The position numbers and the translations under genes were made by a program. The notes under the pieces were generated by a model. The model saw only the letters and a list, made by a program, of their open reading frames with translations. It had not been told where the DNA came from and searched no databases. Shown one piece after another: positions 1 through 33,569 of a stretch of 33,569 nt of DNA; position 1 is the first letter of the stretch; the number at the start of each line of letters is the position of its first letter. The stretch is taken from positions 1 through 33,569 of the forward strand of contig CAJWFS010000013.1 of assembly GCA_913030665.1 (NCBI GenBank), given 5' to 3'. Origin of the DNA: an uncultured Acidimicrobiaceae bacterium (lineage in GTDB: Bacteria; Actinomycetota; Acidimicrobiia; Acidimicrobiales; MedAcidi-G1).

Positions 1-1502
1 GCATCGGCTGCCACGCCTGCACCGTGGCCTGCAAGAGCGAGCACGACGTGCCGCTGGGGGTGAACCGCACCTGGCTGAAGTACGTCGAGACCGGTACGCA
101 TCCGGACAGCGAGCGCCACTTCTCGGTCATGCGCTGCAACCACTGCGACGACGCACCGTGCATGGACATCTGTCCGACCTCGGCGCTGTTCCGGGCCGAC
201 AACGGTGTGGTCGACTTCGACGACGACAACTGCATCGGGTGCAAGGCCTGCATGAACGCCTGCCCGTACGACGCCATCTACCTCAACCCGGAGACCGGCA
301 CGGCGCACAAGTGCAACTTCTGCAACCACAGGATCGAGGACGGCCTGGAACCCTCCTGTGTGGTGGTCTGCCCCACGCAGGCCATACGGGTCGGAGACCT
401 GGACGATCCGGCGTCCGAGATCTCGATGCTCCTCGCCTCGGGTGGCACGGTTCGCTCTCCGGAGCAGCGGACCAGCCCGAAGGTCGTCTACAAGGGCGCC
501 AGCCCCTCCTCGCTGGATCCCCTGGCCTCCTCCATCGCCGACGACGGCATGATCTGGGCCGACACCGCGCCCGGCCACCCGACCCCCACGCCGGTGGCGC
601 TGACCGCCTCCCCCGTCCGGGAGGACGGTGCCGCCATGGCGCGGACCGTCTACACGACCCAGCACCTGACGGCCTGGGGTTCGATGGTCTCGGGATACCT
701 GGTCACCAAGGCCGTAGCCGCCGGCGTGATGCTGGTCGCCTCCCTGCTGGTCATGCTCGGGCACGGCGGCTCACGGCTAGCCGTGGGCATCGTGCCCCCG
801 ATGCTGGCCGGCGTGTTCCTGGTGCTCACCGGCATCCTGCTGATCGCCGACCTGAAGCAGCCGAAGCGCTTCATGTACCTGCTGACACGGGGAAATCGGA
901 CGTCGTGGCTGGTGAAGGGCGCCTACGTACTGGGCGGCTTCGCCGCCTGCCTCGCCGTCTGGTGGATGGTCGGGCTGGTCGACGCCGACGGCCTCCTTCC
1001 CGTGCTGGTATTTCCCACCGTGCTGCTGGCACTGGCTACCGCCGGCTACACCGCCTTCCTGTTCGGACAGTGCGAGGGCCGCGATCTCTGGCAGGAACCC
1101 ATCCTGCTGCCGATCCTCCTGGCCCAGGCCGTCGTCGCCGGCGGAGCCGCCTACTCGTTGCTGGATCTCGTCATGCAGGTTCCGGGGACCGCTGCCATTC
1201 AATGGACGTTCCTGGCGGGTCTGGTCGCCAACGGCCTCCTGGTCGGCCTGGAGTTGCGGGGTGGGCACTCGCGGCATGTGACCATGGCCCTGGCCGAGAT
1301 GACCCGGGGAGGCCAGCGGAGGTCGTTCCGACAGTGGCGCCTGAACGGCATGGCAATGCCGCTGGTGCTCGTCGCCGCGTCGATCGCCACCGGGGCCGAT
1401 GACCCGTTGCTGCCAGCCGTGGCCGCACCCTTTGTCCTGTTCGGCCTGTTCGCATACGAGGACGCCTACGTGAGGGCCGGCCAGTCGGTCCCCCTCTCGT
1501 AG
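1..1502 (+). CDS. Fused 4Fe-4S ferredoxin / NrfD-type membrane anchor subunit of a molybdoenzyme (5' partial)
   Basis: This protein should carry electrons between the quinone pool and the molybdopterin subunit encoded next. The reading frame is open from base 3 and already codes for a cluster motif (I-G-C-H-A-C-T-V-A-C-K), so the true start lies left of the window; the GTG at 24 is internal. Four Cys groups follow in the DmsB/PsrB order: the first at the window edge, then C-N-H-C-D-D-A-P-C-x3-C-P, C-I-G-C-K-A-C-x3-C-P and C-N-F-C-x11-C-x3-C-P. A Pro/Ser-rich linker leads into a hydrophobic half with several membrane helices and the NrfD-like stretch DLKQPKRFMYLLTRGN. In DMSO/polysulfide reductases these two halves are usually separate genes. 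The next gene starts 21 bp downstream, so the two form an operon. The substrate cannot be read from the sequence. Confidence 0.88.
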   Translation, partial: IGCHACTVACKSEHDVPLGVNRTWLKYVETGTHPDSERHFSVMRCNHCDDAPCMDICPTSALFRADNGVVDFDDDNCIGCKACMNACPYDAIYLNPETGTAHKCNFCNHRIEDGLEPSCVVVCPTQAIRVGDLDDPASEISMLLASGGTVRSPEQRTSPKVVYKGASPSSLDPLASSIADDGMIWADTAPGHPTPTPVALTASPVREDGAAMARTVYTTQHLTAWGSMVSGYLVTKAVAAGVMLVASLLVMLGHGGSRLAVGIVPPMLAGVFLVLTGILLIADLKQPKRFMYLLTRGNRTSWLVKGAYVLGGFAACLAVWWMVGLVDADGLLPVLVFPTVLLALATAGYTAFLFGQCEGRDLWQEPILLPILLAQAVVAGGAAYSLLDLVMQVPGTAAIQWTFLAGLVANGLLVGLELRGGHSRHVTMALAEMTRGGQRRSFRQWRLNGMAMPLVLVAASIATGADDPLLPAVAAPFVLFGLFAYEDAYVRAGQSVPLS

Positions 1503-1523
1503 GTACGGAACCGGAGACCCACG

Positions 1524-4367
1524 ATGGCATTGGATGCAGCACCACCCGGTAGGGGTGCCGAGGGCCTGTCCGCCTACCCGCCCGAGGAGACCTGGGACCA
1601 CGTCGAGTCGCTGGACCCGGCGGCATGGCCGAACCGTGTCCGGAGGGCACACCGCCTGGTGCCCACCACGTGCTTCAACTGTGAGGCCAACTGCGGGCTG
1701 CTGGCATGGGTCGACAAGGAGACCGGGCGGATCACCAAGTTCGAGGGAAACCCGGTGCACCCTGCCAGTCGGGGTCGCAACTGCGCCAAGGGCCCGGCCA
1801 CCATCAACCAGGTGGAGGATCCCGAGCGGATCCTGCACCCGATGAAGCGGGTGGGCGAGCGGGGCGAGGGCCTCTGGGAGCGCATCACCTGGGACCAGGC
1901 CCTGGAAGAGGTAGGCACCCGCATAGGTAACGCCTTCCGGGAGGAACGCCACCACGAGGTCATGTACCACGTGGGTCGGATGGGCGACGACAGCTACATG
2001 GAGCGGGTGCTCCACTCCTGGGGCATCGACGGCCACAACAGCCACACCAACATCTGCTCCAGTGGCGCCCGTGTGGGCTACGCCTCGTGGATGGGCTTCG
2101 ACCGTCCCTCGGCCGACTTCGCCAACGCCAAGGTCATCTTCCTCATCTCGGCTCACCTGGAGGCCGGCCACTACTTCAACCCGCACGCCCAGCGGATCAT
2201 CGAGGGCCAGCAGAACGGCGCGACGGTCATCTGCATCGATCCCAGGCTGTCCAACACGGCATCCAAGGCCGACCACTGGTTCTCCGCCTGGCCGGGCACC
2301 GAGGCGTTCCTGCTGCTGGCCATCGCCCGGTTGCTGATCCTGGACGGCACCTGGGACGCGGCGTTCTTCGAGCGGTGGGTGAACTGGGAGACGTTCCTGC
2401 GCGAATCGCGACCTGACCTGGAGCCGGTGTTCGCCAACGTGGGTCCTGCACTGCTGGAGTTGTACGCCGAGTACACGCCGGAAGCCGCGGCCCGGGTCTG
2501 CGGAATCGACGAGGACCGCCTACGTACCGTCGCCCGCACCATCGGCGAAGGCCTGGGGGGGTTCGCCTCCCACACCTGGAGGGCTTCGTCGGCGGGCAAC
2601 GAGGGCGGCTGGATGGTGGCCCGCTGCCTGCAGTTCCTGACGGTGCTGACCGGGTCCGTGGGCACCGTGGGTGGCACCAACGCCAACGGCTGGAACAAGT
2701 TCATACCCGTCACCCCGATACATCCCGAACCCCAGGGTCGGTGGAACGAGATGCAGTGGCCGATCGAGTACCCGCTCAGCCACCACGAGATGTCGTTCCT
2801 GCTGCCGCACTTCCTGAAGGCCGGACGGGGCTACCTGGACACCTACTTCACCCGGGTCTACAACCCGCTCTGGACGAACCCGGACGGCTTTACGTGGATG
2901 GAGGTGCTGCGCGACACCGACAAGATCGGATGCCACGTGGCGCTCACCCCCACCTGGAACGAGTCGGCGTGGTTTGCCGACTACGTGCTGCCGATGGGAA
3001 TCGCATCGGAGCGCCACGACGTCGCCAGCTTCGAGACCCACAACGGCCGCTGGATCGGCTTTCGCCAGCCCGTCGGCCGGCGACACCGGGAGCTGGACGG
3101 CGAGACCATCCAGCGCACCTACGAGGCCAACCCGGGCGAGGTCTGGGAGGAGCAGGAGTTCTTCATCGACCTGTCGTGGCGGATCGACCCCGACGGTTCG
3201 TTGGGCATCCGCTCCCAGTTCGAGAGCGTCCAGAATCCGGGCACGCCGCTCACGCTCGACGAGTACTACTCGATGCTGTTCGAGGGTTCGGTTCCCGGCC
3301 TGCCAGAGGCGGCCGAGGCCGAGGGCATCACCCCGTTGGAGTACATGCGTCGGAAGGGCTCCTTCTCACTGCCCGGTGACCAGACGCAGGTCTACGAACG
3401 CGACGTGCCGGCAGCCGACCTGGCGGGGGCCGTCAGGGGCGCCGATGGTGTCTGGCGCCGGCCCGGTACAGCCGGTTCGCACGGCTCGCTTGAGGAGATC
3501 ACGGGCCACATGCCGTTCATCGGCGATGGTTCACCGGCCGTGGACGTCGATGGTGAGCCGAAGCTCGGGTTTCCGACGCCGTCGCGGAAGTTGGAGTTCT
3601 TCTCCGAGACGATCCGCGACTGGGGCTGGCCCCAGTACTCCATGCCGGCGTTCATCCGTAGCCAGGTGCACTGGGAGGACCTGGACATGTCGGCCGGCGA
3701 GCGGATCCTGGTACCCACCTTCCGCATTCCGACGTTGATCCACACCCGGTCGTCCAACAGCCAGTGGCTGAACGAGATCAGCCACCGCCACCCGCTCTGG
3801 CTGCACCCGAGCGATGCAGAGGAGCTGGGCATCGAGGAGAACGGCCTGGTCCGGATTACCACCCGCATCGGCCACTTCGTGATCCAGGCATGGCGCACGG
3901 AGGGCATTCGCCCGGGTGTGGTGGCGGCCAGTCACCACATGGGGCGGTGGCGCCTCGAGGACGACAAGGCACGGTCGTGGGGAGCCGGAAAGGCCTCGGT
4001 CGAACAGGATGAGGATGGCCGGTGGAAGCTCCAGCGGGAGCAGGGCTTGGAGCCCTACCAGAGCGACGATCCGGACACCGGGCTGATCTGGTGGACCGAT
4101 ACCGGGGTGCACCAGAACCTCACCTTCCCCGTGCAGCCCGATCCGGTCAGTGGCATGCACTGCTGGTTGCAGCGGGTGACGGTGTCGCCGGCCGAGCCCG
4201 GTGACGCATACGGCGACGTGGTGGTCGACACCGGGGCATCGCACCGGATCTTCGAGGAGTGGCTGGCGAAGGCCCGGCCGGGCCCCGGTCCTGACGGCCT
4301 ACGTCGCCCCCTCTGGTTTGCCCGTCCGGTCAAGCCAAAAGCGACGGCCTACCGCTACGACGCCTGA
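1524..4367 (+). CDS. Molybdopterin-dependent oxidoreductase, catalytic subunit (DMSO reductase superfamily)
   Basis: This 947-aa protein is the large catalytic subunit of a complex iron-sulfur molybdoenzyme. Cys50, Cys53, Cys57 and Cys87 have the C-x2-C-x3-C-x29-C spacing of the N-terminal [4Fe-4S] cluster. The region around residues 171-183 (HNSHTNICSSGAR) aligns with the Mo-ligand loop, making Cys178 the likely Mo ligand. The C-terminal third has a molybdopterin dinucleotide-binding type domain, with motifs such as LIHTRSSNSQWLNE. I see no twin-arginine signal, so the subunit probably stays in the cytoplasm or is carried by a partner. The ATG at 1524 has GGAG about 7 nt upstream. The preceding gene supplies the ferredoxin and membrane anchor, an unusual BC-then-A order. 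Polysulfide, thiosulfate, DMSO/TMAO-like or organic substrates are all possible; the subfamily is unresolved. Confidence 0.9.
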   Translation: MALDAAPPGRGAEGLSAYPPEETWDHVESLDPAAWPNRVRRAHRLVPTTCFNCEANCGLLAWVDKETGRITKFEGNPVHPASRGRNCAKGPATINQVEDPERILHPMKRVGERGEGLWERITWDQALEEVGTRIGNAFREERHHEVMYHVGRMGDDSYMERVLHSWGIDGHNSHTNICSSGARVGYASWMGFDRPSADFANAKVIFLISAHLEAGHYFNPHAQRIIEGQQNGATVICIDPRLSNTASKADHWFSAWPGTEAFLLLAIARLLILDGTWDAAFFERWVNWETFLRESRPDLEPVFANVGPALLELYAEYTPEAAARVCGIDEDRLRTVARTIGEGLGGFASHTWRASSAGNEGGWMVARCLQFLTVLTGSVGTVGGTNANGWNKFIPVTPIHPEPQGRWNEMQWPIEYPLSHHEMSFLLPHFLKAGRGYLDTYFTRVYNPLWTNPDGFTWMEVLRDTDKIGCHVALTPTWNESAWFADYVLPMGIASERHDVASFETHNGRWIGFRQPVGRRHRELDGETIQRTYEANPGEVWEEQEFFIDLSWRIDPDGSLGIRSQFESVQNPGTPLTLDEYYSMLFEGSVPGLPEAAEAEGITPLEYMRRKGSFSLPGDQTQVYERDVPAADLAGAVRGADGVWRRPGTAGSHGSLEEITGHMPFIGDGSPAVDVDGEPKLGFPTPSRKLEFFSETIRDWGWPQYSMPAFIRSQVHWEDLDMSAGERILVPTFRIPTLIHTRSSNSQWLNEISHRHPLWLHPSDAEELGIEENGLVRITTRIGHFVIQAWRTEGIRPGVVAASHHMGRWRLEDDKARSWGAGKASVEQDEDGRWKLQREQGLEPYQSDDPDTGLIWWTDTGVHQNLTFPVQPDPVSGMHCWLQRVTVSPAEPGDAYGDVVVDTGASHRIFEEWLAKARPGPGPDGLRRPLWFARPVKPKATAYRYDA

Positions 4368-4386
4368 GGTCGGCCGGCGGCCAGCC

Positions 4387-5052
4387 CTACAGGTAGGCGT
4401 TTGCCGAGAGGTCGGCGGGAACGAGGGAGTCCACGACGGCCCGCAACGTCGTGTCGAACAGCGAAGGCAGGTGGCTGCTCGTAGCCAGGGCCGAGCGGGT
4501 GGCCGGGTCCAGGCCCGGATCCTCCAGGTGGGCCAGGACCGAGGTCCGACGGTGGTCGGTCGGGAGGGCGTCGTCGAGCAGGGCGGCCACGATGAAGCCG
4601 CCGACACAGGCCGTGATGGCCCGGAGGGCGTCGCGGGCGGCGTCGCCTACCACGCCGGCCTCCTGGAGCTCCCTGGCCATGGCCAGCTCCAGGTGCTGGG
4701 CGTGGAGGGACGAGAGCCCGTGGGCACTGGCCAGCCGGGTGATCCCCCGATGCGCCAGGGAGCCCTCCCAGATGAGGCGTGCGACGGCGAGCACCCGGTC
4801 GCGTGCCGTGTCGCCAATGATGGGGGCCTCGGCCATCCGCTCGCCGTGGCGCCGGACCATGGCCGCCACGAGTTGTTCCCGGTTGCCGACGTGCCAGTAG
4901 ATCGATGTGGTGGCCACACTCAGTTCGGAGGCCAGCCGGCGCATCGTCAGCGCATCGGCACCCTCGACCTCGACTAGGGCAATGGCCCGGTCGAGTACCT
5001 CGGTGGGCTCGAGGCCGGCGTGGCGGTTGGTCCTGGGTCGGGTGTCGTCCAT
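4387..5052 (-). CDS. TetR/AcrR family transcriptional regulator
   Basis: This 221-aa protein has an N-terminal TetR helix-turn-helix at about residues 36-62 (LTMRRLASELSVATTSIYWHVGNREQLV), followed by an all-helical ligand-binding half of low similarity to anything I recognise. The start was set at the ATG ending at 5052 because AGAGGA lies about 4 nt upstream. The much longer open frame extending to 6177 only shadows the divergent amidohydrolase gene. Its stop is 19 bp from the convergent stop of the molybdoenzyme gene. It is divergent from the first amidohydrolase across about 108 bp containing an inverted repeat, so it most likely autoregulates and represses the amidohydrolase-SDR operon. 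The ligand is unknown. Confidence 0.88.
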   Translation of the reverse strand: MDDTRPRTNRHAGLEPTEVLDRAIALVEVEGADALTMRRLASELSVATTSIYWHVGNREQLVAAMVRRHGERMAEAPIIGDTARDRVLAVARLIWEGSLAHRGITRLASAHGLSSLHAQHLELAMARELQEAGVVGDAARDALRAITACVGGFIVAALLDDALPTDHRRTSVLAHLEDPGLDPATRSALATSSHLPSLFDTTLRAVVDSLVPADLSANAYL

Positions 5053-5094
5053 GTGTCCTCTGGGTCCCGGGTTGCGGTCGGGCCCCTTCTCTGC

Positions 5095-5125
5095 GACAGT
5101 GTACAACGAAGTCTGTGACGCTGTC
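5095..5125. promoter_or_regulatory. Candidate TetR operator (imperfect inverted repeat)
   Basis: Between the divergent tetR and amidohydrolase genes the arms GACAGTGT and ACGCTGTC are inverted over 31 bp (GACAG-n-GT against AC-n-CTGTC). TetR proteins bind such palindromes in the intergenic region they share with their target. The repeat is imperfect in the centre, so this is a candidate only. Confidence 0.4.
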
Positions 5126-5160
5126 CAAGAGAGCAGCGCCCCATAATGGAGAGGCACACA

Positions 5161-6441
5161 GTGGAACGAGAGGTCAGCACCGGGAGCGAACCGTACATAG
5201 TCGTCTCGTCGGACACCCACGCCGGTCTGCAGTGCGAGGAGTACCGCCCGTACCTGGAATCCTCGCTGCACGAGGAGTTCGACCGGTACGTCGCCGAGCG
5301 CCACGCACACCGGCGGATCGCCGAGGAGCTCAACGCCGAGTTCATCGCCGAGTGGGAGGGCGACAACGAGTGGGGCCTGCAGGGCGCCTACGACCCGGAG
5401 GTCCGCGATCCGGTGCTGGACGCAGACGGCGTGGCAGGCGAGATCATCTTCGCCGACGGCGACGCCGTGACCGGCCAGGAGTCCCCACCGTTCGGTGCCG
5501 GCCTGGCCGCAGGACAGATCACCGATCCCCGACTGGCGTTCGGCGGGGCCCGTGCCCACAACCGCTGGTTGGAGGAGTTCTGCGCCACCGATCCCGTCCG
5601 GCGGGCCGGAGTGGCGCTGGTTCCCATAACCCACGACGTGGACCTGGCGGTGGCCGAGATCGAGTCCCTGGCCGGAAGGCCGGGCATCAAGGGGATCATG
5701 GTGCCGACCATGTGGCACGGCTTCCCCGCCTATGGCACCGACCACTACGACAGGGTCTGGGCAGCGTGTGCCGAGACGGGTCTGGTGGTCCACACCCATT
5801 CCGGTGAGGCCGACTTCGACGCCTACGGCGAGAACGTGGCTATGTACATCAGCGAGGTGCCGTTCTGGACCCACCGCATCCTCTGGCAGCTCCTCTTCTC
5901 CGGCAAGTTCGACCGCTTCCCGGACCTCCGCTACGCCGTCGTGGAGTGCGGCTCGTACTGGATCGGAGACCTGCTCTGGAAGACCGACGTCAACTTCGGA
6001 GCCAGTTGGAAGATCAAGAAGATGGGCTCCCGCATGAAGGGCCTCATCTCTCGCCTGCCGTCCGAGTACTTCGGGAGCAACGTATTCATTGGCGCCTCCA
6101 CCATGTCCACCGAGGAGGTCCGTCGACGCCACGTCAACGGCATAGACGCCCTCATGTGGGGAACCGACTACCCGCATCCCGAGGGGTCCTGGCCGAACAC
6201 CGTGGAGCGCCTGGAGAAGGACTTCCGGGACGTCTCCATCGAGGACACCCGTCGGCTACTGGGTCTCAACGCCATCGACTGCTACGGCCTGGACGAGGCA
6301 GGGTTGCGTGTCGTGGCCGACAGGATCGGGCCCACGCCGGAGACGCTGGGCCAGTCACCAGACCTGCGGACGCCTGCCGACGCCGTCGAGAAGGCCCGCT
6401 GGTGGATTGGCGAGTACGGCTGTGAGATGCAGTACGCCTGA
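5161..6441 (+). CDS. Amidohydrolase family protein (ACMSD-like TIM barrel), copy 1
   Basis: This is a predicted metal-dependent hydrolase or decarboxylase of the Amidohydro_2 type. Numbered from the GTG at 5161, the motifs are D18-T-H20-A-G on strand 1 (the D/H-x-H metal pair), VVHTHSG with H211/H213, E262 in AVVECGS, and D336 in MWGTDYPHPEG, the conserved late metal/catalytic Asp. The product is 426 aa. GTG 5161 is preferred because GGAGAGG sits exactly 6 nt upstream; an in-frame ATG at 5146 is the alternative but has only a weak, distant purine run. A paralogue follows 51 bp later and then an SDR, so the three are probably one operon under the divergent TetR. Members of this family act on aromatic carboxylates and cyclic or amide substrates; the substrate here is unknown. 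Confidence 0.87.
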   Translation: MEREVSTGSEPYIVVSSDTHAGLQCEEYRPYLESSLHEEFDRYVAERHAHRRIAEELNAEFIAEWEGDNEWGLQGAYDPEVRDPVLDADGVAGEIIFADGDAVTGQESPPFGAGLAAGQITDPRLAFGGARAHNRWLEEFCATDPVRRAGVALVPITHDVDLAVAEIESLAGRPGIKGIMVPTMWHGFPAYGTDHYDRVWAACAETGLVVHTHSGEADFDAYGENVAMYISEVPFWTHRILWQLLFSGKFDRFPDLRYAVVECGSYWIGDLLWKTDVNFGASWKIKKMGSRMKGLISRLPSEYFGSNVFIGASTMSTEEVRRRHVNGIDALMWGTDYPHPEGSWPNTVERLEKDFRDVSIEDTRRLLGLNAIDCYGLDEAGLRVVADRIGPTPETLGQSPDLRTPADAVEKARWWIGEYGCEMQYA

Positions 6442-6492
6442 GCCCGACACCGACTCCGGACCCCGACCCGACCACCTGGGAGTGACAACACG

Positions 6493-7788
6493 ATGAGCGA
6501 ACGACACGTCGTCATCTCGGCCGACACCCACTGTGGTGCGGCGCTGCACGACTACAAGCCGTACCTGGAGAAGAAGTACCACGAGGACTTCGACGAGTGG
6601 GCCGAATCGGTACAGGCGGCCGAGCGGCGGACCGCCGAGGTGTTCAAGGACGCTGAGCGGTCACCGCTGAACGTGGGTGTGGACGGGGACCCCGAAGTGG
6701 ACGGCGACCGCAACTGGTCCAGCGAGCGTCGCCTCAGAGAACAGGAGGCCGACGGCGTGGTGGCCGCGGTCCTGTTCCCCAACACCCAGCCACCGTTCGC
6801 ACCGGCGGCCGCCAGCCAGTTCGAGGCCCCTCCCTACAGCGATGACATGGTCCGTAGGTGGGCGGGCCTGCAGGCCCACAACCGCTGGCTCCTGGACTTC
6901 GTGTCAGAGGCCCCGGAGCGCAGGGCGGGCATCGCCCAGATCTTCCTAGGCAACGTCGAGGCGTCGGTGGCCGAGATCGAGTGGGCGGCTGAGAACGGGC
7001 TGCGTGGCGGGATCCTGGTGCCCGGCGCTCCTCCCGACTCGCCGTTCGAGCCCCTCTACTCGGCCTCCTACCGACCGATATGGGCCGCTGCCGAGGCCTG
7101 CGACATGCCCCTGAACCACCATTCGGGTGGTGCCACGCCGAACTTCGGAAGCCACTTCCCGGCGTCGCTGGCGATGTTCATGCTGGAGGTCTCATGGTGG
7201 AGCCAGCGGGGCCTGTGGCACCTCATGTTCTCCGGAGTGTTCGAGCGACACCCCGACCTCCAGTGGGTGAACACCGAGACCGGCACGGCCTGGGTGCCCG
7301 ACACCCTCGAGAAGCTGGACTCGTTCTACGAGCGCATGAAGTACTCGACGTACGGCTCCGAGGCGATCTTCGGAGGCGTCGCCGTGGCCCAGATGTCGCT
7401 GCGCCCGTCGGAGTACTGGCAGCGCCAGTGCCACGTCGGAGCCAGCTTCCTGCGCCCCACCGAGACCGAGGTGGTCAGGCAGATCGGCCTCGAGAACGTC
7501 ATGTGGGGTTCGGACTACCCACACGTGGAGGGGTCACATCCCCACACCGACGAGCACCTGAGGCTCACCTTCGGGCAGATGACCGAGGACGAGGCCACCA
7601 TGCTGCTGACGACCAATGCAGCCAGTCTCTACAAGTTCGACGTCGAGAAGCTGCGACCCCTGGCCGAGCAGTTCTGCCCGACCAAGGCCCATGTGGCGGG
7701 CGGCATCGCGTACTCCGAGATCCCGGAGAGGGGCAAGGGCTGCCCCGGCATGGCACCGCAGAACCAGACCCAGGAGGTGGCGGCATGA
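6493..7788 (+). CDS. Amidohydrolase family protein (ACMSD-like TIM barrel), copy 2
   Basis: This 431-aa protein is a paralogue of the preceding gene, with the same landmarks: D11-T-H13 near the N terminus (ISADTHCG), NHHSGG with H209/H210, E262 in NTETGTAW, and D341 in MWGSDYPHVEG. The two proteins also share the YKPYLE/YRPYLE opening and the HNRWL segment, so they arose by duplication, but they have diverged enough to suggest different substrates or a heteromeric enzyme. The C terminus carries an extra Cys-containing tail (FCPTKAHVAGG and GKGCPG). A GGGAG lies about 10 nt before the ATG. Its stop overlaps the SDR start (ATGA), which implies translational coupling. Confidence 0.88.
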   Translation: MSERHVVISADTHCGAALHDYKPYLEKKYHEDFDEWAESVQAAERRTAEVFKDAERSPLNVGVDGDPEVDGDRNWSSERRLREQEADGVVAAVLFPNTQPPFAPAAASQFEAPPYSDDMVRRWAGLQAHNRWLLDFVSEAPERRAGIAQIFLGNVEASVAEIEWAAENGLRGGILVPGAPPDSPFEPLYSASYRPIWAAAEACDMPLNHHSGGATPNFGSHFPASLAMFMLEVSWWSQRGLWHLMFSGVFERHPDLQWVNTETGTAWVPDTLEKLDSFYERMKYSTYGSEAIFGGVAVAQMSLRPSEYWQRQCHVGASFLRPTETEVVRQIGLENVMWGSDYPHVEGSHPHTDEHLRLTFGQMTEDEATMLLTTNAASLYKFDVEKLRPLAEQFCPTKAHVAGGIAYSEIPERGKGCPGMAPQNQTQEVAA

Positions 7789-8681
7789 TGGCGGCTCCCC
7801 TGGAGGTGGCCGGGTCGGTCGCGGTCGTTACCGGTGGGGCCAACGGCATCGGTCGGGGAATCGTCCGTGCCCTGCTGGAGGCTGACGCCACGGTCGTGGT
7901 GGCCGATATCGAACAGGACGTCCTGGATACGACGGTGGCCACATTGTCGGCCTCCTTCGCGGGCCGGATCTCCGGGATCCTGGCGGACGTCTCCGACGAT
8001 CGTTCGATGGACTCGGTGGCAGACCAGGTGTTCACGGTGCACGGTCGGTGCAACCTGCTCTACAACAACGCGGGAGTGGGTTCGGGCGGAGGTGGCCGGA
8101 TCTGGACCCATGAGCCCAATGACTGGAGATGGTGCTACGGGGTCAACGTGTTCGGCGTGGCCAACGGGATCATGGCCTTCGTACCCCGGATGCTGGAATC
8201 CGGCGAGCCGGGACACGTCGTCAACACGTCTTCGGGTGACGGTGGCTTCGCACCGGTGCCGTCGGCCGGCCTGTATGCCTCCAGCAAGGCGGCGGTGAGC
8301 TGCATCACCGAGACGCTGGACCACCAGCTCCGGGCCGAGTCCGAGGCCATGGGAGCGTCGGTGTTCTACCCGTCCGGCGGGTTGATGGACACCGGGCTGT
8401 TCACATCCCAGCGCAACCGACCGGCCGACCTGGAGCGGTTACGCGGGGGTACCGGTCGTAGCAGCATGTCCTTCGCCGAGATGAAGGACCGCCTGGAGCA
8501 GGCCGGCCGGGATGTCACGGTCGCCGACCTGGACGAGTTGGGTCGCTTCGTGGTCGAGTGCACCGCCAGGCGACAGTTCATCATCGGTCGGAACCTGGAT
8601 GACACCGTCGGGTTGCTGCACAGCCGGGCCGATGCCATCGGTCGCTTCGAGGTGCCACCCCACCACCAGATCGGCCTTTAG
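7785..8681 (+). CDS. Short-chain dehydrogenase/reductase (SDR), plus-strand copy
   Basis: This 298-aa NAD(P)-dependent oxidoreductase has a Rossmann fold with TGGANGIG at residues 16-23, NNAG at 94-97, catalytic Ser149/150, and Tyr164-x3-Lys168. Asp41 at the end of strand 2 (VVVADIE) suggests a preference for NAD(H). The ATG at 7785 overlaps the amidohydrolase stop, and AGGAGG is placed 7 nt upstream, so start and coupling are secure. It probably oxidises or reduces the product of the two amidohydrolases. The C-terminal 60 residues are longer than in minimal SDRs. The gene faces a second SDR on the other strand; the two are only distantly alike and not a recent duplication. Confidence 0.9.
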   Translation: MMAAPLEVAGSVAVVTGGANGIGRGIVRALLEADATVVVADIEQDVLDTTVATLSASFAGRISGILADVSDDRSMDSVADQVFTVHGRCNLLYNNAGVGSGGGGRIWTHEPNDWRWCYGVNVFGVANGIMAFVPRMLESGEPGHVVNTSSGDGGFAPVPSAGLYASSKAAVSCITETLDHQLRAESEAMGASVFYPSGGLMDTGLFTSQRNRPADLERLRGGTGRSSMSFAEMKDRLEQAGRDVTVADLDELGRFVVECTARRQFIIGRNLDDTVGLLHSRADAIGRFEVPPHHQIGL

Positions 8682-8726
8682 GCACACCCACGGCGACTGC
8701 CTGGGGTCTGGTCACGGTGTCTCCGA

Positions 8727-8752
8727 CTGCCGGAGGTCCGGGCGGTCGGCAG
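8727..8752. terminator. Weak candidate terminator between convergent SDR genes
   Basis: CTGCCG at 8727-8732 pairs with CGGCAG at 8747-8752 across a 14-nt loop, in the 75-bp gap between two convergent genes. There is no T tract. Position is the main argument. Confidence 0.25.
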
Positions 8753-8756
8753 GGCC

Positions 8757-9572
8757 CTACCGGATGGGGGAGGTAAGCCCCTCGTCGTTGGCCGGTCGGC
8801 TCCTCGAGAGGAACGCCCCGGCGTCGGCCAGCAGGAACTGTCCGGTGATGCAACGTGCCAGGTCGCTGGTTAGGAACACCACCAGGCGGGCCAGCTCGTC
8901 GTGTTCGACCATGCGTCGCAGGGGCGTGGCCTCGACGATCGCCTCCATGCGCTCCTGGGTGAATGCGGCCGCCACCGTCTCGGTCATCGTGGTTCCCGGG
9001 GCCATGGCGTTGACCCGGACGCCGGCCGGTCCCAACTCCACGGCCATGGATGTGACCAGGTGGTTCACCGCCGCCTTGGCCGCCGCATAGGCCGCGTTGT
9101 ACGGCGACGGCCGGGTCGCCTCCCCGGAGGTCACGAACAGGATCGAACCACCCCCCCTCTCGACCATCAGCTCGGCCTCGGCCCGACCACAGAGGGCGGC
9201 CACCATGAGGTTCTGGTCGATGATGTCGTGCCAGTCGTCGTACCGGTACCGGACGAAGGGTCGTGGCCGCCGACCGGGCGGCAGCATCCCGACGTTGTTG
9301 ACAGCGATGTCCAGGCCACCCAGGCGGTTGGCCACGGTGGCCACCATGGCGTCCACGGCGGTTTCGTCACGGCAGTCGGCGGCCACGGCGATAGCCGTGC
9401 ATCCCTCGTCCGTAATCTCCGCCACCACCGCCTCGGCCCGGTCGGGCCTGAGATCGTTGACGGCCACCGCCGCGCCGGCACGGGCCAGCCATCGGGCGAT
9501 TTCCCGGCCGATGCCGGCGCCCGCGCCGGTCACCAGGGCGGTGCGGCCCGCGTGGTCGATCGGGATGCTCAT
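8757..9572 (-). CDS. Short-chain dehydrogenase/reductase (SDR) in the UGSC operon
   Basis: This 271-aa protein has the classical SDR motifs: TGAGAGIG at 15-22, NNVG at 92-95, Asn121, Ser149, and Tyr162-x3-Lys166. VNDLRPDR at the end of strand 2 suggests NAD(H) binding through Asp40. The C terminus has the common GQFLLADAG segment of FabG-like members. It begins 7 bp after the stop of the selenoprotein gene and is the last gene of the three-gene minus-strand operon, so it probably acts in the same pathway. Substrate unknown. Confidence 0.9.
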   Translation of the reverse strand: MSIPIDHAGRTALVTGAGAGIGREIARWLARAGAAVAVNDLRPDRAEAVVAEITDEGCTAIAVAADCRDETAVDAMVATVANRLGGLDIAVNNVGMLPPGRRPRPFVRYRYDDWHDIIDQNLMVAALCGRAEAELMVERGGGSILFVTSGEATRPSPYNAAYAAAKAAVNHLVTSMAVELGPAGVRVNAMAPGTTMTETVAAAFTQERMEAIVEATPLRRMVEHDELARLVVFLTSDLARCITGQFLLADAGAFLSRSRPANDEGLTSPIR

Positions 9573-9579
9573 GTACCGG

Positions 9580-10104
9580 TCACCCGGCCATGTCGGTCAG
9601 CAGGCCCAGCACCTCGTCGACCACAGCGTCCGCCCGGTCCAGGATCGCAGCCTCGGGGACCCCGCCGATCGGGTGTTCCACCGAGACGATCCGGAGGCCG
9701 GCCAGGCCCAGGTCGGCGGCGGTCTGGTCGGCGAGGAGGCGGAGTTCGCCGGTGGCCACCAGCACGGTGGGGATGCCGGCACCTTCCAGCTTCACGGTGT
9801 CGTGGACACTCCACGACGTGCAGCTTCCTCAATCGGCTGTGCCGGTGAGGACCAGCTCCACTTCCTCTACGAGTCGGCCGAGTACCTGGTCCTCGCATGG
9901 GATGGCGGCGTTCTTGGTCTCGACGAGGGCCACCTCGGCACCCGTACGGGCGGCAAGCCGCTCAGCCAGTCGTGTCAGGAGGATGCCGGCATTGGGCTTG
10001 CGGTTGTCGAGGATGCCGATCCGCCTGCCGGCCAGGACAGCAGGAGTGGGTGCCAGGGTGATCGGCGGCGTGCTGGCCGCGCCGGTGGGTGGGTGTATCT
10101 GCAC
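9580..10104 (-). CDS. UGSC-family selenoprotein with in-frame TGA (Sec92)
   Basis: Two open stretches in the same frame are joined by a single TGA at 9831-9829. Read through, they give one 174-aa protein containing T-G-T-A-D-U-G-S-C-T-S-W-S, the motif that names the UGSC selenoprotein family, with Sec92 and resolving Cys95 in a redox-like U-x-x-C arrangement. Downstream residues (VKLEGAGIPTVLVATGEL) continue the domain without a break. The start is GTG at 10104: AGGAG lies 5 nt upstream and overlaps the stop of the preceding gene, so the two are coupled. A perfect hairpin 12-30 nt after the TGA fits a bacterial SECIS element. Without Sec insertion the product would stop at 91 aa. No Sec machinery (selA, selB, selC, selD) is in the window, so decoding is inferred. 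The biochemical role of the family is not established as far as I know; a thiol/selenol redox or reductase-like role is a guess. Confidence 0.88.
9793..9820 (-). promoter_or_regulatory. Candidate bacterial SECIS element
   Basis: In the mRNA, GTCGTGG and CCACGAC form a perfect 7-bp stem (9817-9811 with 9805-9799) closing the 5-nt loop AGTGT. An outer CAC/GTG can extend the stem across a 3-nt bulge. The loop starts 19 nt after the UGA and has G as its second base, matching the usual bSECIS pattern (G in the first two loop positions, roughly 16-37 nt from UGA). It lies inside coding sequence for S-W-S-V-H-D-T-V. SelB binding is inferred. Confidence 0.72.
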
Positions 10105-10112
10105 GGGTGCTC

Positions 10113-11165
10113 CTACGGCTCGACGGGAACGGTGACGCTCCGGGTCATTCCCCAACTGGGTATGACGGAACTGTGCCTGCCGGCGCCGCCCACCACCATG
10201 ATCCGGATGTTGTCGGGGTGTCCGGTCATCGGGGCGGCCTCTCCATCCTGCAGGGACTGCATCCAGGGCGTCCAGGCCCGATGTGCGAAGGCCCGCTTCA
10301 GCTCGCCGACGGGCAGTCGGGCGCGTTGGAAGAGGTAGGACGCGACGTCGCCCCGGGACCATCCGGCGTCGGCGCAGGTGGCGGCGTGTTCCGGGCAGAG
10401 CGCCACCAGGTACTCGCCCTGGCTGATGCAGGCGTTGTTCTGGGCGGTGGTCGCCATTGCCGAGGCCACCTTGTCGAGGATTCCGGTCGGGCTCGAGGAT
10501 TCCATGTCGTGCACGTTGTGTGGTGCTTCGCCGCAGTGGATGGTCACCGCCGATGGGGCCTCCACCCCGACTGAGGCCGCGTAGCCGGTCCAAGGCGAGG
10601 CTTCCAGGTTCTCGGCGACGCAGAAGCCGAACTTGGCGGGCCCACCCTGGGTGGAGGCGTCGCCGTCGCCCGGAGTGGCACCGGCAACGTGCAGGAGGAT
10701 GAGGCGGAGGGCCCGACCGGTGGCGGCGTTGGCCCGGCTTCCAGGGCCGAACGCCCCGAGGCCGCCGTGGTAGCCGGCAGTACGGGCCACGTCGCCGTGG
10801 ACGACTAGGAGGGGGGCGACGCAGTGCGTGGTGGCGTTGACTCCTCGCAGGTTCAGGTCGGGATGGGCCAGGGCCCGCACGGCCGACACCAGGACCGGGA
10901 GGTGGTCAGGTAGGCAGCCGGCCATCACGGCGTTCACGGCGATGGCCAGCCGGGTTGCCTGGCCGAACCGCGGTGGGAGGCTGGCCACGACCTCCTCGGG
11001 GTCGTGGCCATTGCAGCCGGCGAGCATCGCGCCCACCCGTTCGGAGGTGGGCGCAACCACCGGCAGGCCGTCTCCCCAGCCGTGGGAGGCCAGGACCTCG
11101 ATCAGGTCGGCATCGTCGTCCACCTCGAGGAGGTCGGTGGGCGAACCTGTCGTGTCTACAGTCAT
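10113..11165 (-). CDS. Uncharacterised Cys-rich protein coupled to the UGSC selenoprotein
   Basis: I do not recognise an enzyme family for this 350-aa protein. It is soluble, with no signal peptide or membrane segment. It has eight cysteines (51, 84, 115, 182, 211, 246, 257, 264) and several motifs that look conserved rather than low complexity: GWGDGLPVVAPT at 29-40, LNLRGVNATTHCVAPLL, GRALRLILLHVAGATPGDGD, KFGFCVAENLEASPW at 178-191, and IHCGEAPHNV. The ATG ending at 11165 gives MTVDTTGSPTDLLEV. Its stop codon lies within the ribosome-binding site of the selenoprotein gene, so the proteins are probably made in fixed ratio and may form a complex. It is divergent from a TetR gene across 56 bp. 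Function unknown; a partner enzyme whose thiols exchange with the UGSC selenol is a hypothesis. Confidence 0.82.
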   Translation of the reverse strand: MTVDTTGSPTDLLEVDDDADLIEVLASHGWGDGLPVVAPTSERVGAMLAGCNGHDPEEVVASLPPRFGQATRLAIAVNAVMAGCLPDHLPVLVSAVRALAHPDLNLRGVNATTHCVAPLLVVHGDVARTAGYHGGLGAFGPGSRANAATGRALRLILLHVAGATPGDGDASTQGGPAKFGFCVAENLEASPWTGYAASVGVEAPSAVTIHCGEAPHNVHDMESSSPTGILDKVASAMATTAQNNACISQGEYLVALCPEHAATCADAGWSRGDVASYLFQRARLPVGELKRAFAHRAWTPWMQSLQDGEAAPMTGHPDNIRIMVVGGAGRHSSVIPSWGMTRSVTVPVEP

Positions 11166-11221
11166 CAGACAACAGCCTGCTCTACTTCGACTAGTTTTGC
11201 AAGCCAACCGATGGAGGGGCG
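11166..11221. promoter_or_regulatory. Divergent promoter region, UGSC operon / tetR
   Basis: This 56-bp AT-richer spacer separates the minus-strand UGSC operon from the plus-strand tetR gene and must hold both promoters. It includes ACTAGT (11190-11195) and a TAGTTT hexamer (11192-11197) that could be a -10 box for tetR, with GGAGGGG just before its ATG. No long palindrome was found. Confidence 0.35.
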
Positions 11222-11806
11222 ATGGCGGCACGACGGGGTGTGACCAGGGACCGGGTGGTCCACGCCGCCCTGGAGGTCCTGGACGAGGTAGGGAACATCG
11301 ACGCTGTACGGCCGTCGATGGTGGCTGCACGGCTGGGGATCCGGTCGCAGTCGCTCTACGCCCATGTCGACGGCGTGAACGGACTGCGTCGAATGCTGGC
11401 CCTCCAGTCACTTGCCTACCTGGCCGATGCTGTGACCGGGGCCGCCGTCGGGCGGTCGGGTCCCGACGCCGTAGACGCCGTTGTCCGGGCACACCTGGGC
11501 TTCGCCATGGCATGGCCGGGACGCTTCAGCGCCGCCATCCACCCGCCGGGGGACGATCCCGACCTTCTGGCAGCAGTGGAACGCGTCGGCAGCCCTCTCC
11601 AGACGGTCCTGGAGATGCTGGGCCTGGACGCCGACGAGAGGGTCCACTGGACCCGCCTGCAGCTCTCCCTGGTCTGGGGCTTCGCCACCCTCTGGCGCGA
11701 TGGGCGCCTCACGCTGGCACCACCTCCGGAGTCGACGATCGACCACCTGGTGGCCGCCCTCCTGGCCCGGTTGGGGCCCAGCCCGGCACCGGGAGCCTCG
11801 AGATGA
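11222..11806 (+). CDS. TetR family transcriptional regulator (WHG-type C-terminal domain)
   Basis: This 194-aa regulator has an N-terminal helix-turn-helix at about residues 30-58 (VRPSMVAARLGIRSQSLYAHVDGVNGLRRML). The C-terminal half, with HLGFAMAWPGRFSAAIHPP and LVWGFATLWRDGRL, resembles the TetR_C/WHG ligand domain often seen in actinobacteria. The ATG is set by GGAGGGG immediately upstream; spacing is tight. The gene overlaps the next one by ATGA, so the two are co-translated, and it is divergent from the UGSC operon, which is its most likely target together with its own operon. Confidence 0.87.
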   Translation: MAARRGVTRDRVVHAALEVLDEVGNIDAVRPSMVAARLGIRSQSLYAHVDGVNGLRRMLALQSLAYLADAVTGAAVGRSGPDAVDAVVRAHLGFAMAWPGRFSAAIHPPGDDPDLLAAVERVGSPLQTVLEMLGLDADERVHWTRLQLSLVWGFATLWRDGRLTLAPPPESTIDHLVAALLARLGPSPAPGASR

Positions 11807-12669
11807 TCGACGAACGTCGTCGGCGTGACGACCTGTACCTCTGTCCCAGCACTCTGCTACCCGACACGTTCTCCCTGGATGGAGCGGGCTTCGAGGAGTA
11901 CGTGGAGGCGAGTGTCGATGCTGGAGTGGCCGGCATCTCCTACTGGACCCTCCACGAGGTCCTGCTGAAGGCGCAGGGCTGGTCCTCCGCGCGGATCAGG
12001 TCCCGACTCCGCACTGCAGGCCTCCGGGTCGTCTGCGTCGAGGCCATCTACGGCTGGGCCAACGCAACGAGCCCCGCCGCGGCCGTGGAGGCGTCACGGG
12101 AGTCGATCGACATCGCATCGGCACATGGGTCACCGAACCTGGCTGCCGTGGTCCTGGAACCGGACCTCCGGTCCATGGAGGCGACGGTGGCCAACCTCGC
12201 TGCCGTGGCCGATCGGGCCGCCGAGGTTGACGTGTCCATCTGCGTGGAGTTCCTCCCGTGGTCAGGGATCCCGGACATCACGACCTGCTGGGACCTCCTG
12301 CGACGGACGGGGCGTCCAAACGTGGGGGTGCTGCTCGACTCCTGGCACTGGCTCCGCCAGCCCGGTGGGCCATATGGCCGCCACGCCGACACCCTGGCCT
12401 CCATGCCCGGCGATGCCATCCGGGTGTTCCAACTATGTGACGCCGGACCCGAGCCGTGGGACGATCCGATGGCTGAGTGCCTGGCCGCCCGCCCCCTGCC
12501 CGGTGACGGGGTGGTCGACCACGAGCACCTGTTCGGCCTGTTGCGGGGCATCTCCGCCGATCCGGTGGTCATGCCGGAGGTCTTCAACACCGGGTTGGCC
12601 AAGCTGGGAATGGGGCCGATGGCCCACCGCATTGTCGAGGCCAGCCGATCGGTCCTATCAGGCTGGTGA
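11803..12669 (+). CDS. Sugar phosphate isomerase/epimerase-like TIM barrel protein
   Basis: This 288-aa protein has the AP-endonuclease-2/xylose-isomerase-like barrel. Acidic residues at strand ends fit the divalent-metal site of the family: Glu in CVEAIYGW, Glu in ICVEFLPW, D-S-W-H-W (VGVLLDSWHWLRQ), FQLCDAG, and a late VVMPEVFNTG. Such proteins act as keto-sugar epimerases, inosose dehydratases or isomerases; which reaction is run here is not visible. The start overlaps the tetR stop, so the two are coupled. The association with the TetR and UGSC operon suggests a role in processing a polyol- or sugar-like substrate, which is inference. A strong hairpin follows about 40 bp after the stop. 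Confidence 0.82.
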   Translation: MIDERRRRDDLYLCPSTLLPDTFSLDGAGFEEYVEASVDAGVAGISYWTLHEVLLKAQGWSSARIRSRLRTAGLRVVCVEAIYGWANATSPAAAVEASRESIDIASAHGSPNLAAVVLEPDLRSMEATVANLAAVADRAAEVDVSICVEFLPWSGIPDITTCWDLLRRTGRPNVGVLLDSWHWLRQPGGPYGRHADTLASMPGDAIRVFQLCDAGPEPWDDPMAECLAARPLPGDGVVDHEHLFGLLRGISADPVVMPEVFNTGLAKLGMGPMAHRIVEASRSVLSGW

Positions 12670-12707
12670 CCGACCAACCGGATCCCGTCTACCTTCTGGG
12701 GAGGTGG

Positions 12708-12728
12708 CCGGGCCCACGGTGGGCCCGG
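12708..12728. terminator. GC-rich hairpin after the isomerase-like gene
   Basis: CCGGGCCCA (12708-12716), loop CGG and TGGGCCCGG (12720-12728) make a perfect 9-bp stem 38 bp after the isomerase stop. There is no T tract. It separates the tetR-isomerase pair from the binding-protein gene and may be a terminator or a 5' leader structure of the latter. Confidence 0.45.
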
Positions 12729-12755
12729 AGGGAGGGGCCGGACGTGGACGGAGCC

Positions 12756-14234
12756 ATGCGACGATTCATCGGGCTGGGTTTGGCCCTTGTGCTGCTCGCC
12801 GGGGGATGTGGCGGTGGCGGATCGCCAACGACGGCGCCCACCGCTACCGAGGTGACCGTTATGACTACCGAGGCGCCCACGACCGCGCCCACGACGACCA
12901 CCGAGGCGCCAACGACGACGACCGAGGCGCCAACGACGACGACCGAGGCGCCAACGACGACGACCGAGGCGCCTGCCCAGGACCCGACCGAGGCCACCAC
13001 CACGATGGCGCCGTCGGAGACCACGACCACGGCGGCCCCGATCGTCCTGACCGACTCCTTCCGGGGCGTCACCTCGGAGACCATCAGGATTGGATTCACG
13101 TCAATCGACTTCGAGAAGTTCAACTCGACCTACGGGTTCAACCTCACGTATGCGAACTACGGGCCGGCCGTCGACACCTACGTCGCCCACGTCAACGCCA
13201 CCGGTGGGATCCTGGGCCGGATGGTCGAGGTCATCCACGGGACCTTCCTCCCGGTGGGTGCAGCCACGGCCGAGGCGGTGTGCGTGGAGCTGGCCGAGGA
13301 CCACCGGGTGTTCGCCGTGTTGAACGGGTTCGCCGGCCCAGGCGTGGAGAGCGTCAACGAGTGCTTCGGTGGCCTGTACGACACGATCCTGGTCGGGGGA
13401 AAGCCCACACCCGAACAGCTCGAGCGGATCACCGCCACCTGGATAAGCGACGACATCAGCCTGGGTCGACGCGGCAGGGCGTTCGTGAACCTGCTGCGGG
13501 AGACCGGACGGTTGGCAGACCTTGGCACATTCATGCTCTACGGGGCGAACGGCGACTACGAGGCGACCATCGCTGACACCAGGGTGGCCCTGGAGGATGC
13601 GGGCGCGGAGGTGGCCGTCGCCACCTACAACCCGAGTACCGGCGATGAGTCGGCCACCATCGCCCACATGGAGGTGGTCCTCGAACGGGCGCGGGCCGAG
13701 GGCGTGTCCACCGTGTTCTTCATCGGGGAGGCCGCCTACGCCCAGGAGGTCCTGTTCGAACTGGGTGACGAGTTCACCGTGCTCATCTTGAACGGCGACT
13801 CCACCAACCGTTGGAAGACCGACCCCCCACTGGGCATCGAGGGAGCGGGCACCCTCCTGACCAACCGGTCGTTCACCTCGTCGACGGACCCGGCCATGGC
13901 CGACTGCCTGGCCATCATCGAGGCGGGCCTGGGCCTCGAGGTGCGATCGGTGGAGCTGCTGGAGGAGGGCGAGCCCAACTACTGGGCCGCCACACAGAGC
14001 TCGTGCCGGTTGTTCGAGTTGTTCCGCCAGATCGCCACGGCGGCCGGCCCGGACCTGACCAACGAATCGTTCGCCGCAGCGACGGCCACCCTGGGACCGT
14101 TCTCCATCTCGGGGCAGCCCTACAACTCCCTGGGCCCCGGGAAGTACGACGCCAGGGACACCCTCAGCCTGGCCGAATGGGACCACGGGATCGGGTTCTG
14201 GCGGGCCATCTCCGAGCCCGTCGACGTGGGCTGA
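12756..14234 (+). CDS. Type-1 periplasmic substrate-binding lipoprotein (branched-chain amino acid ABC type)
   Basis: This 492-aa exported protein has a lipobox LLAGGC with acylated Cys18, then a Thr/Pro/Glu linker of about 80 residues, then a Peripla_BP_6-like fold. That fold starts at ETIRIGFTSIDFEKF and includes the typical NATGGILGR segment (the usual N-x-x-G-G-I-x-G motif) and VFAVLNGFAGPG. It should capture a small solute outside the membrane for an ABC importer, but no permease or ATPase gene is near, so it either serves a distant transporter or acts as a sensor. The start at ATG 12756 is chosen because the signal peptide begins there; the frame opens earlier at GTG 12666 but that would bury the signal. 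It is followed by a strong terminator. Confidence 0.85.
   Translation: MRRFIGLGLALVLLAGGCGGGGSPTTAPTATEVTVMTTEAPTTAPTTTTEAPTTTTEAPTTTTEAPTTTTEAPAQDPTEATTTMAPSETTTTAAPIVLTDSFRGVTSETIRIGFTSIDFEKFNSTYGFNLTYANYGPAVDTYVAHVNATGGILGRMVEVIHGTFLPVGAATAEAVCVELAEDHRVFAVLNGFAGPGVESVNECFGGLYDTILVGGKPTPEQLERITATWISDDISLGRRGRAFVNLLRETGRLADLGTFMLYGANGDYEATIADTRVALEDAGAEVAVATYNPSTGDESATIAHMEVVLERARAEGVSTVFFIGEAAYAQEVLFELGDEFTVLILNGDSTNRWKTDPPLGIEGAGTLLTNRSFTSSTDPAMADCLAIIEAGLGLEVRSVELLEEGEPNYWAATQSSCRLFELFRQIATAAGPDLTNESFAAATATLGPFSISGQPYNSLGPGKYDARDTLSLAEWDHGIGFWRAISEPVDVG
12891..12974 (+). repeat. Four 21-bp tandem repeats coding the TTTTEAP linker
   Basis: Units at 12891, 12912, 12933 and 12954 are near-identical 21-mers, each coding T-T-T-T-E-A-P in the linker behind the lipid anchor. 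A Thr/Pro-rich stretch like this is probably an extended, possibly glycosylated stalk. Copy number is likely to vary by slippage. Confidence 0.9.
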
Positions 14235-14240
14235 ACGCGG

Positions 14241-14269
14241 CAGTGACCGGGTCGGGGACCCGGTCACTG
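14241..14269. terminator. Strong bidirectional terminator hairpin
   Basis: CAGTGACCGGGTC and GACCCGGTCACTG form a perfect 13-bp stem with a GGG loop, 6 bp after the binding-protein stop and 1 bp beyond the 3' CCA of the convergent tRNA-Ser. It can end transcripts from both sides. No clear T tract. Confidence 0.75.
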
Positions 14270-14273
14270 GTGG

Positions 14274-14360
14274 CGGAAGGTGTGGGATTTGAACCCACGG
14301 TGACCCGGAGGCCACAACGGCTTTCGAGGCCGCCCCATTCGTCCGCTCTGGCAACCTTCC
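14274..14360 (-). tRNA. tRNA-Ser(CGA)
   Basis: The 87-nt gene has acceptor GGAAGGT pairing with ACCTTCC, discriminator G, T arm GTGGG-TTCAAAT-CCCAC, anticodon loop CTCGAAA (anticodon CGA, reading UCG) and the long variable arm of serine tRNAs. The genome encodes CCA directly after it (14273-14271). Confidence 0.95.
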
Positions 14361-14416
14361 GCCGACGAGGCTACTGAGGTGCCGACGGGCGGCCAACCGG
14401 ACCGGTCGGCCGCCGG

Positions 14417-14908
14417 TCAGCGGTGTCGGGCGAAGAACGAGGTGAGCAGTCCGGCGCAGTCCCCGGCCCGTATGCCGCCGGTCGCCGGGTACTCGTGGTT
14501 CAGGCGTGGATCGGAACCCAGGTTGTAGAGGGAACCTACGGCTCCGGCCTCCGGGTTGGGTGCTCCCCAGACGAGGCGACCGATCCGGGCCGCCCAGGCG
14601 GCTCCGGCACACATCGGGCAGGGCTCCAGGGTCACGACCAGGACGGCATCGTCGAGGCGCCACGTCCCCAGCTCGGTGGCGGCATCGCGCAGCGCCAGGA
14701 CCTCGGCGTGGGCCGTCGGGTCACCCGTGGCCTCGCGTTCGTTGTGCCGTCGGGCCACGATCCGACCATCTACGGCCACCACGGCGCCGACCGGGACCTC
14801 GCCCGCTGTAGCGGCCAGGGCGGCCTCGGCCAGCGCCACGCCCATCAGGTCATGGTCGGCATGGTGGTCTTGGTCGGTTGGTTCGACGGTCGGGTCCGGA
14901 TTCTCCAT
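14417..14908 (-). CDS. tadA: tRNA adenosine(34) deaminase
   Basis: This enzyme converts A34 to inosine in the anticodon of tRNA-Arg(ACG). The 163-aa product carries the cytidine-deaminase zinc site: H67-A-E69 with Glu69 as proton shuttle, and P-C97-P-M-C100. The N-terminal twenty residues are an acidic/His-rich extension. The ATG ending at 14908 is supported by TAACGT exactly 7 nt upstream, a leaderless -10 pattern; a longer frame to 15187 would run through the SRP RNA gene and is not coding. Position beside ffs and dnaX is conserved in actinobacteria. Confidence 0.93.
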   Translation of the reverse strand: MENPDPTVEPTDQDHHADHDLMGVALAEAALAATAGEVPVGAVVAVDGRIVARRHNEREATGDPTAHAEVLALRDAATELGTWRLDDAVLVVTLEPCPMCAGAAWAARIGRLVWGAPNPEAGAVGSLYNLGSDPRLNHEYPATGGIRAGDCAGLLTSFFARHR

Positions 14909-14915
14909 GCACGCG

Positions 14916-14921
14916 ACGTTA
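14916..14921 (-). promoter_or_regulatory. -10 box of tadA (TAACGT)
   Basis: TAACGT ends 7 nt before the ATG, so transcription probably starts at the start codon. No ribosome-binding site is present. Confidence 0.5.
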
Positions 14922-14936
14922 GGTCCGGGCGCAGCG

Positions 14937-15074
14937 GCACCCGTCCTCGAGAGTGGCGGCCAGGCGGTCTGCGGCACTCCGGGAGTTCCGCTGAGAGCTG
15001 CTGCCTTCCGGCCCTGACCCGGTTCACGGGGCCCGGTCGCACAGGACCCGACCGCCACACTCGAGGACGGGTGC
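14937..15074 (-). ncRNA. ffs: Signal recognition particle RNA (4.5S RNA)
   Basis: The transcript contains the SRP domain IV signature GGTCAGGGCCGGAAGGCAGC, with a GGAA tetraloop and the asymmetric loop sides, which binds Ffh. The ends are complementary over more than 20 nt: GCACCCGTCCTCGAG at the 5' end against CTCGAGGACGGGTGC at the 3' end, then GTGGCGG against CCGCCAC. This sets the gene limits at 138 nt. A TATCGT box lies 6 nt upstream of the 5' end. No Alu domain is evident, so it is a short bacterial type. Location between tadA and dnaX is typical. Confidence 0.93.
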
Positions 15075-15080
15075 ACCCGA

Positions 15081-15086
15081 ACGATA
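15081..15086 (-). promoter_or_regulatory. -10 box of ffs (TATCGT)
   Basis: TATCGT lies 6 nt before the predicted 5' end of the SRP RNA, agreeing with the end set by pairing. This stable RNA calibrates the -10 to start distance seen at other genes here. Confidence 0.55.
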
Positions 15087-15157
15087 CCCGCGCCGTCCGT
15101 ATCCCATCCTGCGGCTCGGTATCCTGTCGCCCGGAACCCGGCCGCGCGCCGGGTCCC

Positions 15158-15244
15158 GGAGGGATGCGAGAGCGGACGATTCGGCACGCCTGGAACGCGT
15201 GTGTGGCTTCACCGTCACCGTGGGTTCGAATCCCACTCCCTCCG
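15158..15244 (+). tRNA. tRNA-Ser(GGA)
   Basis: The 87-nt gene has acceptor GGAGGGA pairing with TCCCTCC, discriminator G, T arm GTGGG-TTCGAAT-CCCAC, anticodon loop CTGGAAC (anticodon GGA, reading UCC/UCU) and a long class-II variable arm. The next bases are CCG, so CCA must be added after transcription, unlike the neighbouring tRNA-Ser(CGA). Confidence 0.95.
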
Positions 15245-15290
15245 CCGCTCAGCGGTCCGGAGACCCGAGGCCCCTCCGGTGGTGCCGATG

Positions 15291-15296
15291 TAGGGT
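15291..15296 (+). promoter_or_regulatory. -10 box of dnaX (TAGGGT)
   Basis: TAGGGT ends 6 nt before the dnaX ATG; there is no ribosome-binding site, consistent with a leaderless mRNA. Confidence 0.5.
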
Positions 15297-15302
15297 CGGA
15301 CC

Positions 15303-17048
15303 ATGGAGTACACATCGCTCTACCGGCGCTTCAGGCCCCGGCGATTCTCGGAGATCCGGGGACAGGAGCACGTGGTTGCCGCCCTGCGAAACGCCGTACG
15401 GGAGGACCGCGTCCTCCACGCCTACCTACTCAGTGGACCCCGCGGAACCGGAAAGACGACGGCCGCACGGGTGCTGGCCAAGGCCCTGAACTGCACGGCT
15501 GTCGTGGATGGCGAACCCTGCTGTGAATGCGAGTCGTGCGTGTCCATGGACGCCGGCACCTCGTTCGACCTGCATGAGTTGGATGCGGCGTCCAACAACA
15601 AGGTCGACGACATGCGCGACCTGCTGGCGAGGGTCGCCCTCGGTACCCCCGGTCGGATCAAGGTGTACCTCCTGGACGAGGTCCACATGCTGACCGCTGG
15701 CGCCGAGAACGCCCTTCTCAAGACGTTGGAGGAGCCCCCTGACCACGTGGTCTTCGTCCTGGCCACCACCGAACCACACAAGGTGGTCGAGACCATCCGG
15801 AGTCGGTCGCAGCACCTGGAGTTGAACTTGCTGCCGGCTACCGAACTCGAGTCCCTGGTGCGCGACGTGATCGCCGAGGCCGACCTCGACGTGGACGAGG
15901 ACGGCATCTCCCATGTAGTCCGGGCCGGGAGGGGTTCGGCCAGGGACGCCCTGTCGGCACTCGACAGGGTGGTGGCAGGTGGGATCACCCGGGACGAGAC
16001 CTCCACAGACGAACTGCTGGCCGCCCTCGCCGAGCGGGATACCGCTCGAGCCCTGGCTGCCCTGGCCGCCGGCATCACGCGCGGCCGGGAGCCGCGGGTC
16101 ACCGGAGAGGCGCTGCTGGGTTCCCTCCGGGAGGCCTTCCTCATCGCCATGGGCGTGCCGCCGACCCAGTTGGCCGCGGCGGACCGCGAGCGAGCGGAGC
16201 GATTCGCCGAGATGGTCACGCCGGTGGTCACGACACGGGCATTGGAGGTACTGGGTACCGCCCTGATCGACATGCGACGGTCCCCGGATCCGCGGGTGGA
16301 CCTGGAGGTGGCCCTGGTAAGGCTCACTGCGTCGGAGGTGGCCGGGGCCGGGGATCCGGCCGTCCTCGAGGCCCTCGTCCGACGGGTCGAGAAGTTGGAG
16401 GTCGCCCTGGCCGGCGGCGCTGCCGTTGCGGTTCCGGGGAGCGGTGCCACCCCGCCCCCGCCCCCGCCCCCACTTCGCCGCACCGGGCCGGCGGCTGAGG
16501 GCCGAGCCAGGCTGGCTGCCGCCAGCGTCGAGTCGCCGCCCGTTGGTTCGCCGGAACCCGCCGAGGAAGTGGCGGTCCAGTCCGCTGCCGGTGAGGAGCC
16601 GGTGCTGGCGACCCGTCCGGTAGCGGAGGCACCGGCAGGCCCGGCCACGGTCGTGACGAGCGAGGAGCTCGTCGTGGCATGGGGAGGCGACCTCCTGGAT
16701 CGGTTGGGAAGGAAGGCTCGAGCCAGGTTCTCCGCGGCGCGCTTCGTGGCGGTGGAGGACGGGACGGCCGTCATGGCACTTCCCAACGAACCCCACATGC
16801 GGCGCTGTGAGGACATGCGAGCAGAGTTGGAGCAGGTCCTCTCAGACCGATTCGGCGGCACGGTTCCCGTGAGGCTGGTGGTGGACGGGGACGCCTCCGC
16901 TCCGGTCGCTCCCCAGGTGGTCGCCACCCCGGTGGTCGAGGAGTCCATCGACCTGGATGGTCTCGTGGACGCCGACATGTCCGAGGGCTCGACCGTCGAG
17001 AAGCTCACCCAGGCGTTCCCCGGCGCCTCGCTGGTCGACCCGGTCTGA
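15303..17048 (+). CDS. dnaX: DNA polymerase III subunit gamma/tau
   Basis: This is the AAA+ motor of the replicative clamp loader. The 581-aa protein has the conserved start YTSLYRRFRPRRFSEIRGQEHV, Walker A GPRGTGKT at 45-52, a zinc module (Cys64, Cys73/74, Cys76, Cys79), Walker B VYLLDEVH at 121-128, sensor-1 ATTE, and S-R-S at 167-169 where the arginine-finger motif SRC is usual. After about residue 375 comes a Pro-rich linker (seven prolines in a row) and a C-terminal tau-like domain. I saw no A-rich slippery heptamer for a programmed frameshift, so probably only one form is made. recR follows after 21 bp. Confidence 0.95.
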   Translation: MEYTSLYRRFRPRRFSEIRGQEHVVAALRNAVREDRVLHAYLLSGPRGTGKTTAARVLAKALNCTAVVDGEPCCECESCVSMDAGTSFDLHELDAASNNKVDDMRDLLARVALGTPGRIKVYLLDEVHMLTAGAENALLKTLEEPPDHVVFVLATTEPHKVVETIRSRSQHLELNLLPATELESLVRDVIAEADLDVDEDGISHVVRAGRGSARDALSALDRVVAGGITRDETSTDELLAALAERDTARALAALAAGITRGREPRVTGEALLGSLREAFLIAMGVPPTQLAAADRERAERFAEMVTPVVTTRALEVLGTALIDMRRSPDPRVDLEVALVRLTASEVAGAGDPAVLEALVRRVEKLEVALAGGAAVAVPGSGATPPPPPPPLRRTGPAAEGRARLAAASVESPPVGSPEPAEEVAVQSAAGEEPVLATRPVAEAPAGPATVVTSEELVVAWGGDLLDRLGRKARARFSAARFVAVEDGTAVMALPNEPHMRRCEDMRAELEQVLSDRFGGTVPVRLVVDGDASAPVAPQVVATPVVEESIDLDGLVDADMSEGSTVEKLTQAFPGASLVDPV

Positions 17049-17069
17049 CCGGCGGACGGAGCGACGAAC

Positions 17070-17672
17070 GTGTACGCCGACTCGGTACAGCAGGTGATCG
17101 ACGAGCTGGGGCGCCTGCCGGGCATCGGACCCAGGTCCGCTCAGCGCCTGGCCCTCCACCTCATGAAGGTCACGGTGGAGGACACGACCCGATTGACGGT
17201 GGCCATCGACGAGATGAAGGCGAAGGTCCGCTTCTGCGACAGGTGCTTCAACCTGGCCGAGGGGGAGCTCTGTGCGGTGTGCACCGACGACCGTCGGGAC
17301 TCCTCGGTGTTGTGCGTGGTGGAGGACCCCCGCGACATCGTGGCCGTGGAGCGCACCGGTGGGTTCCGTGGCCGGTACCACGTGCTGGGAGGGGCGATCA
17401 GCCCGATCGAAGGCATCGGTCCAGACCAGTTGAGGGTGAGGGAGATGCTGGCCCGTCTGGACCCGGAGGGGGTGGTCGAGGTGATTCTCGCCACCAATCC
17501 CAACATCGAGGGCGAGGCCACGGCGATGTACCTGGCCCGCCTGCTCGCCCCACTCGGCGTGGAGGTTACGAAGATCGCCAGCGGCCTGCCGGTGGGTGGC
17601 GACCTCGAGTACGCAGACGAACTGACGCTGGGTCGGGCCCTGGAGGGTCGGCGGCGCTTGGAGGGGGGGTGA
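17070..17672 (+). CDS. recR: Recombination mediator protein RecR
   Basis: RecR helps load RecA at single-strand gaps with RecF and RecO. The 200-aa product has the helix-hairpin-helix [19 protein letters not shown] (13-31), a four-Cys zinc finger (Cys56, 59, 68, 71), and a Toprim core beginning [12 protein letters not shown] (Glu85, Asp87). The GTG start at 17070 has GGAG 8 nt upstream and gives the usual RecR length. It forms the conserved dnaX-recR operon. Confidence 0.96.
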
Positions 17673-17973
17673 CCCGCCTGTGGAATACCGCATCGAAACA
17701 TGGAAACGCCCCCCGGTGGCTCCTGCCAGACCGGAGGGTCGTTTCCGAGTTGGGTGGAGGGGTGATTCCCAACTGTTGCAATCATATTACGACAGTGAAG
17801 AGATCATTACAAGTCAGGGCCAAATCACCGTGTTTTCGCCACAAAGTGGGCAATTGGCGCCGAGAGAGCCAATTCCGGCCCCGGCGGTGCTTATCCACAG
17901 GTCTTTCCACAGGCGGTCAGGCCTGGTGGGACCCGATGGTGGTCAGCGCCACCCGTAATCCCGGAGGTTTCCC
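17673..17973. other. 301-bp intergenic region with DnaA box and AT-richer core
   Basis: No gene is supported here. The stretch 17764-17850 is clearly less GC-rich than its surroundings. It contains a consensus DnaA box TTATCCACA (17891-17899), a degenerate second copy CTTTCCACA (17903-17911) and a poorer inverted one, TGTGGAATA (17679-17687). AATTGGC/GCCAATT (17852-17858 and 17868-17874) form a 7-bp inverted repeat. The last bases carry GGAGG for the epimerase gene. Confidence 0.6.
17891..17899 (+). promoter_or_regulatory. Consensus DnaA box
   Basis: TTATCCACA is an exact match to the strong DnaA-binding 9-mer, followed 3 nt later by CTTTCCACA with two mismatches. Whether it controls a promoter, titrates DnaA or marks an origin cannot be told here. 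Confidence 0.6.
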
Positions 17974-18375
17974 TTGCTGTTGACCCAGATCGACCACGTC
18001 GCCATAGCGGTCCACGACCTGGAAGCGGCCATCACCTACTACCGCGAGGCCTTCGGCGCCGAGGTGAACCACCGGGAGATGGTGGAACGCGACGGCGTCG
18101 ACGAGGCCCTGCTGCGCGTCGGTGAGTCCTACATTCAGCTCACGACCGGAACCCGACCCGATTCAGCCATCACGAGGTTCCTAGAGAGCCGGGGTGAGGG
18201 CATCCATCACGTGGGATACCGGGTCGATGACTGCGTCGAGGCCCTGGCGGCCATCGTGGCGGCAGGCGGGCGGGCGATCGACGAGGCTCCACGTCCCGGG
18301 TCACGCGGCACGACCGTGGCGTTCGTCCACCCGAAAGGCTCGTTCGGAACGCTGATCGAGTTGGTCCAGGAGTAG
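17974..18375 (+). CDS. mce: Methylmalonyl-CoA epimerase (VOC family)
   Basis: This enzyme interconverts (R)- and (S)-methylmalonyl-CoA between propionyl-CoA carboxylase and methylmalonyl-CoA mutase. The 133-aa protein has two beta-alpha-beta-beta-beta modules. Predicted metal ligands are His8 (IDHVAIAV), Gln55 (YIQLTT), His79 (GIHHVGYRV) and Glu129 (TLIELVQE), equivalent to the set known in this family. The start is TTG 17974, with GGAGG 6 nt upstream. The carboxylase beta subunit about 1.6 kb downstream supports the propionyl-CoA route. Confidence 0.88.
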   Translation: MLLTQIDHVAIAVHDLEAAITYYREAFGAEVNHREMVERDGVDEALLRVGESYIQLTTGTRPDSAITRFLESRGEGIHHVGYRVDDCVEALAAIVAAGGRAIDEAPRPGSRGTTVAFVHPKGSFGTLIELVQE

Positions 18376-18395
18376 TCGGGGCACCTGGAGGCTCC

Positions 18396-19286
18396 ATGGC
18401 AGGCATCGACGTCCACCTGGTGGACGGCACCTACGAGCTCTTCCGTCACCACTTCGCCGTGCCGTCGCACGTCACGGCAGAGGGCGTCGAGGTTGCTGCG
18501 ACCCGCGGGGTACTGGGCTCAATGCTGAGGCTCCTGAAAGAGGGTGCCACCCACGTCGGGGTGGCCACGGACAAGGTGATCGAGTCGTTCCGCAACGACC
18601 TGTTCGACGGTTACAAGACCGGGGAAGGTACGCCACCGGAATTGTTCGCCCAGTTTCCCCTGCTAGAGGCCGCCCTCGAGGCTGCTGGGTTCACGGTCCT
18701 TGCGATGGTCCGGCACGAGGCCGACGACGCCATGGGTGCCGCGGCGGTCCTTGCCGCAGCCGACCCGCGCGTGGCGAGGGTGCTGGTGTGCACCCCCGAC
18801 AAGGACCTGGCCCAGGTGGTGGACGACGCCGCCGGCATCGTCCAGGTGGATCGCAGGCGGGAGATCACCTACGACACGGCCGCGGTGGTGGAGAAGTTCG
18901 GCGTGCAGCCGGAGTCGATCCCGGACTGGCTGGCCCTGGTGGGCGACACGGCCGACGGCATACCCGGCCTCACCGGTTGGGGCGCCAAGTCCTCGGCGAT
19001 GATCCTGGCCCGGTATGTGCACCTTGAGGCCATCCCCGACGATCCCGCTGAATGGGACGTGCCGGTACGAGGGGCGACGAAGTTGGCTGGCACCCTCGCT
19101 GCCGACCGGGAAGGTGCCCTGCTATACCGGCGTCTGGCCACCCTGGATCTGGACGCACCGGTCATGGCCGACGTGGAGGATCTGCGCTGGACCGGTCCCG
19201 CGGACCACCTCGAGGACGTCTGCTCCCACATGGACGCCCCGCGGCTGGCCGAAATGGCACGACGCCTCGCCGACGACCGGAACTGA
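18396..19286 (+). CDS. 5'-3' exonuclease / flap endonuclease-like protein
   Basis: This 296-aa protein resembles the N-terminal 5'-3' exonuclease domain of DNA polymerase I as a stand-alone enzyme. Acidic metal-site residues occur in order: Asp10 (HLVDGTYE), E108-A-D110-D111 (RHEADDAMG), D135-K-D137 (TPDKDLAQ), and D184/D187 in GDTADGIPG, which begins the helix-3-turn-helix DNA-binding segment. The helical-arch residues are present but short. It may remove RNA primers or flaps. It starts 20 bp after the epimerase and is probably co-transcribed with it. Confidence 0.82.
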   Translation: MAGIDVHLVDGTYELFRHHFAVPSHVTAEGVEVAATRGVLGSMLRLLKEGATHVGVATDKVIESFRNDLFDGYKTGEGTPPELFAQFPLLEAALEAAGFTVLAMVRHEADDAMGAAAVLAAADPRVARVLVCTPDKDLAQVVDDAAGIVQVDRRREITYDTAAVVEKFGVQPESIPDWLALVGDTADGIPGLTGWGAKSSAMILARYVHLEAIPDDPAEWDVPVRGATKLAGTLAADREGALLYRRLATLDLDAPVMADVEDLRWTGPADHLEDVCSHMDAPRLAEMARRLADDRN

Positions 19287-19315
19287 CCTCGTCGTCGGGC
19301 CACCTGAGGCGGTGG

Positions 19316-19882
19316 TCACCGATCCAGGACCGCTAGCACCTCGGCGACGGAGGTCACCCGCGACACGATCCCGCGGCTTTCCGGCCTCACGAAACCATCG
19401 GAAACCAACCTGTCCAGGAACTCGTCGAGACCGGACCAGAACCCGTTCCGGTCCAGCAGGACGACCGGCTTGTGGCTGCCGTGGAGGCCCAGCTGCGTCC
19501 AGGTGGCGGCTTCGAACAGTTCCTCGAGGGTTCCGAAGCCGCCAGGCAGCGCACAGAAGGCGTCGGAGCGTTCGTACATCGCCCGCTTCCGGGCCTGCAT
19601 GTCCGGGACCTCCACCAGCTCCGTGAGGTACCCGTGGGGGACCTCGCTGCTGAACAACCCAACGGGTACGACACCGACTGCCGTGCCTCCGGCCTCCAGC
19701 ACGGCGTCGGCCAGCGTGCCCATGACGCCGATGCCGGCTCCTCCGTAGACCAGACCCATGTCGGCGGCCACCATGGCCGAAGCCAGTTCCCGGGCCAGGG
19801 CATGGACGCCATCGTCGTTGCCGTCCCTGGATCCACAGAAGACCCCCAGATGGCGCCCTCCTCCGACAGGTGAATCGTGCAT
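19316..19882 (-). CDS. LOG family protein (nucleotide phosphoribohydrolase-like)
   Basis: This 188-aa Rossmann-like protein has the LOG signature P-G-G-F-G-T-L-E-E-L-F-E and an upstream VYGGAGIGVMGTLADAVLEAGG. LOG proteins release bases from nucleoside 5'-monophosphates (cytokinin activation in plants and some actinobacteria); the bacterial substrate is often unknown. The ATG ending at 19882 is preceded by TACGTT 6 nt upstream and no ribosome-binding site. It is divergent from the carboxylase gene. Confidence 0.88.
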   Translation of the reverse strand: MHDSPVGGGRHLGVFCGSRDGNDDGVHALARELASAMVAADMGLVYGGAGIGVMGTLADAVLEAGGTAVGVVPVGLFSSEVPHGYLTELVEVPDMQARKRAMYERSDAFCALPGGFGTLEELFEAATWTQLGLHGSHKPVVLLDRNGFWSGLDEFLDRLVSDGFVRPESRGIVSRVTSVAEVLAVLDR

Positions 19883-19888
19883 GGGTGA

Positions 19889-19894
19889 AACGTA
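19889..19894 (-). promoter_or_regulatory. -10 box of the LOG gene (TACGTT)
   Basis: TACGTT ends 6 nt before the ATG, matching the leaderless pattern seen at other genes here. Confidence 0.45.
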
Positions 19895-19948
19895 CCGGCG
19901 GACGGTGGATCCTGTCCGTGGATTCCAGTTCGGTACCCTGTGGCCACC

Positions 19949-21505
19949 ATGGCCGATGATCCGATGAACGAACGTCTCGAGGACCTCAGGACGCGCAAGG
20001 AGGCGGCGATCCATGCCGGCACCGAGCGGGCCGTCCAACGCCAGCACGACAAGGGGAAGATGCTGGCCCGTGAGCGCATCGACCACCTTCTGGATCCCGG
20101 CTCCTTCCACGAGTTGGACATGCTGGCCCGGCACCGGGCGCACGAGAGCGGGATCCAGGAGCGGCCCTACACCGACGGGGTGGTCACCGGCTGGGGAACG
20201 ATCGACGGTCGCAAGGTCTTCCTCTACTCCCAGGACTTCACCGTGTTTGGTGGCGCCCTGGGCGAGGTGTTCGCGGAGAAGATCCACAAGGTCATGGACC
20301 TCGCCCTGAGCGTCGGGGCCCCGATGATCGGCCTCAACGACGGAGCCGGAGCACGCATCCAGGAAGGCGTCGTGAGCCTCGACGGCTATGGCGGGATCTT
20401 CTGGCGCAACGTCCAGTCGTCCGGGGTGATACCCCAGATCAGCGTCATCCTGGGTCCGTGCGCCGGCGGAGCCGTGTACAGCCCTGCCATGACCGACTTC
20501 ATCTTCATGGTCCGCGAGAAGTCCCACATGTTCATCACCGGGCCGGATGTCGTCAAGACGGTCACCGGTGAGGACGTCACCCTGGAGGAACTGGGTGGTG
20601 CCGGTAGCCACTCCACCAAGTCGGGGGTGGCCACATTCGTGGGCGACGACGAGAAGTCGGTACTCGACGAGGTCAGGGCCCTCCTCACCCATCTGCCCTC
20701 CAACAACCTCGAGCAGGCCCCAGTCTTCGCAACCGATGACCCACCGGACCGCCTTTGTCCCGAACTGGTGGACCTGATGCCGGGCAGCGCCAACCTCCCC
20801 TACGACATGCGCACGGTCATCGAGACGGTCCTGGACGACGGCGGGTTCCTCGAGTACCACTCGGCATGGGCCGCCAACATTGTCTGCGGCTTCGGGCGGC
20901 TGAACGGCCGGAGCGTCGGCGTCGTCGGCAACCAGCCGATGCACTTCGCCGGGGTACTCGACATCGGGGCCTCCGAGAAGGCCGCCCGGTTCGTACGCAC
21001 CTGCGACGCCTTCAACGTGCCGCTGATCACCTTCGTCGACGTTCCCGGCTTCCTGCCCGGCGTCGACCAGGAGTACGGCGGGATAATCCGGCACGGTGCC
21101 AAGTTGCTGTACGCCTACTGCGAGGCGACGGTGCCCAGGATCCAGGTCATCACCCGGAAGGCATATGGCGGGGCATACGTGGTCATGGACTCCAAGTCCG
21201 TTGGCTCGGACCTATCGCTGGCATGGCCCTCGGCCGAGTTGGCCGTGATGGGTCCACAGGGCGCGGTGGAGGTCGTCTTCCGGCGGGAGCTTCAGAGCGC
21301 AGCCGACCCGGAGGCCCGTCGGGCCGAGCTGGTCGAGGAGTACATGGAGAAGTTCGCCAACCCCTACGTGGCTGCCGAGAGGGGCTACGTGGATGACGTG
21401 ATCGATCCCGCTGAGACCCGGATCAAGTTGATCGTCGGCATGGAGATGCTGGTCTCCAAGCACGAGGAGATCCCCCAACGCAAGCACGGGAACGTGCCCC
21501 TCTAG
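19949..21505 (+). CDS. pccB: Acyl-CoA / propionyl-CoA carboxylase beta subunit (carboxyltransferase)
   Basis: This subunit transfers carboxyl from biotin to propionyl- or acetyl-CoA. The 518-aa protein has both crotonase-like halves, with the oxyanion-hole glycines GPCAGGAVYSPA and the second-half AYGGAYVVMDSKSVGSD. The Asp of FVDVPGFLPG, known to influence acyl-chain choice in this family, is also present. ATG 19949 (MADDPMNERLEDL) is preferred over the in-frame GTG at 19940; a TACCCT hexamer at 19934-19939 may be its -10 box. No biotinylated alpha subunit is nearby. A 58-aa epsilon-type subunit follows, and with the epimerase upstream a propionyl-CoA carboxylase role is most likely. Confidence 0.92.
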   Translation: MADDPMNERLEDLRTRKEAAIHAGTERAVQRQHDKGKMLARERIDHLLDPGSFHELDMLARHRAHESGIQERPYTDGVVTGWGTIDGRKVFLYSQDFTVFGGALGEVFAEKIHKVMDLALSVGAPMIGLNDGAGARIQEGVVSLDGYGGIFWRNVQSSGVIPQISVILGPCAGGAVYSPAMTDFIFMVREKSHMFITGPDVVKTVTGEDVTLEELGGAGSHSTKSGVATFVGDDEKSVLDEVRALLTHLPSNNLEQAPVFATDDPPDRLCPELVDLMPGSANLPYDMRTVIETVLDDGGFLEYHSAWAANIVCGFGRLNGRSVGVVGNQPMHFAGVLDIGASEKAARFVRTCDAFNVPLITFVDVPGFLPGVDQEYGGIIRHGAKLLYAYCEATVPRIQVITRKAYGGAYVVMDSKSVGSDLSLAWPSAELAVMGPQGAVEVVFRRELQSAADPEARRAELVEEYMEKFANPYVAAERGYVDDVIDPAETRIKLIVGMEMLVSKHEEIPQRKHGNVPL

Positions 21506-21519
21506 GGGCCGGCATTTCG

Positions 21520-21696
21520 ATGGTCCGCATCGTCGCCCAGGGCGCCACCGAGCAGGAGTTGGCAGCGATCCTCGCCGCCTACGAGGTGCTCTGGCCGAAG
21601 CCCTCGGCGGCCGCGGAGGCTCCGACCGCCCCTACCGCCTGGAGGTTCTCCGGCCGCTGGTGGCATTCGGATGGGTTCCGGACGCCCCGAGGCTGA
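21520..21696 (+). CDS. Acyl-CoA carboxylase epsilon subunit (small)
   Basis: This 58-aa protein begins V-R-I-V-A-Q-G-A-T-E-Q-E-L-A-A-I-L-A-A-Y and ends W-R-F-S-G-R-W-W-H-S-D-G-F-R-T-P-R-G. An N-terminal beta-helix piece, variable Ala/Pro linker and terminal W-x-x-S-G-R motif are the layout of actinobacterial acyl-CoA carboxylase epsilon subunits, which bind and stimulate the beta hexamer. It lies 14 bp after the beta-subunit gene on the same strand. The ribosome-binding site is weak (AGGGG 12 nt upstream), so translation may be coupled. It is short enough for automatic calls to miss. Confidence 0.85.
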   Translation: MVRIVAQGATEQELAAILAAYEVLWPKPSAAAEAPTAPTAWRFSGRWWHSDGFRTPRG

Positions 21697-21744
21697 GCAC
21701 GCGCGGGGAGGCTCGGCCCGGCCGGTGAGGTCGGGCTGGGAGGG

Positions 21745-22428
21745 TCAGGTGGATGGGGCCGGCCAGTTCGGGCCGATGGCGAGCGTAAGGTCCGGAAGAC
21801 GCTCGAGGTAGTCCTCCCGGCAGAGTTCCACGGCTCCCAGGCGGGCCAGGTGCGGGGTGCACCACTGCACGTCGACAAGCCTGTCAGCGCCATTGCCCAG
21901 CAGGTTGGTGAGGCCGGCGAGGGCGATTTTGGAGGCATCGGTCCGACGGTAGAACATGGACTCTCCAGCGAACAGCCCGCCGATGGCCACCCCGTACAGC
22001 CCACCGGCGAGGCCTTCCTCGTCCCAGGCCTCGACCGAGTGGGCCCAGCCGAGGCGGTGGAGTTCCACGTAGGCCGAGGAGATCCGCCCGTCGATCCAGC
22101 CGTGCTCCCGTGTCGGATCGGCGCAGGCCGCCACCACTTCGTCGAAGGCCGTGTCCACGCGAACCTCGAAGCGGTCCATGGACCGTCTCAGCGATCGGCT
22201 GATCCTCATCCCAACCGGCTCCAGGACGCCCCGGGGATCGGGGGACCACCAGGCCATGGGTCCGCCGGTCTCCACGGGCATGGGGAACAGGCCACGCCGG
22301 TAGGCGGCCAGCAGGGTTCCGGGATCCACGTCGGCCCCGACGCCCACCACGCCGTGCTCGTCGGCTGACCGGGCGGACGGGAAGGCCCAGGAACTGGCTG
22401 GTGGTTCTACGGGTGCGTGACGGCCCAT
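21745..22428 (-). CDS. aat: Leucyl/phenylalanyl-tRNA-protein transferase
   Basis: The enzyme adds Leu or Phe to the N terminus of proteins with Lys/Arg ends, marking them for ClpAP/ClpS. The 227-aa product has the family core RRGLFPMP, MAWWSPDPRGVLEP, HGWIDGRISSAYVELHRLGWAHSVEAW and GLFAGESMFYRRTDASKIAL. The ATG ending at 22428 gives the normal family length; the frame continues to 22515 but would then overlap the cyclophilin gene by 53 bp. It lies 34 bp downstream of that gene and may be co-transcribed. Confidence 0.93.
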   Translation of the reverse strand: MGRHAPVEPPASSWAFPSARSADEHGVVGVGADVDPGTLLAAYRRGLFPMPVETGGPMAWWSPDPRGVLEPVGMRISRSLRRSMDRFEVRVDTAFDEVVAACADPTREHGWIDGRISSAYVELHRLGWAHSVEAWDEEGLAGGLYGVAIGGLFAGESMFYRRTDASKIALAGLTNLLGNGADRLVDVQWCTPHLARLGAVELCREDYLERLPDLTLAIGPNWPAPST

Positions 22429-22462
22429 CGGAGCGGTTCCGGACCGGGTGACGACCCGTGGG

Positions 22463-23254
22463 TCAGCCCAGTTCGATGGCGATGGAGCGGACCACGACGT
22501 CGCGGATCGGACCACCGCCGTAGGGCGAGGAGTCGTCCAGCTCGTAGAGATCCATCATCGCCTGCAGGACGGTGATGCCGGCCTCGTCGGCGTGGCCGAA
22601 GACCAGGTACGTACCCTGATTGTCCAGCAGCGAGACCTCTGGGCCCGTGGCGAAGAAGAACTGGGCGCCCGAGCTGTCCGGTCCGGCCGACCGGGCCATG
22701 ACCAGGTCGCCGGGCCTGTAGCTGAAGGGCCCGCGCATGCTTCCGTCAGACATCTTCAGGAACTGGCCACCCTCGTCGGGGATGGTGTAGCCGGGCCCCG
22801 GATCCGACCAGCTGTTGGTCGTTGGAGCGCCGCCCTGGATTATGGCGATGGTCGGATCGAAGCGGAAGAGGAGGGTGCCGTCGTAGTACCCGTACCTGGT
22901 GAGGACGACGAAGTTGTTGACGGTCTCCGGAGTCCGGAAACGGTCCAGCTGCACTCGGATCTCCCCCTCGGTGGTGTCGAACACCGCCGTGTAGGTGACA
23001 CCGGACCGGAGGCACCAGGTGGGACGTGAGTCGAAGGCCAGCTGCGGAGCACCCGACCTGTCCGGGGCAGGGCAGTCCTCCGGTATCGGCAGGGTCGGTG
23101 CCGGAGCGCTGGAGCCGCCGCCGGAACCGGCCACCACCACGAAGATCAGGCTGCCGACCATCATGAAGGCCAGCAGCCCCGCCACGATCCGCGTCGTCGG
23201 TGAGAACCGTTCGGCTGCTGACGGCGGGGCGGGACGACGGGACTTGGTGGCCAT
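22463..23254 (-). CDS. Membrane-anchored cyclophilin-type peptidyl-prolyl isomerase
   Basis: This 263-aa protein has one N-terminal transmembrane helix (about residues 22-43) after a basic cytoplasmic tail, a short Ser/Pro/Gly linker, and an extracytoplasmic cyclophilin domain. Matching segments include TVNNFVVLTRYGYYDG, LLFRFDPTIAIIQGG (with the Arg of the usual FHRxxPxFxIQGG), SGAQFFFATG and YLVFGHADEAG. It probably helps fold exported proteins. Several core residues differ from model cyclophilins, so catalytic activity is not certain. The ATG ending at 23254 is preceded by TAGGGT 8 nt upstream; the gene is divergent from lysC. Confidence 0.88.
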   Translation of the reverse strand: MATKSRRPAPPSAAERFSPTTRIVAGLLAFMMVGSLIFVVVAGSGGGSSAPAPTLPIPEDCPAPDRSGAPQLAFDSRPTWCLRSGVTYTAVFDTTEGEIRVQLDRFRTPETVNNFVVLTRYGYYDGTLLFRFDPTIAIIQGGAPTTNSWSDPGPGYTIPDEGGQFLKMSDGSMRGPFSYRPGDLVMARSAGPDSSGAQFFFATGPEVSLLDNQGTYLVFGHADEAGITVLQAMMDLYELDDSSPYGGGPIRDVVVRSIAIELG

Positions 23255-23262
23255 GGGGCGGC

Positions 23263-23268
23263 ACCCTA
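23263..23268 (-). promoter_or_regulatory. -10 box of the cyclophilin gene (TAGGGT)
   Basis: TAGGGT ends 8 nt before the ATG. It is back to back with the lysC promoter in the same 103-bp spacer. Confidence 0.45.
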
Positions 23269-23344
23269 CCGAGGGCCGTAGCTCGATCGGAATGCAGTGG
23301 CCCGCTTGTCGGAAATCCCGCCCGGTGCCTCGGAGCCTCGCCGG

Positions 23345-23350
23345 TATCGT
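23345..23350 (+). promoter_or_regulatory. -10 box of lysC (TATCGT)
   Basis: TATCGT ends 7 nt before GTG 23358. It is the same hexamer used by ffs and supports this start over the GTGs at 23349 and 23352, which fall in or next to the box. Confidence 0.5.
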
Positions 23351-23357
23351 GGTGCCC

Positions 23358-24575
23358 GTGGCCCTCATAGTCCAGAAATTCGGCGGCACCTCGGTCGCAG
23401 ATGCGGAACGCATGCGCGAGGTGGCCGATCACGTCGCCCGCACCGTCAGGCGCGGCAACCAGGTCGTGCTCATCGTGTCGGCCATGGGCAACGAGACCGA
23501 CGAGTTGCTGCGACTGGCGGGCGAGGTTTCGATCGTCCAGCCGGGTCGCGAGATGGACATGCTCATAACGGCCGGTGAACGCAAGGCCATGGCCCTGGTG
23601 TGCCTGGCCCTCCACAACATCGGAATCGACTCCGAGTCGTTCACCGGTAGCCAGGCCGGCTTCCTGACCGACGCCAACCACCGGAACGCCAAGATCCTCG
23701 ACGTCCGACCTGATCGGGTCCGGGCCTCCCTGGAAGCGGGGAGGGTCCCGGTGGTCGGAGGATCCCAGGGGGTCTCGACGGAGAACGACGTGACCTTCAT
23801 GGGGCGCGGAGGGTCGGACACGACGGCTGTGGCCATAGCCCATGCTCTCGGCGCAGACTCCTGTGAGCTCTACACGGACGTCACCGGCGTCTTCACCACC
23901 GACCCACGGTTGGTGCCGACCGCCCGACGCATGCCCACGGTCTCGTTCGACGAACTGTTGGAGATGACGGCCACCGGATGTCCGAAACCGTCCATGCGAT
24001 CCGTCGAGTACGCCCGTACCCACGGGGTGAGGCTGCATGTCCGTTCTGCTTTCACCTGGCAGGAGGGGACGTGGGTCGATGAGGAGGAAACCGATATGGA
24101 ACAGGCAATCGTCTCGGCGGTCACACACGACACGTCCGAGGCCAAGATGACTATCGCCGGCGTCCCCGACCAACCGGGTATCGCCGCCCGGGTCTTCCGG
24201 GCACTCGCAGACCTCGACGTGAACGTGGACATGATCGTCCAGAACGTGTCGGACCGCGGAGTGACGGACATCTCTTTCACCGTTCCGCACGCGGACCTGG
24301 CGCGCACCGTCGAGCTGGCCGAACGGCTAGCGGTCGAGATCGGAGCGGCAGGGGTCTCCTCCGACGACACGATCGCCCGGGTGAGCGTCATCGGTGCGGG
24401 GATGCGCTCGAACCCCGGTGTTGCGGCGACCATGTTCGAGACCCTCTCGGCATGTGGCGTGAACATCCGGATGATCTCCACCTCGGCTATCCGGGTGAGT
24501 TGCGTGGTCGACGGTGACCAGGTCGAGGACGCCGTTCGGGCGCTCCACGACGCCTTCGGACTGGCCGGGGCCTGA
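23358..24575 (+). CDS. lysC: Aspartate kinase
   Basis: This kinase phosphorylates aspartate in the first step to Lys, Thr, Met and diaminopimelate. The 405-aa product starts V-A-L-I-V-Q-K-F-G-G-T-S with the kinase motif KFGGTS (Lys7), then GRGGSDTTAVAIAHAL and the Asp-rich YTDVTGVFTTDPR. Two ACT domains at the C terminus (MTIAGVPDQPGIAARVF and VSVIGAGMRSNPGVAATMF) should bind Lys and/or Thr for feedback inhibition. In this class an internal start often makes a separate beta subunit from the ACT half; ATG 24096, inside the frame before the first ACT domain, could serve but has only the modest purine run GAGGAGGAAA about 11 nt upstream. asd follows two genes later. Confidence 0.95.
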   Translation: MALIVQKFGGTSVADAERMREVADHVARTVRRGNQVVLIVSAMGNETDELLRLAGEVSIVQPGREMDMLITAGERKAMALVCLALHNIGIDSESFTGSQAGFLTDANHRNAKILDVRPDRVRASLEAGRVPVVGGSQGVSTENDVTFMGRGGSDTTAVAIAHALGADSCELYTDVTGVFTTDPRLVPTARRMPTVSFDELLEMTATGCPKPSMRSVEYARTHGVRLHVRSAFTWQEGTWVDEEETDMEQAIVSAVTHDTSEAKMTIAGVPDQPGIAARVFRALADLDVNVDMIVQNVSDRGVTDISFTVPHADLARTVELAERLAVEIGAAGVSSDDTIARVSVIGAGMRSNPGVAATMFETLSACGVNIRMISTSAIRVSCVVDGDQVEDAVRALHDAFGLAGA

Positions 24576-24583
24576 TCCACGGG

Positions 24584-25638
24584 GTGCGGTTCCGTGAGCC
24601 GGGACGGATCGGCGCGGCCATTGCGGTGGTCCTGTCGTCATGCCTCCTGGCTGCTGCCTGTGGGTCGACCGACGGGGGCCGGGAGCCGGCCGCCCCGGTA
24701 GCGACCACGACGATTCTGGAGGTGGCCACCACGACGGTCACGCCGGCTGGCGCCAGGGACGGCTTCGTGGCGGGGGCGGCCGGCTCCGCACCGATCCTGG
24801 GTGGCCTGACCGAACACGATCTGGGTTGCGTGGCCGACCGCCTTCTCGAGGAGCTGGAACCGGTGGAGGTCGTGACCCTGACCCGCAACGGCCCGCGGCC
24901 GGGCCAGTCGGCGTTGGCGGTCCGGGCATTGCTCGACTGCGATCTGGTCATCGAGGTCGTCACCATGGGGCTGCGGGACGCGATCCAGGCTGATCCGGAT
25001 TCCCTGGCCATCGATGCCACCTGTCTGCTGGAGGGAGTCGAGCCGGACGACCTGGCTCCCTATCTGGAGGCGCGCTTCGCCCTCGGCTTCGTGGCCTTCG
25101 AGGTCTCCGAGGCCACCGACCTGCTGGCCGGGACGCCGATACTTGCCAACACGATGCGGTGCAGGACGATGGCTGCGTTCGAGATGGTGGATGCCGATAC
25201 CCCGGGCGTGTGCGTCGAGCTCTCCCAGCGGCTCGGCGACATGATGGCTGCGTTGATGGCGACCGATGGGGCCGATCTCGGACCGGATCCGATGCTCCTG
25301 GCCAGCGTCTTCGTCGTCACCAACGAGATCTTCGCCTGGTTGGCCGATGAGGTCCCGCCGGAGTTGGAGGCCGATGCGATCCTGGTGCGGGACACCACGG
25401 CGAGGGTGGGGGAGTTGATGGTCGAAGGCCTGGCCAGGCCCGACCTGGACACCGACGACGCGGAAGAGGTCATGGTCGCCTTCCTGGGCATGATGACCCG
25501 CATCTCCGCCGAGTTGTCTGGAGTGGAGGGCGACCTGGCTGCCGCCACCAGCCGGTTGAGGGCCCATCTGGTCGAGACCTGTGGTGAGTCCTCCTCGATG
25601 CTGTTCGAGTTGCTGGTCGGGGTCGGAGCCACCCCCTG

Positions 25639-25639
<1 letters not shown>
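24584..25639 (+). CDS. Predicted lipoprotein of unknown function (lysC-asd interval, first)
   Basis: I do not recognise this 351-aa protein. The signal peptide has a hydrophobic core and lipobox LLAAAC (Cys26), followed by a short Thr/Val/Pro spacer. The mature domain is acidic and helix-rich, with scattered Cys (CVAD, DCDL, TCLLEG, RCRT, VCVEL, ETCGESSS) that could form disulfides outside the cell. It starts at GTG 24584, 8 bp after lysC, without a clear ribosome-binding site. Its stop overlaps the next lipoprotein gene by one base. A cell-envelope role is all that can be inferred. Confidence 0.78.
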
Positions 25640-27425
<1,786 letters not shown>

Positions 27426-27452
27426 GGCCCACTCCACCCGGCCAGGTGCCGT

Positions 27453-27704
27453 CTAGGGAGGATCCGTCACGTAGCGGGCCATCGCTTCGTCCATGGAGAG
27501 GTCCAACTGGTTGGCCAGGCTGGCCAACCATGCCAGGACGTCGCCCAACTCGTGGAGCTGTTCCTCCGGAGTCCCCTTGCGGGTGGCCTGGGCCAGTTCG
27601 CCCAGCTCCTCGCAGAGCCACGCGACGGTGGCTGGAATCCCACGCTCCCGATCGGCGGTTCCGTAGAGGTCCTCCATGAGTTTCTGTACTTCCACCAGTT
27701 CCAT
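27453..27704 (-). CDS. MazG-like nucleotide pyrophosphohydrolase
   Basis: This 83-aa single-domain protein has the all-alpha NTP-PPase metal motif: E-E-L-G-E in WLCEELGELAQATRKG, and E-L-G-D in LHELGDVLAWLASLANQL, giving the ExxE-(n)-ExxD set. Such small MazG-like proteins hydrolyse nucleoside triphosphates, often non-canonical or dCTP-like. The ATG ending at 27704 is supported by TACGGT 7 nt upstream; a longer frame to 27749 has no such support. It converges on asd with a 27-bp gap. Confidence 0.85.
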   Translation of the reverse strand: MELVEVQKLMEDLYGTADRERGIPATVAWLCEELGELAQATRKGTPEEQLHELGDVLAWLASLANQLDLSMDEAMARYVTDPP

Positions 27705-27711
27705 GCCGCGG

Positions 27712-27717
27712 ACCGTA
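27712..27717 (-). promoter_or_regulatory. -10 box of the MazG-like gene (TACGGT)
   Basis: TACGGT ends 7 nt before the ATG, with no ribosome-binding site. Confidence 0.45.
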
Positions 27718-27787
27718 CCGGCCCACGACCGGCGACCGTGACGGGGCATCCACGTCTAGCGCGCCTGTCCGGTCCACACTCGTCGCC

Positions 27788-28093
27788 ATGCTCACCGACT
27801 ACGAGGCGACTCATGTCATGCGTGCGCTGGATGCCCTCGACGAGCTGGAGGCGGCTGCAGTCAAGCTGGTGAGGGCCGAGCTGGCCTGTGGCCCTGCCAT
27901 AGATGGCCTCATCGCCGATCCGCTCACCGCAGGTACGCGCCTGGATGTGGTGTGCCTGGTCGACACCATCGCAGCCGACCTCCTCGCCGCCATGGGTCGC
28001 GGTGAGACCGTCCGGCGCCTGGTCGACGAGGCGCCCGCAGGTGGAGCCCGTGATGCCCTGGTCGAGTACCTGGCGGACCGGGGCAGCACCTGA
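27788..28093 (+). CDS. Small hypothetical protein, helical
   Basis: This 101-aa acidic, Ala/Leu-rich protein is predicted all-helical, with no signal peptide or membrane segment and no family I recognise. The opening (MLTDYEATHVMRALDALDELEAAAVKLVRAELACGPAI) has heptad-like spacing that may pair subunits. It lies between the divergent MazG-like gene and the convergent YbaK gene. The ATG has no ribosome-binding site; CACACT 7 nt upstream is a poor -10 box. Codon use matches its neighbours, which supports a real gene. Confidence 0.6.
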   Translation: MLTDYEATHVMRALDALDELEAAAVKLVRAELACGPAIDGLIADPLTAGTRLDVVCLVDTIAADLLAAMGRGETVRRLVDEAPAGGARDALVEYLADRGST

Positions 28094-28116
28094 AAGCTGT
28101 CCTGCCCCGGGGTGGG

Positions 28117-28647
28117 TCAGGCGTCGATGGGTGCGGGGTGGGCCAGGCCGTCCACGGCCTCCGCTAACGCCAGCTTCAGTAGCCCGGCGGGTGGAATCAG
28201 GAGCTTGCGATCGCGGCTTCCACCGCCCACGACGATCCGGTCACGGGCCATGACCGCGGTGTCGATCCAGACGGGGAGCGGGGAGGGCAGGCCGAACGGC
28301 GTCACCCCTCCGATCGTCATACCGGTCACAAGTGCGGTCTCCTCGGCCCCGGCGAAGGAGGCCTTCCGGGTATCGAGCCGTTTCCGGACGATGCCGTTGA
28401 CGTCCAGCCGGTGGGTGGCGAGCACCATGCAGAGGGCCAACGGCCGGTCCTGGCCGGGTCTCGACTTTCCGGCTACCAAGATGGCATTGGCGGAGTCGGA
28501 TGGGTCGATTCCGTAGGCGGCGCAGAAGTCGGTGGTATCGGCCAGGTCGGGGTCGCACGCCATCACCTCATGGTCCACCCCCAGTAGGGCCAGCATGGCC
28601 AGCACCGGGTCGATGGCACTGTCTGGTTCGGTCGGTGGAGAGGTCAC
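28117..28647 (-). CDS. YbaK/EbsC-type aminoacyl-tRNA deacylase
   Basis: This family removes wrongly attached amino acids from tRNA (for example Cys from tRNA-Pro). The 176-aa protein carries the invariant Lys as K61 in NAILVAGKSRP, then ALCMVLATHRLDVNGIVRKRL and the GGVTPFGLPSPLPVWID segment of the substrate pocket. The start is GTG 28647, which overlaps the stop of the upstream transporter (GTGA), so translation is coupled. The amino-acid specificity is not evident. Confidence 0.87.
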   Translation of the reverse strand: MTSPPTEPDSAIDPVLAMLALLGVDHEVMACDPDLADTTDFCAAYGIDPSDSANAILVAGKSRPGQDRPLALCMVLATHRLDVNGIVRKRLDTRKASFAGAEETALVTGMTIGGVTPFGLPSPLPVWIDTAVMARDRIVVGGGSRDRKLLIPPAGLLKLALAEAVDGLAHPAPIDA

Positions 28648-29561
28648 GACTGCCTCGGTGGAACGGGGTCGACCTCGCGGGCCGGACCCGTCAGCCCGTA
28701 GGTGACTGCGGCCACCACGAGCGCCCCGCCGATGAAGGTGGGCGTCGGCGGTACCTCGTCGAACCACAGCCAGACCCATAGCGAGGCTGCCACCGTCTCC
28801 ACCGGGGTGAACATGGCGACCTCGGCGGCCGGCGCGTGCCGGGTGGCGGTCGACATGCACAGCCTTGCCACCGGGCCGAACAGTCCTCCCATCAGCAGCG
28901 TCGCGAAGAAGGCCCGCCGGTCGACGAGGGCGAGGTCGGCCGGCCACGCGGTGAGCAGGGCGGTCATCGTGGCGGCCATGGCGACCACCAGGGTTCGGGG
29001 CAGGTCCGGGTAGCGCCGCCAGATGATCAGGTTCACGCTGAACCCCATGATTGCCACGAGGGCCATGAGGTCGCCTCCGACGCCGCCGTTGGACATGGAG
29101 CCGCCCACGATCACCGTGATGCCGCCCAGGGTGCAGGCGATGGCCCGCCAGGTACGGCCGGAGGTCCGTTCATGCAGGGCGATCCGAGCCAGGACGGCGG
29201 CGAAGATCGGACCGGCGGCGATGATGGCGACCACGTTGGACACGGCGGTGAGCGTCACGGCGGTGAGGAATGCCGTGGTGCCTATCGCCGACAGGATGCC
29301 GGTGGTCAGCAGCTGTCGCCGCCACAGAATCAACTCGGCGAGGACCCGCCGCCCGAGCGCCCGAGTGGCCATGGACCATGCCACCGGCGTGGAGAAAAGG
29401 CCGACCATGAAGGCAATGGTCCAACCGTCGATCTGCGAGTCCCGCTCGGCTATCCGTATGAACAGCGAGTCGGTGGAGACCATGAACATCCCGGTGAAGG
29501 CCAGGAGAAGTCCGAGTTGGCGTCCGGAGCGTGGGATCGCGTCAAGGGGGCGTAGAGCCAT
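28644..29561 (-). CDS. EamA/DMT family transporter
   Basis: This 305-aa inner-membrane protein has about ten hydrophobic helices arranged as two EamA repeats. Typical signs are VSTDSLFIRIAERDSQIDG near the N terminus, the helix-3/4 stretch TAFLTAVTLTAVSNVVAIIAAGPIFAAVLARIALHERTS closing repeat 1 and FTPVETVAASLWVWLWFDEVPPTPTFIGGALVV closing repeat 2. It is probably an exporter of small metabolites or amino acids. The ATG ending at 29561 follows TAGTGT by 6 nt. It is coupled to the YbaK gene by a 4-bp overlap. Confidence 0.9.
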   Translation of the reverse strand: MALRPLDAIPRSGRQLGLLLAFTGMFMVSTDSLFIRIAERDSQIDGWTIAFMVGLFSTPVAWSMATRALGRRVLAELILWRRQLLTTGILSAIGTTAFLTAVTLTAVSNVVAIIAAGPIFAAVLARIALHERTSGRTWRAIACTLGGITVIVGGSMSNGGVGGDLMALVAIMGFSVNLIIWRRYPDLPRTLVVAMAATMTALLTAWPADLALVDRRAFFATLLMGGLFGPVARLCMSTATRHAPAAEVAMFTPVETVAASLWVWLWFDEVPPTPTFIGGALVVAAVTYGLTGPAREVDPVPPRQS

Positions 29562-29567
29562 CGCCGG

Positions 29568-29573
29568 ACACTA
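29568..29573 (-). promoter_or_regulatory. -10 box of the EamA gene (TAGTGT)
   Basis: TAGTGT ends 6 nt before the ATG, another leaderless-type start. Confidence 0.45.
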
Positions 29574-29625
29574 GTTGTGGAGGCTGGCAGGATGACAGAA
29601 CGGAGCCCGGGCCCGGAGGGTTGGA

Positions 29626-31107
29626 ATGCGTCGTCCGAACATCTTGTTCATCACCCTCGACCAGTGGCGAGGCGACTGCCTCGGGGCTGCGGGACATCCG
29701 GTGGTGGAGACCCCACACCTGGACCGCCTGGCCGCCGAGGGCGTCAGGTTCACCTCCCACTACGCCCAGTCCGCCCCGTGCGGGCCCAGTCGGGCCAGCC
29801 TCCTGACCGGCACCTACCAGCACGTCCACCGGTCGGTCCAGAACGGCACGCCGTTGGACGCCCGGTTCACGAACGTGGCACTGGAGGCCCGTGCCGCCGG
29901 TTACGACCCGCTGTTGTTCGGCCACACCGACACCACCGTGGACCCTCGGACGGTCTCCGACGACGACCCCCGACTGGAGGACTACGAAGGCCCGTTGCCC
30001 GGTTTCCGGATGGTGCTGGACCTCCCCGAGGACCGGGGTGCCTGGTACCGGTGGTTGGAGGAACGGGGGCACGACATCTCAGACCCGGATCGGTTCCTGC
30101 GCCCGCGGACTGACATGGCCACACCGGCGGGGCGGGGGGCCAGTTGGCCTCCCCCACCGTTCGCTGCTGACGAGACCGAGACGGCCTTTCTGGTCGGCGA
30201 GGTGGTCGACGAGTTGGAACGCCTTGAGGGCGATGGCCGGCCCTGGTTCGTACATGCCTCGATCTACCGGCCGCACCCCCCGTTCGTGGTCCCCGAGCCG
30301 TACAACGACATGGTGGATCCGGCGTCAGTATCCGAGCCAATCGTCGACGTAGCAGGCGCCGAGCACCCGTTCCTGGCCGCCGCCAGGTCCTGGCGCCACG
30401 CCCGACCACCGGTCGACCATGGCGACCTCCGGCAGTTGCGTGCCACCTACTACGGGATGATGGCCGAGGTCGACGCACAGGTCGGACGGCTGCTGGGGGC
30501 CCTGGAGGACCTGGGGGCGGCCGACGACACGATCGTGGTGGTCACCTCCGACCACGGTGAGATGCTGGGCGACCACGGCCTCATGAGCAAGCTGGGCTTC
30601 TTCGACCAGGCATTCCACATCCCGCTGATCCTCCGCTACCCGCCCGTGACGGGAGCGTCCGCCGCGACCGGTGCGGTGGTAGAAGCCTTCACCGAGAACG
30701 TGGACGTTATGCCGACGTTGTTGGACCTGGTTGGCGTCGAGGTGCCACGCCAGTGCCAGGGCATGTCGCTCCGGCCCTGGCTGGAGGGCACAGTTCCCGA
30801 CGGCTGGCGGACAGCGGTGCACTGGGAGTTCGACTTCCGCCTCTTCGCGGGCGCCGTCGACCTGCCGGGCCACCTCTGCAATCTGGCGGTGCACAGGGAC
30901 CGGCGCGGCAAGTACGTGCACTTTGCCGGGTGGCCGGCGGTCTTCTACGACCTGGAGGACGACCCGGCAGAGCAGCGACCCCTTGGTGCACACCCCGCCA
31001 TGGCCGACTACGCGGCGTCCCTCCTGGATTGGCGAATGGCCACTGATGATCAGGTTCTGGCAGACCACATAGCCCTGCCTGGCGGCATGGTGGTGCTCGA
31101 CAAGTAG
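29626..31107 (+). CDS. Sulfatase / phosphonate monoester hydrolase family enzyme
   Basis: This 493-aa alkaline-phosphatase-superfamily hydrolase opens with R-P-N-I-L-F-I-T-L-D-Q-W-R, where Asp12 is a calcium/metal ligand. It has Cys52 in A-P-C-G-P-S-R-A-S-L-L-T-G; Cys in C-x-P-x-R is converted to formylglycine, the catalytic nucleophile. VVTSDHGEMLGDHG supplies the late metal residues. There is no signal peptide, so it acts in the cytoplasm and needs a formylglycine-generating enzyme from elsewhere. Cytoplasmic members with C-G-P-S/A-R can be phosphonate monoester hydrolases or choline-sulfatase-like; the substrate is open. The ATG has GGAGGG 5 nt upstream. Confidence 0.9.
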   Translation: MRRPNILFITLDQWRGDCLGAAGHPVVETPHLDRLAAEGVRFTSHYAQSAPCGPSRASLLTGTYQHVHRSVQNGTPLDARFTNVALEARAAGYDPLLFGHTDTTVDPRTVSDDDPRLEDYEGPLPGFRMVLDLPEDRGAWYRWLEERGHDISDPDRFLRPRTDMATPAGRGASWPPPPFAADETETAFLVGEVVDELERLEGDGRPWFVHASIYRPHPPFVVPEPYNDMVDPASVSEPIVDVAGAEHPFLAAARSWRHARPPVDHGDLRQLRATYYGMMAEVDAQVGRLLGALEDLGAADDTIVVVTSDHGEMLGDHGLMSKLGFFDQAFHIPLILRYPPVTGASAATGAVVEAFTENVDVMPTLLDLVGVEVPRQCQGMSLRPWLEGTVPDGWRTAVHWEFDFRLFAGAVDLPGHLCNLAVHRDRRGKYVHFAGWPAVFYDLEDDPAEQRPLGAHPAMADYAASLLDWRMATDDQVLADHIALPGGMVVLDK

Positions 31108-31146
31108 GCCGACGTGTCGGCGGTGGCGCCCCCAGTCATCCTGCTG

Positions 31147-31174
31147 CGACGGTGGTCACGTGTGACCACAGTCG
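31147..31174. repeat. 28-bp inverted repeat after the sulfatase gene
   Basis: The core GTGGTCA-CGTG-TGACCAC (31152-31169) is a perfect 7-bp palindrome around a CACGTG centre. CGAC/GTCG extends it on both sides past one mismatch. TGTGACCAC recurs alone at 31205-31213. It could be a terminator for the sulfatase gene or a dyad operator with a third half-site. The rest of 31108-31331 shows nothing I can name. Confidence 0.45.
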
Positions 31175-31331
31175 CCGTGTCGCAGAGTCCGCCCGGCGCC
31201 AGAATGTGACCACGGCCGAACCGGTCGGTGGGCTCCCTCCAGGTAGCGCACCGCCTTCGGCCAGTCACGCAGACCAGCCGACCCGGGAATCCTCGGAAGA
31301 TGCGGTTGGAGCCCTTCAGACAGGAATCCAC

Positions 31332-31556
31332 ATGCGATTCAGTACCCGTTCCATCCACAGCCTCCGTCACCCACAGGACGATGTCTACCGCGCCGTCTCC
31401 TGGGCCGTGGGCCCCGGCTTCGCCATGGGATCTAGCGATCCCGTGCTTCGCATCGTCCTCAAGGGAGCACGTCAGATCGCCGCAGACAGGCGTCTCTCCG
31501 TGGACCCGGTCGCCCAGAACGCCGGCCCGGAGTCCGAGCTGGACCTGGTCACCTAG
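31332..31556 (+). CDS. Small hypothetical protein (weak call)
   Basis: This possible 74-aa protein starts MRFSTRSIHSLRHPQDDVYRAVSWAVGPGFAMGSSDPVLRIVLKG, with AGGA 6 nt before the ATG. The frame opens further upstream to a GTG at 31152, but that would start inside an inverted repeat and has no ribosome-binding site. There is no recognised family. The strong hairpin just after its stop is the best support that a transcript ends here. Confidence 0.4.
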   Translation: MRFSTRSIHSLRHPQDDVYRAVSWAVGPGFAMGSSDPVLRIVLKGARQIAADRRLSVDPVAQNAGPESELDLVT

Positions 31557-31569
31557 GCGACCTTCCTCC

Positions 31570-31585
31570 GGCACCTGACGGTGCC
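31570..31585. terminator. Small hairpin preceding the main terminator
   Basis: GGCACC-TGAC-GGTGCC is a perfect 6-bp stem with a 4-nt loop, 13 bp after the preceding stop. It stands 12 bp before a much larger hairpin. Confidence 0.4.
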
Positions 31586-31597
31586 AGACCAGAACTT

Positions 31598-31631
31598 CGA
31601 CGGACCCGGGGCCCAGGCCCCGGGTCCGTCG
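31598..31631. terminator. Very strong GC-rich hairpin, likely terminator
   Basis: Positions 31598-31613 and 31616-31631 are perfectly complementary over 16 bp around CA; the realistic loop is CCCAGG or similar. It stands about 40 bp after the small ORF and over 100 bp before the methyltransferase gene. There is only a weak T-containing tail (GCGTTCGTGT). Confidence 0.7.
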
Positions 31632-31754
31632 CGTTCGTGTAGCCGGGCCTTGTGGGTGGCAGGGCGACGCGGCTAGGCATGGCGGGCCCACCACGGGGAT
31701 CGTGTGCAGGCACATAGCCTCCTGGAGGCATCGGGAACCGGAGGGGAGCGGGAC

Positions 31755-32438
31755 ATGACCGGTAGGCACGAGGCCGCCCAGCCCGATGGCCGCCCGCGCT
31801 TCGACCTGGCGGACGCCTACGCCGTCGAGACACCGGATGACAACCGTGGCCTCTACGCCCGCTGGGCCTCCACCTACGAGTCGGGGTTCATTGCCGACAA
31901 CGGGTACGTGTACCACCTCGGCGTGGCCGGGGCTTTCGCCGAAGCGGCGACCGTCGACGATGGCCCCGTGCTGGACGTGGGATGCGGCACAGGCCTGGTG
32001 GGTGAGGCACTGCGGTCCTTCGGGTCGTGGGTCGTGGACGGCCTGGACCTGTCGTCCGAGATGCTGGACGAGGCCCGTGCCAAGTCCACCGGAGACGGAA
32101 GCTCCGTCTACGGCGACCTCCACGTCGGGGACCTGACGGCCACCCTCGATCTCGGTACCGGCGGATACGGGGCGGTGGTCAGCTGCGGGACCTTCACACA
32201 CGGGCATGTCGGACCGGGTGCGTTCGACGAACTCCACCGCATCGCCCGCCCGGGTGCCCTCTTTGCCATTGGGATCAACCCTGAGCACTTCACGAACCTC
32301 GGCTTCACCGCCCGGTTCGCCTCGGACGTGGCGGCCGGTCGGATCACCGAACCGGTCGTCCACCGGGTGCAGACGTATGCGTCGGGTGACCACGTCGGGC
32401 AGGTCTCCCCGGTGGTCGTCTTCCGGACGCTCTGCTGA
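31755..32438 (+). CDS. Class I SAM-dependent methyltransferase
   Basis: This 227-aa protein has methyltransferase motif I VLDVGCGTGLVGEAL at about 72-86 and the motif-II acidic end GLDLSSEML at 96-104, giving a Methyltransf_11/25-type fold. The N-terminal helix region (NRGLYARWASTYES) is typical of small-molecule methyltransferases. ATG 31755 has GGGGAG 6 nt upstream; a GTG at 31704 is in frame but would precede the likely -10 TAGCCT (31715-31720). Substrate unknown. Confidence 0.87.
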   Translation: MTGRHEAAQPDGRPRFDLADAYAVETPDDNRGLYARWASTYESGFIADNGYVYHLGVAGAFAEAATVDDGPVLDVGCGTGLVGEALRSFGSWVVDGLDLSSEMLDEARAKSTGDGSSVYGDLHVGDLTATLDLGTGGYGAVVSCGTFTHGHVGPGAFDELHRIARPGALFAIGINPEHFTNLGFTARFASDVAAGRITEPVVHRVQTYASGDHVGQVSPVVVFRTLC

Positions 32439-32458
32439 CGCCCGGGATCAGGCCCGGC

Positions 32459-32653
32459 TCAGCTCATGGCGCACGACATGTCTGCACCGCAGCACATCGG
32501 CGACTTGATCTTGCCGTGGTCGTTGGGGCACTTCGATACCTGCACGGTCGAGCCGTCGTCCTTGGTGAGGGTGGCGTCTACCAGCGGGGCGTCACACGCT
32601 CCGCAGGTGGCGTTCACTGACATCCCGCAGGACGCACATTCGTAGGTGGCCAT
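32459..32653 (-). CDS. Small Cys-rich zinc-ribbon-like protein
   Basis: This 64-aa protein has eight Cys (6, 9, 17, 20, 42, 54, 55, 61) and His46. Two CxxC pairs (YECASCG and TCGACD) precede an SKCPNDHGKIKSPMCCGADMSC tail, suggesting one zinc ribbon and a second metal or redox cluster. The end C-C-G-A-D-M-S-C resembles small metal-binding proteins, but I cannot name the family. The ATG ending at 32653 has a strong GGGAGGA 7 nt upstream; the frame reaches 32704 without such support. It converges with the methyltransferase gene (20-bp gap). Confidence 0.75.
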   Translation of the reverse strand: MATYECASCGMSVNATCGACDAPLVDATLTKDDGSTVQVSKCPNDHGKIKSPMCCGADMSCAMS

Positions 32654-32853
32654 ATTGGATTCCTCCCGTGGAACGATCGGAGTGGAGCCTGACACAAAGG
32701 CCAACTGGATCCGGTTACCGGGAAGGGTCGCCTCCCGGCGCCCGAGACCATCGGCAAACTTCCAGTAGTGCCGGACCCTCCGGACGGAGGCCTAGATGTC
32801 TGTCCTGGAGGGCGTGCCAGGTGGGATTTTGGTAGTTCTGCTGGCCGGGCCCG

Positions 32854-32859
32854 TAGCGT
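32854..32859 (+). promoter_or_regulatory. -10 box of the last EamA gene (TAGCGT)
   Basis: TAGCGT ends 7 nt before GTG 32867, fixing that start by the leaderless pattern. The remaining spacer 32654-32853 shows no other feature. Confidence 0.45.
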
Positions 32860-32866
32860 GGACGGC

Positions 32867-33569
32867 GTGGATCGATCCCTCACTCGCTTCCAGGGGTCGA
32901 TGCTGGTTCTGCTTGCGGGGGCCATCTTTAGTTTCGGACCGCTGACCTTTCGCGCTCTGCTGGAAGCCGATGCCTGGCAGTACCTGTTCTACCGGAGCTT
33001 CTCAGCCGCGGTGGTCGCCACGCTGACCATCATGGTTCTCGGTCGGAATCCGATCCGTTCGATCGTCGAAGCAGGCCCTTGGCAAGCGGTGGCCGGCCTG
33101 GCTCTAGGAAGCTGCTTTGTCCTGTTCATCTTGTCGCTAAGCCGGGCCACCGCTGCGTTCGTTCTGTTGTTGCAGTGCACCAGCCCGTTCGTGGCGGCGA
33201 TCCTTGGTCGTGTGTTCCTCCGGGAGAGGGTCCGACGGGACACGGTGACAGCAATGCTCGTGGCATCGATCGGTGTGGCGATCATGGTGGGAGGAGAGCT
33301 TGATGGCGGTGATCGCCTCGGGATCCTGTTCTCTCTCCTGCTTCCGGTCTGCCTGGGCGGATACACGGTCCTGATCCGTAGTTCCCCGACCCGGGACCCG
33401 GGGGTTCCGACTGTGATTGCGGGCTTCATGGTCGCCGTGGTGGCCGGTCTGGTGTCACTGGTTGGACCGGGCCTCGACCTGCCGATCCGGGACGTGGCTA
33501 TGAGTTTTATCGGTGGGGGACTACTGATCGGCCTGGGCACACCGGTGTTCAACTACGCCCATCGGTTCG
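32867..33569 (+). CDS. EamA/DMT family transporter (3' partial)
   Basis: The frame runs open to the window end (234 residues seen), so the gene is cut. It begins V-D-R-S-L-T-R-F-Q-G-S-M-L-V-L-L-A-G-A-I-F-S-F-G-P-L-T-F, then the DAWQYLFYRSFSAA segment typical of EamA (residues around Y-R after helix 1), and FVLLLQCTSPFVAAILGRVFLRERVRRDT closing repeat 1. The second repeat is incomplete. It is a predicted inner-membrane metabolite exporter, and no more than distantly similar to the EamA protein at 28.6-29.6 kb. The start could also be ATG 32900, but GTG 32867 fits the -10 box. Confidence 0.87.
   Translation, partial: MDRSLTRFQGSMLVLLAGAIFSFGPLTFRALLEADAWQYLFYRSFSAAVVATLTIMVLGRNPIRSIVEAGPWQAVAGLALGSCFVLFILSLSRATAAFVLLLQCTSPFVAAILGRVFLRERVRRDTVTAMLVASIGVAIMVGGELDGGDRLGILFSLLLPVCLGGYTVLIRSSPTRDPGVPTVIAGFMVAVVAGLVSLVGPGLDLPIRDVAMSFIGGGLLIGLGTPVFNYAHRF

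Follow-up and report, generated by a model that had tools for sequence, protein, structure and literature searches.

The window analysed here, the whole stretch of 33,569 nucleotides, belongs to a draft genome of 1.94 Mb in 177 contigs that is 88% complete. It holds a minus-strand operon in which a gene of the UGSC selenoprotein family lies between the genes of an unnamed partner protein and of an SDR-family oxidoreductase. The features of the locus are as follows:

8757..9572, minus strand: SDR-family oxidoreductase, third gene of the operon (profile matches and locus comparison)
9580..10104, minus strand: UGSC family selenoprotein gene, 174 aa with predicted Sec92, GTG start at 10104, TGA stop at 9582-9580
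9799..9817, minus strand: SECIS-like hairpin, 8-bp stem GTCGTGGA/TCCACGAC, loop GTG, located 14-32 nt downstream of the TGA's first base
9829..9831, minus strand: in-frame TGA, the U of U-G-S-C and predicted Sec codon (from sequence; a Cys codon stands here in 14/118 distinct motif-bearing homologues)
10113..11165, minus strand: unnamed partner protein of 350 aa, directly upstream of the UGSC gene, with no significant Pfam or NCBIfam match
11240..11806, plus strand: TetR-type regulator (TetR_C_33 domain), divergent from the operon (neighbour-gene calls and locus comparison)

Neighbouring genes were called with a codon-position caller, and the surroundings of the operon in the window also include two amidohydrolase-2 genes, a second SDR gene and a TIM-barrel gene. 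At 3-4367 on the plus strand, a fused 4Fe-4S/NrfD protein is encoded ahead of a DMSO-reductase/PhsA-type molybdopterin oxidoreductase, and no NCBIfam cut-off is exceeded by any of them.

The UGSC gene occupies a single minus-strand frame from 10104 to 9580, whose sole interruption in sequence and translation is the TGA at 9831-9829. The translation around it reads ...LTGTAD(TGA)GSCTSWSVHD..., and the motif codons TGA-GGA-AGC-TGC at 9831-9820 spell the U/C-G-S-C redox site. The original prediction, made from the letters of the window, had described two open stretches divided by this TGA alone, a good ribosome-binding site coupled to the preceding gene, a downstream half running on towards the next gene of the operon, and Sec as residue 92, all of which we recovered. 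The GGAG-type ribosome-binding site overlaps the stop of the preceding gene (TAG, 10115-10113), the frame stays open to its own stop, and the SDR gene starts just past it at 9572, leaving the UGSC gene tightly packed between its neighbours. A simple scan of the window for other read-through genes returned only the dnaX/recR junction, but as it also missed the UGSC TGA its outcome carries no weight.

Both curated models of the family match once across the TGA, PF24696 over residues 3-170 (156.1 bits, cut-off 25) and NF041046 over residues 26-170 (132.1 bits, cut-off 125), and the family assignment made earlier is thereby borne out. Judged by its sequence, the gene adds one more member to a known family, with which it shares the U-G-S-C motif, the Cys homologues and both cut-offs, with no essential difference. 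The earlier expectation that a standard annotation would yield two fragments or a pseudogene holds less firmly, since NCBI has a model (NF041046) for this family and the two-fragment outcome is not certain. In a 2008 ocean survey, UGSC ranks as the fifth commonest selenoprotein family, with 255 sequences (PMC2398784), and a 2026 review places it among families with functions largely uncharacterised (PMC13188914).

Relatives of the UGSC protein were found at 17 named loci, mostly in Acidimicrobiia or Acidimicrobiales metagenome assemblies, and the best of them, 94% identical (L017), has a TGA at the same codon. The homologue set drawn from the fetched loci comprises 118 distinct UGSC genes with the motif, 104 with TGA and 14 with Cys at this codon, the column at which the original prediction had advised looking for Cys; left out of the set were five profile matches, namely two motif-less fragments and three TGA genes with His before Sec. 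The homologues continue behind the codon and keep both halves; relatives ending at the TGA or lacking the downstream half would have contradicted the prediction.

The evidence from the hairpin exceeds what was available to the original prediction. Taken alone, the hairpin of the window folds moderately better than shuffled sequences (z -1.81, with 6/200 shuffles as good). Across the homologues, all 104 TGA genes retain stem pair 20-26 (71 C-G, 32 G-C and 1 U-G) versus 5/14 Cys genes, the outer pair 15-31 is kept in 86/104 TGA genes, and AGT encodes the Ser that precedes the loop in 101/104 TGA genes versus 1/14 Cys genes. When synonymous codons were redrawn by pooled usage, the expectation for the TGA set was 50.9 genes with pair 20-26 and 4.9 with Ser AGT (observed, 104 and 101); the 5 and 1 observed in the Cys set come close to the expected 6.1 and 0.7. 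Furthermore, Val at +8 is encoded by GTC in 28/28 genes with Trp (TGG) at +6 and by GTG in 59/59 genes with Cys (TGC/TGT) at +6; read from the sequences, this switch is a compensating change at a synonymous site. On a tree built from 117 of these 118 genes with the motif columns excluded, the compensating stem pair changes just twice and Sec/Cys three times; independent events are accordingly few, and the pairs are too few for an independent-pair test. The strength of the hairpin evidence lies in synonymous codons held across diverged genes rather than in many events, and the homologue comparison predicts that the element directly behind the UGA acts as a SECIS.

The search for Sec machinery that had been proposed as a check on the prediction was positive throughout in this 88% complete draft. 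A tRNA-Sec was found by Infernal (67.5 bits, above the cut-off) and by ARAGORN (anticodon tca), and selA (384.5 bits), selB (267.5 bits) and selD (361 bits) all exceeded their cut-offs. The selD gene itself carries one in-frame TGA (L014, contig C1:64952-65872, minus strand). Two tRNA-Ser genes of the window, at 14271-14360 (minus strand) and 15158-15246 (plus strand), gave matches to the tRNA-Sec model below the cut-off. A second UGSC gene, likewise with TGA, lies on contig C20 of the same genome.

A profile census of the class to which the window belongs revealed UGSC matches in 139/395 genomes; among the matches listed, 13 had no internal stop and all others had one TGA. The selA gene was present in 97/102 genomes with a listed TGA UGSC versus 1/7 genomes with listed Cys forms only (Fisher p 1.5e-6, listed matches only and uncorrected for kinship), where the selA-positive count of 260 genomes includes a few fragments and 256 are over the cut-off. 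No selA was found in five genomes with a listed TGA UGSC (G188, G292, G361, G364 and G377). Within the family of the window, selA occurs in 45/48 genomes; its absence from three drafts of 69-88% completeness that carry TGA genes of the UGSC system (G404, G405 and G417) speaks against the Sec reading unless it reflects the incompleteness of these drafts.

Given that the source is one draft metagenome assembly, the TGA could be a nonsense mutation or an assembly error. Its presence at the same codon in 104 of the 118 distinct homologues and in the 94%-identical relative, the conserved hairpin behind it and the full Sec machinery of the genome make such a pseudogene or artefact barely conceivable. 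The TGA could also serve as a stop, with the two halves made separately or with regulatory read-through, and selenoprotein genes can indeed yield truncated products when selenium is low. However, the Cys homologues pass this codon without a stop, the U/C-G-S-C motif spans the junction, and the structural model (below) folds as a single compact domain in which a helix begins at the motif; we consider this use of the codon very improbable. Pseudogene, assembly error and true stop were all rejected on the conserved TGA column and the hairpin.

An AF2 model of UGSC derived from 19 sequences (pLDDT 90.1) is an alpha/beta sandwich with a flavodoxin/Rossmann-like sheet, in which the motif follows the fourth strand and residue 92 lies between strand 84-90 and helix 93-108. 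Foldseek matched the model to flavodoxin-like and other generic alpha/beta domains at TM values of about 0.3-0.5, and thioredoxin was absent among the 50 PDB matches listed of 1786. A sequence search of the PDB returned nothing useful (ArsA1 ATPase at E 0.064, a helicase at E 0.92). The 2008 survey had called the UGSC fold probably thioredoxin-like (PMC2398784); this was a suggestion rather than a criterion of the curated models, and a thioredoxin fold is not supported by the AF2 model and its Foldseek matches. An oxidoreductase acting on protein disulfides in the manner of thioredoxin, as suggested in 2008, would accord with the UxxC motif, and the likeness to thioredoxin (PF00085) consists of this x-x-C type redox motif and of a Trx-like CxxC domain to which the partner is joined in sister operons. 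However, the predicted fold of UGSC itself is not Trx-like, its profile homology goes to GrdB-type Sec domains, and a separate Trx-like domain is already supplied in the sister operons, so that this function appears unlikely.

The kinship to GrdB was sought with PF07355, the model of GrdB-type selenoprotein B (glycine/sarcosine/betaine reductase), which gave no match in UGSC up to E 10. In 198 genomes the model produced 8 full-length matches and many short C-terminal matches, and its match stops just short of the Sec motif. A UPxC gene whose motif includes TGA is present at 21 of 30 loci fetched, and 6/8 full-length GrdB-like genes (L065-L069 and L071) could be read through the motif, all six having U-G-T-G with TGA and not U-x-x-C. 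The window genome contains a GrdB-like short selenoprotein gene of UPVC type (L091, contig C18:14119-14319 and upstream, minus strand), whose motif likewise includes a TGA. Aligning 121 UGSC sequences with 27 GrdB/UPxC Sec domains in hhalign gave 96.3% (E 1.9e-9), with the motif columns aligned and with GIP and then HP-x-G in register after U-x-x-C. The separate templates alone gave probabilities of 85.6% and 77.9%, and column shuffles reached at most 0.6% (25 of the joint template) and 1.1% (50 of the two separate templates). The link spans 63 columns around the motif, and no solved GrdB structure turned up for a comparison of folds. This profile evidence makes UGSC a homologue of the Sec domain found in GrdB-type reductases and their UPxC short forms, and UPxC genes have a hairpin at about the same distance (by eye, uncounted). 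UGSC is thus related to the GrdB family, not a member of it: it has no PF07355 match, lacks the rest of GrdB and has a different, unnamed partner.

The partner accompanies UGSC widely. At 133 UGSC profile hits, which include overlapping loci and two motif-less fragments, it lies directly upstream on the same strand in 106, right behind UGSC in 11, further upstream (1.2-3.8 kb) in 7 and outside the examined stretch in 9. On one Chloroflexi contig (L033), three UGSC hits within 12.5 kb are each followed by a partner gene. Among 17 members of the partner family scanned, none had a significant Pfam or NCBIfam match, the best being to an outer-membrane channel model at E 0.004 in one member only. 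The structural model of the partner (pLDDT 82.7) found no convincing PDB match; class I fumarase (E 6e-3, probability 0.57) and cyclic amide hydrolases (E 0.018, probability 0.47) were too weak to be accepted, and a sequence search of the PDB returned nothing useful, with one designed protein at E 0.004. Kinship of the partner to full GrdB or to UPxC proteins was likewise rejected (profile probabilities 0.7% and 0.4%).

The UGSC loci fall into two operon types, counted with loci of some genomes overlapping. At Trp-type loci, the type of the window, a Trx fusion occurs in 0/23, an SDR gene is the first same-strand gene downstream in 14/23 and a TetR homologue is present in 6/23. Of the Cys-type loci, 41/48 show a fusion of the partner with a Trx-like domain and 0/48 have an SDR gene in that first downstream place. 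Eleven loci with Cys in place of Sec have other residues at +6 and no Trx fusion.

The fused domain is called Trx-like from its CxxC, the V-P-T that follows, and a weak match to the thioredoxin model (E 0.0053, far below the cut-off). In 57/119 distinct partner genes, the CxxC domain is joined to the partner by a linker of the form [RK]-P-G-(C/U)-[GA]-S, with Cys in 47 and TGA in 10, and the genes with a TGA linker are those of the ten genomes in the window's family that carry a UGSC gene among the matches listed. The window genome has such a fusion on contig C20 (L154:2280-3725, minus strand), with the linker K-P-G-(TGA)-G-S. When the 48 genomes of the family were searched with this copy, 46 had a match, 45 of them covering the linker, 41 with one TGA and 4 with none. 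The four genomes with a linker Cys (TGT/TGC) all belong to a single genus, which also includes two members with TGA and two that had no match, and the UGSC gene neighbouring these Cys linkers still has TGA. At the DNA level, 23 distinct linker-TGA genes were compared with 52 Cys genes. A stem located 15-35 nt past the linker codon keeps all eight pairs in 19/23 of the former and 1/52 of the latter, the loop of the TGA genes is CGGGC in 23/23, and an Asp codon (GAT/GAC) compensates with Ile/Val (12 U-A, 10 C-G and 1 A-A). Note that independent linker events are few because all 23 TGA genes come from one family. No NCBIfam model covers the fusion, and no description of a Trx-(U/C)-partner fusion was found in the literature searched, which included passages of PMC2398784, PMC13188914 and PMC9312934; the supplement of PMC2398784 has a UGSC/Unknown_1 fusion, whose Unknown_1 may be the UGSC partner. 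Judged from these sequences, the Trx-U-partner gene is apparently an undescribed selenoprotein with Cys in other lineages.

Family membership, machinery, hairpin constraint, Sec-domain homology and partner linkage indicate that the UGSC gene of the window very probably encodes a real selenium-containing protein, and we infer Sec insertion inside the cell from sequence. UGA codon 92 would be decoded as Sec by means of the hairpin 14-32 nt downstream and the SelA/SelB/SelC/SelD of the cell, placing Sec at a helix start in an alpha/beta domain with a Cys three residues on (U-x-x-C). UGSC and the partner encoded just upstream, with which it may form a complex, look like a redox enzyme, perhaps a reductase. 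The partner would bind or activate a small substrate and present it to the selenolate of UGSC, whose attack would leave a U-C selenenyl sulfide that is then reduced again. This is the likeliest mechanism in our judgement, offered tentatively. In Cys-type sister operons the U-C bridge would be reduced by the partner-fused Trx-like domain through the Cys/Sec linker, and in the Trp-type operon of the window by another electron donor, possibly via the SDR.

Glycine reductase chemistry cleaves a C-N or similar bond. A GrdB-like cleavage of such a bond in a small substrate of catabolism, by way of a selenoether intermediate, is the reaction we favour for UGSC and its partner, although we hold it only as a possibility. 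It is suggested by the Sec-domain homology, by catabolic-looking neighbours in the window (the two amidohydrolase-2 genes, the two SDRs and TetR) and by the occurrence of MTTB, DAO and GCV_T families next to some UGSC loci (each 2 of 81 genes upstream). On the other hand, the partner is unrelated by profile to full GrdB and UPxC proteins, and the signals from neighbouring genes are sparse and could be accidental. It is similarly possible, with somewhat less assurance than the general mechanism, that UGSC, partner and Trx-like domain constitute a GrdB-type reductase system of Acidimicrobiia that is so far undescribed and presumably operates in oxic conditions, in which the K-P-G-U-G-S linker of the window's family would be a second, undescribed Sec site and one two-gene operon would yield two Sec residues exchanging electrons.

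Taken singly, the gene adds a member to a family already known; what merits study is the partner, the connection to GrdB and the Sec of the linker. The family of the partner, the kinship with GrdB-type Sec domains and the second Sec site in the sister operon had gone unseen in the original prediction, and the partner gene, the operon types and the SECIS constraint are added here to the UGSC family. The linker Sec, if true, would add a selenoprotein family. With a link to GrdB-type Sec domains, a constant partner and a Trx-like electron donor, the function of UGSC becomes directly testable.
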